From Actinoalloteichus fjordicus (GTDB lineage Bacteria > Actinomycetota > Actinomycetes > Mycobacteriales > Pseudonocardiaceae): a stretch of 64,000 nt of DNA. Numbering within the stretch: position 1 is the stretch's first letter; every line of letters begins with the position of its first letter. The DNA lies in NCBI RefSeq assembly GCF_001941625.1, contig NZ_CP016076.1, positions 5,254,001-5,318,000 of the forward strand, read 5' to 3'. The notes under the pieces are model-generated. The model saw only the letters and a list, made by a program, of their open reading frames with translations. It had not been told where the DNA came from and searched no databases. Position numbers and translations under genes: made by a program. This document shows, piece after piece, positions 1 through 64,000 of the stretch.

Positions 1-663
1 CTCGTCGAGCATGTTCGCCCTGGTCACCCTGATGACCCCTGCGGTGCCCGCGAGGCCGATGACCAGCACCGGAATCCACAGGTGCTCCAGCAGGTCGACG
101 AACTTCGCCATGCTCCACGGCGCGTTGACCATCTCCGGCGAGAACAGTCCGCCGACGCTCTGCCCGAACAGTTCGAAGCCCAGGTAGGCCAACACGAGCG
201 CGGCGAGAAAGTTCGGCACCGCCAGGGCGATGAAGCCGATGCCCGAGATCGTGTAGTCGCCGAAGGAGTGCTGCTTCATGGCCGAGTAGACCCCGGCGGG
301 CAGCGCGATCGCCCAGGTGAACAGCAGGGTGGCGACGCCGAGTGCGAGGGTCAGCGGCAACCGCTCCGCGATGAGCGCCGACACCGGCCGTTGGAACTGG
401 AACGACAGGCCGAAGTCGCCGTGCAGCAGGATGTTGCTGATCCACTTCCAGTACTGCACCCAGAACGGATCGCCGATGCCGTACCTGGCGCGCAGTGCGT
501 CGAGCTGTGCCGGGTCCAGGCTCTGTCCCTGCGCCTCCAGGGAGGCGATCTGCGTGGTGAGGAAGTCGCCCGGCGGGAGTTGGATGATGAAGAAGGCGAT
601 CACGGAGATCGCGACCAGCGTCGGGATCACATGCAGGACCCGCATGATGATGAAGCGCAGCAT
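1..663 (-). CDS. Opp/Dpp-type ABC transporter permease, N-terminal part
   Basis: Inner-membrane permease of a peptide/oligosaccharide importer. The readable N-terminal 221 residues begin MLRFIIMRVLHVIPTLVAIS, the usual first membrane helix of DppB/OppB proteins, followed by the periplasmic PPGDF segment and an RYGIGDPFWVQYWKW stretch typical of this family. The C-terminal part, including the EAA loop, lies beyond the left edge. It starts 12 nt after the binding-protein stop with no clear ribosome site of its own, so translational coupling is likely. In actinomycetes transporters of this type often import oligosaccharides, which fits the sugar-acid genes upstream. Confidence 0.9.
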   Translation of the reverse strand, partial: MLRFIIMRVLHVIPTLVAISVIAFFIIQLPPGDFLTTQIASLEAQGQSLDPAQLDALRARYGIGDPFWVQYWKWISNILLHGDFGLSFQFQRPVSALIAERLPLTLALGVATLLFTWAIALPAGVYSAMKQHSFGDYTISGIGFIALAVPNFLAALVLAYLGFELFGQSVGGLFSPEMVNAPWSMAKFVDLLEHLWIPVLVIGLAGTAGVIRVTRANMLDE

Positions 664-675
664 CAGTAGATCCGC

Positions 676-2649
676 TCAGGAGGTCGGCTCGGAGAAGTAC
701 ATCTGCTCCGGCTTCGAGATGCCCTCTCTGCCGTAATAGAACGACAGCGCCGGATCGTCGTCGCGGACGTTGCGCAGCCCGTTGTTCACGACGATCGGTT
801 GGAAGGGCAGCTTGAGCAGTCCGATCGCGTAGACGTTCTCGTCGTGCTGCCGCATGATCGCGCGGCCGGACTCGATGCGGGCCTCGTCGTTCTCGGCCGT
901 GCGCAGGGCGTCCCACTCGTCCATGAGCTGCTTGATCTCGTCGGTCGGCTCGATGCCCTCCGTGCCGCCGCTGGAGTACCACTGGCCGTAGCCGGGTGCG
1001 GTGTGACTGTTGCTGGCGGTGGGGATGAACCACACCGGTTCCAGGTCCCAGTCGTTCTCCGGCATCGTGGTGCCGTCCAGGTCGAAGTCGTTGCTCGCCC
1101 GCAGCTCGGTGTACAGGGTGCCGTCGACCGGCCGTACGACGATGGAGACGCCGATCTCGGCCCAGTTGCGCCGGACCATCTCGAAGGCGTCGGTCTGCGG
1201 AACGCCCGAGTCGTTCGCGACGTACAGCAGCACCAGCTCGAAGGGCCTGCCGTCGGGCAGCAGCCTGGTCCCGGCGCCGTTGCGGTCGGCGAGGCCCGCC
1301 TCGTCGAGCAGCCGCTCCGCCTCGGCGACGTCGTAGTCGAGGAAGCGCTGCCCGCCGCCCTCGACGTAGTAGTCGGAGTCCTCGGTGGCGAGCGGATGGC
1401 GGGCGACGCCCAGCCCGCCGAGCAGGGTCGTGTTCATCTCCTCGCGGTCGATCGCGTGGGAGAGGGCCGCCCGCACCCGGACGTCGGCGAGCACCTCCCG
1501 CAGCACCGGGTCCTGATGCGAGAGGTTCGGGCAGATCGACAGCAGGCTGGCCGTCGCCTGCCAGCGCAGGACCTCAAAGCCCCGGCTCTCCGCGTTCTGC
1601 ACGTACACCTGGGTGGTGTTGTAACCGAGGAAGTGTCCCTGCATGTCCAGGTCGCCGTTGGCGGCGCGCAGGTCGAGTGCGTCCTGTTCGAGCACCTGGA
1701 CCTGGACGTGGTCGACGTACGGCAGCTGCCTGCCGTCCGGGTCGGTCTTGTAGTAGTACGGGTTGCGCTCCAGCTCGGCGGTGCCGCTGCCGCCCGAGGC
1801 GGAGCTGGTCACCATGAAGGCGCCCATGACCGGCCGTTCCGGGTTGGTCCACCAGTTGTCCCGGTCGGCGAAGTACTGGTCCCAGGAGTCGAAGCCCGCC
1901 GCCGAGGCGGCCTCGTCGACGACCGCCCGGTCGGTGACGTCGGGGTGGAACTGCTCGAGGTAGTGGCGGGGCTTGATGAACTGGTAGCTCACCGCCGGAT
2001 GACAGAGGAACTTCTCGAACAGCGCGAAGGGCCGCTCGAAGGTGATGACGACGGTGCGCTCGTCGGGCGTCTCCACCTCGGGGCGCTGCTGTCCCGCGTC
2101 GGAGAACCAGAACGGCGGGCCCGGCCAGAACACGTCGTTCTTCAGGAAGCGGTCCACGGTGAAGAGCACATCCGCCGAGGTGAAGGGCTCGCCGTCCGAC
2201 CAGCGCAGGCCCTCGCGCAGCACGAAGGTGTAGACGCGGTTGTCGTCGCTCTTCTCGAAGGTCTCGGCGAGGCTGGGCTGGGAGGCGTCGGCCGCCTTGT
2301 TCCACTCCAACAGCCCGACGCCCGCGAAGGCCTGGAGGATTCCGTTGTCCAGGGCGTCGGTCTGGGCCCGCCGGATGGTGCCGCCGAAGCGTCCGGTGCT
2401 CTCCCAGGGCTCCACCACCAGCGGATTGACCGGAAGCCGCTCGGTCAGCGGCGGCAGCTCGCCTGCCGCGACCCGCTCGGCCAGCAGCGGCGACTCCAGC
2501 GCGTCCGGGTCGCCGCCTGCGGTGTCGCCGAATGGATTCGGGGCCTCATCGCCGGTGCACGCCGAGATCCCGAACAGTGCGACGGCGGCCGTCGCCCCGC
2601 CACCGAACTTCAGCAGCGCTCTGCGCGATACCGTGGTCCGCTCTGTCAT
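676..2649 (-). CDS. Family 5 extracellular solute-binding lipoprotein
   Basis: Substrate-binding protein of the Opp/Dpp-type importer, about 657 aa. The start was set at the ATG at 2649 because GGAGGAG precedes it and the product then begins with a twin-arginine signal (SRRALLKF, residues 8-15) ending in a lipobox ISAC with Cys31, so it should be a Tat-exported, membrane-anchored lipoprotein. The body carries SBP_bac_5 features: YTFVLREGLRWSDGEPFTS near residue 140 and SHAIDREEMN in the second lobe. A LacI-type operator lies at 2817-2828. The ligand is unknown; an oligosaccharide is inferred from context. Confidence 0.92.
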   Translation of the reverse strand: MTERTTVSRRALLKFGGGATAAVALFGISACTGDEAPNPFGDTAGGDPDALESPLLAERVAAGELPPLTERLPVNPLVVEPWESTGRFGGTIRRAQTDALDNGILQAFAGVGLLEWNKAADASQPSLAETFEKSDDNRVYTFVLREGLRWSDGEPFTSADVLFTVDRFLKNDVFWPGPPFWFSDAGQQRPEVETPDERTVVITFERPFALFEKFLCHPAVSYQFIKPRHYLEQFHPDVTDRAVVDEAASAAGFDSWDQYFADRDNWWTNPERPVMGAFMVTSSASGGSGTAELERNPYYYKTDPDGRQLPYVDHVQVQVLEQDALDLRAANGDLDMQGHFLGYNTTQVYVQNAESRGFEVLRWQATASLLSICPNLSHQDPVLREVLADVRVRAALSHAIDREEMNTTLLGGLGVARHPLATEDSDYYVEGGGQRFLDYDVAEAERLLDEAGLADRNGAGTRLLPDGRPFELVLLYVANDSGVPQTDAFEMVRRNWAEIGVSIVVRPVDGTLYTELRASNDFDLDGTTMPENDWDLEPVWFIPTASNSHTAPGYGQWYSSGGTEGIEPTDEIKQLMDEWDALRTAENDEARIESGRAIMRQHDENVYAIGLLKLPFQPIVVNNGLRNVRDDDPALSFYYGREGISKPEQMYFSEPTS

Positions 2650-2816
2650 CGAGACTCCTCCATACCTGTGCCAAACCATTGCTGCATCGACGTCGACACG
2701 GCGCTGGCTCGCACAATCCTTGTCGCCACCCGGCAAGCCCGCAGTCACATGATTTTCCTGAACTCGCAGTAGAAACGCGGTTCCCATGACCGGACGATGC
2801 AGTGAACCTACCGACC

Positions 2817-2828
2817 GCAAACGGTTGC
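2817..2828. promoter_or_regulatory. LacI-type operator upstream of importer
   Basis: GCAAACGGTTGC, an imperfect palindrome centred on CpG, followed by CGCAA. The extended string GGTTGCCGCAA is identical to that in front of the dehydrogenase operon at 5992. It lies about 170 nt upstream of the binding-protein start. Confidence 0.6.
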
Positions 2829-2880
2829 CGCAATAGCAGCACCGGGCTCTTGCGTTACGAAGAGGCGTCGGGCTCGTTGC

Positions 2881-4002
2881 CTACGGCGTCGGGTCCGCGC
2901 CCGCGAGCGGACTCCAGTCGTCACCGAGCGGCGCAGGGCTCGCACACCGTGACGTAACGGGCACGAACCGCGCCTGCTCCGCCGATTCGCCGATGCTCAA
3001 CAGCGTGTCGAGCACGTGCCCCGCCAGCCGGGCGTCCGCCCGATGCGGCCTGCCCGCTCGGATCGCCTCGGCCATCTCCGCGACGCCGAGCCCCCGCCCG
3101 AGCGTCGCACCGACGGTGGGCAGGTCCTCCCACTCCTGCGCTCCCGGCCTGCGTAGTCGCAGCACTCCGTCGAAGCGGTTGGGGTCGGGCAGTCGAAGCG
3201 TCCCCTCGGTCCCGTTCACCTCCAGCACCCCCTGCCGACGCAGGGCGGTGTCGAAGCTGAAGACGGCGGTGACGACCGCGCCGCAGGCCAGCTCGATCTG
3301 CGCGGAGGTGTGGGTGGGCGCGACGACGGGAAACCTCGTCCCGGCACGCGGGCCCGACCCGATGACCCGCTCCGACCAGGCCTGCCGCGCCACCGCGGAG
3401 ACCCGCTCCACCGGCCCGAGCATCGCGACCAGCGCGGTCACGTAGTACGGGCCCATGTCGAGTAAGGGGCCGCCGCCCGCCGCGAAGAGGAACTCCGGTG
3501 CCGGATGCCAGCTCTCGGGGCCCGGTCCCTGGCAACTGACGACCGCCGACAGTGGACGGCCGATGCCGCCCGCCTGGATGAAGCGGATCGCGGACTGGAC
3601 CCCCGCCCCGAGGAACGTGTCCGGGGCGCTGCCCAGCCGCCGATCCGCCCGTTCGGCGGCGGCAACGAGACCGGCCAGCTCCGCGCGGGAATTCGCGATC
3701 GGCTTCTCGCCGTAGACGTGCTGCCCGGCGGCGAGCGCCGCCTCGGCCACCTCGGCGTGCACGGCGGGGATCGTGAGGTTCAGGACGAGGTCGACGTCGG
3801 GACTGCCGACGACGGTCTCGGGCCCGCCCCAGACGTCGACGCCTGCGAGGGCCGCCGCCTCGGCGGCCCGTTCCGGCAGGAGATCGCCGCAGGCGACCAC
3901 CCGCACCGACGGAATCCTGATCAGGTTCTCCAGATAGGCCCGGCTGATCGTGCCGCAGCCGACGACGCCGACGCGCAGCCGATCCGCACCTGCCTGAGTC
4001 AT
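2881..4002 (-). CDS. Gfo/Idh/MocA family oxidoreductase
   Basis: NAD(P)-dependent sugar or cyclitol dehydrogenase, 373 aa. The Rossmann motif GVVGCGTISRAYLENL is at residues 12-27, and the family EKP signature (YGEKPIANS) provides the likely catalytic lysine. The C-terminal substrate-binding domain ends with an H-rich stretch common in inositol-type dehydrogenases. Its start overlaps the stop of the upstream isomerase gene by ATGA (3999-4002). It is the last gene of a three-gene operon (dehydrogenase, isomerase, dehydrogenase), an arrangement used to oxidise, epimerise and reduce sugars through 3-keto intermediates. The specific substrate cannot be read from sequence. Confidence 0.88.
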   Translation of the reverse strand: MTQAGADRLRVGVVGCGTISRAYLENLIRIPSVRVVACGDLLPERAAEAAALAGVDVWGGPETVVGSPDVDLVLNLTIPAVHAEVAEAALAAGQHVYGEKPIANSRAELAGLVAAAERADRRLGSAPDTFLGAGVQSAIRFIQAGGIGRPLSAVVSCQGPGPESWHPAPEFLFAAGGGPLLDMGPYYVTALVAMLGPVERVSAVARQAWSERVIGSGPRAGTRFPVVAPTHTSAQIELACGAVVTAVFSFDTALRRQGVLEVNGTEGTLRLPDPNRFDGVLRLRRPGAQEWEDLPTVGATLGRGLGVAEMAEAIRAGRPHRADARLAGHVLDTLLSIGESAEQARFVPVTSRCASPAPLGDDWSPLAGADPTP

Positions 4003-4784
4003 GACGACACCTCCGACACCCGGGAGTCCATGGCGGGCAGCGCCGCCCTGTTAGCCACCAGCACATCCAGGACCGGATCGGCGCACCGGTCGATCTCCAG
4101 GATTCGCGCGGCCGAGGCCGGGACCTCGGCCAGCATCGCGGCCAGCCCCAGCACGCCCCGGCCGAGCACCGTCTGATCGCCCTCGACGATGCCGGGACCG
4201 TCCTTGACGTGCACGGAGTGCAGCCGGGGACCCAGCGCGCGGATCAGCTCGACGACGTCCGCGCCGCCCACGTGGGCCCAGTAGAGGTCGAGCTGGAACA
4301 GCAGCTCGCTCGGCGCCGCCGCCAGCAGCTCCAGCAGCCCGCTGCGGCCGTCGGCGAGCGGGCCCGCCTCCCAGTGGTGATTGTGATAGGCCACGCGCAG
4401 TCCCGCCCCGGCGGCGATGTCGATCACCAGGGCCAGCCGATCGGCGACGCGCCCGATGTCGGCCGAGGTCGACCATTCGGCGGGCTCCGAGCGCGGCACC
4501 ACGAGGGTGTCGGCGCCGAGCCCGGCGACGGTGTCCGCCAGCGCGGGCAGCTCCGCGAGGTCGGCCGGGATCTTCACATGCGCGCTGCGGATCGCCAGAC
4601 CTGCCGCCTCGGCGTCGGCTCGGAGTCCGCCAGGGTCCGAGATCACGTCGTAGGGCTCGAGGAAACCGATCCCGCCCGCCGCCAGCGCGGCGAAGGTCGC
4701 GGCCCGGTCGGTCGCCAGCAGCTCGCGGACCGAGTAGAGCTGCACACCGACGTCGAGGTCCGATCCGGATGTCGTCTCGCTCAC
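3999..4784 (-). CDS. Sugar phosphate isomerase/epimerase (TIM barrel)
   Basis: Xylose-isomerase-like TIM-barrel protein, 261 aa, of the IolE/IolI/hydroxypyruvate-isomerase superfamily. It starts with VGVQLYSVRELLATD (first strand and helix), and has AYHNHHWEAG, QLDLYWAHVGGAD and HSVHVKDGPG, which supply the metal-binding Glu, Asp and His residues of the family. The GTG start at 4784 follows GGAGGG and overlaps the preceding stop as GTGA. Paired dehydrogenases on both sides suggest it acts on a keto-sugar or keto-inositol produced by them. Confidence 0.87.
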   Translation of the reverse strand: MSETTSGSDLDVGVQLYSVRELLATDRAATFAALAAGGIGFLEPYDVISDPGGLRADAEAAGLAIRSAHVKIPADLAELPALADTVAGLGADTLVVPRSEPAEWSTSADIGRVADRLALVIDIAAGAGLRVAYHNHHWEAGPLADGRSGLLELLAAAPSELLFQLDLYWAHVGGADVVELIRALGPRLHSVHVKDGPGIVEGDQTVLGRGVLGLAAMLAEVPASAARILEIDRCADPVLDVLVANRAALPAMDSRVSEVSS

Positions 4785-5971
4785 CGCTGTCCCTCCTCGA
4801 AATAGCGGACCAGCTCCGGGTCGAGCGGGGGCACGTCCAGCGCGGAGCCGGTGGTGCGCATCGACTCGGTCGCCAGTGCGCCCGCCGCGACGGCCTCCCG
4901 CGCCGCCACCGGGGAGGTGTCGGTCGGCACGCCGGTCCGGACGAAGGCCAGGAACTCCCGCAGCAGCGCGGGGTCCGCGCCGTGATGCCCGCCTTCGGCC
5001 TCGGGAATCGGGAACTCCTCGTGCCCCTCGGCGTCGAACTCGGTGCGCCGATTCCACAGGCGCACCACGCCCTCGTGCCCGAGACCGAAGTTCTCGATGC
5101 GCCCCTCGGTGCCGATGACGGTGTAGTTGCGCCAGTAGTCCGGGGTGAAATGACATTCCGAGTACGTGGCGTACACGCCGTTGTCCAGCGCCATGGTCAT
5201 CATCGACACGTCCTCGACGTCGACGACGGGATTGAGTCCGGTCTGCGCCAGCGGCGGCCAGTTGTTCTTCCGGTCGATCCAGTCGGTGATCAGCTCGCCG
5301 GTGCGGTCGCGCCGGTCGGTGATGCCGCCGTAGACCGACAGGCCGCCCATCGCGCTGACCCGGCGGGTGTAGCCGCCCGCCAGCCAGTGGATGACGTCGA
5401 TGTCGTGCGCGCCCTTCTGTAACAGCAGGGAGTTCACCTTGGAGCGGTCGGCGTGCCAGTCCTTGAAGAAGCGGTCGCCGCCGTCGCCGACGAAGTAGCG
5501 ACACCAGATCGCCTTGACCTCGCCGATCCGACCGTCCACGACGAGATCGCGCATCAATCGGATCACCGGCATGTGCCGCATGTTGTGCCCGACGTAGAGG
5601 CGGCTGCCGGTGCGACGCGCGGTGGCCAGCATCCGGTCGCAGTCCTCGAGCGTGGTCGCCATCGGCTTGTCCACGAAGACCGCGACGCCCGCTTCGAGCA
5701 GGGCGCAGGCCTGGTCGGCATGGAGATGGTCGGGCGAGGTCACGAACGCGGCGTCGAGCCCGGTCGCGATCAGCTCGGACAGCGAGGAGGTGGTCAGCAC
5801 GTCGGGGCCGAACCGCTCCTTCGCGCGCGCGTGCGCCGTGGGCAGCGGATCACACGCCGCGACGACGCGGGCATCGCCGTCCAGCTCGGCGGCCGTCTTC
5901 GCGATGATGCCGCGATTACCGTTGCCGACCACTCCGATACGGAGCGGCGGTCCTGCTGACCGAAATACCAT
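4781..5971 (-). CDS. Gfo/Idh/MocA family oxidoreductase
   Basis: First gene of the three-gene dehydrogenase/isomerase operon, about 396 aa. The dinucleotide-binding motif is GVVGNGNRGIIAKTA, and VDKPMATTLEDCDRM replaces the usual EKP with DKP. The C-terminal half (HFTPDYWRNYTVIGTEGRIENFG) is typical of the GFO_IDH_MocA C-terminal domain. I chose the ATG at 5971; a TTG at 5995 is in frame but lies inside the putative operator at 5992-6003. No good ribosome site precedes 5971, so the message may have a very short leader. It is divergent from the LacI gene and probably repressed by it. Confidence 0.87.
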   Translation of the reverse strand: MVFRSAGPPLRIGVVGNGNRGIIAKTAAELDGDARVVAACDPLPTAHARAKERFGPDVLTTSSLSELIATGLDAAFVTSPDHLHADQACALLEAGVAVFVDKPMATTLEDCDRMLATARRTGSRLYVGHNMRHMPVIRLMRDLVVDGRIGEVKAIWCRYFVGDGGDRFFKDWHADRSKVNSLLLQKGAHDIDVIHWLAGGYTRRVSAMGGLSVYGGITDRRDRTGELITDWIDRKNNWPPLAQTGLNPVVDVEDVSMMTMALDNGVYATYSECHFTPDYWRNYTVIGTEGRIENFGLGHEGVVRLWNRRTEFDAEGHEEFPIPEAEGGHHGADPALLREFLAFVRTGVPTDTSPVAAREAVAAGALATESMRTTGSALDVPPLDPELVRYFEEGQR

Positions 5972-5991
5972 GAGCAGCGACGTTACGGGAT

Positions 5992-6003
5992 GCAATCGGT
6001 TGC
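5992..6003. promoter_or_regulatory. LacI-type operator upstream of dehydrogenase operon
   Basis: GCAATCGGTTGC, palindromic around a central CpG with one mismatched pair, followed by CGCAAG. It sits only 20 nt upstream of the ATG at 5971, a position suited to repression. Confidence 0.65.
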
Positions 6004-6040
6004 CGCAAGCACCATGGAATGGGTCGGGTCATGCCAGGTT

Positions 6041-6069
6041 CAAGCCTCGATTGCCCAGGTCGAGGCTTG
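6041..6069. repeat. Perfect 10-bp inverted repeat before lacI-type gene
   Basis: CAAGCCTCGA and TCGAGGCTTG are perfect inverted repeats separated by 9 nt, in the divergent intergenic region 49 nt upstream of the LacI-family start. It could be a second operator or an RNA hairpin in the leader. It differs from the GCAAnCGGTTGC sites. Confidence 0.55.
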
Positions 6070-6117
6070 CGGTAGCCTCGGCGCGTTTGCTGCACGAACT
6101 GCTGGAGGAAGCCACAG

Positions 6118-7104
6118 ATGAGTGTCACTCTCGCCGATGTCGCCAAGGCGACCGGCCTGTCCGCCTCCACCGTGTCGCGTGCGCTGTCGGACCCGGACAA
6201 GGTCAATCCGTCCACTCGCGAACGCGTCCGCAAGATCGCGCGCGACATGGGATACGTGCCGAATCTCCTCGCCCGCTCGCTCACGGCGGGCCGCAACGAC
6301 ATCGTCGGGCTGATCGTCCCCGACATCGCCAATCCCTTCTTCCCGCCGATCATCAAGGCCGTGCAGGCTCGGGCGACCAGCAAGGGCAAGACCGTGCTCA
6401 TCGCGGACGTCGACGAGCATCCGGCCGACGAACTCCACCGCGCCAGGGTCATGCGCAAGCGCGTCGACGGGCTGATCGTCGTCTCGCCGCGCACGCCGGA
6501 CGATCAGCTCGCCGCACTCGCCGAGCTCCGGCCCATCGTGTTCGTCAACCGCGAACTGCCGGGCACCGCGAGCGTCATCATCGAGAACTCGGACGGGATG
6601 CGGGAGGCCGTCGAGCACCTGACCGCGCTCGGTCATCGTCGGATCGGCTATCTCAACGGTCCTCGACGCTCCTGGTCGAACATCCAGCGGCAGAACGCCG
6701 TCCGGCAGGCCTGCGCCGATCAGGGCGCGGAGCTGGTGGAGTTCGGGCCGTTCGAGCCGCAGATCCAGGCGGGCGTCCGCGCCGCCGACCTCGTGCACGC
6801 CAGCGGGATGACGGCGGTCATCGCCTATGACGACATGATCGCCCTCGGCCTGATGGCCCGGCTCAACGAGCGCGGCATCCGCGTGGGCCCCGACATCAGC
6901 GTCATCGGCATCGACGACAGCCCGATGTCGGGCATGGCGTACCCGACGCTGACGTCCATCCACGTGCCGGGCGCGGAGGCGGGTGCGGCGGCGGTGGACA
7001 TCGTGCTCGATCTCGCCGACGCCCCCGACGACGCGCCGCCGCCGGTCCGCCAGCTGGAGACCCGGCTGATCGTGCGCGGGTCGACCAGTCCGGTGCCCGG
7101 CTGA
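6118..7104 (+). CDS. LacI-family transcriptional regulator
   Basis: Sugar-responsive repressor, 328 aa. The N-terminal helix-turn-helix (TLADVAKATGLSASTVSRAL, residues 4-23) and hinge (RDMGYVPNLLARSLTAGR) are classical, followed by a periplasmic-binding-protein-like effector domain (DIVGLIVPDIANPFF, then ITVIGIDD-like and YPTLTSIHVP segments). GGAGGAAG precedes the ATG. It is the only plus-strand gene in the catabolic block and is divergent from the dehydrogenase operon. Four CpG-centred operators of the LacI half-site type occur in front of neighbouring operons, making it the obvious candidate regulator of the whole region. The effector is unknown. Confidence 0.93.
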   Translation: MSVTLADVAKATGLSASTVSRALSDPDKVNPSTRERVRKIARDMGYVPNLLARSLTAGRNDIVGLIVPDIANPFFPPIIKAVQARATSKGKTVLIADVDEHPADELHRARVMRKRVDGLIVVSPRTPDDQLAALAELRPIVFVNRELPGTASVIIENSDGMREAVEHLTALGHRRIGYLNGPRRSWSNIQRQNAVRQACADQGAELVEFGPFEPQIQAGVRAADLVHASGMTAVIAYDDMIALGLMARLNERGIRVGPDISVIGIDDSPMSGMAYPTLTSIHVPGAEAGAAAVDIVLDLADAPDDAPPPVRQLETRLIVRGSTSPVPG

Positions 7105-7306
7105 GGCAGGCCCGCCGCGCCGGGTGGTTACCGCAGTGGCGGGTTCGGTTCGACGGGGTTCGGCGGGGGCCACGGCCGACCGGGCCCGGCTCGGCCGGTC
7201 AAGGCTGCGGCCGCCCGAGTTCGATCGGCCGCAGAGGACAGTCCACATCGGACGGTCTCCCCCGCAGCGCCCCACCGCGAGAGCCGCGGGGTCGGATTCC
7301 GCCGGA

Positions 7307-7334
7307 GGTCGCCCGCCGAAGGTCGCCCGCCGAT
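7307..7334. repeat. Tandem 14-bp duplication in a convergent intergenic region
   Basis: GGTCGCCCGCCGAA followed at once by GGTCGCCCGCCGAT. It lies in the 266-bp stretch between the convergent LacI and fructuronate-reductase-like genes, in which I see no gene. Confidence 0.6.
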
Positions 7335-7370
7335 CGACCCGAGGCCTGCCGAGCCCGCCCGGCCCGACGG

Positions 7371-8867
7371 TCAGCTCCCCCGCCGGACCAGGGCGCGACA
7401 GGTGGCGCGGACGCCGTGTCCGTCGAGGTCGAGATAGGCCTGGGACACCAGCTCGGCGGTGACCGGATCGGCGGCCGACTCCGGGGTGAGCACGCCTGCC
7501 CGTCGAGTCACGACACCGGCGACCTCGGCGGCGCCGACGCCCTCGGCGGCAGCCCGCAGCGCGGCGGCGAGCGGCTCGTGGACGGTCAGCTCTCGACCGT
7601 CGTCGTCTCGGCCGTGCACGACGAAGCGGACCCATGCCGCGATGAGCAGTGCCGTCCACTGTGGACTACGACCGTGTGCCCGCGCGGCGCGCAGCGTCGG
7701 GATCGCCCGGACCGGGAGCTTCTGCGACCCGTCGGCCGCCACCTGATCACAGCGGTGTCCCAGGGCCTCGTTCCGGAAACGGCTCAGCACGGACTCGCCG
7801 TAGGCGTCCAGGTCCCAGCCCGGCGGCGGCGTCACCGTGGCGGCGGCCTCGGCCTGCACTCCGCGTACCGCCGCCTCGATGTCGGGATCGGCGAGTGCGG
7901 CTGCGATGCCCGCATGGCCCGCGAGCGCGCCGAGGTAGGCGATCGTCGAATGGGCCGCGTTGAGCAGCCGGAGCTTGGCGGTCTCGTACGGGGCGACGTC
8001 GGCGACCAGTTCGATACCCGCCCGATGCCAGGCCGGGCGCGCGGCGGCGAAGTCGTCCTCGATCACCCACTGGCCGAAGGGCTCGGCCACCACGGCCGCG
8101 TCGTCCCGCAGCCCGATCAGCTCTTGCACGGCTGCCGTGTCGCGCGCGGCGGTGGCAGGCACGATCCGGTCGACCATCGACGGCGGGAACCGTACCGCCT
8201 CGCCCAGGTAGGCGGCCGTCTCCGCCGCCATCGTGCCGGGGAGCAGGCTGACGAACTCGCCGATCAGGGCGGCGAGCTGCCGTCCGTTTCCGGTGAGGTT
8301 GTCGCAGGAGATCACGGTCAGCGGGGTGCCGTCGCCTGCGGCCCGACTCTGGAGACCGGCCGTCAGCAGTCCCAGCGCCGTCGACGGCACCCGACCCGCG
8401 CCGACGGCCGCCGCATCGGCGCGCACGGCCTCGTCGATCAGCAGCCCGCCGGTCGCCGGATCACGCCGGTATCCCTTCTCGGTGATGGTCAGGGTCACCA
8501 CCCCGGTGGTCGGCGCGGCGAGGCGCTCCACCACGGCGGGTCCCGCGCTCGGCGCATGCAGGGCCGCGCTGACCGCGTTGACCACGCGGGCACTGCGCCG
8601 CAGGCCGTCTCGTTCCAGGACGGTGAACAGCCCGTCCTGGTCGGTCAGCGCACCGACCACGCCCGGCGAGCGCGGCGCCACCAGGACGATGCCCCAGGAG
8701 CGATCACCGTCGGCCGCCATGGCCCGCTCGGTGAACCAGGCCTGGTGAGCGCGGTGAAACGCGCCCGCACCGAAGTGGACGATGCCGGGTTCTGGAGCGG
8801 GCCCGGACAGCAGCGGCCGGGCCGCCGACGGCAGGTCGCCCGCCATCGCTCGGGACAGCGTGCTCAT
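7371..8867 (-). CDS. uxuB: Mannitol dehydrogenase family protein (fructuronate/tagaturonate reductase-like)
   Basis: NAD-dependent polyol/hexuronate oxidoreductase, 498 aa. Family signatures are IVHFGAGAFHRAHQAWFTE (residues 29-47, nucleotide binding) and the C-terminal YETAKLRLLNAAHSTIAYLG with the catalytic Lys and Asn/His. Length matches UxuB and mannitol 2-dehydrogenases. The start overlaps the altronate dehydratase stop by one base (TGATG), so the two are translationally coupled. Next to an altronate dehydratase the likely role is reducing fructuronate or tagaturonate to mannonate or altronate, but mannitol or arabitol dehydrogenase cannot be excluded; the symbol is by analogy. Confidence 0.85.
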   Translation of the reverse strand: MSTLSRAMAGDLPSAARPLLSGPAPEPGIVHFGAGAFHRAHQAWFTERAMAADGDRSWGIVLVAPRSPGVVGALTDQDGLFTVLERDGLRRSARVVNAVSAALHAPSAGPAVVERLAAPTTGVVTLTITEKGYRRDPATGGLLIDEAVRADAAAVGAGRVPSTALGLLTAGLQSRAAGDGTPLTVISCDNLTGNGRQLAALIGEFVSLLPGTMAAETAAYLGEAVRFPPSMVDRIVPATAARDTAAVQELIGLRDDAAVVAEPFGQWVIEDDFAAARPAWHRAGIELVADVAPYETAKLRLLNAAHSTIAYLGALAGHAGIAAALADPDIEAAVRGVQAEAAATVTPPPGWDLDAYGESVLSRFRNEALGHRCDQVAADGSQKLPVRAIPTLRAARAHGRSPQWTALLIAAWVRFVVHGRDDDGRELTVHEPLAAALRAAAEGVGAAEVAGVVTRRAGVLTPESAADPVTAELVSQAYLDLDGHGVRATCRALVRRGS

Positions 8868-10372
8868 CACATCACCGCGCCGAGCTGCCACGGCGCGAAC
8901 TCCTCGTCGCCGAAGCCGAACTGCTCGCTGGCCGTCGACCGGCCGGACGCCGTGGCCAGGATCAACTCGAAGATGCGCCGCCCCATGTCCGCCAAGGTCA
9001 CCGCCCCGTCGGCCACCGAGCCGCAGTTGAGGTCCATGTCCTCGGTCATCCGCTCGTAGACGGGGGTGTTGGTGGCGAGCTTCAGGCTGGGCACCGGCTT
9101 GCAGCCGTATACCGAGCCTCGGCCGGTGGTGAAGCAGACGACGTTCGCGCCGCCCGCGACCATGCCGGTGACCGAGACGGGGTCGTAGCCGGGCGTGTCC
9201 ATGAAGATCAGACCTCGGGTGCCGGTCGGCTCGGCGAACTGCCGCACCGCACGCAACGGAGTCGTCCCGGACTTCGCCACGGCGCCGAGGGACTTCTCCA
9301 GGATCGTGGTGATGCCGCCGTCCTTGTTGCCTGGCGAGGGATTGTTGTCCAGCGAGCCGCCGTGTCGGGCGGTGTAGTCGCGCCACCAGGCGATGCGCGC
9401 CAACAGCGCCTCGGCCACCGCCGGGTCGTCGGCCCTGGCGGCGAGCAGGTGTTCGGCGCCGTAGATCTCCGGTGTCTCGCAGAGGATCGCGGTGCCGCCC
9501 TGGGCGATGAGCAGGTCGGCGGCGATGCCGAGTGCGGGGTTAGCGGTGATGCCCGAATAGCCGTCGGACCCGCCGCATTTGAGGCCCAGCACCAGTTCCG
9601 AGGCGGGCACCGGCGTGCGCTCGACGTCGAGCCGCTCCACCAGTTCCGCGACGGCCCGCACCCCGGCCCGGACGGCGGCGGCCGTCCCGCCCGCCTCCTG
9701 GATGGTCATGCCGACCACCGGCGTGTGCGCGGGCAGGTCGAGTTCGGAGACCTGATTGACCTCGCAGCCGAGGCCCAGCACCACCAGGCCGCCGAAGTTC
9801 GGGTGATCGGCATAGCCCGACAGCGTCCGGCGCAGCAGGGCCAGGCCCTCGCCGTCGGAGGCCAGTCCGCAGCCGCTGCCGTGCGTGATGGCCACGATCC
9901 CGTCGACGCTCGGGTGCGCGGCCAGCATCCCCGAGGATCGCACCTGGTCGGCGATGAGCTTGGCGACCGTCGCCGAGCAGTTGACCGAGGTGATGATGCC
10001 GAGGTAGTTCCTGGTCGCCACCCGCCCGTCGGCGCGGACGATGCCCTGGAAGGTCTCGGGCTCCTGCGCCGCCGGGGCGATCCCGGTGCCGAGCGCGGTC
10101 GGCGCCTCGGTGGTGTCGGCGAAGGCGAGGTTGTGCAGGTGCACGTGGTCGCCGGGCACGATGTCCTCGGTCGCGTAACCGATGACCTGACCGTATTTCG
10201 TGACGGCCCCGCCCGTGGCGACGGCGGTCAGCGCCACCTTGTGCCCGGCGGGCACCGGCGCCCGGGCGGCGACCGTCTCGGTGACCGGCGTGCCCTCGGC
10301 CAGCGGATCGAGGCTCACCGCGACCGCGTCGTCCGGACGCAGCCGCAGCAGCCGGGGTGTGCCGGTCGTCAT
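8867..10372 (-). CDS. uxaA: Altronate/galactarate dehydratase family protein
   Basis: Cytoplasmic hexonate dehydratase, 501 aa, with the N-terminal SAF domain (residues 1 to about 90) fused to the large UxaA C-terminal domain. Landmarks are GRVATRNYLGIITSVNCSA, THGSGCG, LGLGCEVNQ, LKCGGSDGYSGITANPALG and SPGNKDGGITTILEKSLG, all typical of UxaA/GarD and containing conserved Cys residues for the metal or Fe-S site. It overlaps nagA by ATGA (10369-10372) and uxuB by one base. The pair would turn a hexuronate-derived hexonate into 2-keto-3-deoxygluconate. Confidence 0.9.
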   Translation of the reverse strand: MTTGTPRLLRLRPDDAVAVSLDPLAEGTPVTETVAARAPVPAGHKVALTAVATGGAVTKYGQVIGYATEDIVPGDHVHLHNLAFADTTEAPTALGTGIAPAAQEPETFQGIVRADGRVATRNYLGIITSVNCSATVAKLIADQVRSSGMLAAHPSVDGIVAITHGSGCGLASDGEGLALLRRTLSGYADHPNFGGLVVLGLGCEVNQVSELDLPAHTPVVGMTIQEAGGTAAAVRAGVRAVAELVERLDVERTPVPASELVLGLKCGGSDGYSGITANPALGIAADLLIAQGGTAILCETPEIYGAEHLLAARADDPAVAEALLARIAWWRDYTARHGGSLDNNPSPGNKDGGITTILEKSLGAVAKSGTTPLRAVRQFAEPTGTRGLIFMDTPGYDPVSVTGMVAGGANVVCFTTGRGSVYGCKPVPSLKLATNTPVYERMTEDMDLNCGSVADGAVTLADMGRRIFELILATASGRSTASEQFGFGDEEFAPWQLGAVM

Positions 10373-11862
10373 GAGGATCTCCTGTCATCGGGTGCGGTAG
10401 GCGCGTTCGGAGTCCACCGACCGCGCAGCACGGTCCCCCACGGGCGGAAGCCGGGATCGAAGACGGCGAGGTCGGCGTCCATGCCGACCTCGACGACTCC
10501 CTTACGGTCGGCGACGCCCGCGACCGCGGCGGGCCTGCTCGTCGCGGCCGTGACCACCTCGGTCAGCGGCCAGCCGAGTTCGTCGTGCAGGTGGGCGAGC
10601 AGTCGCGGCAGCGTGGCGGTGCTGCCGCCGAACGAGTCGGCGCCGACGACCATGCCGACCCCGTCGCCGACCTCACAGCGCACCGTGCCGAGGTCGTACC
10701 GACTGCCCGTCGGCAGTCCGGTTCCCGGCGTGCCGTCGGAGACCACGATCAGGCGGTCGCCGAGACAGCGACGGGCGATCTCCAACAGCTCCGGCGGCAG
10801 GTGATGCCCGTCGGCGATGACCTCGGCGGTGAGTCCGGTGGCGGCCAGGGAGGCCTCCAGCAGACCCGGCACCCGCCACGGGCCGCGTCGCGTCGTGGTC
10901 GACTGACCGCTCCACAGGTGCGTGACGTGGGTGAGGCCCGCGTCCGTCGCGGCGGCGAGATCGGCCGCCGTCGCCTCGCTGTGTCCGGCGGCGACGACGA
11001 TGCCCGCCTCAGCGAATCGGCGGACCGCCTCGATCGCGCCGGGCAGCTCCGGCGCCAGCGTGATCATGCGGATCAGCTCGCGGTGGCTGAGCAGCGCGGC
11101 GACGTCGTCTCGGCTCGGCGCCCGCAGGACGGCCGGATCGTGGGCACCGCACTGGGTGGCGGCGAGGAACGGGCCCTCGAGGTGGACGCCGAGCAGTTCG
11201 GCCGCGTCGGCAGGCCGCGCGGCGGTCCAGATCGGATCGTCCAGCCAGGAGACGAGGTCGGGCACGTCCGAGGAGACCAGGCTCGCCTGCGCACTCGTCA
11301 CGCCGGCGCGGGCGAGGTGCCGCAACACGAGGGTCACGGCGTCGGGGAACCCGACGCCCATGGAGTGAGCGTCGGGGAACCCGACGCCCATGGAGTGAGC
11401 GTCGGGCCCTCCGCCACCCAAGGCGTGAGCGTCGGGCCCTCCACCACCCAAGGCGTGAGTATCGGGCCCTCCACCACCCAAGGCGTGAGCGTCGGATTCC
11501 CCGTCCCCCATGGAATGAGCGTCTGGGAACCCCGAACCCATGGAGATGGCGTGAGCGTCCGGTCCCCCGGCTCCCGCCGTCGCACCGCCCGACCACGCCG
11601 CCGCCCCCTCGGCGGCACGCCCCTCCACGGACCGGCTCGGCCGGTCGAAGGAGTAACCCGCGCCGCCGTGCACGTGCAGGTCGATCAGGCCGGGGGTGAC
11701 CAGTCGACCGTCGAGTTCGATCACTCGCGCTCCGACGGGCGGCTCCCGGTCGGTGAGGTCGACGATCCGGCCGCCCTCGACGTGGACCCCCAGCCCGCGC
11801 CGCACGCCGTCCGGGAGCACCACGGCTCCGCCGATGAGCACGAGTCGGGTGGACTCGATCAT
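10369..11862 (-). CDS. nagA: N-acetylglucosamine-6-phosphate deacetylase with repeat insertion
   Basis: Amidohydrolase that deacetylates GlcNAc-6-P, 497 aa, about 110 longer than usual. Start: ATG at 11862 preceded by GGAGG. Present are the HVHGG metal-binding strand, HLEGPFL, AAGHSEATAADL, THLWSGQ (normally THLFNAM) and the catalytic-Asp segment VVSDGTPGTGLP. The excess length comes from a linker between GGAGYSFD and VTLVLRHLARAG made of 10-residue units of the type DAHSMGVGFP or DAHALGGGGP (see 11341-11556). In actual NagA structures this is a surface loop near the active-site mouth. The altered FNAM motif leaves open a related substrate such as GalNAc-6-P. Confidence 0.87.
   Translation of the reverse strand: MIESTRLVLIGGAVVLPDGVRRGLGVHVEGGRIVDLTDREPPVGARVIELDGRLVTPGLIDLHVHGGAGYSFDRPSRSVEGRAAEGAAAWSGGATAGAGGPDAHAISMGSGFPDAHSMGDGESDAHALGGGGPDTHALGGGGPDAHALGGGGPDAHSMGVGFPDAHSMGVGFPDAVTLVLRHLARAGVTSAQASLVSSDVPDLVSWLDDPIWTAARPADAAELLGVHLEGPFLAATQCGAHDPAVLRAPSRDDVAALLSHRELIRMITLAPELPGAIEAVRRFAEAGIVVAAGHSEATAADLAAATDAGLTHVTHLWSGQSTTTRRGPWRVPGLLEASLAATGLTAEVIADGHHLPPELLEIARRCLGDRLIVVSDGTPGTGLPTGSRYDLGTVRCEVGDGVGMVVGADSFGGSTATLPRLLAHLHDELGWPLTEVVTAATSRPAAVAGVADRKGVVEVGMDADLAVFDPGFRPWGTVLRGRWTPNAPTAPDDRRSS
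11341..11556. repeat. 30-bp in-frame tandem repeat inside nagA
   Basis: Seven units: six of exactly 30 bp (11341, 11371, 11401, 11431, 11461, 11491) and a last 36-bp unit (11521-11556). Units 1 and 2 are identical; the rest fall in a GGGCCCTCC subtype and a GGGAACCC/GGATTCCCC subtype. Every unit begins with GTC/ATC and keeps frame, encoding DAHxxGxGxP repeats on the minus strand. Confidence 0.95.
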
Positions 11863-11891
11863 TCCCGTCGCCTCCGATCCACCGCAAGCCT

Positions 11892-11903
11892 GCAAGCGGT
11901 TGT
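11892..11903. promoter_or_regulatory. LacI-type operator between nagB and nagA
   Basis: GCAAGCGGTTGT in the 40-nt gap between nagB stop and nagA start, matching the operators at 2817 and 5992 at nearly every position. Confidence 0.5.
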
Positions 11904-12700
11904 CAGGACGAGCCCGCGACCGGCGTGTCGGCCCCGAGCGCCCCGGCCGAGGCAGGCTCCAGGTACAGCGTGGCATGGGGGGTGCGGCGCAGGATCGTGG
12001 CCGGACAGGCGGTGCTGATCTCCTCGCGCAGTGCGGCCGCGACGGCCGCCGCCTTCCGCTGCTCCGGGGCGCAGACCTGGACGTGAGCGGCGGCCAGCAA
12101 CGCGGGGATGGTCAGCGAGATCGCCGTCGGCGGCACCGCGTCGATGTCGGGGAAGTGTCCCTCGCCGACCTGCTGGGTCAGCGACTCCGGCAGCAGCGTG
12201 ATGACGCGGACCCAGCGGTCGTCGTCGAAGTCGGCCTCGAACGGCTCGTTGAAGGCGAGGTGGCCGTTCTCCCCGATCCCCATGCAGACCAGGTCGATCG
12301 GGGCCGAGCGAAGCAGTTCCTCGTAGCGGTCGCATTCGGCCTTGGCGTCGGGTGCGTCGCCGTGGATGTACTCCACCAGGGCAGGACCGAGGCGTCGTTC
12401 GATCCGCTCGCCGATCCACCGACGGAAGCTCGCCGGGTGCTCGCGGTCGATGCCGACGTACTCGTCCATGTGAAAGACGGTGACGTGGTCCCAGGGGACG
12501 TCCTCCGCGCGCAGCGCGTCGGTGAAGGCGAACTGCGAGTTGCCGGTCGCCATCACCGCCCGCGCCGATCCTCGGGCGGCGACGGCCTCGCGCAGGACCC
12601 GCGCGGCACTGCGCGCGGCGGCTCGCCCCATCTCCGCTTCGGAGGCGTACACCTCCACCGGAAGGGCTGCGGCCGTGAACTGGCGGATGGGCTCGGGCAC
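11903..12700 (-). CDS. nagB: Glucosamine-6-phosphate deaminase/isomerase
   Basis: Converts glucosamine-6-P to fructose-6-P and ammonia; 265 aa. Signatures are VMATGNSQF (phosphate loop), FHMDEYVGI (catalytic Asp) and MGIGENGHLAFNEP (active-site His and Glu; NGH as in firmicute NagB rather than DGH of enterobacteria). I chose the GTG at 12700 because AGGAGG lies at the right distance; an upstream in-frame ATG at 12769 falls inside a palindromic operator. First gene of nagB-nagA-uxaA-uxuB. NagB-like keto-sugar isomerases share these motifs, so exact specificity is inferred. Confidence 0.87.
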   Translation of the reverse strand: MPEPIRQFTAAALPVEVYASEAEMGRAAARSAARVLREAVAARGSARAVMATGNSQFAFTDALRAEDVPWDHVTVFHMDEYVGIDREHPASFRRWIGERIERRLGPALVEYIHGDAPDAKAECDRYEELLRSAPIDLVCMGIGENGHLAFNEPFEADFDDDRWVRVITLLPESLTQQVGEGHFPDIDAVPPTAISLTIPALLAAAHVQVCAPEQRKAAAVAAALREEISTACPATILRRTPHATLYLEPASAGALGADTPVAGSS

Positions 12701-12758
12701 GGGAATCCTCCTGAGACGTTCGCTTCGGCCGACGAACCGGCGGCGAGTCTCACCATAC

Positions 12759-12772
12759 TGCAAGCGCATGCA
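12759..12772. promoter_or_regulatory. LacI-type operator upstream of nagB
   Basis: TGCAAGCGCATGCA, palindromic around CpG with one mismatch, 59 nt upstream of the nagB GTG. This is the least similar but most symmetric of the four sites. Confidence 0.6.
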
Positions 12773-13240
12773 GCACTGTCATTCCGTGCGGGGCGACGTC
12801 CGCCACGTCGGGTGCGATCGGCGGGCCGGCGGAGCTCGCGGGCAGCGCGGCGCCCGCCGTCGGCACGGCAGGTCCGGCGGCCCGGCGATCTCGTGCCGCC
12901 GGATGACCGGGGCCTGAGGCCCAGCAGACGCACCCGGAGGCAGGCGGCGGTCATCCCGGCTGGAGTCCCGCCGATGAGTACGGCGAGGCACCCCGCATTG
13001 GTGATCAGCACCGTCCGCGCCGATGCGTCGTCCCGCCGTCGCTGATCACGACGGGGCGGGTACGGCAGGGGGGCGACGGCCGCGAACCGGGACGCCCGAG
13101 CCGCGCTGCATCGCGCTCGGTGTCGGCGCGCGCCTACGGAGGGGCGGAACCGTCGAGGAGGTCCGCCCACAGCAGGCAGCCGACGCGCACAGGACATCCC
13201 GCGCCCACACCGTCGACTGTGGACTAGGAGATCCCGTTCG
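12773..13240. other. Intergenic stretch without recognised gene
   Basis: About 470 bp between the nagB promoter region and the downstream end of the hydrolase gene. Open frames here show no family features or ribosome sites. I see no clear terminator. Confidence 0.5.
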
Positions 13241-14047
13241 TCATCCCCGCGCCGTCGCCACGGGCTCGTCTCGCAGGAAACGCCCCAGCACCTCATTGAA
13301 CAGCGCAGGCCTGCACAGCGAACTCGGGTCGGTCGAGTCCGGGATGCGTGCGACGGTGGTGCGCGGCACCCGGCGGCGCAGCTCTTCGACGAAGGTGATC
13401 GAGCGCGGCCAGGAGTCCTCCCCGACCACCGCCAGGATCGGGAAGGTCGTCGCCCGCAGGCCGGGAACGAAGTTCACCAGGTTGATCGCCAGGCGGGTCT
13501 TGAGCGCATCGACCCCCCGGAGTCGCGAGACCGCCTCGCCGAGGACGTTCGCGGCGACCGGCCACCGTCGATACTGCCGCTCGATCACCGACCGCAGCAC
13601 CCCGGCGGGCAGCAGGTTCGACCAGGCACCCGCGTAGACGGAGGCGAGCCAGGCCGCCCGGCCGAGGCTCGTGGGTCGCGAGTCGCTGTAGGAGTCGACG
13701 ATGACGAGTCGCTCGACCCGGTCCGGGTGGGCGGTGGCGAACTGCTGGGCCAGGACGCCGCCGAAGCTCACGCCGCAGACGGCCGCCCGTCGCACGCCCA
13801 GGTGATCGAGCAGGGCGCGGACGTCCGCCGCCATGGTCGCCAGCACGCCTCGCCAGCCCTGGATCGGCCCCGATCGGCCGACCCCTCTGGCGTCGAAGGT
13901 GATGACGCGGTGCGTCGCGGCGAAGTGGTCCACCTGCGGGCGCCACATGTTCGCCCCGGCGCTGATGGCATGGATGAGCAGCAGCGGCGGCCCCTCGCCG
14001 TGCACCTCGAAGTACAGGGAGGTGCCGTTCGTCTCCAGTGTCGGCAT
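13241..14047 (-). CDS. Alpha/beta hydrolase with altered catalytic triad
   Basis: 268-aa alpha/beta hydrolase. The oxyanion strand is LLLIHAISAGANMW, the nucleophile elbow CGVSFGG is near residue 97, and VVGEDSW gives a plausible acid. Where family members have GxGHxxxxExP with the catalytic histidine, this protein reads IPDSTDPSSLCRPALFN, putting Asp where His is expected. It may therefore be inactive, or use another base. It starts one base into the stop of the upstream TetR gene (TGATG), so the pair is an operon in which TetR is first. Confidence 0.83.
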   Translation of the reverse strand: MPTLETNGTSLYFEVHGEGPPLLLIHAISAGANMWRPQVDHFAATHRVITFDARGVGRSGPIQGWRGVLATMAADVRALLDHLGVRRAAVCGVSFGGVLAQQFATAHPDRVERLVIVDSYSDSRPTSLGRAAWLASVYAGAWSNLLPAGVLRSVIERQYRRWPVAANVLGEAVSRLRGVDALKTRLAINLVNFVPGLRATTFPILAVVGEDSWPRSITFVEELRRRVPRTTVARIPDSTDPSSLCRPALFNEVLGRFLRDEPVATARG

Positions 14048-14736
14048 CAGGCCGTCCCGTCGGTCGCACGGTCGCGGGCGGATGGGCGCGCGGAGTCATC
14101 GGCGGCACTCGCCCGCCGCGCTGCGGTGAGGATCGTCTCGTCGGTGTGGAGGCCTCGGGTGTAGAGCTCGACCAACGGAACCGTCAGGCGGCGGATGACG
14201 TCCGCAGGCGAGTCGACCCCGCCCAGCACGCGCCGCAGGTGGTGGTGCAGCAGGAGCGGGGCGACGCCCTGGACGGCCAACACGGCGGCGAGCGCGGGCG
14301 GGTCGCTGCTCTGCCGCATGGTCCCGTCCCGCACCCCCGCCGCCAGCATCGACTCGGTGCGGGTGACGAGCTGGTCGAACAGCGACGCGCCCGCCTCGGT
14401 GTCGTCGACGAGCATCCGGGCGAGGTAGTCGAGCAGGGGCCGGGAGCCGTCCAGGTCGGCCAGCCAGGAGCCGATCACCGCGTCTGCTCCGCCCGAGGCG
14501 AGGTCGTCCTTCTGATCGAAGACGGCATCAAGCACGTGCTGATCGCAGACCGCGCGCAACGCATCCTTCGTGCCGAAGTGATGCATGACCAGCGCCGGAC
14601 TCGCCCCCGCCTGCTCCGCGACGGCGCGCACGCTGGTCCCCGGCACGCCGTTCCTGCCGAACAGCAGGATGGCCGCGTCGCGAATGCGGGCCTTCATCGT
14701 TCGGTCATCGACCCTGGCTGAACACATGTTCACCAT
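14047..14736 (-). CDS. TetR/AcrR-family regulator, probably autoregulated
   Basis: About 229 aa. The DNA-binding domain is RIRDAAILLFGRNGVPGTSVRAVAEQAGASPALVMHHFGTKDALRAV. Three in-frame ATGs (14736, 14727, 14697) are possible; none has a ribosome site, and the first two lie in or beside the inverted repeat at 14717-14754, so a leaderless message starting near 14736 is the simplest reading. The C-terminal domain resembles TetR_C_17-type helices with LARMLVDDTEAG. It is coupled to the hydrolase gene downstream and presumably controls both. Confidence 0.87.
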   Translation of the reverse strand: MVNMCSARVDDRTMKARIRDAAILLFGRNGVPGTSVRAVAEQAGASPALVMHHFGTKDALRAVCDQHVLDAVFDQKDDLASGGADAVIGSWLADLDGSRPLLDYLARMLVDDTEAGASLFDQLVTRTESMLAAGVRDGTMRQSSDPPALAAVLAVQGVAPLLLHHHLRRVLGGVDSPADVIRRLTVPLVELYTRGLHTDETILTAARRASAADDSARPSARDRATDGTA

Positions 14737-14754
14737 ACTGCACGAGCGTTCAGC
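14717..14754. promoter_or_regulatory. Inverted-repeat operator over the TetR start
   Basis: GCTGAAC (14717-14723) is inverted at GTTCAGC (14748-14754), and the inner TGAAC-ACAT-GTTCA (14719-14732) is a second dyad. The site covers the presumed start codon, as expected for TetR autorepression. Confidence 0.6.
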
Positions 14755-14949
14755 ATCGTGGCGCGCCGGGTCCGCCTCGGGTGCGGCCACACCGCCCGCC
14801 CGCGCCGCCGCGAGCCGCCCGAAAGGGCGCCGCCGTCGCCGACAGCGTGCAGCGCGGCAACCCGGGCGACGGCCCCGCCGGAGCCGGAGTCACGCGATGC
14901 CCCCGTATCGAGGCCGGTCCGGCACCGGCACAGCCCGCGCGAGATCAGG

Positions 14950-15603
14950 TCACCGCAGGCGCCTCGCCCGCAGCACGATGTCGCGGACGTGCTGCGTGCC
15001 CTCGGGCGCAGGCGCGGTGCGCGCCCGAGTCTCGTGAACGACGATCTCCCAGTCGTCGTCGAGCAGGGCGGCGATCTCGTGGGGCTGGTAAATGCTGTCC
15101 AGGTCGAAGTCGGGCTTCTCCCGCGCCGGCTCCTCGCCGTGCCCGACACCCTCGCCGTGCCCAGCGCCCTCGTGGTGCGCCGCCAAGTCGGCCATGTCGT
15201 GGGCGCCGACGAGCAGCGTGCCGCCGGGCGCCACCGAGGCCAGCAGGCCGCGCAGTGCCCGGTGCCCGTCGTCCCGCACGAGCGGGAAGTACTGCAACGA
15301 CACGAGGTCGTACGCGCCCGCCGCGGGCGGCGCGGTGCCGAGATCGGCCCGGACCCACCGCACGTCGTCATCGCCGACGGCCTCGGCCGCCCGATCCAGC
15401 GCGACCTGGGAGATGTCGACGGCGGTGACTCGCCAGCCGCGTTCCACCAGCCACCGGACGTCGCCGCCCTCGCCGCACCCGACGTCGAGCGCGTGACCTG
15501 CGGGCAGGCTCGACACCTCGGTGACCAGCACGCCGTTCGGGTTGCCGCTGAAGAGCTGCTCGCGACTGCCGTAGAGGTCGTCCCAGAACCGCTGATCCTT
15601 CAT
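14950..15603 (-). CDS. Class I SAM-dependent methyltransferase, TehB-like
   Basis: 217 aa with a good ribosome site (GGAGACGAG-ATG). FWDDLYGSREQLFSGNPN is typical of TehB/thiopurine-type methyltransferases. Motif I is ALDVGCGEGGDVRWL, and acidic motif II is VTAVDISQVAL. Relatives methylate tellurite, selenium compounds or small thiols, or detoxify antibiotics. Unusual is an insertion AHHEGAGHGEGVGHGEE around residues 145-160, rich in His and Gly, that could bind metal. It stands alone between two regulators. Confidence 0.87.
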   Translation of the reverse strand: MKDQRFWDDLYGSREQLFSGNPNGVLVTEVSSLPAGHALDVGCGEGGDVRWLVERGWRVTAVDISQVALDRAAEAVGDDDVRWVRADLGTAPPAAGAYDLVSLQYFPLVRDDGHRALRGLLASVAPGGTLLVGAHDMADLAAHHEGAGHGEGVGHGEEPAREKPDFDLDSIYQPHEIAALLDDDWEIVVHETRARTAPAPEGTQHVRDIVLRARRLR

Positions 15604-15893
15604 CTCGTCTCCTCAAGAGTTCGGTGTGCCGGGTCGACGGCGCAGGGCACGGCGGTGGTGGCTGCGGACGCGCGTACCTCGGCGGGCGCTCGCCGCAGAA
15701 CCTCCGAGGACTCCGATCACCCGGGTCCGACTCGCCGATCAGGCAGCGTGCGGAGATATCGCCGACGAGACACTCCGCAGGCCGGCCTGTCTCGGACCAG
15801 CGGAATCAGCGCGCCGGGCCGGTCGCCGCCGACTGCCCGGTACCGGCCGTCGAGACCGCCTCCGCATCCGATACTGCTCACCCCTCCCGCGAG
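15604..15893. other. Divergent intergenic region
   Basis: About 290 bp between the methyltransferase and the XRE-cupin promoter. I see no convincing gene in it. Confidence 0.4.
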
Positions 15894-15922
15894 TTGACAA
15901 ACTAATTTGCGGAAACTGCAAT
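15894..15922 (+). promoter_or_regulatory. Sigma-70-like promoter giving a leaderless message
   Basis: TTGACA (15894-15899), 17-bp spacer, TGCAAT (15917-15922). The expected transcription start, about 6-7 nt downstream, coincides with the ATG at 15929. A TTGC-N7-GCAA dyad (15907-15921) overlaps the -10 element and could be the autoregulatory operator. Confidence 0.65.
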
Positions 15923-15928
15923 AGCCGC

Positions 15929-16513
15929 ATGACCGACGACTTCGACGCGGTGCTCGGCGCGATCGGCCCCCGGCTGCGGGAGCTTCGCCGCCGCAGCGGT
16001 GCGACGCTGTCCGCGCTCTCGGCGAGCACCGGCATCCCGATCAGCACCCTGTCCCGGCTGGAGTCCGGACAGCGCAGGCCCACCCTGGAGCTGCTGCTGC
16101 CGCTGGCCAAGACCTACCAGGTTCCGCTGGACAAGCTCGTGGACGCGCCGCCGACGGGAGATCCACGGCTGTACCCGCAGCCCGTGACCAGGCACGGCAT
16201 GACCATCCTGCCGCTGACCAGCAGGCCCGGCGGCCTCCAGGTGTACAAACAGATCATTCCGGGCGGGCCGAGCGACCGCACTCCCGATCCACGCTCACAC
16301 GAGGGATACCACTGGCTGTACGTCCTCGACGGCAGACTGCGGCTGGTGCTCGGCGAGCAGGATCTGGTGCTCTCCGCAGGCGAGGTCGCCGAGTTCGACA
16401 CCCACCTCCCGCACTGGTTCGGCAATGCCGACGCCGAGCCCGTGGAGTACCTGAGCATCCTCGGCCCGCAGGGGGAACGGTTCCACCTCCGCGCCCGGTA
16501 CCGGCGGGACTGA
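15929..16513 (+). CDS. XRE-family regulator with cupin domain
   Basis: 194 aa. An N-terminal XRE helix-turn-helix (RLRELRRRSGATLSALSAS and PISTLSRLESGQRRP, residues 13-52) is joined to a C-terminal cupin_2 barrel (RSHEGYHWLYVLDGRLRLVLGE, then LPHWFGN). Regulators of this build sense small metabolites or metals and often control adjacent detoxification or degradation genes. The ATG at 15929 was chosen because a near-consensus promoter places transcription start at that codon. No obvious target lies downstream except a small remnant, so autoregulation or control of the divergent methyltransferase is likely. Confidence 0.9.
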   Translation: MTDDFDAVLGAIGPRLRELRRRSGATLSALSASTGIPISTLSRLESGQRRPTLELLLPLAKTYQVPLDKLVDAPPTGDPRLYPQPVTRHGMTILPLTSRPGGLQVYKQIIPGGPSDRTPDPRSHEGYHWLYVLDGRLRLVLGEQDLVLSAGEVAEFDTHLPHWFGNADAEPVEYLSILGPQGERFHLRARYRRD

Positions 16514-16521
16514 CCGCCCCC

Positions 16522-16833
16522 GGAACGGGCGCCAAGCGCAGCCCGCGACGTCCCGCCCCGTCACTCCCCGACTCGGGCAGGCCGCATACCTCCGCATCGG
16601 CTTCGGCGATCGACGACGATCCGACCGTCCGGCCGTATCTGGAGAGCGCGGTCTGGCCGGAGCTGCTCGAATCGGCGCGGTCCCGAGGACGTGCAGCAGG
16701 CATGATCGACGAGGAGATCGCCGAGGCCGAGGCGCTGCTGACACCGGGCAGCCCGCGCTACGTCCTCGACGAGGCGGGCTACTACCTCGTGCATCCGACC
16801 ATCCTGGCCTCCGGACGCCGCGCCGATTCCTGA
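16522..16833 (+). pseudogene. Possible C-terminal gene remnant
   Basis: An open frame with coding-like codon use continues +1 relative to the XRE-cupin stop and ends at 16833. Its last 43 residues start at an ATG at 16702 (MIDEEIAEAEALL, later GSPRYVLDEAGYYLVHPTIL). The coding-like character extends upstream of that ATG (YLESAVWPELLESARSRG) but without a start codon or ribosome site. It resembles the tail of a protein whose front has been lost. I do not recognise the family. Confidence 0.35.
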
Positions 16834-16932
16834 TCGAGGAGCTGCGACCGTCGGCGCTGGCGCGAAGGCGAACCCGCCACCCCAGGTGAGACGGCGACGT
16901 GCCTGATCAGGCGCTCGGCAGGCGACTGCGGG

Positions 16933-17964
16933 TCAGCCTGCGCCCGCCGCCAATCGCCTGCGCACCTCCGGTAGCACCTCGGTGCCCAGCCGCCGGACGT
17001 TGTGCAGGATCGCATCGTGGTCGCCGCTGGACTCCGCGTGCAGCAGCACCCGTCGCAGCCCCGGCGTGCTCAGTACCGCAACCACCCGGTCGACACACTG
17101 CTCGACCGGCCCGATCGCCTGGGTCTGGAGGAACAGCTCCGCCAGCGCCTTCGGCGGCGGCTGCCCACCGGGCCGCTCCTCGAGCATCACGTACTCGGAC
17201 TGCGCGTGGGTGAAGAAGGGGACCGTGGTCCCGTGAATCAGCGTGTCGGCCTCGGCAGCCGAGTCCGTGATCTGCGCGATCATCGCAGCACCGTGGGTGA
17301 ACGAGGTCGCGGGAAGCCCACATCGCTCGGCATGTCGACTCACCAGCGCGGCCTGGGCTGCGACGTCCTGATGGAAGAAGAACAGCATCGGCAGCCGGCG
17401 TAGCGCCGCGAGATCAGCGTACGGCGGCGAGGTCGCAGCCACGTACACCGGCGGATGAGGCCGAGTCAGCGGCGTCGGGCCGGGACGAACCTCGGGGAAG
17501 CGATACAGCTCCGAATCGCTCGCGACGGTGCCGGTGAAGGAGTCCAGCAGCAACGACAGGGCCTCGGGCAGGCCGTCTCGCCAGTCGTCCATGCTCCGGC
17601 CCAGGACCGCGTAGTCGACCACCGGACCGCCCCTGCCGATCCCGAGATCGAAGCGGCCGCCCGATAGTTGATCCAGCAGCGCCGTCTGCTCCGCGACGTA
17701 GACCGGTGGATGCGAGGGCAGGATCGTCACCGCCGTGCCGACCCGTAGTCGGCGAGTCCTGCCGAGCAGGTGGCCCGCCAACGTGAGCGCGGAGGGATTC
17801 ACCCCGTAGGAGATGAAGTGATGTTCGGTGGTCCAGAGGGCGTCGAACTCCACCTGTTCCGCCAGGTCGGCGAGCTCCAACGCGAGGTGCAGCACTTCGC
17901 CATCGTCCTGACCGGGGAAGCGATGGGTGAACAGCACCAAGCCGAGATCGGGTCGTTCCCTCAG
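16933..17964 (-). CDS. LLM-class flavin-dependent oxidoreductase
   Basis: Luciferase-like F420- or FMN-dependent monooxygenase, about 343 aa. It begins PDLGLVLFTHRFPGQ, then FDALWTTEHHFISYG, LLGRTRRLRVGTAVTILPSHPP and LDQLSGGRFDLGIGRGGP, all strong LLM signatures. The start is uncertain: GGAGGA (17969-17974) is followed after 4 nt by a CTG at 17964, whereas GTG codons at 18048 and 18045 lack a ribosome site. It is last in the cassette after the FecE-like ATPase, 127 nt away. In the cassette it could N-hydroxylate or oxidise the exported compound, or release metal; this is inference. Confidence 0.87.
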   Translation of the reverse strand: MRERPDLGLVLFTHRFPGQDDGEVLHLALELADLAEQVEFDALWTTEHHFISYGVNPSALTLAGHLLGRTRRLRVGTAVTILPSHPPVYVAEQTALLDQLSGGRFDLGIGRGGPVVDYAVLGRSMDDWRDGLPEALSLLLDSFTGTVASDSELYRFPEVRPGPTPLTRPHPPVYVAATSPPYADLAALRRLPMLFFFHQDVAAQAALVSRHAERCGLPATSFTHGAAMIAQITDSAAEADTLIHGTTVPFFTHAQSEYVMLEERPGGQPPPKALAELFLQTQAIGPVEQCVDRVVAVLSTPGLRRVLLHAESSGDHDAILHNVRRLGTEVLPEVRRRLAAGAG

Positions 17965-18091
17965 CTGATCCTCCGTTTCTGAGCCAGTTCGCGTCGAGAG
18001 CCGACCTGGCTCCGGCGGCGCCGATCCGCGGGGCGGAGCAGCCACCACGGCGGACAGCCGCGCAGACGTGGCCGCCCACGCAGTCGACAGG

Positions 18092-18895
18092 TCAGCCGGG
18101 CCCCACCAGTCGCTCGGCGTCCTGCGGCGACGCGGCGTCGACCTGCGGACGGAACACCAGCTGTACGCAGTCCCCGTCGTCCACCAGGCGCACCGCCACC
18201 CGGTAGACGGGCTCGACGACCTCGGGCGTGAGCACCACCGGGGTCGGCCCGGACCGGGCCACGCTGCCACGATCGAGCAGCACCAGCGAATCGCAGTAGC
18301 GAGCCGCCAGGTTGAGGTCGTGCAGCACGACCACCGTGGTGATGCCGAGCGTGCGCACCAGGTGCAGGACCTCGTGCTGATACCGGACGTCCAGGTGATT
18401 GGTCGGCTCGTCCAGCAGCAGGTGATCCGCCTCCTGTGCGAGGGCACGGGCGATGAGCGTCCGCTGCTTCTCACCGCCGGACAGCGTGGCGAAGCTGCGA
18501 TCCGCCAGGTCCCGCATGCCCACGCGCGTCAACGCGGTGGCGGCGATGCGGTGGTCTTCGGCGGTGTAAGCCTGTAATGCCGACCGATGCGGGGATCTCC
18601 CCAGCAGCACCATCTCCGCAACGGAGACGGGCAGTTCGGGCGAGGCCTCCTGCGCCACCACCGAGATCCGCCGGGCGGCCTCACGACGCGGCAGCGAGGC
18701 GACGGGGGTGTCGTCGATCAACACGGTGCCCCGACGCGGGGCGAGCGCCGCGTAGAGGATGCGGAGCAACGTCGACTTCCCGCTGCCGTTCGGACCGATC
18801 AGGCCGACGACGCCGCCGGAGCGGGCGTCGAGCGCCACGTCGGCGAGCACCGGGGTTCCGTCGTATGCGAAGGACACGTCCGCTGCACTGATCAC
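18092..18895 (-). CDS. ABC transporter ATP-binding protein, FecE/FhuC type
   Basis: 267-aa ATPase for metal-siderophore or cobalamin import. Walker A GPNGSGKST (residues 35-43), Q-loop VVAQEASPELP, signature LSGGEKQRTLIARALAQ, Walker B HLLLDEPTNHLD and the switch His in VVLHDLN are intact. VAEMVLLGRSPHRS is characteristic of the siderophore branch. The gene lies 12 nt after the MFS gene. With the FecCD permease and FecB-like lipoprotein upstream it completes an importer. Confidence 0.93.
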   Translation of the reverse strand: MISAADVSFAYDGTPVLADVALDARSGGVVGLIGPNGSGKSTLLRILYAALAPRRGTVLIDDTPVASLPRREAARRISVVAQEASPELPVSVAEMVLLGRSPHRSALQAYTAEDHRIAATALTRVGMRDLADRSFATLSGGEKQRTLIARALAQEADHLLLDEPTNHLDVRYQHEVLHLVRTLGITTVVVLHDLNLAARYCDSLVLLDRGSVARSGPTPVVLTPEVVEPVYRVAVRLVDDGDCVQLVFRPQVDAASPQDAERLVGPG

Positions 18896-18907
18896 GTCAC
18901 ACCTCTC

Positions 18908-20257
18908 CTACTGCACGGGCGAGGAGGAGTCCTCTGCTGGGTTGCGGCTCGGGTTCCGTTGCGCGGCCGGGTGACCGTGGTCGGCGAGCATCGGAGGAAG
19001 CACGGGCGCGGGCGCGGCGGCCGGAACCGGCCGGGACCGGCGGCGCGGCTCGGGATCGGCGAGATCGCGTGCGCCCGGCACGGCCAGGGCGGCCAGGGCG
19101 GCGCCGATGGTGAGCAGGCCGCAGGCGAGCAGCACCGGGGTCCGGCCGATCTCCGTGAGCGCATACGGCAGCAGGATCAGTCCGAGCGGCGCGACACCGT
19201 GCGAGACCATGAAGTCGAAGGAGAACAGCCTGCCCATCCGCTCCGGCGGCACCTCTCGCTGGATGGCGCTGAACCAGGGAACGTTGAAGGCCTCGATGCC
19301 GATGCCGCCGAGGAAGTAGGCGGTCAACACCAGCACCGCGCCCAGTTGGGGCGACACGGCGGGCAGGGTCAGCGCCAACGGCACCAGTCCATAGAGACTC
19401 AGCCCCACGAAGGCGACCGTGCCGGGTCTTCTCGGGGTCCAGCGCGCCAGCACGAGTGCGGCGATCACCGCGCCCGCCGAGTAGCAGCCCAGCGCCACGC
19501 CGAGGAAGGCGTTGCCGCCCAGTTCATCGCGGCTGATCAGCGGCAGGGCAAGCTGCTGCACGGCGAATCCGAGGGAGAGCCAGACGACCAGCGAGGCGAG
19601 TCCGGCGAGGAACCAGCGGTGCCGACCCGCCTCCCGCAGCACCTCGCGGTAGTCGGCGAACGGGCGGCGCCGGGCGGCGTCGGACGGGGGGCGCACCCCG
19701 CGCGGGAGCCGCAGGGCCACCCCGGCCGAGCCCAGCCAGAGCAGGCCCGTCACCAACAGGGTGGCGGCGCCGCCGATCAGCAGGTACAGCAAGGTCGCCA
19801 GGGTCGGGCCGCCGACCAGCAGCAGTCGGGAACTCAGCGTGGACAAGGCGTTCGCCCGCTGCCGGTCGGCCTCGCCCACCACCTCGCCGACCAGCGCCTG
19901 ATAGGCGCCCCGGAAGATGCCCTCGCCGACCCCCGCGACCAGGACGGCCGCGCAGACCATCGCCACCGAGCCGCTGAACGCCGGTATCGCGGCCAGGACC
20001 GCCGTCCCGCGCACCGCACCGGCCAGGACCAGCACTGTCCGACGCGGATACCCGTCGACGACGACGCCGCCGAGTACCGCGCCCGCGACGAAGCCCACCG
20101 TCCGGGCGCCGAGCACCAGGCCGAGGACCTCGACGCCGCCGTGGGTGTCGAGCAGAAACAGGGTCAGCGCCACCGGGGTGATCGCAGTCGCCGCGCCGGA
20201 GACGGTGTAACTGAGGACTGCCAGCCGGAAACGCCGGTTGCGCAGGATCGAGAGCAT
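18908..20257 (-). CDS. MFS transporter, EntS-like exporter family
   Basis: 449 aa, about 12 hydrophobic segments, start preceded by AAGGA. It belongs to the MFS_3 group that includes the enterobactin exporter EntS: N-terminal SILRNRRFRLAVLSYTVSGAATAITPVAL, motif-A-like GGVVVDGYPRR, and VPWFSAIQREVPPERMGRLFS. The C-terminus has a Pro-rich tail (PAAAPAPVLPP) that is probably cytoplasmic and disordered. Inside an uptake cassette it would export a small ligand that the FecBCD-like system brings back. Confidence 0.9.
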   Translation of the reverse strand: MLSILRNRRFRLAVLSYTVSGAATAITPVALTLFLLDTHGGVEVLGLVLGARTVGFVAGAVLGGVVVDGYPRRTVLVLAGAVRGTAVLAAIPAFSGSVAMVCAAVLVAGVGEGIFRGAYQALVGEVVGEADRQRANALSTLSSRLLLVGGPTLATLLYLLIGGAATLLVTGLLWLGSAGVALRLPRGVRPPSDAARRRPFADYREVLREAGRHRWFLAGLASLVVWLSLGFAVQQLALPLISRDELGGNAFLGVALGCYSAGAVIAALVLARWTPRRPGTVAFVGLSLYGLVPLALTLPAVSPQLGAVLVLTAYFLGGIGIEAFNVPWFSAIQREVPPERMGRLFSFDFMVSHGVAPLGLILLPYALTEIGRTPVLLACGLLTIGAALAALAVPGARDLADPEPRRRSRPVPAAAPAPVLPPMLADHGHPAAQRNPSRNPAEDSSSPVQ

Positions 20258-20283
20258 CGTGTCCTTCTAGAGAGTGAGTCCGG

Positions 20284-21267
20284 CTAGATCGTCGTGCTGC
20301 TGGATCGCGAGTCCGGCCGGACCGTCAGGCCCGGCCGAACCGTCACCGACGGACGCCAGTGGCGGCGGGCCTCGTCGAAGTCACGCGCGGCGGCGACCAG
20401 GAACGCGGCCAACTCGGTCAGGGGGACCGGGTCCAGCCCGAGTTCGCGAAAGGTCGCGGTGCAGGTCGGACAGGTGTTGACCTCGTACACCCGCAGATCA
20501 CCGGTCCGCTCGTCGCGGGCGACGTCCACCCCCGCGAACAGCGCACCCACGGCCTCGGCGGCCCGCTCGGCCAGTTCGCAGACGTCGCGATCCAGCTCGG
20601 CGAGGCTCCGGCCGCCGCCGGGCGCGTTGGAGATCCAGGTTCCCGGCGGCGCGGTGCGCGTCACCGCCGCCACGGCCCGGTGATTCACGCAGAGCACTCG
20701 CGTGTCGCGATGCCCGGCGGGGACGAACGGCTGCACGTAGTACTGCTCCGGGGCGGGATCGAGCGCGGCGACGTGCCGACGCACGGCGGCCTCGTCGGTC
20801 AGGCAGGCCATCCCCCGACCTCGGGAGCTCATCATCGGCTTGGTCACCATCGGATAGCCGCGCCGGGCCGTCCAGGAGACCAGGGTCTCCTCGTCCCGAC
20901 CCCACAGCACCGGGAGGTGAGCAATGCCCGCGCGGTGCAGCAGGGCCGAGTTCAGGTACTTCGACTGGCCCTGCCACAGGGTCATCGCCGAGTTCACCAC
21001 GGGTATCCCGGCGAGCCGCGCGGTCTCCAGCTGGTTCATGCCGAGGACCAGGTAGTCCTCGTACACCCAGCCGAACAGCAGATCGGGCCGCAGCTCGGCC
21101 CCGCCGGTGTGAAACCGGGTGCCCTCGGCGGTCACCTCGATCACCAGCTCGTCGGGATGGACGCGCCGCGCCGCGCCGCCGATGCGCCGGATCTCGTCGA
21201 ACAGGACGCGGTGATCGTCGTCGTCGTCATCGTTGCCGAGCAGGACGATCAACGGTGCATGGACCAT
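20284..21267 (-). CDS. RimK/GshB-like ATP-grasp ligase
   Basis: 327-aa ATP-grasp enzyme that should join a carboxylate to an amine or thiol via an acyl-phosphate. Visible are the N-terminal preATP-grasp fold with a run of six Asp (GNDDDDDDHR, residues 11-20), the adenine-binding YPMVTKPMMSSRGRGM, the QPFVPAGHRDTRVLCVN region and the Mg-binding YEVNTCP near residue 280. The latter is followed by a CPTC motif not usual in RimK. GGGAGG precedes the ATG by 11 nt. Being between a FecCD permease and an exporter, it is the only obvious biosynthetic ligase of the cassette. Confidence 0.87.
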   Translation of the reverse strand: MVHAPLIVLLGNDDDDDDHRVLFDEIRRIGGAARRVHPDELVIEVTAEGTRFHTGGAELRPDLLFGWVYEDYLVLGMNQLETARLAGIPVVNSAMTLWQGQSKYLNSALLHRAGIAHLPVLWGRDEETLVSWTARRGYPMVTKPMMSSRGRGMACLTDEAAVRRHVAALDPAPEQYYVQPFVPAGHRDTRVLCVNHRAVAAVTRTAPPGTWISNAPGGGRSLAELDRDVCELAERAAEAVGALFAGVDVARDERTGDLRVYEVNTCPTCTATFRELGLDPVPLTELAAFLVAAARDFDEARRHWRPSVTVRPGLTVRPDSRSSSTTI

Positions 21268-21305
21268 GTGGACTCGAGCCTCCCGTCGCGCTGATCCGAT
21301 TCGAG

Positions 21306-22400
21306 TCAGGCAGCCGACCGCAGTCGACGAACGAGGAACAGCAGGAAGGGAGCGCCCACCACCGCCGTGACGATCCCCAGCGGCAGTTCCCTCGGCACGA
21401 AGGCCATCCTGGCGATGACGTCGGCCCAGACCAGGAAGGTCGCTCCGATCAGCGCCGCGACCGGCAGCAGCCGACGGTGCACCCCGCCCACGCAGAGCCG
21501 GGCGACGTGTGGCACGACCAGGCCGACGAAGCCGATCCCGCCGGACACGGCGACGACGGCTCCCACGCAGACGGCGACGACGACCAGCGTCTGAGCCCGG
21601 ACCCGTGCGGGCGGACTGCCCAGTGCGTGCGCCGTGTCGTCGCCGAGGGTGAGGGCGTCCAGGTTCCTGGCCCACAGCAGCAGCGTCACGAACGCGCCTG
21701 CCACCAGCAGCCCGGCAATCGCCACCGCACTCCACTCGGCCCTGGTCAGCGAGCCGAGGAGCCAGAACAGCACCGCGCGGGCGCCCTCGGGGGTGTCGGA
21801 GGCGAAGATGAGGAAGCTGGTCGCGGCGTTGAGCACGTAGCCGACCGCGACGCCGGAGAGCAGCAGCCGGACCGAGGTGATCTGACCGCCGCTGCCCGCC
21901 AGCAGGAACACCACCGCCGTCGCGAGCAACGCCCCGATGAAGGCGCTGCCGGTGAGCGAGGTCGCCCCGGTCGAGACCCCGATGCCGAACAGGATGCTCA
22001 ACGCCGCGCCCGTGGAGGCGCCCGCGCTCACACCGAGCAGGTAGGGCTCGGCCAGCACGTTGCGCACCAGGGCCTGCAGTGCGACCCCGGAGATCGCCAG
22101 GGCCGCCCCGACCACGACGGCCAGCAGCACGCGCGGCACGCGGACCAGCCAGATGATGTCGTCGGCGGGCAGGCCGGAGCCTGCCCCGGACCCGAACACG
22201 TGGCCCACGATGATCTGGGCGACGGTCCCCGGCGGGACGGAGACCGGTCCGAGCCCGACGGCGACGGGGATGCTGATCAGCAGCAGCACGCCGAGGCCGC
22301 CGATCCACAGCGCGGAGCGTCGAACGCGTCGCCGGTGGTCCAGGCGGTCGGGAGCCGAGCCGGTCTGCTGTGGGGTGTCGCGAGCGGACACCTGCGTCAT
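21306..22400 (-). CDS. FecCD-family ABC transporter permease
   Basis: 364-aa polytopic membrane protein for metal-chelate or cobalamin uptake. The start at 22400 follows GGAGGAACCGCG. Family marks are RVPRVLLAVVVGAALAISG, NVLAEPYLLGVSAGASTGA, the FWLLGSLTRAEW loop and GGIGFVGLVVPHVAR. About ten hydrophobic helices are evident. A single permease gene implies a homodimer, as in BtuC. It sits between the binding protein and the ATP-grasp gene. Confidence 0.93.
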   Translation of the reverse strand: MTQVSARDTPQQTGSAPDRLDHRRRVRRSALWIGGLGVLLLISIPVAVGLGPVSVPPGTVAQIIVGHVFGSGAGSGLPADDIIWLVRVPRVLLAVVVGAALAISGVALQALVRNVLAEPYLLGVSAGASTGAALSILFGIGVSTGATSLTGSAFIGALLATAVVFLLAGSGGQITSVRLLLSGVAVGYVLNAATSFLIFASDTPEGARAVLFWLLGSLTRAEWSAVAIAGLLVAGAFVTLLLWARNLDALTLGDDTAHALGSPPARVRAQTLVVVAVCVGAVVAVSGGIGFVGLVVPHVARLCVGGVHRRLLPVAALIGATFLVWADVIARMAFVPRELPLGIVTAVVGAPFLLFLVRRLRSAA

Positions 22401-22524
22401 CGCGGTTCCTCCGGGTCGATCGAGCCCGCCGGACCCGACTTGTCGATGCGCGGGCGAGGGGACGACTGCGCGGCAGGGCGCCGCGGCAGAGCCGGGCGAC
22501 GGCACGGGGTTCGCGGCACGACGG

Positions 22525-23544
22525 TCACGAGGAGCCTCGTCCCCCGATCTGCTCGCCGAGCCGCTCCAGCCCGTCCACCGCGAGGGTGCCGTGGCCGGAG
22601 TGGTAGAAGTCCAGCGTCAGGACCTCGCCCGCGCCGACCGCCGGGATGCCCGCCAGCTCGGGCCGCGAGGTGATCGTGTCGCGGACGACCTGTTCGGTGA
22701 CGTCGCCGGGCTCGTACAGCACGATGATCCGTTCCGGAGCCGCGTCGATCAGGGCCTCGGTGTTCGGTTCGAACAGCCGCTCGTCGGTGTCCTCGAAGAC
22801 GTTCGACAGCCCGGCGTAGTCGAGCTGCTGGTGGATCATGCTGCGGCGGCCGTACGCCCCGAGCGGGCTGTCCGCCCCCGCAACGAACACCGCCGCCGTC
22901 GTGCTCTCGTCGGGCGGGGCCGCCTCGGCCGCGTCGCGGACCGCGTCGACCCGCGCTTGCAGATCGGCGACGGCGGCCGACGCCTCGGCCTCGGTCTCGA
23001 GCACGCGGCCCAGCAGCGCGATGTCGGCGTAGACGCCCGCCAGCGGGTCATCGACCTCGGACTGTCCGGCGCCGAAGCCGCCGCAGTAGCCGCTGATGAT
23101 CAGTGTCGGGATGCCCGCTGCGGCCAGGTCCGACGGGTCGAAGTCGTTGAGGCCGTAGCTCACCACCAGGTCGGGCATCGCGTTGATGATCAGTTCACGC
23201 GAGATGTCCCGCGAACTCTGGATGGGTACCTGCTCCGTCGCACCGAGCGGCCCAGCCGCGGCCCCGAGCGGTTCGCCGATCAGCGGGGAGAAGGTGCTGA
23301 TCCGGTCGACGCCGCCTGCGGCGTGCACCAGGGTGCCTGCCTCGCCCCCGATCACGTACAGCCTGCTCGGCGGTGCCGAGATGGTCACCTCGCGACCGCA
23401 GTTGTCCACCGTCAGCGGGTAGCCCGCCGCCGTGGGAGCAGGCTCCGCGACGCCGCCGCACGCGGCGACGGTCAGGACGCTCGCGACGGCGAGGAGCACG
23501 TGACGTGCCCGTCGCCGCGCGGTTGGCCTCACAGGATGCGACAT
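22525..23544 (-). CDS. FecB/BtuF-like iron-chelate-binding lipoprotein
   Basis: 339-aa periplasmic-binding-protein superfamily member. The ATG at 23544 gives a lipoprotein signal with RRRARH followed by a hydrophobic core and lipobox VAAC. The mature part has PLTVDNCGREVTI, typical of Peripla_BP_2 proteins, then PDLVVSYGLND and a long helix linking the lobes. It is the first gene of the cassette and therefore the likely site of regulation; a GTTATC direct repeat lies 63 nt upstream. Ligand unknown; the family binds ferric siderophores, heme or cobalamin. Confidence 0.9.
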   Translation of the reverse strand: MSHPVRPTARRRARHVLLAVASVLTVAACGGVAEPAPTAAGYPLTVDNCGREVTISAPPSRLYVIGGEAGTLVHAAGGVDRISTFSPLIGEPLGAAAGPLGATEQVPIQSSRDISRELIINAMPDLVVSYGLNDFDPSDLAAAGIPTLIISGYCGGFGAGQSEVDDPLAGVYADIALLGRVLETEAEASAAVADLQARVDAVRDAAEAAPPDESTTAAVFVAGADSPLGAYGRRSMIHQQLDYAGLSNVFEDTDERLFEPNTEALIDAAPERIIVLYEPGDVTEQVVRDTITSRPELAGIPAVGAGEVLTLDFYHSGHGTLAVDGLERLGEQIGGRGSS

Positions 23545-23606
23545 GGGACAGATCCGTCCTCTCGTCGTGACCTCGATACCCGATGATGCTTCAGTTTTCG
23601 GCAAGG

Positions 23607-23621
23607 GTTATCGTTATCAAC
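23607..23621. promoter_or_regulatory. GTTATC direct repeat, candidate metal-regulator box
   Basis: GTTATCGTTATCAAC lies in an AT-richer patch upstream of the uptake cassette. Its reverse complement, GTTGATAACGATAAC, partly resembles the actinobacterial Zur box (TGATAAnGATTATCA) and does not match an IdeR/DmdR box. The assignment is tentative. Confidence 0.35.
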
Positions 23622-24060
23622 TTAGCAATGATCGTGATCTCTGGGTAGTGACCGTTTCGGCGCGTCATCTCGGCGTTTCGCACGGCCCGCCTGCCGTCTC
23701 GACGAGACGAGAGGCTCCGTCGACGGCCCTGCGGCACCGTGACGGACGGAGCGCCCCGTCGCGGATCGGGGCGGCGCGCGGAAATCACCGACGCGCCCCG
23801 ACCCGGACGGCCCGCCACCGATTTCTCTTGGTCCGTCGACCGGACCGATATCGACCCGTGATCCGGCGACCGAGCGGGCGGCGACGGGCTTCCGGGCGTG
23901 TCATGGCCGCCGAGAATGCGGACTGCCCGGGCGTCCGAAATTTCGCCGACAGTGGCCGGAAGCGCCTTCCCCGCAATGATCATCAGTGGCATCGCGAGCC
24001 GAGTCGGCGAATGGCGTGAATGCGTCACGAACAAACCATTGACCCGGACCATTCGACTGC
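23622..24060. other. Intergenic stretch without recognised gene
   Basis: About 440 bp between the divergent cassette and LPMO promoters. Short open frames exist on both strands, but none has a ribosome site or a recognisable product. Confidence 0.4.
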
Positions 24061-24076
24061 TAAGGTCTAGACCAAG
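24061..24076. promoter_or_regulatory. DasR-type dre operator
   Basis: TAAGGTCTAGACCAAG contains the perfect core GGTCTAGACC plus the following A. Eleven contiguous positions match the dre consensus ACTGGTCTAGACCACT. DasR is the GntR-family GlcNAc-responsive repressor of chitin genes in actinomycetes. The site is about 180 nt upstream of the LPMO gene. Confidence 0.8.
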
Positions 24077-24254
24077 TTCCCCGGAGTTGGGGCTGAACAG
24101 GCCGAATGGCAGTCGACTGCCGTCGGGATGCCTCGGTCACGGCTCCGACGGAGCTCTCCTCCTCACGTCCCCTGCAGCCGCCGACAAGGGCTTCCGGTGT
24201 CGATGACGTCGGGTCCGGCCCGTTGCCTGCGGCGTCCTCGATGAGGGAGTAGAC

Positions 24255-24770
24255 ATGCGCAAGAAAAGGTTCTCGGCAGCCGTGATCGGCGCCGCAATCG
24301 CACCACTTCTCTTCGTGAGCATTCCGGCGGGCACGGCGAACGCCCATGGATACGTGTCAAACCCGCCGAGCAGGCAGGCGCAATGCGCGGCCGGAACGGT
24401 GCCGTGCGGTGACATCCAATGGGAGCCGCAGAGCGTGGAAGGCCCCAAGGGCCTGACGAGTTGCAGCGGCGGCAACAGCCGGTTCAGCGAACTCGACGAC
24501 GACGGCAAGGGCTGGACGGTCACCCCGGTCGGACGCTCCACCAGCTTCAACTGGACCCTGACCGTCTCGCACGCCACCACCACGTGGCAGTACTACGCGG
24601 GCGGCACCAAGGTCGCCGAGTTCAACGACGGCGGCGCCCGGCCGGGTGAGACGGTCTCGCACCAGGTCGACTTCGGCAACGTGAGCGGCAGGCAGAAGGT
24701 GCTCGCGGTCTGGAACATCGCCGACACGCCGATGGCCTTCTATGCGTGCATCGACGTGAACATCAGCTGA
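24255..24770 (+). CDS. Secreted AA10 lytic polysaccharide monooxygenase
   Basis: 171-aa single-domain copper enzyme that cleaves chitin or cellulose oxidatively outside the cell. The signal peptide runs to residue 30 (GTANA), so the mature protein starts HGYVSNPPSRQAQC; that first His and His106 (in WTLTVSHATTTWQYY) form the histidine brace. Ribosome site GAGGGAG. There is no carbohydrate-binding module. The dre site upstream argues for chitin as substrate and GlcNAc/GlcN-6-P as inducing signal, linking it to nagA and nagB of this window. Confidence 0.95.
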   Translation: MRKKRFSAAVIGAAIAPLLFVSIPAGTANAHGYVSNPPSRQAQCAAGTVPCGDIQWEPQSVEGPKGLTSCSGGNSRFSELDDDGKGWTVTPVGRSTSFNWTLTVSHATTTWQYYAGGTKVAEFNDGGARPGETVSHQVDFGNVSGRQKVLAVWNIADTPMAFYACIDVNIS

Positions 24771-25043
24771 CGAGGAGCACGTCGCTCGGATGACGGACGG
24801 CGCGCCGGGATGCCGGGTGCGGACGACGAACCCGGCCCGGCCGCCCTCCGCACCCGGCGTCCCCCCGGCGCGCGCCCGCCGAGAGGACTCCTTGCGTCGA
24901 ATGCCGGGCGCAGGCTGCCGGACTCCGGGCATAGGACTCGGGCATGGGCCTCGGGCCGCCGGACTCGGGCTCCGCCCGGACGAACCACCGCGCATCGACG
25001 CCGGTCTGAGCGCGGCGGCCCCGCGTCGAGGACCGCGAGCCGA

Positions 25044-25841
25044 TCAGCCTGCCGCGGACGCGGTCTCGCGATCCAACAGGTCCAGGAACTCGGCGGCCTC
25101 GGCGTCCCGTAACCGCTCCTCTGCCTCCCGATCAGCCGTCTCGCGATCAGCCGCCTCCCGATCAGCCGCCTCCCGATCAGTCGCCTCGTCGGCTAGGTGG
25201 ACGACCTCGCCCTGTCGAACCGACTCGTGCAGCCCCTCCATTGTCCGGTCGAGCCTGCTCGCCACGTCGGCGGCCTGGATGAGCTCGCGCTGCAGGTCGT
25301 CGGGGACGTGCCCGTCGTACTTGTAGTAGATCTTGTGTTCGAGGCTGGCCCAGAAGTCCATCGCGATGGTGCGGATCTGGAGTTCGACCGGGATGCGCTC
25401 GGTGCCGCGCGCGCGGAACACCGGGATCTCGACGAGCAGGTGCAGACTCTGGTAGCCGCTCGCCTTGGGACGGGCGATGTAGTCGCGCTCCTCGAAGATC
25501 GTCACGTCCTCCTGATCGGCGATCATGTCGCGGATCTTGTAGATGTCCGAGATGAAGCTGCACGTCACGCGCACGCCCGCGATGTCGAGGATGTTGTCCC
25601 GCATGCTGTCGAAGCTCAGCGGGAACTTCTTCCTGCGCACCTTCCGGACGATGTTCTGCGGCGTCTTCAGCCGAGAGCTGATGTGCTCGATCGGGTTGTA
25701 CTCGTTGGTGTTGTTGAAGTCCTCACGAAGGATGTTGATCTTCGTGATCATCTCGTCTATGGCGAACTTGTAACCGAGCATGAAGTCGGTGAAACGCGCC
25801 CGCTGACGACGGATGCCGTCCAGCTCCTCCTCGATGTCCAC
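25044..25841 (-). CDS. Small alarmone synthetase (RelA/SpoT synthetase domain)
   Basis: 265-aa (p)ppGpp synthetase without hydrolase or TGS/ACT domains. GTG start preceded by GGGAG. Residues 1-200 follow the RelQ/YjbM pattern: EYNPIEHISSRLKTPQNIVRKVRRK, DIAGVRVTCSFISDIY, YIARPKASGYQSLHL, VELQIRTIAMDFWASLEHKIYYK. The Gly-loop and ELQIRT motifs needed for ATP and GDP/GTP binding are present. The C-terminal tail is a charged helix built from ADREA-type pentads. It stands alone, in opposite orientation to its neighbours. Confidence 0.93.
   Translation of the reverse strand: MDIEEELDGIRRQRARFTDFMLGYKFAIDEMITKINILREDFNNTNEYNPIEHISSRLKTPQNIVRKVRRKKFPLSFDSMRDNILDIAGVRVTCSFISDIYKIRDMIADQEDVTIFEERDYIARPKASGYQSLHLLVEIPVFRARGTERIPVELQIRTIAMDFWASLEHKIYYKYDGHVPDDLQRELIQAADVASRLDRTMEGLHESVRQGEVVHLADEATDREAADREAADRETADREAEERLRDAEAAEFLDLLDRETASAAG
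25123..25182. repeat. 15-bp tandem repeat in alarmone synthetase tail
   Basis: Four in-frame copies of GCCTCCCGATCAGCC (25123, 25138, 25153, 25168) with few differences, encoding the (A)DREA pentads of the C-terminal helix. Confidence 0.9.
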
Positions 25842-25934
25842 GCCTCATTCTCCCTCGTCCCGGCACGGGCAGGCCTCGCCAGGCCTCCACCGCGCCGACC
25901 AGGCAGAACGAGCCGCGCAGACCAAGGCACCGGC

Positions 25935-26465
25935 TCAGGGCTCCCTCGGCGGCCCGGCGGCCGACCGCGAGTCCGACCGCGCGGGCCGGTCTGCGGCCGC
26001 GCCGCAGGAGCCCGCGACCGGCGCCAGCTCCGGGTCGGACAACAGCGGCAGCATCTCGGCGAGCAGGTGCCCCAGTCCGTGCACGCGCTCCGTGCCGAGC
26101 CGGGCCGCAAGCGCTCCTTCGAGATCACCGAGTCGGGCGGCGGCGCGCGACAACGCGGCATGCCCCCGCGCGGTGGGCACCACGAGCCGCGCCCGGCCGT
26201 CGGTGGGATGACGACGCATCTCGACGTAGTCGCAGGCAGCCAGGTGCGCGACGAGCTCCCCCATCGCCTGGGGCGTCATCCCGGCGGCCGAGGCCAGGTC
26301 GCGTATCCGGCTGCCGTCGGGCTCCAGGTGACGGAACACGGCGTAGTGCGCGGGTCGGAGGTCGTCTGCCGCGTCCAGCAGGCCCGCGTGGAGCTGCTGC
26401 TCGAACGCACGCACCGTCTCGACCAGCTGTCGCAGCAACGTCGGGTGACCCACTGGCGCATCCAT
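25935..26465 (-). CDS. MarR-family regulator
   Basis: 176 aa. The winged helix-turn-helix reads HYAVFRHLEPDGSRIRDLASAAGMTPQAMGELVAHLAACDYVEMRRHPTD-like across residues 40-90, with the wing RRHPTDGRARLV. The start codon is only 25 nt from that of the divergent cupin gene, and a perfect GAAGG-CTA-CCTTC dyad occupies the gap. It therefore probably represses both genes. The C-terminus (after about residue 145) is a disordered Ala/Arg/Asp tail. Confidence 0.9.
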   Translation of the reverse strand: MDAPVGHPTLLRQLVETVRAFEQQLHAGLLDAADDLRPAHYAVFRHLEPDGSRIRDLASAAGMTPQAMGELVAHLAACDYVEMRRHPTDGRARLVVPTARGHAALSRAAARLGDLEGALAARLGTERVHGLGHLLAEMLPLLSDPELAPVAGSCGAAADRPARSDSRSAAGPPREP

Positions 26466-26471
26466 AATTAG

Positions 26472-26484
26472 GAAGGCTACCTTC
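26472..26484. promoter_or_regulatory. Shared MarR operator candidate
   Basis: GAAGG-CTA-CCTTC, a perfect 5-bp dyad in the 25-bp space between divergent start codons. It must overlap both promoters or both leaderless starts. Confidence 0.6.
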
Positions 26485-26490
26485 TCATCT

Positions 26491-27036
26491 ATGAACAGTG
26501 ACGAGCTGGTGTTCCGCGACGGCCACAGCGTGCGGTTCGTGGAGCAGGGGACCGACGACGAGGGCGAGTTCCTACGGATCGAGCATCGCTGGCCGACCAG
26601 TGGACGGCTCGCGGGCCCGCACTGGCATCCGGTGCTGCGCGAGCACTTCCGGGTGGTGCAGGGCCGGATGCGGTTTCGCGTCGACGGCCGCGACCACCAC
26701 GCGGGGCCGGGCGACGAGCTGACGGTGCTGCCGCGCCAGGTCCATGAGTTCTGGAGTGAGGCACCGGACCTGGTGCTCGACTACGTGGCCCGCCCGCCGC
26801 TCCAGCACCGCCGGATGTTCGAGTTCTGGCATCAGCTCGACCGCCGGGGCCGCACCACCCGGGCCGGGCTGCCGATCAATCCGCTCGATCTCGGCCTGCT
26901 GTGGGAGCTACAGGACGGGTATGTCGCCGGTCTGCCCGCTTCGCTGCAACGATTCGTCTTCGGCGGCCTCGGCCGACTCGCTCGACGACTACGACGGAAT
27001 TCGGCTGCGACGCCGGATGAGTCGAGCGCGGGCTGA
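26491..27036 (+). CDS. Cupin-domain protein
   Basis: 181 aa. The N-terminal half is a cupin_2 barrel with metal-ligand motif GPHWHPVLREHFRVVQGRMRFRVDG (His46 and His48 region, Glu53) and the second motif LPRQVHEFW. The C-terminal part is helical and ends in an Arg-rich segment (GGLGRLARRLRRNS). The function is unknown: such proteins include small dioxygenases and sensors. Divergent MarR control suggests a response to an organic or oxidative signal. Confidence 0.8.
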   Translation: MNSDELVFRDGHSVRFVEQGTDDEGEFLRIEHRWPTSGRLAGPHWHPVLREHFRVVQGRMRFRVDGRDHHAGPGDELTVLPRQVHEFWSEAPDLVLDYVARPPLQHRRMFEFWHQLDRRGRTTRAGLPINPLDLGLLWELQDGYVAGLPASLQRFVFGGLGRLARRLRRNSAATPDESSAG

Positions 27037-27289
27037 CCGCAGGCCACCGGTCGTGATTTGATCGCGGGCGACGAATTCAGCCGTCTCGACCGCGGCACGG
27101 CAATCACGGTGACGCCGATTCTTGGGATCGAATCACGCCGAATCCGAATCAGCGGGAACGAATTCAACGGCTCCGACGCCGCTTTCCGACCCCGGCCGGT
27201 CCCGGCTCTCCGCCACGACGAGCGCAGGCGCGGAGACACGGTCCCGCGGGGCGGCCAGTGCCCGCCGCCGGCCGAATCAGGCCACCGAC
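27037..27289. other. Intergenic stretch without recognised gene
   Basis: About 250 bp, noticeably less G+C-rich than the rest (several GAATTC and AATC runs). No gene is apparent. It ends at the MITE-like element. Confidence 0.4.
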
Positions 27290-27460
27290 CTCTCAGGGCC
27301 TGTCTGTGATCCCCTGGAGTCGTGAGCGGGGATCAGCGTGGCTGAGCTGCCAGGCGAAGGAAGGAGACATAACGGAGTGATGTCGACTGACGACAACGCC
27401 GCAGATCGCCGCTGCCTGCCCCGCGCAACAGGACAGTGGGGATCAAAGACAGGCTCTCAG
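27290..27460. mobile_element. MITE-like remnant with terminal inverted repeats and target duplication
   Basis: Left end GGCCTGTCTGTGATCCCC (27297-27314) is matched in inverted orientation at the right end, GGGGATCAAAGACAGG (27438-27453), with one internal mismatch. CTCTCAG flanks both sides (27290-27296 and 27454-27460) as a target duplication. The roughly 157-bp core keeps a ribosome site and ATG (27380, MSTDDNAADRR), which looks like the beginning of a lost transposase. An inner hairpin pairs TGATCCCC (27307-27314) with GGGGATCA (27328-27335). The right flank contains the stop codon of the GntR gene. Confidence 0.75.
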
Positions 27461-28227
27461 CGCGACTCGGCCGGAATCGTGCCCATGAGATGGAGATCCT
27501 CGGTCGCCTTCGCCAGGAGTTCGAGCATCACCGCCTCCGCTCGCGGCGCGTCCCGATCGCGGACCGCCGCCAGCACGAGGCGGTGGGCGGGCACGGGATC
27601 GTCGGCGCTCAGGTGCGCGTGGACGAGGCGATCCCTGGCCCGCAGGGCGGGTTCGAGTAAGAGATCCATCCTGGCGAACAGCTCGTTGCCGGTGGCCAGC
27701 AGCAGCGCCCGGTGGAACGCGGCATCGGCCTCGGCGGCGGCCACAGCGTCGTCACCCGCCTCGGCCATCGCCGTCAGCGCGGCCTCCGCCGCCGCGAGAT
27801 CGGCCTCGGTGCGGCGCAGCGCGGCCCGACCCGCCACGGCGGGTTCGATGACGGACCGCAGGTCGGCGAGGTCGCGCAGCAGCGTCTCGGCGTCGCCGCC
27901 GTCGACCCGCCAGTCGAGGAGATCGGCGTCGAGCAGGTTCCACGCCGACCGGGCCCGCACGAAGGTCCCGCGCCGCTGCCGCGCGTCCACCAGGCCCTTG
28001 CTCGCCAAGACCTTGAACGCCTCGCGCAGCACGGTCAGGCTCACGTCCAGCTCGGCGCCGAGCGCACGCAGGTCGAAGACCTCGCCCTCGGCGAAGCGGC
28101 CGTCGACGATGCGGGTCCCGAGGTGCCGCACCACCTGGTAGTGCAGGCCCCGACCGGAATAACGGGCCACGAAGCGCTCCTCGAAGATCATCGACGCCAG
28201 AACGCACCGCAGCCTAGCCGTGGCCAT
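27457..28227 (-). CDS. FadR-subfamily GntR regulator (FCD domain)
   Basis: 256 aa. N-terminal winged helix: RGLHYQVVRHLGTRIVDGRFAEGEVF, DLRALGAELDVSLTVLREAFKVLASKGLV, QRRGTFVRARS. The FCD effector domain carries metal-binding His residues (AAFHRALLLATGN, VPAHRLVLAAV). It is divergent from the GH35 operon with an AT-rich dyad over its own start codon, so it likely represses that operon until a galactoside-derived sugar acid or sugar is present. Its stop codon lies in the target duplication of a MITE-like element, which may have replaced the original last residues. Confidence 0.9.
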   Translation of the reverse strand: MATARLRCVLASMIFEERFVARYSGRGLHYQVVRHLGTRIVDGRFAEGEVFDLRALGAELDVSLTVLREAFKVLASKGLVDARQRRGTFVRARSAWNLLDADLLDWRVDGGDAETLLRDLADLRSVIEPAVAGRAALRRTEADLAAAEAALTAMAEAGDDAVAAAEADAAFHRALLLATGNELFARMDLLLEPALRARDRLVHAHLSADDPVPAHRLVLAAVRDRDAPRAEAVMLELLAKATEDLHLMGTIPAESR

Positions 28228-28238
28228 TAATTATTAAT
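28226..28238. promoter_or_regulatory. AT-rich dyad, candidate GntR operator
   Basis: ATTAATTATTAAT between the divergent GntR and GH35 genes, symmetric except at the centre and conspicuous in this G+C-rich DNA. A TTGACA hexamer follows at 28244-28249 on the plus strand. Confidence 0.55.
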
Positions 28239-28309
28239 ACATCTTGACAGCCGTCGGAGTGCTGCTCAAGATGAGTCCGCCGCTGACCATCGGAGTTCAG
28301 GAGCCGGAC

Positions 28310-30697
28310 ATGCTGTCCCTGCATGTGCTTGACCACGCCCCACCCCTGTCGGGTCATCTGCCGATGGGCACGCCGGACGGCGCCGAATGCTCGATTTCGG
28401 TCGACGGCCGCGCCATCAGTCGAGCGGGTCGGCGTTGGCTGCCCGTCATGGGGGAATTTCATTTCAGTCGCTATCCGGAAGACGAATGGCGGACGGAACT
28501 CGACAGGATTCGCGCGGGCGGCATCGACGTCGTCGCCACCTATCTGTTCTGGAATCACCACGAGCCGACGCGCGGCGAATTCCGCTTCGACTCCTCGCGG
28601 GACATCGGCCGATTCGTCCGGCTGTGCGGCGAGGCGGGCCTGGCGGTGGCCGTGCGCATCGGGCCGTGGTCCCACGGCGAGTGCCGCAACGGCGGGTTCC
28701 CGGACTGGCTCGCCGACGTCGACTGCGTGCCCCGCACCGACGATCCCGCCTACCTGGCCCTGGTCGCGGCCTACTACGAGCGGATCGGTCGGGAGCTCGC
28801 GGGCCTGAGCTGGGCCGACGGCGGGCCGATCGTCGCGGTGCAGGTGGAGAACGAGCTGTACGACCAGCCGGGCCACCTGGCGACGCTGCGCACCATGGCC
28901 GAGGCCGCGGGCATCACCGCACCGCTGTGGACCGCGACCGGCTGGGGCGCCCCGCAGCTGCCGGCGGACGTCCTGCTGCCGCTGTACGGCGGCTACCCGG
29001 AGGCGTTCTGGGCGGACGCGACCGACGGGTGGGCCCGGCAGATGCGGTGTCACTACTTCTTCACGTCGATCCGCGACGATCACGCCATCGGCGCCGATCT
29101 GCGTCCCGCGACCCCCGAGGGCGCGAGCATCGACCACGTTCCGCCGGACGACCGCCGGTACCCGTACGCCACCTGCGAACTGGGCGGCGGCATGGCGATC
29201 GCCTACCACCGCAGGCCGCTGGTGCCCGCCGCCGACATCTCGGCATTGGCGCTGGCCAAGCTCGGCAGCGGCTCGGTGTGGCAGGGCTACTACCTCTATC
29301 ACGGCTGCTCGCAACGGCTGGACCTCCCGACCCCCAATCAGGAGTCGCACGCCTGCGGATACCCCAACGACCTGCCCGTGGTGAACTACGACTTCCAGGC
29401 GCCGCTCGGCGAGTACGGCCAGGTCCGGCCGTCCTTCCATGCCCTGCGCGTCCAGCATCTCTTCCTCCGCGACTCCGGGGCCGACCTCGCGGAGCTGCCC
29501 GTGCAGCTGCCCGACGCTTCGCCCTCGGGTCTGGACGACCGCGAGACCGTGCGGTGGTCGGTGCGGTCCGACGGCAGCACCGGCTTCCTGTTCGTCAACA
29601 ACCATCAGCCGCACGAGCCGCTGCCCGACCACGCAGGCGTCCGCTTCGAGGTGCGGCTGGCCGATCGGACGGTCCGGCTGCCTGCGGAGCCCGTGACGAT
29701 CTCCACCGGGGCGCACTTCGTCTGGCCGATCGGCTTCGGGCTGGCAGGCGGGCAGCGGCTCGACTGGGCGAGTGCCCAGCCCCTCGCCCGACTCGCGATC
29801 GACGGCGTCCCGACCTCCGTCTTCGTCGCCGCCGATGGCATCCCCGCGCAGTTCGCCTTCGCGGGCCCGGTCTCCGTGGACGGTGCCGCCGAGATCACCG
29901 AGGTCGACGGCCGCACCGTCGCCACCGTGTCGCAGCCGGGCACCGACGCACGGTTCTCGGTGACCGACGAGGCCGGGGGCACCGCGACGGTGCACGTGCT
30001 CGGCCAGGTCGACGCCCTGCGCTTCCAGCGGGTGGAGATCGCCGGGACGGACGTCCTCATCCTGTGCGACGACCCGGTGATCGTCGACGGGGAAGCCCTG
30101 CGCATCGACGGGACCGACGACGACGTCACCCTGGCGATGCTGCCCGCCCCGACCACGCTGGCGGGCGCCGAGCGGACCGACGACGACGGGGTCTTCAGCG
30201 CCTGGCGGATCACGACGGCGGGTGCGCCGCCGCGACCGCGACTGGTGCGCTCGGCGGGCGGGCCGCGCACCCCGCAGACCCGAACGGGCGGCCCGCACGG
30301 CCGTGCCTCGGCCCCGACGGACGAGGACTTCGAACACGCGGCCGTCTTCCACGTCACCGTCGACGAACGGGCCTTCGACGACGCCGCCGAGCTGCTGCTC
30401 CGCCTGACCTACACCGGGGACGCGGCCCGCGCCTACGTCGGAGGTCGACTGGTCGCCGATCACTTCTGGTTCGGGCCGGACTGGGACGTGGGCCTGCGTC
30501 GCATCGCTGCCGAGGTCCGCAGGCACGGCATCGAGATCCGGGTGCTGCCACGCGCGACCGACGCCCGGGTCTACGTCGATCCCGCCGTGCGTCACCGCTT
30601 CGCCGCCCCCGGTGCTCGGCCCGAGATCCAGCATGTCCGGCTCAGCCGGACGCACCGGATCACGTTACGACCAGAGTGGGAGGGGCGCGATGCCTGA
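28310..30697 (+). CDS. Beta-galactosidase, GH35 family
   Basis: 795-aa intracellular glycosidase. The ATG at 28310 was chosen for AGGAG 6 nt upstream; earlier in-frame starts lack one. The TIM barrel has the GH35 hallmarks GEFHFSRYPEDEWRTEL, LFWNHHEPTRGEF, RIGPWSHGECRNGGFPDWL, QVENELYDQ with the acid/base Glu182, and ATCELGGGMA with the nucleophile Glu290. Beta-sandwich domains follow. No signal peptide is seen, so it works on imported oligosaccharides delivered by the transporter encoded downstream. Its stop overlaps the next start by 8 nt. Confidence 0.92.
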   Translation: MLSLHVLDHAPPLSGHLPMGTPDGAECSISVDGRAISRAGRRWLPVMGEFHFSRYPEDEWRTELDRIRAGGIDVVATYLFWNHHEPTRGEFRFDSSRDIGRFVRLCGEAGLAVAVRIGPWSHGECRNGGFPDWLADVDCVPRTDDPAYLALVAAYYERIGRELAGLSWADGGPIVAVQVENELYDQPGHLATLRTMAEAAGITAPLWTATGWGAPQLPADVLLPLYGGYPEAFWADATDGWARQMRCHYFFTSIRDDHAIGADLRPATPEGASIDHVPPDDRRYPYATCELGGGMAIAYHRRPLVPAADISALALAKLGSGSVWQGYYLYHGCSQRLDLPTPNQESHACGYPNDLPVVNYDFQAPLGEYGQVRPSFHALRVQHLFLRDSGADLAELPVQLPDASPSGLDDRETVRWSVRSDGSTGFLFVNNHQPHEPLPDHAGVRFEVRLADRTVRLPAEPVTISTGAHFVWPIGFGLAGGQRLDWASAQPLARLAIDGVPTSVFVAADGIPAQFAFAGPVSVDGAAEITEVDGRTVATVSQPGTDARFSVTDEAGGTATVHVLGQVDALRFQRVEIAGTDVLILCDDPVIVDGEALRIDGTDDDVTLAMLPAPTTLAGAERTDDDGVFSAWRITTAGAPPRPRLVRSAGGPRTPQTRTGGPHGRASAPTDEDFEHAAVFHVTVDERAFDDAAELLLRLTYTGDAARAYVGGRLVADHFWFGPDWDVGLRRIAAEVRRHGIEIRVLPRATDARVYVDPAVRHRFAAPGARPEIQHVRLSRTHRITLRPEWEGRDA

Positions 30698-32018
30698 CCT
30701 CGACCGCCGCGCGCTGCTGCGCGGCATGGGCGTCGCCGGGCTCGGCCTGCTCGGCGCCCCGCTGCTGGCGAGCTGCGGTGCGGCCGATCGCACGCCGCTG
30801 ACCGCCGGGCCGGTGGGCATCCGGCTGTGGACCCACGACCCCGGCTACGTCACCACCTTCGAGACGGCGATCGGCGAGCCGGGCCTGGTCGGCGACTCCG
30901 AGTTCGAGTTCCGACTCGACGTCACCAACGCCGCCCCGCCCGACATCATCACGCGGATGATCACGCAGGCGATCGCGGACGGCAACACGCCCGATCTGGT
31001 CGGCCTGGTCATCGATCAGTTCGCCAGGGTGATGGGCTCGTCCATCGCGGAGAACCTCTTCGTCGACCTCACCGACGTGGTGGCGCCGCTGGGCGACGAG
31101 CTGCTCAAGCTGGCGCCCTACACCGTCGACGGCAGCCCCTACAGCCTGGACGCCGACAACTCGATCACCGTCTTCTACTTCCGGCAGGACCTGTTCGCCG
31201 ACCACGGGGTTCCCGAGGACGCGGCGACCTGGGAGGAGCTGGCCGAGCACGGCGAACGGCTGAGCCGCGACCATGAGATCAGCCTCGGCGTGGTCTCGAC
31301 GGGCGACAACCTCGCGGTGGCCAACAGCTTCTTCCAGTTCTTCCTGCAACGCGGCGGCCAAGTGTTCGACGCGGCGGGCGAACTCGCGCTGGACTCGGCG
31401 GAGGCCGTCGAGGTGCTGGAGTTCATGACCGAGGGCGTCCGGAGCGGGTTCCTGCTCGGGCTGCCCGACCCGTACAGCAGTGCGGCCGCCGCCGCGCTGA
31501 AGTCCGGCAGGCTGGCCGCCATCGCGATGCCGAACTGGTACAACGCCTACGGCCTCCAGGCCAACGTCCCCGATCAGCAGGGTCGATGGCGGATGCGCAC
31601 GCTCCCGCGATTCGACGCGGGCGGGCACCTGGCATCCACGCTCGGCGGTACCGGATTCACCGTCCTCAAGGACAAGCCCGGCACCGCCGCCGCGCTGGAC
31701 CTGCTGAGCCGGGTCTTCCTCACCCGGGAGGGACAGCTGCTGCGGTACCGCTCCGGCGGCTTCCTGCCCACCCTGCGGTCGCTCTACCGCGATCCCGAAC
31801 TGGTCGAGGTCCGCGACGAGTATCTCGGCGGCCAGCGGGTCTTCGACGTCTACGCCCCCGCCGCCGAGGACCTGCCGCTGTTCCATCAGGCCCCCGCCAT
31901 GCAGATCCTCACCGACGTCCTCGGCGGCCCAGTGCTGGACGCGGTACGCGGTCGCACCTCGCCCGCCGCCGCGATCGAGGCGGCGATCGTCGCCTACCGA
32001 GAGCAGGTCAAGCGATGA
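30690..32018 (+). CDS. Family 1 sugar-binding lipoprotein
   Basis: 442-aa substrate-binding protein of a carbohrydate ABC importer (MalE/UgpB class). It begins MPDLDRRALLRGMGVAG with a twin-arginine-type signal and lipobox LASC. Ribosome site GGGAGGGG. The mature chain shows SBP_bac_1 features: NSITVFYFRQDLFADHGVPEDAATWEEL and AAIAMPNWYNAYG. It overlaps the GH35 stop by 8 nt and the permease start by ATGA, so the operon is tightly coupled. A galacto-oligosaccharide ligand is inferred from context. Confidence 0.92.
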   Translation: MPDLDRRALLRGMGVAGLGLLGAPLLASCGAADRTPLTAGPVGIRLWTHDPGYVTTFETAIGEPGLVGDSEFEFRLDVTNAAPPDIITRMITQAIADGNTPDLVGLVIDQFARVMGSSIAENLFVDLTDVVAPLGDELLKLAPYTVDGSPYSLDADNSITVFYFRQDLFADHGVPEDAATWEELAEHGERLSRDHEISLGVVSTGDNLAVANSFFQFFLQRGGQVFDAAGELALDSAEAVEVLEFMTEGVRSGFLLGLPDPYSSAAAAALKSGRLAAIAMPNWYNAYGLQANVPDQQGRWRMRTLPRFDAGGHLASTLGGTGFTVLKDKPGTAAALDLLSRVFLTREGQLLRYRSGGFLPTLRSLYRDPELVEVRDEYLGGQRVFDVYAPAAEDLPLFHQAPAMQILTDVLGGPVLDAVRGRTSPAAAIEAAIVAYREQVKR

Positions 32019-32968
32019 CGAACCAGACCGCACACCGGCCGAGCGTCCCCCGCCCGACGGCCGAGGAGCCCGAGAAGCCCGCCACCTGGTGGTCCCGCAA
32101 CCAGCTGCGACTGGCGCCGTATGCGTTCATCTCGCCGTTCTTCCTCCTCTACGGCCTGTTCTTCCTGGTCCCGATCCTGGTGGGCCTGTATCTGAGCGGC
32201 ACGGAGTGGGCCGGGCTCGGCACGCCGCAGTGGGTGGGCCTGCGCAACTATCAGGACCTCCTCGGCGACCGGAGCTTCTGGATCTCGGTGGGCAACACCG
32301 CCGTGTACGTGCTGTTCACGATGTGTGTCGTGGTGCCTGCGGCGCTGTTGATCGCCCAGGCGCTCAACGCACGCGGCCTTCGGGGCCGCGACATGTTCCG
32401 GCTCGCCTACTTCATGCCGGTGGTGATCTCGCCGATCGTCATCACGCTGGTGTTCGGACTGTTCTTCGAGCGCGAGTTCGGCATCGTCAACGGGCTGCTC
32501 CGTGCCGTGTTCGGCTTCGGCGGCATCGACTGGCTCGGCGATCCGCTGTGGGCGAAGGTCAGCGTCACCGTGCTGGTGCTGTGGCGCTGGACCGGGTATC
32601 TGACCATCTTCTTCCTGGCCGGGCTGCAGAACGTGCCTCGGGAGCTGTACGAGGCGGCGGCGATCGACGGGGCCGGGCCGGTCCGCCGGTTCGTCGACGT
32701 CACGCTGCCCTCGCTGCGACCGGTGACCGCGTTCATCGCCGTCACCGTCCTGGTGAACACCGCGCAGATCTTCGACGAGCCGTTCCTGCTCACCCAGGGC
32801 GGTCCCGGCGAGTCGACGCTGTCGGTCGCGATGTTCATCTACCGCGCCGGATTCCAGCGACAACAGCTCGGATATGCCGCCGCCGCAGGGGTTCTGCTGT
32901 TCGTCGTCGTCTTCGCGCTGGGGCTGCTCGCCAATCGCGCGCTCGGGGTGGGAAGGGACAACCGATGA
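32015..32968 (+). CDS. Carbohydrate ABC transporter permease, MalF type
   Basis: 317 aa, six predicted membrane helices. N-terminal tail followed by YAFISPFFLLYGLFFLVPILVGLYLS; EAA-loop segment ELYEAAAIDGAGPVRRFVDVTLP contacts the ATPase; INTAQIFDEP-like stretch at VNTAQIFDEPFLLTQGGP is typical of sugar permeases. Start overlaps the binding-protein stop (ATGA at 32015-32018). No ATPase gene is in the operon, so a shared MsiK-like ATPase elsewhere in the genome is expected. Confidence 0.93.
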   Translation: MTNQTAHRPSVPRPTAEEPEKPATWWSRNQLRLAPYAFISPFFLLYGLFFLVPILVGLYLSGTEWAGLGTPQWVGLRNYQDLLGDRSFWISVGNTAVYVLFTMCVVVPAALLIAQALNARGLRGRDMFRLAYFMPVVISPIVITLVFGLFFEREFGIVNGLLRAVFGFGGIDWLGDPLWAKVSVTVLVLWRWTGYLTIFFLAGLQNVPRELYEAAAIDGAGPVRRFVDVTLPSLRPVTAFIAVTVLVNTAQIFDEPFLLTQGGPGESTLSVAMFIYRAGFQRQQLGYAAAAGVLLFVVVFALGLLANRALGVGRDNR

Positions 32969-32996
32969 CCGTCCCCGCCGGGTCACCGGCGGACGG

Positions 32997-33800
32997 GTGC
33001 TGCTCTACACGTTCCTGATCAGCCTGCTGCTGGTCTTCGCCCTGCCACTGCTGTGGGCGCTGTCCTCGTCGTTCAAGAGCCGATCCGACATCTTCAGCTA
33101 TCCCCCGCAGCCGCTGCCCGCGCCCGCCGTGCTGGACAACTACCGGACGCTGCTCGCCGAGCAGCCGTTCTGGAGCTGGTTCGTCACCAGCACGGTCGTC
33201 GCCCTGTTGTCCACGGTGCTGGCGGTGGGCCTGTGCTCGCTCGCGGGCTTCGCCTTCGCCAAACACCGCTTTCGCGGCAAGACGATCCTGTTCAACATCA
33301 TGTTCAGCTCGCTGGCCGTGCCGTTCGCGGTCATCGTGGTGCCGCTGTTCATCATGATCGCCAAGGCGCGGCTCACCGAGCCTTACTTCGCCCTCGTCGT
33401 GCCCTGGATCGCGCCCGCCTTCGGCATCTTCATGATGCGCCAGTTCGCCGAGCAGGCCGTCCCCGACGCACTGCTCGACGCGGCACGAATCGACGGCTGC
33501 ACCGAGTTCGGCCTGTTCCGGCGGGTGGTGCTTCCCCTGCTGCGGCCCGCGCTCGGGGCCTTGGGCGTCTGGTCGTTCCTCAACAGCTACAACAGCCTGA
33601 TCTGGCCGCTGATCGTGATCAGCGAACCTGGCGACTACACGCTTCCGCTGGGCATCCAGGCGCTCTTCGGCGCCACCGGTCGGCAGTACGACCTGGTGCT
33701 CGCGGCCTCGGTGCTCGCCGCCGTGCCGAGCCTGCTGGTCTTCTTCCTGCTGCGCAGGCAGCTGTTGGAGGGGCTGACCGCAGGCGCGGTCAAGAGCTGA
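32997..33800 (+). CDS. Carbohydrate ABC transporter permease, MalG type, with apparent frameshift at its start
   Basis: 267 aa from the GTG at 32997; six helices, EAA loop PDALLDAARIDGCTEFGLFRRVVLP, and the terminal GLTAGAVKS typical of MalG proteins. No ribosome site precedes this GTG. Instead GGAAGGG and an ATG at 32965, overlapping the previous stop as ATGA just like its neighbour, sit in the wrong frame and run into TGA after 17 codons. Adding one C to the CCCC run at 32973-32976 would join them into MTVPRRVTGGRVLLYTF. So either a base was lost (in the genome or the read), or translation slips or reinitiates. Confidence 0.85.
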   Translation: MLLYTFLISLLLVFALPLLWALSSSFKSRSDIFSYPPQPLPAPAVLDNYRTLLAEQPFWSWFVTSTVVALLSTVLAVGLCSLAGFAFAKHRFRGKTILFNIMFSSLAVPFAVIVVPLFIMIAKARLTEPYFALVVPWIAPAFGIFMMRQFAEQAVPDALLDAARIDGCTEFGLFRRVVLPLLRPALGALGVWSFLNSYNSLIWPLIVISEPGDYTLPLGIQALFGATGRQYDLVLAASVLAAVPSLLVFFLLRRQLLEGLTAGAVKS

Positions 33801-33888
33801 GTCTCCTCCGCCGCCGACGAATCCCCGCCGCGCCGAGAAATTCGACGCATCCAATCCCCGACGCATCGAACGAAGGAGAGTCCCGACC

Positions 33889-35154
33889 GTGCCGACGCCA
33901 CTGCCCGCGAACCTCCCGCCCCGCCTGACCATCTCGCTGTGGGACTTCAGCTGGTACACCCGCACCGGCCCCGGCGAGCCCTTCGCCGACCTCGACGCCG
34001 CCTTCGCCCAGGCCGTCGAACGCGGGTACAACACCATCCGGATCTGCGCCATGCCGCTGCTGCTGTTCGGCAGCGGCCTCGACACCAGTGCGCTGCGGTT
34101 CGGCCCACTCGGCGGCGAGTACGGACAGCGGGTGCGCTGGTACGACGTCCGCAAGACCACCGAGATCGACGGCCGTGCGCACCTGCTCGCCCTGTTCGAG
34201 GCGGCGCGGCGGCACGACTGCCACGTGATCCTGTCGAGCTGGGAGTATCAGCAGAGTCCCGCCTTCGCCGCCGACCGGGCCTGGCTGGACGCGGTGAACG
34301 CCGTCGACCCCGAGGATCGCGCCGAGGCACTCGCCGACGCGCTCGCCGACCTCGTGGACTTCCTCGCCGAGCACGGCCTCGACGACCGGATCGCCTTCAC
34401 CGAGCTGCACAACGAGGTCCAGGCGGGGCACCTCGCGGACGGCCTGGACACCGCCGTGGACCGAGTCGTCGCGCTGCGGCCCCGGCTGGAGCGGGGCATC
34501 GCCCGATTCCGGCGGCGTCACCCCGATCGGCCGGTCACGGTGAACTACGCCGAGGTTCCGGTGGGCTCGCTGCGCGGGATCCCCCGCGACATCGACATCG
34601 CCGTCTTCCACCCGTATGTGTACGGGGTGCTCGACGAGATGCTGGAGGTCTTCGCGCTGCGCGACGCGGCGCGCCCGTTCCCGCAGGAGCGGGCGCGCCG
34701 CGAGCTGCTGCGCCCCGGCGCGCCAGGCCTCGCCGACTGGGCCCCGCCCGAGGCGGACCGGTGGCGGCAGGAGGCGACGGTCGTCGGCGACCGCGAGGTC
34801 TACCTACACGACTGGTGTGATCCGGTCGCCTTCGACGCCTGGCTGTACGAGCGCTATGCCGTCCACCGGCTCGCGATGGAGCAACGGCTCACCACCTGGA
34901 TCGCGGCCGCCGCCGACTGGGCCGCCGAGCGGGGCATCCCACTGGTGTTCGGCGAGGGCTGGATCGGCTACACGCCGCTGTACGGCACCTTCGAGGAAGG
35001 CCCGATCGGCGCGAACTTCTGCCGCCGCGCCGTCGCGGAGTCCGTACGGGTCGGCGCCCTGGGCACGGTGGTCTGCTCCAACGCCGCGCCGCAGCACCCG
35101 ATGTGGGCCGACGTCGCGTTGCAGCGCGAGTGCAACGAGGCGTTTCTCAGGTGA
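33889..35154 (+). CDS. Cellulase-like glycoside hydrolase (GH5/clan A type)
   Basis: 421 aa, GTG start with AAGGAGAG upstream, no signal peptide. A TIM-barrel hydrolase of the sugar-binding cellulase-like group: ISLWDFSWYTRTGPGEPF at the start, SSWEYQQSPAF, acid/base candidate in AFTELHNEVQAG (Glu before or after the Asn), and nucleophile candidate in LVFGEGWIGY. It follows the transporter operon with an 88-nt gap, so its substrate is presumably the same oligosaccharide. Activity has not been established for close relatives that I can name. Confidence 0.85.
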   Translation: MPTPLPANLPPRLTISLWDFSWYTRTGPGEPFADLDAAFAQAVERGYNTIRICAMPLLLFGSGLDTSALRFGPLGGEYGQRVRWYDVRKTTEIDGRAHLLALFEAARRHDCHVILSSWEYQQSPAFAADRAWLDAVNAVDPEDRAEALADALADLVDFLAEHGLDDRIAFTELHNEVQAGHLADGLDTAVDRVVALRPRLERGIARFRRRHPDRPVTVNYAEVPVGSLRGIPRDIDIAVFHPYVYGVLDEMLEVFALRDAARPFPQERARRELLRPGAPGLADWAPPEADRWRQEATVVGDREVYLHDWCDPVAFDAWLYERYAVHRLAMEQRLTTWIAAAADWAAERGIPLVFGEGWIGYTPLYGTFEEGPIGANFCRRAVAESVRVGALGTVVCSNAAPQHPMWADVALQRECNEAFLR

Positions 35155-35163
35155 GAAGAACAG

Positions 35164-35195
35164 GACGCGGCGGGCGGCACCGCGCCCGCCGCGTC
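35164..35195. terminator. Perfect 13-bp hairpin between convergent genes
   Basis: GACGCGGCGGGCG (35164-35176) pairs perfectly with CGCCCGCCGCGTC (35183-35195) around a 6-nt loop, 9 nt after the hydrolase stop. No U-tract follows, as usual in actinomycetes. Confidence 0.85.
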
Positions 35196-35353
35196 GGCTC
35201 CGGCGGAAGAAGGGCGAATCGCCGCCCGGCCGCACACCGGACTCGACGGCGACTCGCCGGGTCGCCGGGTCGCCGCGCGAGCGGACACCAGAGATCGAGC
35301 AGGCCCGCTCCAGTAGACAGCGGGTCCGGCTCGATCTCCTCGTGCCGCCCGGC

Positions 35354-35896
35354 TCAGTCCCCCGCCACGCCCTCGCCCAGGAAGTACCCGTCGTCCAGGG
35401 CCGCGACCAGGGCCGTCAGCGCGCCGATGTAGCTGTACTGGCGCATGCCCATGGTCAGGCCCGTCGCGGTGTGGGTGAAGCTGGAGGCAATGGGGCCGCC
35501 GCCGAGCCCGCGTCCGTGGCCCGCGCCTGCCTGGATGTTGGAGAAGTGCACCTCCACCACCGGCCGCCCGGTCTCCTCCAACGCGTGCCGCACGCCTTCG
35601 CCGACGGTCGTCAGGCCCGCCGGGTTGACGATGTAGGCGTCGACGCGCTCGGCCGACTCGTGGATGTACTCCAGGATGGCGCCCTCGTAGTTGGAGGAGA
35701 AGTTCTCCACCGTCACCCCGAGGCGCTCGCCGAAGCCCGCCACATAGGCCTTGAGGTCGTCGAGCGAGCCGACGTCGCCGTAGACCTTCCTGCTGCGCGC
35801 GCCGAGGTTGGACATGTTCGGTCCGTCGATCACGGCGATGCGATGATCGCGGTCGCCTCGGCGCACGATCCGAAACTCGTGAGCGTCGTCGGTCAT
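35354..35896 (-). CDS. Divergent type II 3-dehydroquinate dehydratase-like protein
   Basis: 180 aa, GAGGAG before the ATG at 35896. The fold signature is clear: IAVIDGPNMSNLGARSRKVYG (Arg and Tyr of the active-site lid), ENFSSNYEGAILEYIHES, VNPAGLTTVGEGVRHAL and PVVEVHFSNIQAG (catalytic His). Against canonical AroQ, the substrate-binding THT is TTV and the REEFR segment is GHGRGLGGG. The lid Arg/Tyr and general-acid His are retained, but the substrate pocket is changed. Its place at the end of a degradation cluster suggests a dehydratase acting on another cyclic hydroxy-keto acid. Confidence 0.85.
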   Translation of the reverse strand: MTDDAHEFRIVRRGDRDHRIAVIDGPNMSNLGARSRKVYGDVGSLDDLKAYVAGFGERLGVTVENFSSNYEGAILEYIHESAERVDAYIVNPAGLTTVGEGVRHALEETGRPVVEVHFSNIQAGAGHGRGLGGGPIASSFTHTATGLTMGMRQYSYIGALTALVAALDDGYFLGEGVAGD

Positions 35897-36136
35897 GATG
35901 GGCAGCTCCTCGTCGTGGCGAATGATCTGGGTGTCCTGGTCTCTCGCGGTTCGTCGCCCGCGGGCAGAGGATCGGCGCGGCGCGGTGGTCCGGCGGCGGG
36001 CTCGTCGGTCGGCGCTCCCGGGAGGATCGGCCGTCGCAGCCGAGCACGCCACCGCTGCCGGGCAGGCCTGCCGCCCGCCACCGGAGCAGGCCGCCGAACC
36101 ACCGCACCGCCGTCGAACGGCGTGGTGCGGTCGGGG

Positions 36137-36892
36137 TCAGTTGAAGCGCAGACCCGCGTCCACCAGCAGCGACTGCCCGGTGATGAAGTCGCTCTCGTCG
36201 GAGGCCAGGAACAGCACGGCGCCGACCGCGTCGGAGGGCTTGCCCTTCCGCTTCAGGGCCTGCTGGGCGATGATCCCGTCCCACTGGTCCTCGGTGATGG
36301 TCTCGCGCGGCACCTCGGTGACGATGCCGTGCGGCCGGATCGAGTTCACGTTGATGTCGAAGGCGCCGAGTTCGGTGGCGACCGCCCGGCTGAAGGCCTC
36401 GACGGCGCCCTTCGACGCGACGTAGTGCGCGTAGTTCGCCCGGCCGGTCGTCACCACGCTGGAGGAGATGTTCACGATCTTCCCGTAGCGCTTCGCCTTC
36501 ATCACCGGCGCGACGGCCTGCGTGGTGAGCAGCACGCCCCGGGTGTTGACGGCGAACACGTGCTCCCATTCCTCGACCGAGATCTCGTCGAAGGGGCGCA
36601 TCTTCAGAGTGGAGAAAACGGCGGCGTTGTTGACGAGGATGTCCACGGTGCCGAACTCGGCGACAGCCTGTCGGACCATGGCATCCACGCTCGCCTTGTC
36701 CGAGACGTCGGTGGTCACCGCGAGGGCCCGGCCGCCTGCGGCGGTGATCTCCTCGGCGACCTCGCGGGCCTTCGTCTCGTTGAGGTCGGCGATCACCACG
36801 GCCGCACCGCGCTCGGCGAACGCCAGGCAGTAGGCACGGCCGATGCCCTGTCCGCCGCCGGTGATGACGGCGACTCGATCGGAGAACGTCAT
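36137..36892 (-). CDS. SDR-family oxidoreductase
   Basis: 251-aa classical short-chain dehydrogenase. TGGGQGIGRAYCLAF binds the cofactor; Asp in VIADLNE favours NAD(H). NNAAVF, the catalytic Ser in NISSSVVTTG, and YVASK with Tyr and Lys are intact, and the C-terminal FITGQSLLVDAG is typical. It lies between two 240-bp gaps in the degradation cluster and may be transcribed from its own promoter. Confidence 0.92.
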   Translation of the reverse strand: MTFSDRVAVITGGGQGIGRAYCLAFAERGAAVVIADLNETKAREVAEEITAAGGRALAVTTDVSDKASVDAMVRQAVAEFGTVDILVNNAAVFSTLKMRPFDEISVEEWEHVFAVNTRGVLLTTQAVAPVMKAKRYGKIVNISSSVVTTGRANYAHYVASKGAVEAFSRAVATELGAFDINVNSIRPHGIVTEVPRETITEDQWDGIIAQQALKRKGKPSDAVGAVLFLASDESDFITGQSLLVDAGLRFN

Positions 36893-37132
36893 TGTCTCTT
36901 CCTGTCTCTCGTCGGGGTTCGGGCCCCGTTTCCTCTGGCACTGTCGGGTGACAGCGATGTCGGACCTCGGTGGGTGCGAGGCCCGGTTCGAGTCGGCCCA
37001 TGTCGTGGCCCCGGTCCGCAGGCGGGCCGATCAGGCCCGTCGGGCGGTGGCGGCGCTGCCGTGGCGGCGGGCGCCGAGTTCGGGCGAACCGACTCGGCGA
37101 CGGTTCTGCCGGGCCGATGGGCTGCGGCGTGC

Positions 37133-37882
37133 TCAGGCCTCGGTGAGGTGCAGGGCCGCCATCCCGCCGTCGACGGTGAGCACGGTGCCGACGGTGGAGT
37201 GGGCCCATGGACTCGCCAGGTAGGCGACCGCCTCGCCGACCTCACGCGGGTCGACCATGCGGCCGGTGGGCTGGCGGGCCTCGAACTGGGCGCGGCGGGC
37301 GGCCGGGTCCGGGGCCGCCTCGGCGAGCGCGGTCATGAAGGGCGTGTCCACGGTGCCCGGCTCGACGGCGTTGACGCGGATGCGCTCGGCGACGAGGTCG
37401 GCGGCCATCGCCCTGGTCATCGACTGGATCGCCCCCTTGGTCGCGGAGTACGCCACCCGGCTGCGCAGCCCGCTGGCCGCGGTGCACGAGGAGACGTTGA
37501 CGATCGCCGCGTCGGATCCCCTGCGCAGCAACGGCAGTGCGGCGCGGATCGTGCGGACGTAGCCGAGCACGTTGACGTCGTAGAGCCGCTGCCACTCGTC
37601 GAGCCCGCCGTCCTCGACGGTGCCGACGAAGCTGACGCCCGCGTTGTTGACCAGGACGTCGACCCGGCCCTCCCGATCGCCGATCCCGGCCAGCGCCGCA
37701 TCCACCTCGGACTGATCGGTGACGTCGGCCCGCCACGCGGTGACTCCCTCGGCGGGGCCTTCGACGTCCCGATCGAGGACGTGGACCACGGCACCGCGAG
37801 CGCGCAGGACCTCGGCGACCGCTCTTCCGATCCCCGCGTTCCCGCCGGTGACGACCGCGACGCGGCCTGCGAAGTCCGTCAT
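37133..37882 (-). CDS. SDR-family oxidoreductase
   Basis: 249 aa. Cofactor motif TGGNAGIGRAVAEVL, NAD-type acidic residue in VLDRDVEG, NNAGVSFVG, catalytic Ser in NVSSCTAASG, YSATK. Ends with VGTVLTVDGGMAALH. The ATG at 37882 overlaps the stop of the upstream hydrolase gene (ATGA). With the second SDR at 36137 it could provide two successive alcohol oxidations in ring-fission chemistry. Confidence 0.92.
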   Translation of the reverse strand: MTDFAGRVAVVTGGNAGIGRAVAEVLRARGAVVHVLDRDVEGPAEGVTAWRADVTDQSEVDAALAGIGDREGRVDVLVNNAGVSFVGTVEDGGLDEWQRLYDVNVLGYVRTIRAALPLLRRGSDAAIVNVSSCTAASGLRSRVAYSATKGAIQSMTRAMAADLVAERIRVNAVEPGTVDTPFMTALAEAAPDPAARRAQFEARQPTGRMVDPREVGEAVAYLASPWAHSTVGTVLTVDGGMAALHLTEA

Positions 37883-38742
37883 GCCAGTTCTCCCGTTCCT
37901 CCGGCGGGTTGCCCGGACAGTTCCCAGTCGTCGGCGAGCAGGCTCGCGACGGCGGCAGGCCGTTCCAGCGTCAGCAGATGTCCGGCACCCGGAACGACGT
38001 GATGGGCGACGCTGGCCGGGATGGCATCCGCGACCTGCGTCAGCACCGACGGCGGCGTGGAGACGTCCTGGCCCGCCGAGACGCAGTAGGTGCGCGGCAG
38101 CCGGGCGCCGATCTCGCCGAAGCCGGGGAAGCCTGCCATCGAACTCCACGCCGCCGCCCAGGCCTCCGGGGCCATGGCGAGCACCCGGCTCCTGGCGTAC
38201 TCGACCCCCGGCAGCCCCTCGGTCAGGCTCTCCTGGGTGAACCAGCGGCGGAGCGTGGACTCGACGACGCCCGGCATCCCCGAGCGCAGCGCGGCCTGCC
38301 CCCGCTCGCGGAACACCGGTCCGCCCTCGGCGGGGGTGGCGATGAGGTGCAGGGAGGCGAAGCGGCGCGGGGCGCTCGCGGCGGCCAGCGCCGCCACGAC
38401 GCCGCCCATCGAATGGCCGGCCAGGTGCACGAGCCGGTCGGGCCCGAACGTGTCGAGTGCGGCGAAGGCGTCCAGGACGGCGAGCACGTCCCTGGCCATC
38501 GCGGGCAGCCGCACCTCGGTGGCGTCGGCTCGGGTCTCGCCGTGTCCGCGCAGGTCGGGGAGCACCAGCCGGAAGCGGTCGACCACTCGCTCCGCCACCG
38601 CGTCGAAGGCATGGTGATCGAGCCCGATCGGATGCAGCAGGAGGATCGGCTGCGCCTCGGGCGGGCCGCTGGTCCAGAACGCGATGTCGACCGCGCCGCG
38701 CCGCACGGTGCGGCGGGTGGGCGACGACGGGGGCACGGTCAT
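37879..38742 (-). CDS. Alpha/beta hydrolase
   Basis: 287 aa with complete triad: nucleophile in LAGHSMGGVV, acid in SAGQDVSTPP, His in VPGAGHLLTLERP; oxyanion HPIGLDHHAF. It resembles 3-oxoadipate enol-lactonases and C-C bond hydrolases. ATGA overlaps with both neighbours place it firmly in the operon. A lactonase or ring-fission-product hydrolase role is inferred. Confidence 0.9.
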   Translation of the reverse strand: MTVPPSSPTRRTVRRGAVDIAFWTSGPPEAQPILLLHPIGLDHHAFDAVAERVVDRFRLVLPDLRGHGETRADATEVRLPAMARDVLAVLDAFAALDTFGPDRLVHLAGHSMGGVVAALAAASAPRRFASLHLIATPAEGGPVFRERGQAALRSGMPGVVESTLRRWFTQESLTEGLPGVEYARSRVLAMAPEAWAAAWSSMAGFPGFGEIGARLPRTYCVSAGQDVSTPPSVLTQVADAIPASVAHHVVPGAGHLLTLERPAAVASLLADDWELSGQPAGGTGELA

Positions 38743-39923
38743 CGGTCCGCCTCCTGCACGCCGAGCACGCCGTCCGCCCGGAGCCTGCCGATCTCGTGCT
38801 CGTCGAGCCCGAGCAGCTCGCGCAGCACGCCGGGACCGTCCTGGCCCAGTCGCGGCGGATACCGCAGCGGGATGTGCCCGCCGTCGGTGAAACGCACTGG
38901 ATTACCCACCACCCGCACCTGCTCTCCCGAATCGGACTCCAGTTCCACGACCATGTCGCGGCCCGCGTGACCTGCGTCGTCGATGGCCTCGGGCACGGTC
39001 TTGATCAGCGCGGTGGGCACGCCGTGCTCCACGAGCCTGCCGACCCAGGCCTGTGCGCTGTCGCGGGCGAACTCCGCTTCCAGGAGTTCCCACAGTTCGT
39101 CGCGGTGGCGGAGGCGCGCTCCGCCGTCGATGAAGCGTTCATCGCTGATCAGCTCGTCCACACCCAGCACTGTGCAGAGTCCTCGCCACATCCGCTCGGT
39201 GTTGGCGGTGACCACCAGTTCGCGGCCGTCGCCCGCGGTGAAGGAGCGATAGGTGGGGATGGAGTCATGGCGGGCGGCCTGGGGCTGCGGGGCCAGTCCG
39301 CTGATCATCGCGTAGACGGCCTGGTAGGACAGCATGGAGAGCTGGCCGTCGAGCATCGAGATGTCGACGTGGCGGCCCCGTCCGGTGCCGCGCTGCTCGA
39401 TCACGGCGGAGAGCACGCCGATGGCGGCGAACAGCCCGGCCACCAGGTCGCCTGCGGGGATGCCGAGTCGCATCGCGGATGAGCCCGCCTCCCCCGTGAG
39501 GCTCATGACGCCGGAGAGGGCCTGCACGATCATGTCGTAGGCGGGGCGGTCTCGCCAGGGCCCGTCCTGGCCGAAGCCGCTGATCGACGCCCAGACCAGC
39601 TCCGGCCTGCCCTCGCGCAGCTCCGCCGGGTCGATGCCCAGCCGACGAGCCACCCCCGGCCGGTAGTTCTCCACCACGACGTCGCCCGCCGCGACGAGTT
39701 GCCGGGCCAGTCGCTGCCCGTCGGGCGTCTTGAGATCGAGGGCGACGCTCTCCTTGTTGCGGTTGTTCCCGAGGTAGTAGGCGCTGTCGCCGTCGACGAA
39801 GTACGGCGGAATCGCTCGACTCGAATCACCCGTCAGTGGCTCGACCTTGATGACCCTGGCCCCGAGGTCGGCCAGGATCTGCGTGCAGTACGGGCCGGAG
39901 AGAAACGTGGTGAAGTCGATCAC
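38739..39923 (-). CDS. Class III CoA-transferase (CaiB/BaiF)
   Basis: 394 aa from a GTG. Family motifs: FTTFLSGPYCTQILADLGARVIKVEP, NNRNKESVALDLKTPDG, VVVENYRPGVARRLG with the catalytic-region Asp in RPAYDMIVQALSG, and RGRHVDISMLDGQ. The frame continues upstream through GPLHGITV, which family members normally carry as their first strand, but there is no usual start codon before an in-frame stop near 40000, so the true start (perhaps CTG, or a frameshift) is unclear. It activates an acid as its CoA thioester for the thiolase. Confidence 0.9.
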   Translation of the reverse strand: MIDFTTFLSGPYCTQILADLGARVIKVEPLTGDSSRAIPPYFVDGDSAYYLGNNRNKESVALDLKTPDGQRLARQLVAAGDVVVENYRPGVARRLGIDPAELREGRPELVWASISGFGQDGPWRDRPAYDMIVQALSGVMSLTGEAGSSAMRLGIPAGDLVAGLFAAIGVLSAVIEQRGTGRGRHVDISMLDGQLSMLSYQAVYAMISGLAPQPQAARHDSIPTYRSFTAGDGRELVVTANTERMWRGLCTVLGVDELISDERFIDGGARLRHRDELWELLEAEFARDSAQAWVGRLVEHGVPTALIKTVPEAIDDAGHAGRDMVVELESDSGEQVRVVGNPVRFTDGGHIPLRYPPRLGQDGPGVLRELLGLDEHEIGRLRADGVLGVQEADR

Positions 39924-40010
39924 CGTGATCCCGTGCAGCGGGCCGGTGTCGCCGGAGCTGCCGGGGCCGTTCTCAGACGGTCGCGAGTCGATGTCTGTTC
40001 ACCCTTTCGT

Positions 40011-40814
40011 CTACTCGGGATGCGGCTTGGTGCCGAGTTCCCTGGACAGCGCGACGGCCTTGGCCTGCACGGCCACGCCGATCGCGGGAATGCTGCGGTT
40101 GGGGGTGCGGTCCTTCGGGGAGGTCAGGCACAGGCAGCCGAGGACGCCCGCAGGCCCGAAGACCGGGGCGGCGATGCCGCGCGCCTCCGGCAGCTTCTCG
40201 CCGCCGCTGACCGCGTAGCCGGTACTGCGCACCCGCTCCAGCTCGGCGAACAACTCGCCCCGCGACGGCACCTCCGCCCCGGTGGCCGGGGACGGCGCCT
40301 CCTGTCGGAGGATCTCCAAGACCTCCAGTTCCGGCAGCCAGGCCAGGATGGCCTTGCCGGACGCGCCCCAGACCAGCGACAACGGCCGGTTCAGGTCGAT
40401 GCGGTACTGGAGTGCCTTGGTGCCGTCGGCGCGGACCGCGAAGGACAGCGACTTGGACTCCTGGTGGTAGAGCGCGAACAGCACGCTCTCGTCGAACTGG
40501 GTGGCCAGGTCCTGCACGTGCGGCCGCGCCAGGTCCACCACGTCGAGCGAGGCGACCACCCTGGCGGCGACGCGGTAGAACTGCGGTCCGACGTGGTACT
40601 GCCTGGTGTCGGACTCGCCCGCGACGAAGCCCTCCTGTTTGAGCAGTTGGAGGATGCGATGCACCGTCGAGGTGGCCAGGCCCAGCTCCTCGGCCAGCGT
40701 GCCGACGCCGACCCGGCCGTCCGCGTCGGCCAGTGCCGCGAGGACTCGGACGGTGCGGGCCACCGTTCCGACGCTCTCGGCGGACCCGGTCTGCCTGTTC
40801 GACGTGCTCGTCAT
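40011..40814 (-). CDS. IclR-family regulator
   Basis: 267 aa. N-terminal winged helix VARTVRVLAALADADGRVGVGTLAEELGLATSTVHRILQLLKQEGFV spans residues 18-65; the C-terminal GAF-like effector domain has GASGKAILAWLP and GIAAPVFGPAGVLGCLCLTSP. It starts 4 nt after the thiolase stop, so it is co-transcribed with the genes it presumably controls. A GGAAT-CCG-ATTCC dyad in front of the first gene (44761) is a plausible binding site. The effector is probably the pathway substrate. Confidence 0.93.
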   Translation of the reverse strand: MTSTSNRQTGSAESVGTVARTVRVLAALADADGRVGVGTLAEELGLATSTVHRILQLLKQEGFVAGESDTRQYHVGPQFYRVAARVVASLDVVDLARPHVQDLATQFDESVLFALYHQESKSLSFAVRADGTKALQYRIDLNRPLSLVWGASGKAILAWLPELEVLEILRQEAPSPATGAEVPSRGELFAELERVRSTGYAVSGGEKLPEARGIAAPVFGPAGVLGCLCLTSPKDRTPNRSIPAIGVAVQAKAVALSRELGTKPHPE

Positions 40815-40818
40815 CGAC

Positions 40819-41964
40819 TCACCCCACGTGCTCGAAGATGTGCACCGTGCACGCGCCGTGGTCGAGGCCGGAGATGCCGCCCCCGGTCACATGGGTGAGG
40901 CCTAGCCGCGCCCCGTCGACCTGGCGGGTGCCTGCAGTGCCTGTCAAGTGCCAGAAGACTTCCACAACCTGTGCGACTCCGCTGGCACCGACGGGATGCC
41001 CCTTGGCGAGCAGTCCGCCGCTGGGATTGACCACGACCTCGCCGCCGTAGGTGGTGGCGCCGGAGCGTAGGAAGCCGGTGGACTCGCCGACCGGACACAG
41101 CCCCAGCGCCTCGTAGTAGACGAGTTCGGCGATGGAGAAGGCGTCGTGCAGCTCGACGACGTCGATGTCCCGTGGGGAGACACCGGCCTGCTCATAGGCC
41201 TCGCGGGCGGACTCGAAGGTGATCTCGGGGCGGAGCATGTCGCGGAAGCCGCCGATGACCTGGCCGGAGTGCAGCACCGATGCGGCGATGCGCAGGGCGG
41301 GCCCGCCGAGCCTGCGCCGCACCGCGTCGGACACCACCAGCACGGCGGCGGCGCCGTCCCCGGTGGGGCAGCACTGGAGCAGGGTTAGCGGGTCGGCGAT
41401 GGGCCGGGCGGCCAGCACCTGCTCCACGGTCACCTCGGCGCGGAACTGGGCGTAGGGATTGGCGACGCCGTGTCGCCGCGCCTTGACGCTGACCGAGGCG
41501 AGGTCCTCGACGGAGGCATCCCGCTCGTGCAGGTAGCGGCGGGCGCGCATCGCGTACAGCGCGGGCATCACCATGCCCTGCTGGACCTCCCAGTCCTCGG
41601 TGACCAGCGGGAGCGTGCCGCCGCCGAACTGGGTGAGCTTGTCGACGCCGATCACCAGGACGACCTCGTGGTGCCCATCGGCGACGGCCCGGTGCGCCTC
41701 GTGCAGGGCGGTGGCTCCGCCGGAGCAGGCGTTGTCGACGTTGGTGACGGGGATGCCCCCGATGCCGATCTCCTTGACGATGCGCTGTCCGGTGAGCATC
41801 CCGCCGAAGGCGTGGCCGCAGTAGACGGCGCCGATCTCGGCGCGGCGCAGCCCGGCGGACTCCAGTGCGTCGAGCACCGCAGGGACCGCGAGGCCCGGGT
41901 AGCTCGACTCGCGGTGCCTGCCCATCGGGATCATCCCGGCACCGACGATGAAGCTGTCACGCAT
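40819..41964 (-). CDS. SCP-x-type thiolase / acetyl-CoA acetyltransferase
   Basis: 381 aa. Catalytic Cys in NVDNACSGGATAL, ELHDAFSIAE His, and GGLLAKGHPVGASG His are present. The end (THVTGGGISGLDHGACTVHI) is typical of the thiolase-like group that works with a DUF35 zinc-ribbon/OB-fold partner, here encoded immediately upstream and overlapping by 8 nt. Members carry out thiolytic or retro-aldol cleavage of bulky acyl-CoAs, for example in steroid side chains. Confidence 0.9.
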   Translation of the reverse strand: MRDSFIVGAGMIPMGRHRESSYPGLAVPAVLDALESAGLRRAEIGAVYCGHAFGGMLTGQRIVKEIGIGGIPVTNVDNACSGGATALHEAHRAVADGHHEVVLVIGVDKLTQFGGGTLPLVTEDWEVQQGMVMPALYAMRARRYLHERDASVEDLASVSVKARRHGVANPYAQFRAEVTVEQVLAARPIADPLTLLQCCPTGDGAAAVLVVSDAVRRRLGGPALRIAASVLHSGQVIGGFRDMLRPEITFESAREAYEQAGVSPRDIDVVELHDAFSIAELVYYEALGLCPVGESTGFLRSGATTYGGEVVVNPSGGLLAKGHPVGASGVAQVVEVFWHLTGTAGTRQVDGARLGLTHVTGGGISGLDHGACTVHIFEHVG

Positions 41965-43294
41965 GGTCGCCCTCCTCGGGCCCGGTCGGGGCGAACGACC
42001 AGGCGCCGTCCTCGGTGATGCGCAGCCGCACCGGCTGCTCGCAACGCAGGTCGTCGGGGTCGCCCTCGATGCGGGCGAGCACCCGGACGTCCTCGGCCAG
42101 GTCGACGTAGCCGAGGGTGTAGGGGGGCGGCATCGCGGAGGAGACGTGCACGCGGGTGTAGGAGTACAGCGTCCCCTCGCGGGGGAGTAGCACCTCCTCC
42201 AAGATGTCGCCGCCGCAGCCGAAGCACAGGCGTCGGGCCGGGAAGAAGCGGTGGCCGCAGGCGGTGCAGCGGTTTCCGATCAGTGCGCCGTCGGCCAGGG
42301 ACACCGGCGCCGCCTCGGAAGCCTGATCGGGCCAGGGCGGTCTCGGTGTCGTGGCCTGTTCACGCGCGGTGGACACGATCGACCTCTCTTTCTGCCGGTG
42401 GGCGGGCCCCGGCGTGTTCGGGTGCCCCGACTGCGGCGCAGCCGCCGACGGGTTCGAGAGTCCGGCCGAAGCGGCGTCGGTGCGGTCGACGTCGCGCGTG
42501 GGCCGCCGCCACCAGCGGGCCAGCTCGGCGGCGACCGTCGAGGGCTCCTCGACCACAGGGGTGTGTCCGGCGCCGGGCAGCACGACGAGTCGGCTGCCGG
42601 GCACTCGGTCGGCCACCGCCCGCAGGTCGGCAGGGCGCTTGGCATGGTCCTGCTCGCCCGCGATGAGCAGCAGCGGGACGCGGATCGCCGCCAGCTCGCC
42701 GAGGACGCCGTCTCGCTGGTAGACCCCGCGCAGGGCGTCGGCGACGTCGGTGTCGCGGGCGGCGAAGCGGTTCTCCCAGTGCTCGCGCGCCGCCGCCTTC
42801 GCCGGGTCGGCGAGGAAGTCGTCGCCGAACATCGTGTAGGCCAGCTCCGCCACACTCGCCGCGGGCCCGTGCTCTCGAAGCCGCCCTTCCAGCGCGGCGA
42901 AGACCTCGGGCCGCTGTTCCGCCGCCGCCGTGCAGCCGAGGAGGGTGCAGGTGGCGACGAGGTCCGGCCGCCGCGCGGCGATGCGCAGCGCGACATAGCC
43001 GCCCATCGAGCTGCCGACGAGGTGGACGGGCCCGCCGCCCGTGGACTCGATCAACGTGACCGTGTCCGAGGCGAGCCGATCCATGTCCGGTGCCGTCGAG
43101 GTCGGTCTGCTCCGGCCCTGTCCTCGGTGGTCGGGCCGCAGGAACCGGAGGTCCTCGCCGAGTGCCGCGCAGAGCGGGTCGAACATCGAGCCGTCGAAGA
43201 ACAGCGAGTGCAGGAGGACGGCCGTGCCTGCCGAGTCTGCCGGACCACTGTCGCGGTAGAACAGCGTGGCTCCCGGTACGTCGAGCGTGGGCAT
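41957..43294 (-). CDS. Alpha/beta hydrolase fused to zinc-ribbon/OB-fold (DUF35) protein
   Basis: 445 aa in one frame. Residues 1 to about 260 are an enol-lactonase-like hydrolase (GRSRPTS, VGSSMGGYVA nucleophile, AGEQDHAKRP, PGAGHTPVVEEP). A Pro/Ser/Ala linker leads to a DUF35 domain with CTAC and CFGC zinc-ribbon cysteines and an OB fold. At the junction a GTG (42376) preceded by AGAGAGG would start a normal 139-aa DUF35 protein, so the two parts may be made both fused and separate. The DUF35 part partners the thiolase gene it overlaps. Confidence 0.87.
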   Translation of the reverse strand: MPTLDVPGATLFYRDSGPADSAGTAVLLHSLFFDGSMFDPLCAALGEDLRFLRPDHRGQGRSRPTSTAPDMDRLASDTVTLIESTGGGPVHLVGSSMGGYVALRIAARRPDLVATCTLLGCTAAAEQRPEVFAALEGRLREHGPAASVAELAYTMFGDDFLADPAKAAAREHWENRFAARDTDVADALRGVYQRDGVLGELAAIRVPLLLIAGEQDHAKRPADLRAVADRVPGSRLVVLPGAGHTPVVEEPSTVAAELARWWRRPTRDVDRTDAASAGLSNPSAAAPQSGHPNTPGPAHRQKERSIVSTAREQATTPRPPWPDQASEAAPVSLADGALIGNRCTACGHRFFPARRLCFGCGGDILEEVLLPREGTLYSYTRVHVSSAMPPPYTLGYVDLAEDVRVLARIEGDPDDLRCEQPVRLRITEDGAWSFAPTGPEEGDHA

Positions 43295-43337
43295 CGCACC
43301 TCCTGCGGATCTCGATGAGCGGACGACGACCGGCCGG

Positions 43338-44660
43338 TCATCGCGGGGTGGTCGGGGGCTCCGCTGCGGCCACGAGCCGCGACCTGGCGGCGGGGCCGTC
43401 GCTGCGCACCGCGATCACGGCGGCCAGCACCGCCGCGCCCAACAGCACGAAGCCGAGGATGTAGAAGCCGCTGCCGGGACCCTCCCCCGGCGCGGACACC
43501 GCGCCGATGAGGATCGGGCCGACGATGCCGCCGAAGTTCCCGCACAGGTTGATCAGGCCGATCGAGGCACCGGCCTGGTTGCGCGGCACCTTGCTCAGCG
43601 CCCAGGTCCACCACGTGCCCAGCGCGCCGTAGATCCCGATCGCGGTGAGGATCAGCAGCGTCATGTTGGTCCACACCGCGTCGCCGACGACGTGCTGCAC
43701 GAGCAGGGCGAGGCCGCCGATGGTCATCGCGCCCGCCACGAACCAGCCACGCGAGTGGCTCGACTTGTCCGAGGCGCGAGAGAACAGGTAGAGGGCGACG
43801 GCGGCGACGGCATAGGGCAGCGCGGTGAGCCAGCCGACCGCGCCGATGCCTGCGGCGGAGAACTGCGAGATCACCGAGGGCAGCCAGAGACCGAACGCGT
43901 ACATCCCGGTGATCCACAGGAAGTACGTCAGGCACAGCGCCCACAGCACCGGCTTGCGCAGGCCTTCGAGGAAGGTGCTCTCGGAGCTGGTCTCCTCGTC
44001 GCGCTCGCGCAGGATCAGCTCACGCTCCCGAGGGTCCAGCCTGCGGTCGCCCACCGGGTCGTCGGCGACGAGCAGCCAGAAGGCCAGCGCGAGGAAGAAC
44101 GCGGGCAGGCCCTGCAGGATGAACATCGTGCGGTAGTTCCAGACGTCGATCATCCAGCCCGCCAGCGGCGCCATCAGGGCCGAGGAGACCGGCAGGGCGT
44201 ACTGGGTGAAGCTCACCGCCCGACCGCGCTCGAGGCTGGGGAACCAGCGCAGGAACATCACCGCGAAGGACGGGAACACCGCGCCCTCGGCCAGTCCCAT
44301 GGTGAACCGGATCGCGAGCAGGCTGGTGTAGTCGCTGGTCAGACCGGTCGCGCACGCCGTGATGCCGACCACGATCAGCGAGATGACGATGACCTTCTTC
44401 GGGCTGAACCGGTTCGCCGCCCAGCCGCCGGGGATCTGGGTGATGACGTAACCCCAGAAGAACGCCGACAGGAGCACGCCCGCGACCGTCCCGGAGAGGC
44501 GGAGCTGCTCGACCATGTCCGGCACCGCGATGCTGATGTTCGAGCGATCCGCGTAACAGACGAGGTAGATCAGGAACAGCAGCAGGCCGACCCGTGTCCA
44601 TCTCGCCTTCGGGACGGGCGACGCGGTCGCCGCGCTCGCTCCCGTCGGAGACTCCGCCAT
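43338..44660 (-). CDS. MFS transporter, anion:cation symporter type
   Basis: 440 aa, 12 helices. YADRSNISIAVPDM, WGYVITQIPGGWAANRFSPKKV and RFTMGLAEGAVFPSFAVMFLRWFPSLERGRA are typical of the ACS family that imports organic acids (hydroxyphenylacetate, phthalate, galactonate). It is the first gene of the degradation operon and therefore the likely importer of its substrate, an organic acid. Confidence 0.92.
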   Translation of the reverse strand: MAESPTGASAATASPVPKARWTRVGLLLFLIYLVCYADRSNISIAVPDMVEQLRLSGTVAGVLLSAFFWGYVITQIPGGWAANRFSPKKVIVISLIVVGITACATGLTSDYTSLLAIRFTMGLAEGAVFPSFAVMFLRWFPSLERGRAVSFTQYALPVSSALMAPLAGWMIDVWNYRTMFILQGLPAFFLALAFWLLVADDPVGDRRLDPRERELILRERDEETSSESTFLEGLRKPVLWALCLTYFLWITGMYAFGLWLPSVISQFSAAGIGAVGWLTALPYAVAAVALYLFSRASDKSSHSRGWFVAGAMTIGGLALLVQHVVGDAVWTNMTLLILTAIGIYGALGTWWTWALSKVPRNQAGASIGLINLCGNFGGIVGPILIGAVSAPGEGPGSGFYILGFVLLGAAVLAAVIAVRSDGPAARSRLVAAAEPPTTPR

Positions 44661-45378
44661 GAGTCACACCTCCATCTGCGTGCCAGGTACGCCTGGCCGA
44701 TCAACGCTGACCTACGAGAGCGAAGACGGAATCCCCGTGACCAGTTAAATCCCGCTGAGCGGAATCCGATTCCATCTTCGGCGCCGCAAACCTAGCCATG
44801 CGAACCCGCGCGGCGCAAGAGGGCTGTGCGGTTCTGCCGCCCTTCGCAGCCGGTGAACCGGTACAGCGCCGCAGGCCGAACGGGCACGCCTGACCTGCCA
44901 GCATGGCCGGGCCGAGGAGCATCGGCCTGCTGGCGTGACCGGCGGGTGGTGAGGGAGCGATGCGGCGCGTGTGGGTGGCGACTGCCGCAGGTGGAGCGTG
45001 TGGACCGGCGACACTGCGGGACTGGAACGGACGCCGATTCGAGCGAACGCCGGGCGCGCTGCCTCGGGAGCGGACCGGTCACCTTCTCCGTGCGCCGGGA
45101 GCGGCGGCCCGCTCGATCTCCGGCGTCTCCCACCGTCGGCGCCCGGCGCCGCCCCGCCGCTCGCGGAGCACGTCCGGGCACGTCGACGCGGGGGACACGG
45201 CGCGGGACGGGTGCCGACGTGCGGCACGATGGAGGGCCGTGGCGAGACGACTCGGAGCCGGGGCCGTCTCGGTGCAGGCGCCCGGACATCGACGGCTGCG
45301 GCCTCCGACCCGGCAACCGGCCGACCACGCCGCCTGCGGGACACGTCTGTGCACCCGACTGAGAAGGACGATCAGCCC
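44661..45378. other. Long divergent intergenic region
   Basis: 718 bp between the MFS and GNAT genes. Apart from the IclR-type dyad near 44761, I find no gene: the open frames are Arg/Pro-rich, with no ribosome sites or family features. Confidence 0.45.
44761..44773. promoter_or_regulatory. IclR-type operator candidate
   Basis: GGAAT-CCG-ATTCC, a perfect dyad 101 nt upstream of the MFS start, in a short patch of lower G+C. A half-site GGAATCC occurs at 44728. The cluster contains a single IclR regulator. Confidence 0.6.
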
Positions 45379-45882
45379 ATGTGGACCACCCGATCCGAGA
45401 ACGAGGCCGACATCGCGGCCGTCCACGCCGTCAACGTCGCGGCCTTCCCGACGGCGGAGGAGGCCGACCTCGTCGACGCACTGCGCGCCGACCCGACGGC
45501 CTGGATCGACGGTCTCGCCGTCGTGGCCGAGACCGAGGACGGCGAGGTCGTCGGGTATGCCCTGCTCACCCGCTGCCACGTCGACGGCGCACCGGCGCTC
45601 GCACTCGCGCCCTGCGCCGTCCGGCCCGAGTACCAGGGCCGAGGGGTCGGCTCCGCCGCCGTCCGCACCGGACTCGACGCCGCCCGCCGCCTCGGCGAGA
45701 ACCTCGTCATCGTCCTGGGCCACGCCGCCTACTACCCGCGATTCGGCTTCACCCCGGCCTCCGGGTTCGGCGTCCGGGCCCCGTTCGAGGCGCCCGACGA
45801 GGCCTTCCTCGCCTTGACCCTCGACGCCGACCGGCCCGCCCCGACCGGCGTCGTCCGGTATCCGGCGGCCTTCGGGGTGTAG
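45379..45882 (+). CDS. GNAT-family N-acetyltransferase
   Basis: 167 aa. Acetyl-CoA loop CAVRPEYQGRGVGSAAVRTGL (residues 75-95), preceded by VVGYALLTR and followed by VIVLGHAAYYPRFGF, a pattern of the YhbS-like acetyltransferases. GAAGGA lies 11 nt before the ATG. Substrate unknown. Stand-alone gene. Confidence 0.92.
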   Translation: MWTTRSENEADIAAVHAVNVAAFPTAEEADLVDALRADPTAWIDGLAVVAETEDGEVVGYALLTRCHVDGAPALALAPCAVRPEYQGRGVGSAAVRTGLDAARRLGENLVIVLGHAAYYPRFGFTPASGFGVRAPFEAPDEAFLALTLDADRPAPTGVVRYPAAFGV

Positions 45883-46056
45883 TTCGTCGACTGCGCACCG
45901 AGCGGCCCGGCGCCCCGCTGACACGCCGGTCTGCGGATCGGGCGGGCGACACCCCGGCACGCCGGGCATCCGACGGCCCGCACGCCGTCGGCTGCCGTCG
46001 TGCCGTCGGCCCCGCAGGGCGCCCGATCCCGTCGGCCGGGCGTGTCAGGATGAGCC

Positions 46057-46962
46057 ATGACTGTCACTCCCACCCTGGTCACGGTCCGAGAAGGACACCG
46101 ACTGGCGGTCAGACGACCCCGGGCCGACGGGGTGCCGCTCCTGCTGCTGCACGGCTTCCCGTGCACCAGCCTGATCTGGTCGCACACCATCGAGCCGCTG
46201 GCCGAGGCGGGCTTCGACGTCGCCGCGCCGGATCTTCGCGGCTATGGCGACTCGGACTTCGCTCCGGACGACTTCTACGACTTCGCGGCGTTCAACACCG
46301 ACCTGATCGGCCTGTTCGACGCCCTCGGCTGGGACCGCGTCGTCGTGGCGGGACACGACCTCGGCGCGATGGTGGCCGTCGACCTGGCCAACCGCCATCC
46401 GGACCGGATCGACCGGCTGGTGATCCTCGACGACTCGATGCCGGATCTGCCGGACGCCTTCGCGGCGGCGGGCATCCCGCCGGGAACGCCCAAGCCCGCC
46501 CTCTACGACTACCAGGACCGACAGGGCAGGCACGCCGACGAACTGGTGGCCGAGCTGAACACCCCGGAGCGGCGGCGACGCTACATCGCCGAGTTCTTCG
46601 GTCACCGGATGTGGTGTCCGCCGAACGCCTTCGGCGAGGCCGACCTGGCACTGCTCACCGAGCCCTACGCCGACGCCGACCGGCTGCGGGCCTCCTTCGC
46701 CGACTACGAGGTGGTGATGGGCACCCGGCCCCTGTCCGCTCCCGAACTCATCGACCGGCCGGTGCAGCAGCAGACCCTGGTGCTGATCGGCCGGGATCAG
46801 GTGACCTTGGGCGAGAACATCGAGGCGAGGTGCGCGATCGCGTATCCGCAGGCCGTCGGCCCGTTCTGGGTGTCGGGCGCCGGGCACTTCATGCCGTGGG
46901 AGAAGCCCGCCGTGGTCCACCGCGCCATCCGGTCCTTCTGCGGCGACCTGCTGGCAGGCTGA
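46057..46962 (+). CDS. Epoxide-hydrolase/dehalogenase-like alpha/beta hydrolase
   Basis: 301 aa. HGFPCTSLIW (HGxP oxyanion motif) and the nucleophile Asp in VVAGHDLGAMVA, rather than Ser, place it with epoxide hydrolases and haloacetate or haloalkane dehalogenases; GAGHFMPWEKP supplies the His. AGGA precedes the ATG. No partner enzyme is nearby; the divergent or downstream TetR may control it. Confidence 0.9.
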   Translation: MTVTPTLVTVREGHRLAVRRPRADGVPLLLLHGFPCTSLIWSHTIEPLAEAGFDVAAPDLRGYGDSDFAPDDFYDFAAFNTDLIGLFDALGWDRVVVAGHDLGAMVAVDLANRHPDRIDRLVILDDSMPDLPDAFAAAGIPPGTPKPALYDYQDRQGRHADELVAELNTPERRRRYIAEFFGHRMWCPPNAFGEADLALLTEPYADADRLRASFADYEVVMGTRPLSAPELIDRPVQQQTLVLIGRDQVTLGENIEARCAIAYPQAVGPFWVSGAGHFMPWEKPAVVHRAIRSFCGDLLAG

Positions 46963-47144
46963 GGCCGCTCGCGACCGCGCGGCTGCCGACCGGCGTGCCG
47001 CACGCGTACCAGAATCATCGGGGCTCGTACCCGGTGGCGGGATGATCACGTGCCCCGCCTCGGGGAGGCCTCGCGCGTGGTCGCCGCAGCGCCCGCTACG
47101 GTCTCGGACACGGGAGAGCCCAGGCCGGGCGCGGATGCGACGAG

Positions 47145-47852
47145 GTGAGTGTGACGTCTTCCGAGGCACCGCGACGCCGCCGCGCCGACGCGGAACGCAG
47201 CAGGGCGGCCGTGCTGGCCGCAGCCGTCGAGGTGCTCACCGCCTCACCGGAGGCGGGAGTGGAGGCCGTCGCCGCAGCGGCAGGCGTGACCCGCCAGACC
47301 GTCTACGCCCACTTTCCGTCGCGCCGGGATCTGCTCGCCGCAGCGCTCGACGAGGTCACGAGGACGGCGGTGGCCGCGATGGACGCGGCCGATCTCGACA
47401 CGGGTCCGCCCACGGCCGCGCTCTTCAGACTGATCGACGTGGCGGGCCGCCTCGCCGACCGGCATCCCGGCCTGCGCCAGGCGGACCAGACCGCACCGGA
47501 TGCGGCGGCCGATCGGCGACGGCACGCCCCGGTGACTGACCGGCTGATCCGGGTGATCCGGCGCGGTCAGCGCGCAGGCGAGTTCGATCAACGGCTGCCT
47601 GCCGACTGGTCGGCCGCCGCGATCATCAGCCTCGGACACACGGCGGGCAGCGAGGTGGATGCCGGGCGCCTCGACGCCGACGAGGCGTCGGCGCTGCTCC
47701 GTACCAGCCTGCTGCGGCTGCTGGGCGCGACCGGGCAGCCTGCCGAGTCCCCGACCGCGCCACCGGGCGGCCCTTCGTCCGCCGAATCGGCATCCGCGCC
47801 GCTGCCCGAGCCCACGACCGAGGCGACCGGCCCGACCACGCCACCCGAGTGA
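47145..47852 (+). CDS. TetR-family regulator
   Basis: 235 aa, GTG start with weak ribosome site. DNA-binding domain: RSRAAVLAAAVEVLTASPEAG, VEAVAAAAGVTRQTVYAHFPSRRDLL. The last 40 residues are a Pro/Ser/Thr/Glu tail likely unstructured. It sits between the epoxide-hydrolase-like gene and the convergent esterase-like gene; its target is not evident, but the strong dyad at 49372 is the nearest TetR-like operator. Confidence 0.88.
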   Translation: MSVTSSEAPRRRRADAERSRAAVLAAAVEVLTASPEAGVEAVAAAAGVTRQTVYAHFPSRRDLLAAALDEVTRTAVAAMDAADLDTGPPTAALFRLIDVAGRLADRHPGLRQADQTAPDAAADRRRHAPVTDRLIRVIRRGQRAGEFDQRLPADWSAAAIISLGHTAGSEVDAGRLDADEASALLRTSLLRLLGATGQPAESPTAPPGGPSSAESASAPLPEPTTEATGPTTPPE

Positions 47853-47981
47853 TCGCGTCCCGCCTCGAACGACGCCGCCCCGCCGGGTGCGCCAACGGCG
47901 GAGCGCCGCTCGGGATGCGCGCCCGAGACCGCCGCCACCGGGGTCGCGCTCGGCCCGCCCGTCGAGAGCACGAGGCCGCCG

Positions 47982-48009
47982 CGAGGTCCGGGGCGGGCAC
48001 CGGACCTCG
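47982..48009. terminator. Perfect 10-bp hairpin between convergent genes
   Basis: CGAGGTCCGG pairs with CCGGACCTCG around an 8-nt loop, midway between the TetR stop (47852) and the esterase-like stop (48040). It probably serves both. Confidence 0.8.
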
Positions 48010-48039
48010 GTGCGATGGCGGCGACCTCCCGGCACTCGC

Positions 48040-49311
48040 TCAGCCGAGAGGGACGTCTTCGGTGCAGCTCGTGCGGTGCAGGCGGGCAACGGCGTCGAAG
48101 GCCTCGAAGACGGGCACGCCGAGGAAGCCGTCCTCGCTGCGCATGCGGTGGAACGAACCGACGTCGGTGACCCGGCCTCGGGCGGCCCGCAGGTCGGCGA
48201 TCGTCAGCGGGGCGTCGACGTCGCGGAACGCGGTCTCCATCGAGCCCTCGAGCAACGGTGGAACCGCACCGGCCGTGAGCGAGATTCCCAGCGGCGCGTC
48301 GGGGTCGAGTTCGCCGGTCACGGCCTGCCCGCCGTCGGTCGTGACGGCGATCGCCACGTAGTCGTCGCCGAGGGCCTCCCGCAGCACGCGGCCCGTCGGA
48401 TGCAGGCCTGCGGGCCCGTCGTGGGCGACGGGCGTCGCGCGGAGGTGGACGTTGTGCAGGGCGAGGACGACGCGGGCGGCGGGTCCGCCCTCGGCCAGGC
48501 GGTGCAGGACCACCTCGGCCATGAAGGCGTCCAGCGACGTGCTGCCGATCGCCAGACCGGACCCGGACACGTCGCGATGCAGGTGGTCCAGGCGCCAGGC
48601 GCCCTGGACCAGTAACGATGCCGCCCGATGCTCGGCACCGCGTCCGCGATCTGCCTGCGTGCCGGTCATGCTCAGCATCCGCGCCGACAGCCTGCTCAGC
48701 GCGGCGGTCAGCGCGTCTCGGATGGGCTCCTCGACGCTCGCGTAGTTCTGGATCGACCGCAGCAGCACGTCGTCGTGATAGTGCCGTATCGCGTCGATCG
48801 CCCGCTCGACCAGCGGGAGCGCGTCCGGATCGTCCGCCCCCAGGTAGGCGGCGACCTCATGCAGGTCCGCCAGCGAGGAGCCGCCGGAACCGGCGAGGGC
48901 GCCGGTGAATCGCACCGGGCGAGCCGCGTCCCGGTTGTGGTCCCGCAGCCAGGCCAGGGTGTCACGCATCGCCCCGCATCGGCACAGGTCCAGGTCTGCA
49001 TCCGCCACGGCCGCCGTCACCGTGCCTGCGCCGCCCCGAATCCAGTCGTCGACGGCCTTCGACGCGGTGAGGGGTGCCTCGAAGACGTAGTCGGTGAACC
49101 CGCAGCGCTCGACGAGGAAGCGCAGCATCCGGTGTCGCAGCCGGTAGTACTCCTCGACGTGGTGGGAGCTCTCGCCGATCGCGACGACGCGGGCATCGCC
49201 GATCAGCTCGCGCAGGGGTTCGAGATCGTCCGGCGGCGCCGCCGGGTCCAGCGAGTGCGACGTGATCGCGTTCTCGGCGATCCAGCTCGCGAAGTCCTGT
49301 CCGGCCCGCAT
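48040..49311 (-). CDS. Erythromycin-esterase-family protein
   Basis: 423 aa. VVAIGESSHHVEEYYRLRHRMLRFLVE contains the GExxH motif of the Ere family (EreA/EreB, succinoglycan-associated relatives) with the catalytic His and Glu; ALHNVHLRATPV holds the second conserved His cluster. I chose the ATG at 49311 for GGGAG at the proper spacing; an in-frame ATG at 49362 also exists. Only some family members open macrolide rings, so resistance is possible but unproven. A 28-bp operator lies at 49372-49399. Confidence 0.85.
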   Translation of the reverse strand: MRAGQDFASWIAENAITSHSLDPAAPPDDLEPLRELIGDARVVAIGESSHHVEEYYRLRHRMLRFLVERCGFTDYVFEAPLTASKAVDDWIRGGAGTVTAAVADADLDLCRCGAMRDTLAWLRDHNRDAARPVRFTGALAGSGGSSLADLHEVAAYLGADDPDALPLVERAIDAIRHYHDDVLLRSIQNYASVEEPIRDALTAALSRLSARMLSMTGTQADRGRGAEHRAASLLVQGAWRLDHLHRDVSGSGLAIGSTSLDAFMAEVVLHRLAEGGPAARVVLALHNVHLRATPVAHDGPAGLHPTGRVLREALGDDYVAIAVTTDGGQAVTGELDPDAPLGISLTAGAVPPLLEGSMETAFRDVDAPLTIADLRAARGRVTDVGSFHRMRSEDGFLGVPVFEAFDAVARLHRTSCTEDVPLG

Positions 49312-49371
49312 GGCCTCACTCCCAGTCGTCGATTCCACGGTGGGCGAGCACGGCTCGGCCACCCAACGACA

Positions 49372-49399
49372 TTAACTTTGACAGACTTGTCAAAATTAA
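49372..49399. promoter_or_regulatory. 28-bp inverted repeat upstream of the esterase-like gene
   Basis: TTAACTTTGACA (49372-49383), 4-nt centre GACT, TGTCAAAATTAA (49388-49399): 11 of 12 positions pair. It stands out as AT-rich and lies about 60 nt from the chosen start codon, where a repressor would block transcription. Confidence 0.75.
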
Positions 49400-49549
49400 G
49401 GCGAGCCAGGCCTGTTGCTCTCGCAGCCCGGGTCTTCGATCCGCCACCAGGGCACCCCGTGACGTGGCGATACGCGCCCGAGCCCGCGATCCCGGCCGCG
49501 CGAACCTGGCCCCCGACGAGAGCGACCGAGGCACCACGCGATGGGCGGA

Positions 49550-50554
49550 CTACCAGGCGGGCAGGCTGATCTCCCGTGCGTCCCGGTCGGGGCGAAGGCC
49601 GCGCCAGGCCGAGTGCCGGAGCCTGCCGTCGGGGCTCCACGTCCGATAGACGACCTCCCCGACGAGCCGAGGCTCGACCCAGTGCGCGGCGCGGGAGTAC
49701 TCGCGCGGAACCGGCCCGGCGAACGGACTCGTCGGCCGTTCGATCGGCTGGAGCATGCCGAGCAGCTCGGCGAGCATCCGCTCCGTGAACCCGGTTCCGA
49801 CGTGCCCCACGTACCGCAGCTCGCCTGCCGAGTCATGGGCGCCGAGCATCAGCGAGCCGATCCGCCCGGCCCGCCGTCCCCCGCCCGGCTGCCACCCGCA
49901 GATCACCACCTCATAGGTGTTGATCAGCGGGAACTTCAACCAGTCGCGGCTGCGGACTCCTGGCCGATAGCCCGACGCGACCCGCTTGCCGATCGTGCCT
50001 TCCAGTCCGTTGTCGCGGGCGATGTCGAGCAGCCGCCGGGGGTCGACGTCCCGGTGGCTCGGCGGCACTCGGACCCGAGCGGACCGACCGTCCAACGCCA
50101 GGCCGTCGAGCAGCTCCCGCCGCCGGAGGTAGGACTCGCCGAGCAGCGAGACGCCATCGAGGTGGAGCAGGTCGAAGACGAAGCAGGCGACCGGGATCTC
50201 CCCGGTCAGTCGGGCGGTCGGCCGTTGGACGTGCATTCGACGTTGCAGCAGCGCGAACGAGGGCCTGCCCTTGTCGTCCATGGCGACGATCTCGCCGTCC
50301 AGCACGGCCCGCTGCGCGCCGAGGATCTCGCCGAGCACCGTCAGCTCCGGGTAGGTCGCCGTGATGTCGTTCCCGTTTCGGCTCGTCAGGCGGACGCCCG
50401 CCCGATCGCCTGCCGCAATGGCCCGCACGCCGTCGAACTTGAACTCCCAGGCCCAGTCCGGACCCGTCGGCATCGGCTGCCCGCCGGTCGCGAGCATGGG
50501 CCGGAGCACGGGAAGACGCTCCGCCTGCCTGCCTGCACCGCTGCCCTCCGACAT
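49550..50554 (-). CDS. ATP-dependent DNA ligase (LigC/LigD-ligase type)
   Basis: 334 aa. Adenylation lysine Lys39 in WEFKFDGVRA, motif III-IV VLDGEIVAMDDKGRPSF and FVFDLLHLDG, motif EGTIGKRVASGYRPGVRSRDWLKFP, then the OB domain (LMLGAHDSAGELRYVGHVGTGF). Structurally this is the minimal ligase of bacterial non-homologous end joining or base-excision repair, without polymerase or nuclease domains. No Ku gene is in the window. The start is provisional, as no ribosome site is seen. Confidence 0.92.
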   Translation of the reverse strand: MSEGSGAGRQAERLPVLRPMLATGGQPMPTGPDWAWEFKFDGVRAIAAGDRAGVRLTSRNGNDITATYPELTVLGEILGAQRAVLDGEIVAMDDKGRPSFALLQRRMHVQRPTARLTGEIPVACFVFDLLHLDGVSLLGESYLRRRELLDGLALDGRSARVRVPPSHRDVDPRRLLDIARDNGLEGTIGKRVASGYRPGVRSRDWLKFPLINTYEVVICGWQPGGGRRAGRIGSLMLGAHDSAGELRYVGHVGTGFTERMLAELLGMLQPIERPTSPFAGPVPREYSRAAHWVEPRLVGEVVYRTWSPDGRLRHSAWRGLRPDRDAREISLPAW

Positions 50555-50705
50555 CGGGCCATCGTCGCCCGAGCCCGCCGACCACGCCGACTGAAACAGT
50601 CCGAGACAGGCGGCCGGGGCCGACCGGCCGGCGGACGAGAGGAGGAGACGGAATCGGCCGACATGTCGTCCTGCGCCCGATCGACCGGCCCGATCGACCC
50701 ACACG

Positions 50706-51677
50706 TCACCCCTCACGCCCCGTCGGCCAGGCCGCCCGACTCAGCCGGGCGGTCAGGGTGCGGAGGTGCTCGACCAGCTCGGGTGGTTCGCGGACCTCGA
50801 ACTCGAAGCCGAAGGCGGCCACCCACACCGCGAGCTGATCGAGGCTGTCCGAGCCGATGCGCAGCGTGCAGGTCTCCTCGTCGATCGGCTCGACGAGGCC
50901 GAGGGTGGGCGGCACCTCGTCGGCGACGTCCTGGGCGGAGCCGTGCATGGTGAGGACCGCCTGGTAGTACCGGACGGCGGTGGTCGTGCCCAGCGCGACG
51001 TGGTCGGCGAGGTCGCCGGGCGGCAGTGCCCTCGGCACGAATCGGGGGCCGGTCGGGATGCGCAGCGTGGACCTGTCGACGCGGAACGTCCGCCAGTCCG
51101 CAGGCCGGGTGTCCCAGGCGAAGAGGTACCAGCGCTGTCCGTTGTGGACCAGCCGGTAGGGCTCCACGTCGCGCAGGGTGGTCGTCCCCTGGTGAGAGAC
51201 ATAGTCGAACCGCAGCCGCTGCCGGTCGCGCACCGCAGCGGCGATCGCGGTCAGCGTGGCCGGGTCGACGGTGGGGCCGAGCAAGGGCATCGTCACCAGC
51301 GCCGCGCTGAGCGTGCTGACCTGATAACGCAGTCGCGACGGCAGCATCTTGTCGAGCTTGGTCAACGCCTGGACGGAGGTCTCCGCGATGCCGGTGATCG
51401 CCCCGACCGAGGCCATCCGCAGTCCCACGGCGATCGCCACCGCCTCGTCGTCGTCGAGCAGCAGCGGCGGCAGCGAGGCGCCTGCGGCCATCTGGTAGCC
51501 ACCGCCGACCCCGCCGACGGCGTTGACGGGATATCCCAGGCCCCGGAGCTTGTCGACATCGCGTCGCACCGTCCTGGGGCTCACCCCGAGGCGCGCCGAG
51601 AGATCGGCGCCGGAGAAGTCCCGATGCGTCTGCAGCAGGCCGAGCAGCCGCAGCAGCCGAGCCGAGGTGGCCAACAT
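50706..51677 (-). CDS. WYL-domain transcriptional regulator
   Basis: 323 aa. N-terminal DeoR-like HTH (RLLRLLGLLQTHRDFSGADLSARLGVSPRTVRRDV), then the WYL domain (RLRFDYVSHQGTTTLRDVEPYRLVHNGQRWYLFAWD) with WYLFAWD replacing the exact WYL triplet, and the WCX C-terminal domain. It is divergent from the NmrA-like gene; 62 bp separate them and contain a GCCA-GTC-TGGC dyad at 51681-51691. Such pairs commonly form a regulator/target unit. Confidence 0.92.
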   Translation of the reverse strand: MLATSARLLRLLGLLQTHRDFSGADLSARLGVSPRTVRRDVDKLRGLGYPVNAVGGVGGGYQMAAGASLPPLLLDDDEAVAIAVGLRMASVGAITGIAETSVQALTKLDKMLPSRLRYQVSTLSAALVTMPLLGPTVDPATLTAIAAAVRDRQRLRFDYVSHQGTTTLRDVEPYRLVHNGQRWYLFAWDTRPADWRTFRVDRSTLRIPTGPRFVPRALPPGDLADHVALGTTTAVRYYQAVLTMHGSAQDVADEVPPTLGLVEPIDEETCTLRIGSDSLDQLAVWVAAFGFEFEVREPPELVEHLRTLTARLSRAAWPTGREG

Positions 51678-51739
51678 TCGGCCAGTCTGGCAACAATCGA
51701 GGACGAAGGCTGACCGCGAAGGCTCCTACCGTCTGCGCC

Positions 51740-52588
51740 ATGACCGAAGCAGCCTCCCGCACCATTCTCGTCGCAGGCGCCACCGGCACTGTCGGGCGTC
51801 CCCTCGTCGAACAGCTCCTGGCCGCAGGCCATCGCGTCCGCGCCCTCACCCGAGACCCCCGCAAGGCGGACCTGCCCGCAGGCGCCGAGGCGGTGGCAGG
51901 CAACCTCGCCGACGTCGCAGGACTCGACGGAGTGTTCGACGGCGTCGACGCCGCGCACCTGATCAGCTTCGACGGCGCGGACTTCTCCCCGCTCACCACC
52001 GGGCCGGAGATCGTCGCCCTCGCGGAGCAGGCGGGCGTCCGCCGAGTGACCGTGCTTCGCGGTGACATCACGACGGGACCGTTCGAGGCGGCCGTCGAGG
52101 CGAGCGGCCTGACCTGGACCTACCTGGCTCCGGTCGAGTTCATGTCCAACGCCCTGGAATGGGCCGAGTCGGTGCGCCGCGCAGGCGTCGTCCGGGAGGG
52201 CTTCGCCGAGTCCCAGAGCGCGATGATCCACGAGGCGGACATCGCCGCCGTCGCCGCGACGGTGCTGACCAGCGACGACGACGCCCATTCCGCGCAGGAG
52301 CACTGGCTGACCGGGCCCGAGGTGCTGACGCCGCCCGACAAGGTGCGCATCATCGGCGAGGTCCTCCGCCGCGAGGTGCGCTATGTCGAGCTGAGCCGGG
52401 AGGAGGTCGTCGCCGAGTGGCGGCAGAGCGGATACTCGGACTCCGACGTCGAGTTCTTCCTGGCCATGCGGACTGAGACGCCTGCGGCGGGCCGCACCGT
52501 GCTGCCCACCGTCGAGCAGGTCACCGGCAGGCCTGCGCGGACCTTCGCGCAGTGGGTTCGGGAGAACGCCGAGGCGTTCGGCGGCTGA
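51740..52588 (+). CDS. NmrA-like NAD(P)-binding protein
   Basis: 282-aa atypical SDR: ILVAGATGTVGRPLVEQLLAAGHRVRALTRDP at the N-terminus, no catalytic YxxxK. Similar to NmrA/HSCARG redox sensors and quinone oxidoreductases (QorB-like). WTYLAPVEFMSNALEW is the usual active-site segment of the group. Divergent WYL regulator suggests inducible expression. Confidence 0.9.
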   Translation: MTEAASRTILVAGATGTVGRPLVEQLLAAGHRVRALTRDPRKADLPAGAEAVAGNLADVAGLDGVFDGVDAAHLISFDGADFSPLTTGPEIVALAEQAGVRRVTVLRGDITTGPFEAAVEASGLTWTYLAPVEFMSNALEWAESVRRAGVVREGFAESQSAMIHEADIAAVAATVLTSDDDAHSAQEHWLTGPEVLTPPDKVRIIGEVLRREVRYVELSREEVVAEWRQSGYSDSDVEFFLAMRTETPAAGRTVLPTVEQVTGRPARTFAQWVRENAEAFGG

Positions 52589-52693
52589 CCGCGTCGACGC
52601 CGACATCGGTTCGCGAGCCCGGATCGCGGCGGCGCGCGGCGTCGTTCACCCGCCGCTCGCGGACCGCCACCCGCCCGCCGTCGAGGGGACTTC

Positions 52694-53788
52694 ATGACGC
52701 TCCTGACCCGCCGCGCCCTCAACCGGGCGACGTCGGCGCGACAGTTCCTGCTGGCGCGGACCTCGGCCTCGGCGCCCGAGGTGATCGAACACCTCGTCGG
52801 CCTCCAGGCCCAGGACCCCGATCCGCCCTACCTCGGTCTGTGGTCTCGACTCACCGCATTCGAGCTCGACCACCTGACGCGGCTGCTCGACGAGCGCACC
52901 GTGGTCCGCGCGACGCTGTTCCGGGGTACCCAGCATCTGGTGACCGCCGAGGACTACCGGTGGCTTCGCCCGCTGTTGCAGCCGATGCTGGCGCGCTGGC
53001 AGCGGGGTGCCTTCGGCCGGGCGACCGCCGGTCTCGATCTCGCCGAGCTGGCCGCCACAGCACGAGTGTTTCTCGGGCACGACGTCGTGACCAGGCCCGT
53101 GTTGGGTCGGGCATTGGCCGAGAAGTGGCCGGGCCGCGACCCGGTCGGGCTGGCCCGCTCCGTGCAGGGGCTGTTGCCGGTGATCCACCCGCCGCCCGAC
53201 GGCACCTGGCGGCGGCGCGGCGCGACGCCGTTCGTCCTCGCCGAACACTGGCTCGGCCGCAGCCTGGCCGACGCTCCCGAGCCTGCCCGCCTGATCCAGC
53301 GCTATCTGGCGGCCTTCGGCCCGGCCACCGTCAAGGACGTCCAGGCGTGGAGCGGACTGACCCGACTCCGCGAACCGGTCGACGACCTCCGCCCACGGCT
53401 GCGCGTCTTCCGCGACGAGGCGGGCCGGGAGCTGTTCGACCTGCCCGAGGCACCGCGCCCCGACCCTGACGTGCCCGCCCCCGTCCGCTTCCTCGCCGCC
53501 CTGGACAACGTGGTCCTCGCCCACACCGACCGGTCGCGGATGATGACCGACGATCGACGTCGACATGTCATCGTCGAGGCGGCCGTGACCGTGGACGGCT
53601 TCGTCCGGGGCGTGTGGAGCATCCGACGCGAGGGCGGGCTCGCGACGCTGGACGTTCGGCTCTTCGCCCCGGTGACAAGCGCGGAGGAGACGGCGCTGAC
53701 CGAGGAGGGCGCGCGGCTGCTGCGCTTCGCCGCAGCCGAGGAGGGCAGGCACGACATCCGATTCCGTCCCGTCGACCAGAGCGCGTAG
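52694..53788 (+). CDS. AlkZ/AlkX-like DNA glycosylase (HTH_42 family)
   Basis: 364 aa of tandem winged helices. VGLQAQDPDPPYLGLWSRL carries the QxQ motif (Gln38, Gln40) that is catalytic in AlkZ, the glycosylase that unhooks interstrand crosslinks and protects the azinomycin producer. Also TLFRGTQHLVTAEDYRWL and GPATVKDVQAWSGL, typical of the family. Most actinomycetes carry a housekeeping AlkX-type member; whether this one is a self-resistance AlkZ cannot be told from sequence. GAGGGGA precedes the ATG. Confidence 0.85.
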   Translation: MTLLTRRALNRATSARQFLLARTSASAPEVIEHLVGLQAQDPDPPYLGLWSRLTAFELDHLTRLLDERTVVRATLFRGTQHLVTAEDYRWLRPLLQPMLARWQRGAFGRATAGLDLAELAATARVFLGHDVVTRPVLGRALAEKWPGRDPVGLARSVQGLLPVIHPPPDGTWRRRGATPFVLAEHWLGRSLADAPEPARLIQRYLAAFGPATVKDVQAWSGLTRLREPVDDLRPRLRVFRDEAGRELFDLPEAPRPDPDVPAPVRFLAALDNVVLAHTDRSRMMTDDRRRHVIVEAAVTVDGFVRGVWSIRREGGLATLDVRLFAPVTSAEETALTEEGARLLRFAAAEEGRHDIRFRPVDQSA

Positions 53789-53864
53789 GCCAAGGCGAGG
53801 AGTGCGCACGACTCCGGCACGCCGAATCGGCCCGCCTTTCGCTGGAACAGCGGGCGGCGGGCAG

Positions 53865-53882
53865 GCCGGGCCGCCGCCCGGC
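53865..53882. terminator. Hairpin between convergent genes
   Basis: GCCGGGC-CGCC-GCCCGGC, a perfect 7-bp stem ending next to the MFS stop at 53884, convergent with the glycosylase gene. Confidence 0.6.
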
Positions 53883-53883
53883 A

Positions 53884-55185
53884 TCACGTCGGCGCGCCCG
53901 CCTGTTCGGCGGCGTCGATGGCCCGATCGGTCAAGATCCGCATGCCGACGAGCAGAGTGAACAGCACCAGTGCCATCACCGCGAACACCGTGCGCAGCCC
54001 GAAGACCTCCGCGAGCACCCCGCCGAGCACCGCGCCGACCGGCATCGTCCCCCAGGCGAGGAGCCGATAGGCGCTGTTCATCCGGCCGAGGAGCCGGTCC
54101 GGGGTGATCCGCTGCCGCAGCGACACGACGATGACGTTCCAGATGACGGTCGTGGCTCCGCCGAGCGCGAAGCCCGCCCCGATCAGGACAGGATGCGTGG
54201 TGACGGCGGGGATGCCGACGAGCACGGTCCCGCCGATGACGGACAAGGCCAGCGAGCGGGCACGTCCGAGCCGCCGTTCCACGCGCTCGGCGATGAACGA
54301 TCCGAGCAGGCTGCCGACCGCCGTGGAGGTCAACAGCAAGCCGAAGATCGGTTCGGAAAGCCCCATGGGAGAGCCGGGGCCGACCGCGTAGAGGACGAAC
54401 ACGGCGCCGGTCGCGCTCGTGGCGAGGTTGAAGACCCCGGTCATGGAGGCCAGCGTGCGAAGAATCCGATTGCCCCACAGGAAGCGCAGGCCCTCCGCGA
54501 TGTCGGCCCGCATCGTGGAGCGCCGCTCCCGAACGGGACGGAACGAACCACGCACCAGCAGCAGAGCGCCTACCGCGACGAGCCAGGCCGCGGCAGGGGT
54601 GACGACGGCGATCACCGCGCCCGCCGCCATGAGCAGACCGCCCAGCGGCGGGCCGATGAACTGGTTGGTGGTCAGCTCGGCGGCGTACAGCCGCCCGTTG
54701 GCCCGGGAGAGCTGATCGCGCGCCACGACGCTGGGCAGGATCGACTGCGCCGAGGTGTCATAGATCGTCTCGGTGATGCCGACGCCGAACGCGACGACGT
54801 AGAGCAGCCAGATCGACGCGATGTCGAGTCCGACGCAGATCGAGAGCACCCCGAGCAGCCCCGCGCGGACCAGGTTCGCGACGAGCATGGCCCGGCGACG
54901 GTCTAGCCGGTCGACCAGCGCGCCCGCCGGTAAGGCGAACAGCAGCCAGGGCAGGGTCAGCGCGATAGCCAGGCCCGCGATCAACGCGGGCGACTGGGTG
55001 TAGCGGACGGCGATGAGCGGCAGGACGACCTTGAGGACCCCGTCGGCGAGATTGGAGAGCCCCGAGGAGGTCCACAGCTGCCAGTAGCTCCGGCCGAGCG
55101 AGCGCCCTCCGGCCGGGTCGGGCCCGGCAACGGGGTCACGGCCAGCGGGGGTGTCGGGGGCCTCGGGTGTCACGGCATCGGTCAC
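53884..55185 (-). CDS. MFS transporter, MFS_3 type
   Basis: 433 aa from the GTG at 55185; an ATG at 55221 would add 12 residues, but both lie in the dyad operator. Twelve helices, with SYWQLWTSSGLSNLADGVLKVVLPLIA at the start, the motif-A loop AGALVDRLDRRRAML and SILPSVVARDQLSRANGRLYAAE. Relatives export macrolides (Mef) or other drugs. The divergent ArsR-type gene shares its operator, so this is a regulator/exporter pair. Confidence 0.9.
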   Translation of the reverse strand: MTDAVTPEAPDTPAGRDPVAGPDPAGGRSLGRSYWQLWTSSGLSNLADGVLKVVLPLIAVRYTQSPALIAGLAIALTLPWLLFALPAGALVDRLDRRRAMLVANLVRAGLLGVLSICVGLDIASIWLLYVVAFGVGITETIYDTSAQSILPSVVARDQLSRANGRLYAAELTTNQFIGPPLGGLLMAAGAVIAVVTPAAAWLVAVGALLLVRGSFRPVRERRSTMRADIAEGLRFLWGNRILRTLASMTGVFNLATSATGAVFVLYAVGPGSPMGLSEPIFGLLLTSTAVGSLLGSFIAERVERRLGRARSLALSVIGGTVLVGIPAVTTHPVLIGAGFALGGATTVIWNVIVVSLRQRITPDRLLGRMNSAYRLLAWGTMPVGAVLGGVLAEVFGLRTVFAVMALVLFTLLVGMRILTDRAIDAAEQAGAPT

Positions 55186-55223
55186 CGATGGAGTATCACA
55201 AATCGATTGAGTAAACTCCATCG
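55186..55223. promoter_or_regulatory. 38-bp palindrome shared by divergent MFS and ArsR genes
   Basis: CGATGGAGT (55186-55194) and ACTCCATCG (55215-55223) are perfect inverted repeats about the central AATCGATT (55201-55208); 14 of 19 position pairs match overall. It overlaps the MFS start codons. Confidence 0.75.
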
Positions 55224-55248
55224 ATTCGCGCCGACTACCCTGCCCGGC

Positions 55249-55830
55249 ATGGGCGATCACGACGACGACCGCCGCCGACCGAGAAGTCGGGCCACGGACG
55301 AACCCGGAGCGCCCAATGCGGACCGGAGACGGCGCAAGGCGACCCCCGAGGAGGTCAAGGCGCTGTCGCACCCGCTGCGACTGCGCATCCTGCGGCTGTG
55401 CGGGCACCGCGAGCTGACGAACAAGGAGCTCGCCGACCGGCTCGATCGCGATCCCGGCACGGTGCTGTATCACGTCCGTCAGCTCGTCGCCGCAGGCCTG
55501 CTGACACCGGCGCCCGTCCGCACCGGCACCAGCGGCGCCCTGGAGAAGCCGTACACCTACGACGGCGCGGTCTGGTGGCTGGAGGGTCCGCTCAGCGGCA
55601 CGGACGCCGTCGGCGCCCCGATCGAGGCCTTCCAGGAGGAGCTGCGGGAGGCGGGCCCCGAATCGCTCCGAGCCTACGAGCGATTCGCGCTGCACCTGTC
55701 CCCGGAAGAGGTCGACGAGCTGGACGCCCGCATCCACGCAGTCCTCCACGAGTACATCGAGACCGATTACCAGCGCCGGGACCGGCCGCTGGTCAACGGC
55801 GTCTTCATCCTGCACCGGATGGCGGAGTAG
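55249..55830 (+). CDS. ArsR-type winged-helix regulator
   Basis: 193 aa. EEVKALSHPLRLRILRLCGHRELTNKELADRLDRDPGTVLYHVRQLVAAGLL is the classical ArsR HTH_20 domain; no metal-binding cysteines are present, so it probably senses an organic ligand. The ATG at 55249 lacks a ribosome site; a TTG at 55207 is in frame but lies in the operator. Divergent from the MFS exporter. Confidence 0.88.
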   Translation: MGDHDDDRRRPRSRATDEPGAPNADRRRRKATPEEVKALSHPLRLRILRLCGHRELTNKELADRLDRDPGTVLYHVRQLVAAGLLTPAPVRTGTSGALEKPYTYDGAVWWLEGPLSGTDAVGAPIEAFQEELREAGPESLRAYERFALHLSPEEVDELDARIHAVLHEYIETDYQRRDRPLVNGVFILHRMAE

Positions 55831-56289
55831 CCGGGCGGCCTCGACGGTGCGGACCGTCTCGGGTCGGATGCTCGCCTGCGATGCCTGTTTCGGTCCTGCG
55901 GGGTGGATTCGGTGGCGGGATCGGTGTGTTCAGCCCTGCACCCGTCGAGGCGCCGGGCCCCGGAGCGGATTCGGTGGCCGGATCGCGCGCCGTCCCGCCC
56001 CCCGGTCACGAGGCCGGGCCGACCTCGCCTGGCGGAACGCAGTGATCCCGCTGCACGCGTGTCCGGCAGGCCCGCAGCGAATTCGCCGAGATTCCGGCCG
56101 CGCGACCCGAGTACAACCTGCGCCTGCCGCCGCCCGGCACGCGGCGGGCCCGCCCACCGCCACGGCGACCGGACCCCGTTCCCGCCGATCGCCGCATCCG
56201 CTCACCGGCGTCCCGATCCTCCTTCGCGCCGACGTAGCCGAGCGATTCCCGACGGGGGCCGCAGCCTTGCGGGGCCCGCTGGGGCGTCC
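55831..56289. other. Intergenic stretch without recognised gene
   Basis: 459 bp between the convergent ArsR-type and response-regulator genes. Rich in short GCCGGGC-type inverted repeats, no coding features seen. Confidence 0.4.
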
Positions 56290-56940
56290 TCAGAGGTCCA
56301 CCAGACCGCTCTCGTAGGCGAGCACGACGAGCTGCGCCCGGTCGCGGGCATCGAGTTTGGTGATCAGCCTGCTGACGTACGTGCGGGCGGTGGCCGGGCT
56401 GATGAACAAGACCTCCGCGATCTCCTGATTGTTCAGCCCGCGTCCGATCCTCGCGAGGACCTCACGCTCCCGAGCCGACAGGCTCGCGACGAGTTCTGGG
56501 CGGCCCCGCCGCCTGCCGACGGCCGCGGCGCGCATGACCTTCGCGGTGATCGACGGCGACAGCAGGGACTCCCCTGCCGCGACGCCGCGCACCGCGTGGC
56601 GCAGCTCCGCCGGTCCGATGTCCTTGAGCAGGTATCCGGCGGCACCCGCCCTGATCGCGGCGAACACGTTCTCGTCCTCGTCGAAGGTGGTGAGGATGAG
56701 CACCCTGACGTCGTCGAGCGTCGCGTCGTCGACGATCAGCCGGGTCGCCTCGATGCCGTCGAGACGAGGCATCCTGACATCCATCAGCACGACGTCGGGC
56801 CGATGCTCGCGGACGAGTGGCACGGCAACCACGCCGTCCGCCGCCTCGGCCACCACCGTGATGTCGCCGTCTCGCTCGACCAGCGCACGCAGACCCGAGC
56901 GCAGCAGCGGCTCGTCCTCGGCGATGACGACGCGAATCAC
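56290..56940 (-). CDS. NarL/LuxR-type response regulator
   Basis: 216 aa. Receiver domain: acidic AEDEPLLRSGL, phospho-acceptor Asp in DVVLMDVRMP (about residue 54), Thr in ILTTFDEDE, Lys in LLKDI. The LuxR HTH follows: SLSAREREVLARIGRGLNNQEIAEVLFISPATARTYVSRLI. The GTG start overlaps the kinase stop by GTGA. Its genes of action are unknown; the divergent small membrane protein and the multicopper oxidase beyond it are candidates. Confidence 0.94.
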   Translation of the reverse strand: MIRVVIAEDEPLLRSGLRALVERDGDITVVAEAADGVVAVPLVREHRPDVVLMDVRMPRLDGIEATRLIVDDATLDDVRVLILTTFDEDENVFAAIRAGAAGYLLKDIGPAELRHAVRGVAAGESLLSPSITAKVMRAAAVGRRRGRPELVASLSAREREVLARIGRGLNNQEIAEVLFISPATARTYVSRLITKLDARDRAQLVVLAYESGLVDL

Positions 56941-58151
56941 GACGGCCTCCCGAGCGGCGGTCGGGCAGGCGGCGGTCCGGCCAGTGGAAACGTCGCCTCG
57001 ACGAGGAGGCCCTCTGCCTGCGGCCGCACGGTCACCGTGCCGCCCAACAGCGCGGCCCGCTCCCGCATCCCGGCGATGCCTCGACCCGACGGCTGCTCCC
57101 CGCCGTCGCCGCCGAACCGCGTCCCCCGCCTGCCGTCGTCCTGAACGCGCAGGCGGAGTGTGTCGTCCTCGATCCTGGTCAGGACGATGACACCGGTCGC
57201 GTCGGCATGTCTGATCACGTTGGTCACGGCCTCCTGCACGATGCGATGGACTGTGGCGGCGACGGTGGCGGGCACCCGCGGGGGCTCGGCGATCAGCTCG
57301 GCCGTCACCTCGAGGCCTGCCTGACGCGCGCTGTCCAGGATGTCCTCGATGCCCGCGAGCCTCAGCGGCGCGCGGGCATCGTCCTCGTGGGCTCCCGGCG
57401 CGCGGAGCATGGCGACCGTCGAGCGCAGCTCGCGCAGGGATCGCGACGTCGCGTCGGTGACGTTGCCGAGCGACCGCATCGCGGCGTCCTCGTCCACGCC
57501 GATCGCCTCGCGGGCGACGTTGGCGTGGACGGACACGACCGTCAGTGCATGGCCGACCGTGTCGTGCAGATCGCGCGCGACTCGGAGCCGCTCCTCCTGC
57601 ATGCGCTGTTCGGCCTGATCCCTGGCGTGTTCGCGTTCGAGGTGGACGATCCGCCGCTGCTGTTCCCGAAGCTGTCTGCGGCTGCGGACGGTGACGGCCA
57701 AGGCGATCGAGCAGCCGACGAGCGCTGCGTTGGTGAGCAGGTCGTAGGCGAGGACCTGCGCGGGCTCGTTCTCGGGAGCGATTCGGAAGAACCCGGACAC
57801 GCCGAGCAGGACGAGGCCCGCGCCGATCGCCCAGCGCAACTGCCCGCTCTCGGCCGCGAAGTAGAGCGCGGCGACGGCGGGCACGGCCATGCCGATCGGC
57901 GGGTAGTCCAGGATGTAGTAACCGAAGATCGCCGCCAGCGTCGTCAGCAGCACCGCGACCGGCGCGTGGCGACGGGCGAGCAGTACCGCGCCGAGACCGC
58001 AGGCGAACAGGTACGCCCCGGCGTCCGCAGCCCCGCCCGGCGTGCCGATCGCGACGAGGAGCGAGAGCACGACGGCCTGCCCGACGGCGGTGAGGACGAG
58101 CAGGACCCACGCCGGGACCTCGTCGCTCTCCTCGCTCTCAGCTCGCCGCAT
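56937..58151 (-). CDS. Sensor histidine kinase, HisKA_3 type
   Basis: 404 aa. Five or so N-terminal membrane helices (residues 15-150) with almost no extracellular domain, suggesting intramembrane sensing of envelope stress. Then a coiled coil (RRQLREQQRRIVHLEREHARDQAEQR), the phospho-acceptor His in RVARDLHDTVGHALT, N-box IVQEAVTNVIRHADAT, and GRGIAGMRERAALLGG. GGGGTGGA precedes the ATG. The 5-prime region folds into perfect hairpins (58167-58265). Confidence 0.94.
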   Translation of the reverse strand: MRRAESEESDEVPAWVLLVLTAVGQAVVLSLLVAIGTPGGAADAGAYLFACGLGAVLLARRHAPVAVLLTTLAAIFGYYILDYPPIGMAVPAVAALYFAAESGQLRWAIGAGLVLLGVSGFFRIAPENEPAQVLAYDLLTNAALVGCSIALAVTVRSRRQLREQQRRIVHLEREHARDQAEQRMQEERLRVARDLHDTVGHALTVVSVHANVAREAIGVDEDAAMRSLGNVTDATSRSLRELRSTVAMLRAPGAHEDDARAPLRLAGIEDILDSARQAGLEVTAELIAEPPRVPATVAATVHRIVQEAVTNVIRHADATGVIVLTRIEDDTLRLRVQDDGRRGTRFGGDGGEQPSGRGIAGMRERAALLGGTVTVRPQAEGLLVEATFPLAGPPPARPPLGRPS

Positions 58152-58166
58152 TCCACCCCGTTCGCC

Positions 58167-58265
58167 CGTCTCCGCCGAGCGCCTCGGCGGAGACGGCAGT
58201 CATCGTGACACGTCCGCCGTCGCGGACGGGAGTAGCCGGGAGGCGACATCCGGAGTCGCCTCCCG
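58167..58265. repeat. Three consecutive perfect hairpins
   Basis: Hairpin 1: CGTCTCCGCCGAG / CTCGGCGGAGACG, 13-bp stem, 3-nt loop (58167-58195). Hairpin 2: CGTCCGC / GCGGACG, 4-nt loop (58211-58228). Hairpin 3: CGGGAGGCGAC / GTCGCCTCCCG, 11-bp stem, 7-nt loop (58237-58265). They fill the divergent space between the kinase start and the small membrane-protein gene. Confidence 0.9.
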
Positions 58266-58341
58266 ACGTACGGGGACGCTCGGCGAGATGACGATTCTGG
58301 ACCGACGCGACGGACCGCCCGGCCGCCATAGCGTTCCCGGC

Positions 58342-58746
58342 ATGTCGAACTCACCGGCGTCGCAGGCAGGCTTGCCCCGGACTCGCGCCCTCAACTGGCC
58401 GCTGATCATCGGTCTCGCCGCCATCGCGCTCATCAGGCCGCTGTTCGGCCTGGTCGGCCTGATGGACCTGTTCGGAAGGCCCGCGACGCCGATCCTGCTG
58501 TTCGCCGGGATCTCGATCGCGTGGATTCTGCTCGTCGGGCTCACCGGGGTTGCTCGACCGGTGCTCACGCTCGTCCTCGCAGGCCTGATCTATGCCCTCG
58601 TCTCGATGGTGGTGGCCGGAGATCCGTTCAGCGGCGCGGTCGCCGCGCCCGTCGCGCTGCTCGGAATCCTGCTCACCGACATCGTCTGGGGTGCGGTGTG
58701 CGGTGTACTCGCCGCCGCCCTGCAACGCGTCAGGCGGGCCGGGTGA
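58342..58746 (+). CDS. Small four-helix membrane protein
   Basis: 134 aa. After a short polar N-terminus, four hydrophobic segments are evident (WPLIIGLAAIALIRPLFGLVG, ILLFAGISIAWILLVGL, VLTLVLAGLIYALVSMVV, APVALLGILLTDIVWGAVCGVL). I do not recognise the family. Divergent from the kinase gene, with three hairpins between; membrane proteins in this place are often targets or modulators of the linked two-component system. Confidence 0.7.
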   Translation: MSNSPASQAGLPRTRALNWPLIIGLAAIALIRPLFGLVGLMDLFGRPATPILLFAGISIAWILLVGLTGVARPVLTLVLAGLIYALVSMVVAGDPFSGAVAAPVALLGILLTDIVWGAVCGVLAAALQRVRRAG

Positions 58747-58864
58747 GCCGCCCGAGCCGCCGAGGCAGACTCCGCGTCCCGACATGTCACGAGCCTGCGC
58801 CGTCGGTCACCGCCGAGGCCCGTAGGCAGGCCTGCACCCCGCACGAGACTGGAGTTCCCTGCTG

Positions 58865-60442
58865 ATGCCGTCGAGAAGAGCCTTCCTGACCACCGGCGGC
58901 GCCGCCGTCGCGGCCCTGGTGCTGCCGACCGCGCTCGGCGGGTGCAGCGGCAACGGCCTGTTCGTCCGCGGCGGCAACAACAGCAGCGAGAACAGCGCGG
59001 GAACCCTGCTCCGCAGCGAGGCGCCGCTGCCCGAGCCCTTCCAGGTCCCGCTGCCGATCCTGCCGGTGTTGGAGCCGGTGCGCGGCGAGGACGGCACCGA
59101 CCACTACGAGATCGTGCAGCGCGCGGAGCGGATGGAGATCCTGCCAGGACTGTCGACGGAGATCTGGGGCTACAACGGTCTCTTCCCCGGCCCCACCATC
59201 GTCTCTCGTCGCGGGCGGCGCACCGTGGTGACTCATCGCAACGAGCTAACGGTGCCGGTGGTGGTCCACCTGCACGGCGGCCGGACCGCGCCGGAGCACG
59301 ACGGCTACCCCACCGACCTGATCCTCCCGATGGGGGGAGATCACTCAGCGCACCAGCAGCACGCCGGGGCGAGCGTCGTCGGCAGCCGGGACTACGTCTA
59401 CGAGCTGGACCAGCCCGCCGCGACCCTGTGGTACCACGACCATCGGATGGACTTCACCGGCCCGCAGGTCTATCGGGGTCTGGCGGGCTTTCATCTGATC
59501 CGCGACGACGAGGAGGAGGCGCTGCCCCTGCCGCGCGGCGAGCGGGAGGTGCCCCTGATGATCGCCGATCGCTCCTTCGCCTCGGACGGGGCGTTCCAGT
59601 ATCCCTCGGTCGATCCCAGCCTCAACGGAACGCCGGGAGTCACCGCCGAATACATGAGCGGTGTGCTCGGGGACTGCATCCTGGTCAACGGCGCGCCGTG
59701 GCCGGTGCTGGCGGTGTCCGACACGAGATACCGGTTCCGCATCCTCAACGCATCCAATGCCCGCCGGTACCGACTGCGATTGGAAGGCGGCGGACCCTTC
59801 GTGCAGATCGGCAGCGACCTGGGGCTGCTGGCCGAACCGACGGCACACGAGGCGATCGACATCGCCCAGGCCGAGCGGTTCGACGTGATCATCGACTTCT
59901 CCGGGCACGACGTCGGCGACGAGATCACCATGGTCAACGATCACGGCCGCGACGGCACGGACCTGGTGATGCGCTTCGTCGTGACGCGGCGGGAATCGGA
60001 CGACAGCGCCATCCCGGATCAGCTCGTGGAGCTGGAACGTCTGTCCGAAGAGGACGTGGTCACGGAGCGACAGTTCGTCTTCGCCAGGGGCGGCGCCGAG
60101 GCACACGGCATGACCTTGTGGACGGTGAACGGCGAGCCGTTCAGCACGGACGCCATCGCGGCGCGGCCGAGGCTGAGCACCGTCGAGCGATGGACCATCC
60201 GCGCGTTGAACGTCGAACATCCCTTCCACATTCACCTCGCGCCGTTCCAGGTCCTCAACACCGGCGGGAAGGACGACGCGGGCCCCTACAACCAGGGGTG
60301 GAAGGACACCGTCAATCTCGACAACGGCGGGCAGGCCGAACTGCTCATCCGGTTCGACGGCTACCGAGGCAGGTACGTCCTGCACTGTCACAACCTCGAG
60401 CACGAGGACATGATGATGATGGCCAACTTCGAGGTCGTCTGA
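58865..60442 (+). CDS. Multicopper oxidase, Tat-exported lipoprotein
   Basis: 525-aa three-domain laccase/bilirubin-oxidase/CueO-like enzyme. N-terminus PSRRAFLTTGGAAVAAL is a twin-arginine signal ending in LGGC (Cys27), so it should be a lipoprotein on the outer face. All copper motifs are present: HLHGG (about residue 133), WYHDH (about 189), HPFHIHLAPF (about 452) and HCHNLEHEDMMMM (about 506) with Met as axial ligand. Roles could be Cu(I) or phenol oxidation. It ends in a run of Met that may help bind Cu(I). Confidence 0.95.
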   Translation: MPSRRAFLTTGGAAVAALVLPTALGGCSGNGLFVRGGNNSSENSAGTLLRSEAPLPEPFQVPLPILPVLEPVRGEDGTDHYEIVQRAERMEILPGLSTEIWGYNGLFPGPTIVSRRGRRTVVTHRNELTVPVVVHLHGGRTAPEHDGYPTDLILPMGGDHSAHQQHAGASVVGSRDYVYELDQPAATLWYHDHRMDFTGPQVYRGLAGFHLIRDDEEEALPLPRGEREVPLMIADRSFASDGAFQYPSVDPSLNGTPGVTAEYMSGVLGDCILVNGAPWPVLAVSDTRYRFRILNASNARRYRLRLEGGGPFVQIGSDLGLLAEPTAHEAIDIAQAERFDVIIDFSGHDVGDEITMVNDHGRDGTDLVMRFVVTRRESDDSAIPDQLVELERLSEEDVVTERQFVFARGGAEAHGMTLWTVNGEPFSTDAIAARPRLSTVERWTIRALNVEHPFHIHLAPFQVLNTGGKDDAGPYNQGWKDTVNLDNGGQAELLIRFDGYRGRYVLHCHNLEHEDMMMMANFEVV

Positions 60443-60726
60443 TCCGGTTGGTCCGCCAGTCGTCGCGCCCCGGCCGACGCTCGCCCCGCCCGGCCCGCAG
60501 TCGAAGGGCAGACCGGGCCGAGGGACGGATCGTCGATACCCCGAGGCGGGCCGCCGGCGCTGCGCGCGCCTGCGGCTGTCGATGTTCACGCCTGCCCCGA
60601 CCGGAGCCCGGCTCTGGCGACGCGAGCCGCCCCGCACCGAGTCTCGCCGCGATCGGCCCTGCCGCCCAGCGCGGCGACGCGGAAGTCGCCGGGTGGCTCG
60701 GCAGAGCGCAGGCCCAGGATCGAGCC
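60443..60726. other. Intergenic stretch without recognised gene
   Basis: About 280 bp between the oxidase and the promoter of the next gene; no coding features seen. Confidence 0.4.
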
Positions 60727-60757
60727 TTGACCTCAACCTTGGTTCTGCTTCTAGATT
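60727..60757 (+). promoter_or_regulatory. MerR-type promoter (19-bp spacer)
   Basis: TTGACC (60727-60732) and TAGATT (60752-60757) are separated by 19 bp, the overlong spacing activated by MerR-family regulators. CTCAACCTTGGTT inside the spacer contains AACC-TT-GGTT arms. No MerR gene is in the window. Confidence 0.6.
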
Positions 60758-60826
60758 CTGCGCATCGGACACACCACGCCGCTGCGGCGACAGCCGTAGG
60801 CGGCGGAGCAGAGAGGCACGCCATTC

Positions 60827-61720
60827 ATGACGACTACTGCTGACCAGCCCGGCCCATTCTCGTCCGTGACCGTGCTCGGTCTCGGCGAGATGGGCACGGC
60901 GCTCGCCGAGGCGTTCGTGCGCGGTGGGCACCCGACCACGGTGTGGAACCGCACGGCGGCCAAGGCCCGGGCGCTCGTCGAGCGGGGAGCACGGCAGGCC
61001 GCGACACCTCGGGAGGCCGTCGCGGCCGCTCCGCTGGTGATCGTCAACGTGAAGGGCAACGCGACCGCACGCGAGATCCTGGAATCGGCGGGTGCGGATC
61101 TGGTGGGTCGGGCGGTGGTGAACCTGACCGACGGCACCTCGGCCGAGGCCAGGGCGGTCGCCGGCTGGGCTGCGGAGCAGGGTGCGGAGTACCTGCACGG
61201 ACAGATCCTGACGATCGCACCCGGCATCGGCCGGGCCGAGTCGGTGATCTTCTACGGCGGCTCGGCGGCCGTCTACGAGCGGCATCGGTCGGAGCTGGCG
61301 CTGTTGGCCGGTCGAGGAACGCTGGTCTCGGCCGACGCCGGAGTGCCGACCCTGTACGGGATGGCCGTGCACGGCACCATGTGGGGCACGCTCAACGGAT
61401 TCCTGCACGCGGCGGCGCTGCTGTCGAACGAGGGCATCGAGGTCACCCGATTCCTCGAGCAGGCGGCACCCTCCGTGTCCGCGCTGCTCGCCACCCTGCC
61501 GTCGATCGCCGCCGAGGTAGACCGGGGCGAGTACGCCACGCCGTACGGTGCGCTGCGGCACCACCTGCCGTCGATCGAGGACCTGGTCCGGGAGAGCCGG
61601 GCACGCGGCATCGACCACGAACTGCCGGAGTACACGTTGGACCTGGTCGGCCGGGCGCTCGACGCGGGTCACGCGGACGACAGCTACTCGCGGCTGGTGG
61701 AGCACTTCCAGGCTCGGTGA
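60827..61720 (+). CDS. Imine-reductase-like NAD(P)-binding oxidoreductase
   Basis: 297 aa of the 6PGDH/beta-hydroxyacid-dehydrogenase superfamily. TVLGLGEMGTALAEAFVRGGHPTTVWNRT binds NADP (Arg after Asn in WNRT). NLTDGTSAEARAVAGWAAEQGAEYLHG and the helical C-terminal domain match imine reductases. Where hydroxyacid dehydrogenases have Lys, this protein has no clear equivalent, which also points to the imine-reductase branch. The MerR-type promoter suggests induction by a toxic organic compound. Confidence 0.88.
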   Translation: MTTTADQPGPFSSVTVLGLGEMGTALAEAFVRGGHPTTVWNRTAAKARALVERGARQAATPREAVAAAPLVIVNVKGNATAREILESAGADLVGRAVVNLTDGTSAEARAVAGWAAEQGAEYLHGQILTIAPGIGRAESVIFYGGSAAVYERHRSELALLAGRGTLVSADAGVPTLYGMAVHGTMWGTLNGFLHAAALLSNEGIEVTRFLEQAAPSVSALLATLPSIAAEVDRGEYATPYGALRHHLPSIEDLVRESRARGIDHELPEYTLDLVGRALDAGHADDSYSRLVEHFQAR

Positions 61721-61789
61721 GCGCCGTCGGCCGGGCTCGACATCGTCCGTGCCTGCCGATGGGGTCCGGCCTACGAGGTGACTCCCGGG

Positions 61790-61811
61790 CTCGGCCTCCT
61801 CCGAGGCTGAG
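61790..61811. terminator. Hairpin between convergent genes
   Basis: CTCGGCCTC pairs with GAGGCTGAG (one G-U-type position) around CTCC, 70 nt after the reductase stop and facing the TetR gene that ends at 62075. The rest of 61721-62074 shows no gene. Confidence 0.65.
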
Positions 61812-62074
61812 GGCGGGTGGCGGCCCCGTTGCGTGCGCTGCCGAGATGCGGGCAGGCCGCCGTGGCTACCGCAGGGCGGAGTTCGCGCGGGGATTCCGTC
61901 ATGCGAAACCCCGTCGGGGGCGAGCCCGCAGGAGGCACGTCATCGCAAGCGGCAAGGTCATCCGCTGCGACCGAGGCCAGCATCGACGGTCGCGGCCTCC
62001 GGCCCCGCTGACAGCGCCACCCCGACCAGACCCAGCCTGCCTCACGCCCTCGGTCATCACGACGACGGAGAGCG

Positions 62075-63223
62075 TCACAGCCAGGACGGCGGACCACTCT
62101 CGACACCCGGCCCGCCGTGCCGCGAGTCGTCGGGCGCGGCGACGACGTGGCAGGCGCCTCGGCCGTCGGCCCGGGCGACGATCCGGCCGGACTCGATCCG
62201 GACGGCGATCTCGGTCCCGTCGCTGACCGCAGGCACTCCGGCGGCCGAGGCCAGGGCGCCCGACTCGTCCAGTACCACCTGGAGCCGGGGCCACGCGGAC
62301 TCGGGGAAGGCCTGCCGAAGGCAGCCCGCCAGGTCCGCGAGCACCAGCCTGGCCAACGGCGCCAACTCGCCCGTCTCCCCGGTGACCAGCACGGCGGTGA
62401 CGCGCGTACCGGCAGGCACGGCACGCACGGCGTCCTCGGCGGCGGCGAGGCGATGCAGCCCGAGCACGGCCACCACCCCGTCGCCGAACTCGGCGGGAAC
62501 GTCCCGGACCAGGTCGATCGACGCAGGAGGGGACCACGAGGCGTCGACCGGCTCGGCCTGAGTGAGGAACGGCGGGACCGTCCAGCCGTCGTCGAGATCG
62601 AGATCCACCGCCTGCTCACAGGCCTTGACGACGTTGAACGGTTCGAGGAAGCCGGGAGCGGCGGCGGCGAGTTGGCTCGCGCCGTGCAGGGTCGTCAGCA
62701 CCGTCTCCGCCACCCGCACCAGCCTGCCCGGTCGCGCACCCCGCAGCGCCGGTCGTCGCGCGGCGACATCCTTGCGGGTCAGGTTCTCCAGCGCCAGCCC
62801 CAGCAGGAGCGCGTCCAGCTGCATGAGCTGCGCGAAGGGCTGCCTGGTCCGCCGCTCCACGAGGATCTCGGAGAACAGCTCCATGCCGAGCCGTGCCGAG
62901 CCGTGGGGCTCCTCGGTGTCGGCGAGCGGAAGTCGGGCGACCCAGGCGCGGGCCAGGGCGCCGAGCGCCTCGCGGGGCGTGCGGCCGGGCTCCTGATAGG
63001 ACGGTGCGGGCTGCTGCCCGGCGATCTCGGCCAGGACGGCGAAGTACAGGGCCCGTTTGCCGGGGAAATTGGAGTAGACGGCGCCTCGGGTGAGCTCGGC
63101 CCGCTCGGCGATGGCGTCGACCTTCGCGTCGCGGAACCCGCGATCGGCGAACTCCTCGCGCGCCGCCGCCAGCACTCTGGCCCGGTTGCGCTCCTGCATC
63201 TCCGCCCGGTTGAGCCTGGCCAT
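62075..63223 (-). CDS. TetR-family regulator with long C-terminal extension
   Basis: 382 aa, nearly twice the usual TetR length. GAGGAG precedes the ATG at 63223. HTH: RNRARVLAAAREEFADRGFRDAKVDAIAERAELTRGAVYSNFPGKRALYFAV. A typical effector domain runs to about residue 210; the remaining 170 residues (from ASWSPPASIDLVRDVPAEF onward) alternate strands and helices (VVAVLGLHRL, VTAVLVTGETGEL, LQVVLDESGAL) like a small alpha/beta domain. It is divergent from the P450 gene and probably represses it. Confidence 0.87.
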   Translation of the reverse strand: MARLNRAEMQERNRARVLAAAREEFADRGFRDAKVDAIAERAELTRGAVYSNFPGKRALYFAVLAEIAGQQPAPSYQEPGRTPREALGALARAWVARLPLADTEEPHGSARLGMELFSEILVERRTRQPFAQLMQLDALLLGLALENLTRKDVAARRPALRGARPGRLVRVAETVLTTLHGASQLAAAAPGFLEPFNVVKACEQAVDLDLDDGWTVPPFLTQAEPVDASWSPPASIDLVRDVPAEFGDGVVAVLGLHRLAAAEDAVRAVPAGTRVTAVLVTGETGELAPLARLVLADLAGCLRQAFPESAWPRLQVVLDESGALASAAGVPAVSDGTEIAVRIESGRIVARADGRGACHVVAAPDDSRHGGPGVESGPPSWL

Positions 63224-63285
63224 CGTGCTCCTCGTCCCGACGATCCGTCGTTCGCCCGTCGGTTCAAGATACCGACGGCATGTAT

Positions 63286-63315
63286 ATGATGAGAACATCT
63301 GATTGAAGCATCTGA
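63286..63315. promoter_or_regulatory. TetR operator candidate between TetR and P450 genes
   Basis: GATG-AGAA-CATC (63288-63299) overlaps a direct repeat CATCTGA (63296-63302 and 63309-63315) in the AT-rich 105-bp intergenic region, just upstream of the P450 start. Confidence 0.5.
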
Positions 63316-63328
63316 AATTGGAGCGCGC

Positions 63329-64000
63329 ATGGCAGCCGTCAGTGCCCAGGACCGCATCCCCGAGATCGACCTGTCCGATCCGGAGTTGATGCGGGACCCC
63401 TGGTCCCGGTACGGGGCGGCGCGCGAGCGATCACCACTGGCTCGACTGCTGATCCCCGGACTCGGCACGATGTGGGCCCTGCTGCGACACGACGGCGCCA
63501 GGGCGATGCTGAGCGACCCGCGATTCGAGCTCAATGCGGGCAGTTTCGCCCATCGACCGGCCGTCGCCGAGGAATACCTGCCCTACCTGCGGACCATGCA
63601 GGAGCTGGAGGGACCGGAACACCACCGACTCCGCAGGCTGGTGGCACCCGCGTTCACCGCGCGGCGCGCGGCGCGATTCCGGCCGAGGATCGAGCGCATC
63701 GTCCACCGTCTGCTCGACGAGCTGCCGGACCACGTCGCGGACGGCACCGTGGACCTGCAACGGCACTTCACCCGGCCGCTGCCGATGGACGTGATCTGCG
63801 AGCTGGTCGGCATCCCGGAGTCGGACCGGCCCCGGTGGCGGGAGTACGGCGCGATCATCGCCGCCGGTCACGGTGCCGGGCTGGCCGAGGCGATCCCCGG
63901 CATCGTCGAGGGCGCGACGGCGGCGGTCGCGGTGCGACGCGCCGAGCCCGCCGACGACCTGGTCTCCGATCTCCTCCGTGCCCAGTCCGAGGACGGCGAC
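63329..64000 (+). CDS. Cytochrome P450, N-terminal part
   Basis: The first 224 residues of a soluble bacterial P450; heme-binding Cys region and oxygen-binding I helix lie beyond the right edge. Seen are DPELMRDPWSRYGAARERSP, MWALLRHDGARAMLSDPRF, LEGPEHHRLRRLVAPAFTARRAARFRPRIE (C helix, GPEHHRLRR heme-propionate motif) and DVICELVGIPESDRP. TTGGAG precedes the ATG. Controlled by the divergent TetR. Substrate unknown. Confidence 0.95.
   Translation, partial: MAAVSAQDRIPEIDLSDPELMRDPWSRYGAARERSPLARLLIPGLGTMWALLRHDGARAMLSDPRFELNAGSFAHRPAVAEEYLPYLRTMQELEGPEHHRLRRLVAPAFTARRAARFRPRIERIVHRLLDELPDHVADGTVDLQRHFTRPLPMDVICELVGIPESDRPRWREYGAIIAAGHGAGLAEAIPGIVEGATAAVAVRRAEPADDLVSDLLRAQSEDGD

Follow-up and report, generated by a model that had tools for sequence, protein, structure and literature searches.

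Genes and extent of the block

The window, a 64,000-nucleotide stretch of the Actinoalloteichus fjordicus chromosome, carries six minus-strand genes, all co-directional and with open reading frames, which were assigned to families with Pfam and NCBIfam. An earlier note on this DNA, made from the letters alone, had described these six genes as a minimal metallophore-like make/export/import cassette, and the gene set itself is confirmed by the open frames and the assigned families. The features are listed below.

22525..23544, minus strand: FecB-like substrate-binding lipoprotein, 339 aa (Peripla_BP_2, 67 bits, cut-off 27.5)
21306..22400, minus strand: FecCD permease, 364 aa (Pfam FecCD, 299 bits)
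20284..21267, minus strand: RimK/LysX-like ATP-grasp ligase, 327 aa (Pfam RimK; invariant NDDDD and EVNTCPTC motifs)
18908..20257, minus strand: MFS exporter, 449 aa (MFS_1, 127 bits)
18092..18895, minus strand: FecE-like ABC ATPase, 267 aa, GTG start (Pfam, NCBIfam)
16933..~17964, minus strand: LLM flavin oxidoreductase, accessory (Bac_luciferase, 185 bits)
23545..23640, minus strand: FecB promoter region with a degenerate Zur-like half-site, TGATAAC (PWM)
16517..24011, no strand: block present in the window and missing from the same-genus genome G002 (flank comparison)

Sequences of G002 matched the flanks of the block (15894-16516 and 24012-24809) at 85-87%, with 296 bases between them vs 7,495 in the window. 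As the whole 7.5 kb is missing from G002, the LLM gene is part of the same block as the other five genes; its start is probably the CTG at 17964, which has GGAGG in front. Among plasmid records, 36 gave a match, all below 60%, and the 20 matches listed lay at 28-39%. A tRNA scan and an Rfam scan of the window were both empty. In agreement with the earlier note, no NRPS, NIS-synthetase, nicotianamine-synthase or thioesterase family was matched among the six genes in Pfam and NCBIfam.

In NCBIfam, FecB, FecCD and FecE were each best matched by the models of a putative F420-0 transporter set (TIGR03868/03869/03873), which scored 77, 282 and 273 bits vs cut-offs of 392, 437 and 372, respectively; the BtuC model reached 246 of the required 461 bits and the heme ATPase model 231 of 261. 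Since all these models stayed below the NCBIfam cut-offs, an F420-0, cobalamin or heme importer was rejected, and the plain cobalamin or heme system that the earlier note had named as fatal to its proposal was not found. For the MFS exporter, EntS-like is a loose label, since the EntS model, with a cut-off of 324 bits, gave it no more than 34.

The ligase scored above the Pfam RimK gathering score (52.5 vs 21 bits) and below the curated cut-off of TIGR00768, the RimK family alpha-L-glutamate ligase (107.9 vs 143.4 bits); it reached no curated NCBIfam cut-off, MptN being the best NCBIfam model, and its nearest PDB entries were LysX-type. Its AlphaFold model was set aside at a pLDDT of 41. The unusual CPTC motif noted earlier at the Mg site was verified directly after the E-x-N pair and is invariant in all seven aligned sequences; the LysX, RimK and MptN ligases belong to the same family, but LysX and RimK carry other residues where the window protein has the CPTC loop. 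Homologues in six named relatives were 69-81% identical with invariant NDDDD and EVNTCPTC motifs, and within the actinomycete family the gene is rare (4/390 genomes).

Relatives and the distant gene trio

In 13-21 kb stretches of the six relatives (L021-L026), the ATP-grasp gene was found with FecB, FecCD, MFS and FecE genes, and with a gene termed X and a PLP enzyme gene, in 6/6 cases. The tblastn matches to the window proteins were 63-76% identical for FecB, 74-79% for FecCD, 76-80% for MFS and 70-80% for FecE. A DUF364 gene lay beside the cluster in three of the six, and no match to it turned up in the three Nocardiopsis stretches (13 kb for L022). No LLM homologue was found in the six stretches or in 16 other X loci examined, and the LLM was therefore rejected as a core enzyme. 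The co-conservation that the earlier note had proposed as a check thus holds for the ATP-grasp gene, which is kept with the transporter, and not for the LLM gene. The nearest LLM homologues in the family were 59-68% identical and belonged to another genus; that of G335 adjoins a zincophore-type cluster, with a weak Zur-like site of 14.9 bits ~200 bases upstream.

The window's genome itself contains X, an SbnA-like PLP enzyme and DUF364, 1.96 Mb from the block:

Chromosome 3,309,703-3,312,614: trio of X, PLP enzyme and DUF364, a separate gene run behind a predicted Zur box

Compared with the relatives, this X was 50-56% identical in 6/6, the PLP enzyme 61-65% in five (the L021 match fell in two pieces of 56/46%) and DUF364 60-65% in three; PF04016 (DUF364) was detected in this trio and in K. 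persicum. FNPPA, an NPP motif, was invariant in nine aligned X sequences. With the AlphaFold model of X (pLDDT 86), the top Foldseek matches were the carbamoyl N-methyltransferase Asc-Orf2, a gentamicin methyltransferase, N6AMT1/KMT9 and PrmC, at TM 0.53-0.62 by query length, and the protein scored below the curated NCBIfam cut-offs of HemK/PrmC. By its predicted fold (class I) and NPP motif, X is a putative HemK/PrmC-type N-methyltransferase; a CntL-like nicotianamine synthase was considered for X and rejected, as Pfam, NCBIfam, PDB and Foldseek all led to HemK/PrmC-type N-methyltransferases. The best curated model for the PLP enzyme was SbnA (TIGR03945, 130 bits, below the cut-off of 350). 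SbnA and CmnB were among its PDB relatives, outscored by cystathionine beta-synthase and cysteine synthases. Among the six window genes and the trio, no CntM/CntL-type family was named and no IucA/IucC synthetase or NRPS was found.

Gene X occurred in 51/390 family genomes and in 4/4 of those with the ATP-grasp gene, for which chance would give 2.6e-4 assuming independent genomes, which they are not. Two same-genus genomes carry the trio and no ATP-grasp gene, so the trio presumably works without the ligase. In L085, X-DUF364-PLP lies beside an importer 63-80% identical to that of the window, with the ATP-grasp gene absent; in the family genome L082, X-PLP-DUF364 is followed by an MFS gene. 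Gene neighbourhoods of X were inspected for 20 of the 51 family genomes that carry it (15, three ATP-grasp types, that of the window and G335) and in one from outside the family (G744). A GHMP kinase, with its GHMP Pfam domain shown, was detected by tblastn in 11/16 other X loci and in L107; it was sought and not found in the window's genome by a search without a positive control, so that this absence shows nothing. In a PLP tree of 22 loci, the enzymes of the window's genome, the same-genus genomes, L082 and L022-L025 grouped together with a support of 1.00; trees were midpoint-rooted and excluded L021, whose PLP match is broken, and L079, represented by X alone.

Predicted Zur sites

The first search for boxes was guided by the actinobacterial Zur consensus and was not blind, being made after the upstream sequences of the relatives had been seen; a count of sites inside and outside the clusters served as the control. 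The PWM was built from six training sites out of 16 own-genome sites, including those at L28/MRF and AztB: L034, a perfect match that lacks a clear target gene, together with L036, L037, L045, L046 and L047, which adjoin transporter, L28 or MRF genes. The training set did not include L035 (one mismatch), L038-L042, L044, L048, the site at 7,021,326 and the X site L043. With this matrix, made from other sites of the same genome, the box TGAAAATTATTCTCA scored 24.4 bits and starts 154 bases before X, which places the trio operon behind a predicted Zur box and hence in the putative Zur regulon. Zur-like sites of at least 14 bits were found at 23/24 X loci (cluster span plus 700 bases), the one in L071 being weak (14.1 bits) and L082 having none in its cluster span; the control count gave 38 sites in 210,718 inside positions vs 4 in 252,786 outside.

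At the FecB promoter of the window, the best score was 8.3 bits (region p = 0.056), no site of at least 12 bits was found upstream, and a Zur box there was rejected as not significant. The TGATAAC half-site starts 75 bases before this FecB; for the box of the FecB gene in Saccharothrix (L026) the distance is 82 bases. Elsewhere, the window's genome has a further, Zur-marked FecBCD set, whose FecB is retained in the two same-genus genomes that have the trio and no ATP-grasp gene.

A proposed zincophore pathway and its alternatives

Judging from sequence comparisons, it is fairly likely that the block serves as an accessory module that finishes and transports a zincophore made without an NRPS and under Zur control, the metal probably being zinc. 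Upon zinc shortage, the trio would build a chelator core derived from amino acids: the PLP enzyme would exchange the beta-substituent of a serine-type substrate for an amine, X would methylate a nitrogen of the core, and DUF364 may perform one further step, a chemistry that we infer from distant homology (the SbnA model, 130 vs 350 bits). The ATP-grasp ligase would form an amide bond between the core and another amino acid or acid, the MFS protein would export the finished product, FecB, FecCD and FecE would recapture the zinc complex, and the LLM would be an optional extra. The finishing and transport half would in this strain stand apart from the core-building half; it counts against this explanation that block and trio are not physically linked in the window's genome, that the FecB promoter of the block scored below significance, and that two same-genus genomes keep the trio, along with the FecB of the Zur-marked second FecBCD set, without the ligase. 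The missing DUF364 matches at the Nocardiopsis loci and the missing or weak Zur-like sites of L082 and L071 also weigh against it. The make/export/import idea of the earlier note is supported by the joint occurrence of ATP-grasp, MFS and FecBCD genes in 6/6 relatives and by the Zur-like boxes of the wider family, which are expected of a metallophore system. The cassette is not minimal or self-sufficient, since conserved enzymes for the biosynthesis are encoded 1.96 Mb from it.

The trio could instead be an EDDS-type (aes-like) set, with the block added to modify and transport ethylenediamine-disuccinate or a closely related aminopolycarboxylate, which we regard as unlikely. An SbnA-like enzyme could form C-N bonds of the EDDS kind, and the gene order of L082, with its MFS gene, fits such a set, but X has a methyltransferase fold and EDDS is not known to carry a methyl group. 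Passages of two papers speak for this alternative, describing the EDDS of Amycolatopsis japonicum as Zur-controlled and made differently from NRPS/NIS routes (PMC4993170, PMC6103462). Slightly less likely still, the block may act independently of the trio, as an island acquired for import and export of another molecule or for uptake of foreign metallophores, which the ligase would modify or inactivate. The separate location, the promoter of the window FecB with its non-significant score, the two same-genus genomes that keep the trio without the ATP-grasp gene and the Zur-marked second FecBCD set all favour an island; against it, the same five genes cluster with X and the PLP enzyme in 6/6 relatives and the window's genome does contain the trio.

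Very improbable is the chemistry of the earlier note, in which no enzymes beyond the ATP-grasp ligase and the LLM are needed to make a hydroxamate or thiolate chelator of iron, copper or zinc. The LLM gene lies inside the same 7.5 kb block and its G335 homologue beside a zincophore-type cluster with a Zur-like site, but the absence of an LLM match from the stretches of the six relatives and from the 16 other X loci, together with the location of the conserved core enzymes elsewhere, speaks against it. We give least credence to an importer of a cofactor (cobalamin, F420-0 or heme) with a ligase making a cofactor conjugate; the F420-0 set did provide the best models for all three importer proteins, but their scores fell far below the curated cut-offs and operons of the family carry Zur-like boxes.

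Beyond the finishing-and-transport module, we propose tentatively, with slightly more doubt than confidence, a new NRPS-/NIS-independent zincophore family. Its pathway would combine an SbnA-like enzyme that forms C-N bonds with a HemK-like N-methyltransferase and DUF364, and be split in the window strain. The family would have two forms, with a GHMP kinase and kinase-free; the latter, in seven known genomes, would add the amide-forming CPTC ATP-grasp ligase and its own exporter and importer. If true, the few zincophore routes named below would be joined by a further biosynthetic logic, that of a Zur-marked enzyme set carried by roughly one in eight genomes of the actinomycete family. The unusual ligase would gain a testable role, and the window strain would have a zincophore pathway spread over two chromosomal loci with an exchangeable finishing and uptake half, an example of how mining genomes one cluster at a time can overlook a divided pathway.

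SbnA (staphyloferrin B) and CmnB (capreomycin) act in the 2,3-diaminopropionate route and are related to the trio PLP enzyme, which yet misses the SbnA cut-off; no SbnB-type or NIS gene, unlike in the staphyloferrin B route, was present among the annotated cluster genes. No paper on this gene set was found by title or abstract among open PMC papers. The zincophore routes named in the portions consulted of two papers are coelibactin, EDDS and the opine type (PMC6103462, PMC7438024). Compared by description, the [S,S]-EDDS zincophore of A. japonicum, in the passages cited above, shares with the proposed system Zur control, the lack of typical NRPS/NIS enzymes and an actinomycete host. The opine-like zincophores (staphylopine, pseudopaline and bacillopaline; CntL/CntM) are, according to sections of one paper, small and amino-acid-derived with an MFS exporter, like the system proposed for the window, and have an FecCD importer in some actinobacteria (PMC7438024); they use CntM/CntL, whereas the window and trio have SbnA-like, HemK-like, DUF364 and ATP-grasp proteins instead. 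A heavy-metal chelation role was proposed for the DUF364 protein Dhaf4260 from genome context in a 2010 report (PMC2954201). Its tie here to a Zur-marked cluster is a sharper context, and would, if the pathway is true, give DUF364 a concrete, testable role.

Gene content and conservation of the six-gene block

The genome carrying the window is a single contig of 7.12 Mb, of which the window spans 5,254,001-5,318,000. All six co-directional genes claimed in the earlier note, which read them as a minimal metallophore make/export/import cassette, were found to be present and open on the minus strand, each matching its expected Pfam family above the gathering score.

22525-23544, minus, FecB (Peripla_BP_2)
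21306-22400, minus, FecCD (FecCD)
20284-21267, minus, ATP-grasp (RimK)
18908-20257, minus, MFS (MFS_1)
18092-18895, minus, FecE (ABC_tran)
16933-17964, minus, LLM (Bac_luciferase), with a probable CTG start preceded by GGAGG

As the coordinates place these genes just 12 to 127 bases apart, the spacing fits a single transcript. The ATP-grasp ligase was rarely encountered: among 60 relatives only ten weak matches were obtained besides the window, the best 32% identical, with none in either same-genus genome (G001 and G002), and at 1e-20 or better it was detected in 4/390 Pseudonocardiaceae genomes, three of which (68-78% identity) are additional to the window's own. A scan with alignment A1 of one genome per species (84,980 species), relying on two short peptide patterns that divergent relatives may therefore escape, identified six ATP-grasp loci, from three Nocardiopsis, Kibdelosporangium persicum, K. 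aridum and Saccharothrix luteola. FecB, FecCD, ATP-grasp, MFS and FecE were clustered in all six, at 63-81% identity, and occurred in this order in five, with methyltransferase genes inserted in both Kibdelosporangium loci; in the Saccharothrix locus they were rearranged. The CPTC motif was invariant in the ligases of the window and the six relatives (7/7). The co-occurrence proposed in the earlier note thus held for the ligase and transporter genes in 6/6 relatives and failed for LLM, no homologue of which was found in the six stretches, one of them (L022, Nocardiopsis) just 13 kb long and ending right after FecE.

In G002, the genes flanking the block are neighbours. The sequence up to 16516 and that from 24012 onwards are 85-87% identical there, separated by 296 bases versus 7,495 in the window. 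The block including LLM was either gained in the window strain or lost in G002 as one unit. In G001 the flank matches were scattered, so that no empty site was seen. A second FecBCD set of the window's genome lies at 4.48 Mb, its FecCD gene preceded at about 0.4 kb by a Zur-like site (Zur, the zinc repressor), and both same-genus genomes keep a FecB like that of this set (95% and 84%).

Several other genes were observed around these loci. Adjoining the block at 24255-24770 (plus strand), in a region conserved in G002, is a small secreted protein with HGYVSNPPSRQAQC that by eye resembles an AA10 polysaccharide monooxygenase. The two Kibdelosporangium ATP-grasp clusters are directly followed (L024 13655-18727 and L025 13655-18672) by a dioxygenase-like gene, another MFS gene and another FecBCD-like set, which is preceded by a Zur-like site scoring 23.2 bits. 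A P-type ATPase of the metal type, carrying an HMA domain, lies near the K. persicum cluster (L018 241-2463).

A methyltransferase, a PLP enzyme and DUF364 as companion genes

Gene X, an N6AMT1/PrmC-like methyltransferase, and an SbnA-like PLP enzyme were present in all six ATP-grasp loci, and DUF364 was found in three (L024, L025 and Saccharothrix L026). In Nocardiopsis sp. CNT312 (L021 7004-7517) the PLP match is in two overlapping pieces, a frameshift or assembly error. X is 238-267 aa long (alignment A3), with an FNPPA motif invariant across nine sequences. It matched HemK2/PrmC-type models below their cut-offs and its profile hit N6AMT1 in the PDB (E 8e-7), while the closest structures to its AlphaFold model (pLDDT 86) were carbamoyl N-methyltransferase Asc-Orf2, gentamicin methyltransferase, N6AMT1 and PrmC. 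For the PLP enzyme, SbnA was the best curated model at a score far below cut-off, and in the PDB cystathionine beta-synthase and cysteine synthases lead, with CmnB and SbnA also among the relatives.

The K. persicum X (52%) and PLP enzyme (64%) matched adjacent genes at 3,309,715-3,311,679 of the window's genome, where X, PLP and DUF364 are consecutive (stretch L033), 1.96 Mb from the block; this trio occurs at 77-93% in both same-genus genomes.

L033 9703-10479, X
L033 from about 10684 to 11709, PLP enzyme
L033 11706-12614, DUF364

At 1e-15 or better, X was detected in 51/390 family genomes and in 2/396 genomes drawn from the phylum, the window's own being one of the two. In 16 X neighbourhoods without ATP-grasp, each of at most 20 kb, PLP and DUF364 adjoined X in 15, and a GHMP kinase, an MFS2 exporter, and FecB, FecCD and FecE matches were each found in 11. 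The kinase was found neither in the six ATP-grasp loci nor in the window's genome, the latter searched without a positive control. It may supply a substrate of serine or threonine type in phosphorylated form. In kinase-type clusters it is flanked by DUF364 and the PLP gene (L075 7865-8848, and likewise in ten further loci). In G105, X stands alone with a Zur-like site (L079 9528-10214) and no PLP or DUF364 match in 19.5 kb; five other genomes of that genus also carry X.

At one locus, L085, X-DUF364-PLP and MFS2 lie beside FecB, FecCD and FecE 63%, 76% and 80% identical to those of the window, without ATP-grasp, and the window's importer clade is therefore independently linked to the trio. A PLP tree of 22 loci grouped the window's genome and same-genus genes with L082 and L022-L025 (support 1.00), adjoining L026 and L085 (0.95). 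The X tree recovered the same group (0.99) but joined L026 and L085 to the X genes of kinase-type clusters, so that the two trees disagree on the history.

Zur-like sites at the trio-type operons

Zur targets in Streptomyces coelicolor are described as including zinc ABC, COG0523/yciC and rpmB2-type genes (PMC6103462). Zur-like palindromes were seen in the relatives' upstream sequences, and TGAWAAYSRTTWTCA with at most two mismatches gave 16 sites in the window's genome versus 2 for a reversed-pattern control. One begins 154 bases ahead of X. Among the others are sites in the gap separating an L28 gene from an MRF-type GTPase, which both pass the NCBIfam cut-off, at an AztB zinc permease, which passes its own, and ahead of FecCD and SBP_bac_5 genes; the rest of the 16 had no obvious target gene. 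With a matrix built from six of the genome's sites, those of X and the window excluded, its X scored 24.4 bits. In the 24 X loci scanned, the cluster spans plus 700 bases (210,718 positions) contained 38 sites of at least 14 bits, versus 4 in the 252,786 positions outside, and 23/24 loci carried an inside site, the weakest being L071 (14.1). In the sole locus without one, L082, the site precedes ABC-transporter genes and is 4.8 kb upstream of X, and the remaining outside sites (L107, L026 and L084) are near ABC-ATPase or CobW-like matches. The window's FecB promoter was a clear negative (best matrix score 8.3 bits, region p 0.056), with a half-site TGATAAC 75 bases ahead of the gene; the Saccharothrix FecB has a Zur-like box that scores 17 bits and lies 82 bases ahead. 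Elsewhere in the window's genome (contig C1, 3,824,001-3,864,000; L113 and L114), a FecCD gene, an SBP_bac_5 protein and several matches to ABC ATPases have Zur-like sites nearby, making this another import region for zinc starvation and possibly a second metallophore system.

Proposed pathway, known systems and the place of LLM

Beyond the observed gene content, conservation, split location and Zur-like boxes on trio-type operons, family membership suggests what each protein would do: the PLP enzyme would form a C-N bond on a serine-type substrate, X would methylate nitrogen, ATP-grasp would form an amide bond, MFS would export the product and FecBCD would re-import it. The ligand might, as a guess, be a small zinc chelator, either aminopolycarboxylate-like or an amide.

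Judged on the genes examined in block and trio, opine-type, NIS and NRPS systems differ from the present one. The EDDS system is nearest in regulation and logic, a likeness by description rather than gene comparison, and possible kinship to its genes is the main threat to novelty. No paper on the X/PLP/DUF364/ATP-grasp gene set was found among open PMC papers; a heavy-metal chelation role for DUF364 was proposed in 2010 (PMC2954201), and the classes covered by antiSMASH 7 (PMC10320115) include metallophores of the aminopolycarboxylic acid and opine-like kinds.

The closest family homologues of LLM are in genus g5 (59-68%). One, in genome G335, adjoins MFS2-PLP-GHMP-DUF364-X and is preceded at about 200 bases by a weak Zur-like site of 14.9 bits; the five other contexts examined had no such cluster, though one of these five (L108) has part of a ZnuB-type match at a distance of 8 kb. 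LLM as a core enzyme was rejected, as it was found neither in the six relatives' stretches nor in the 16 X neighbourhoods without ATP-grasp; with a zincophore-type cluster in one of the six contexts examined, it may instead partner zinc-starvation genes only occasionally. The G335 cluster (L107, contig C155, 9185-19155) also has FecB/FecCD matches and Zur-like sites, several matches being in pieces in this draft assembly.
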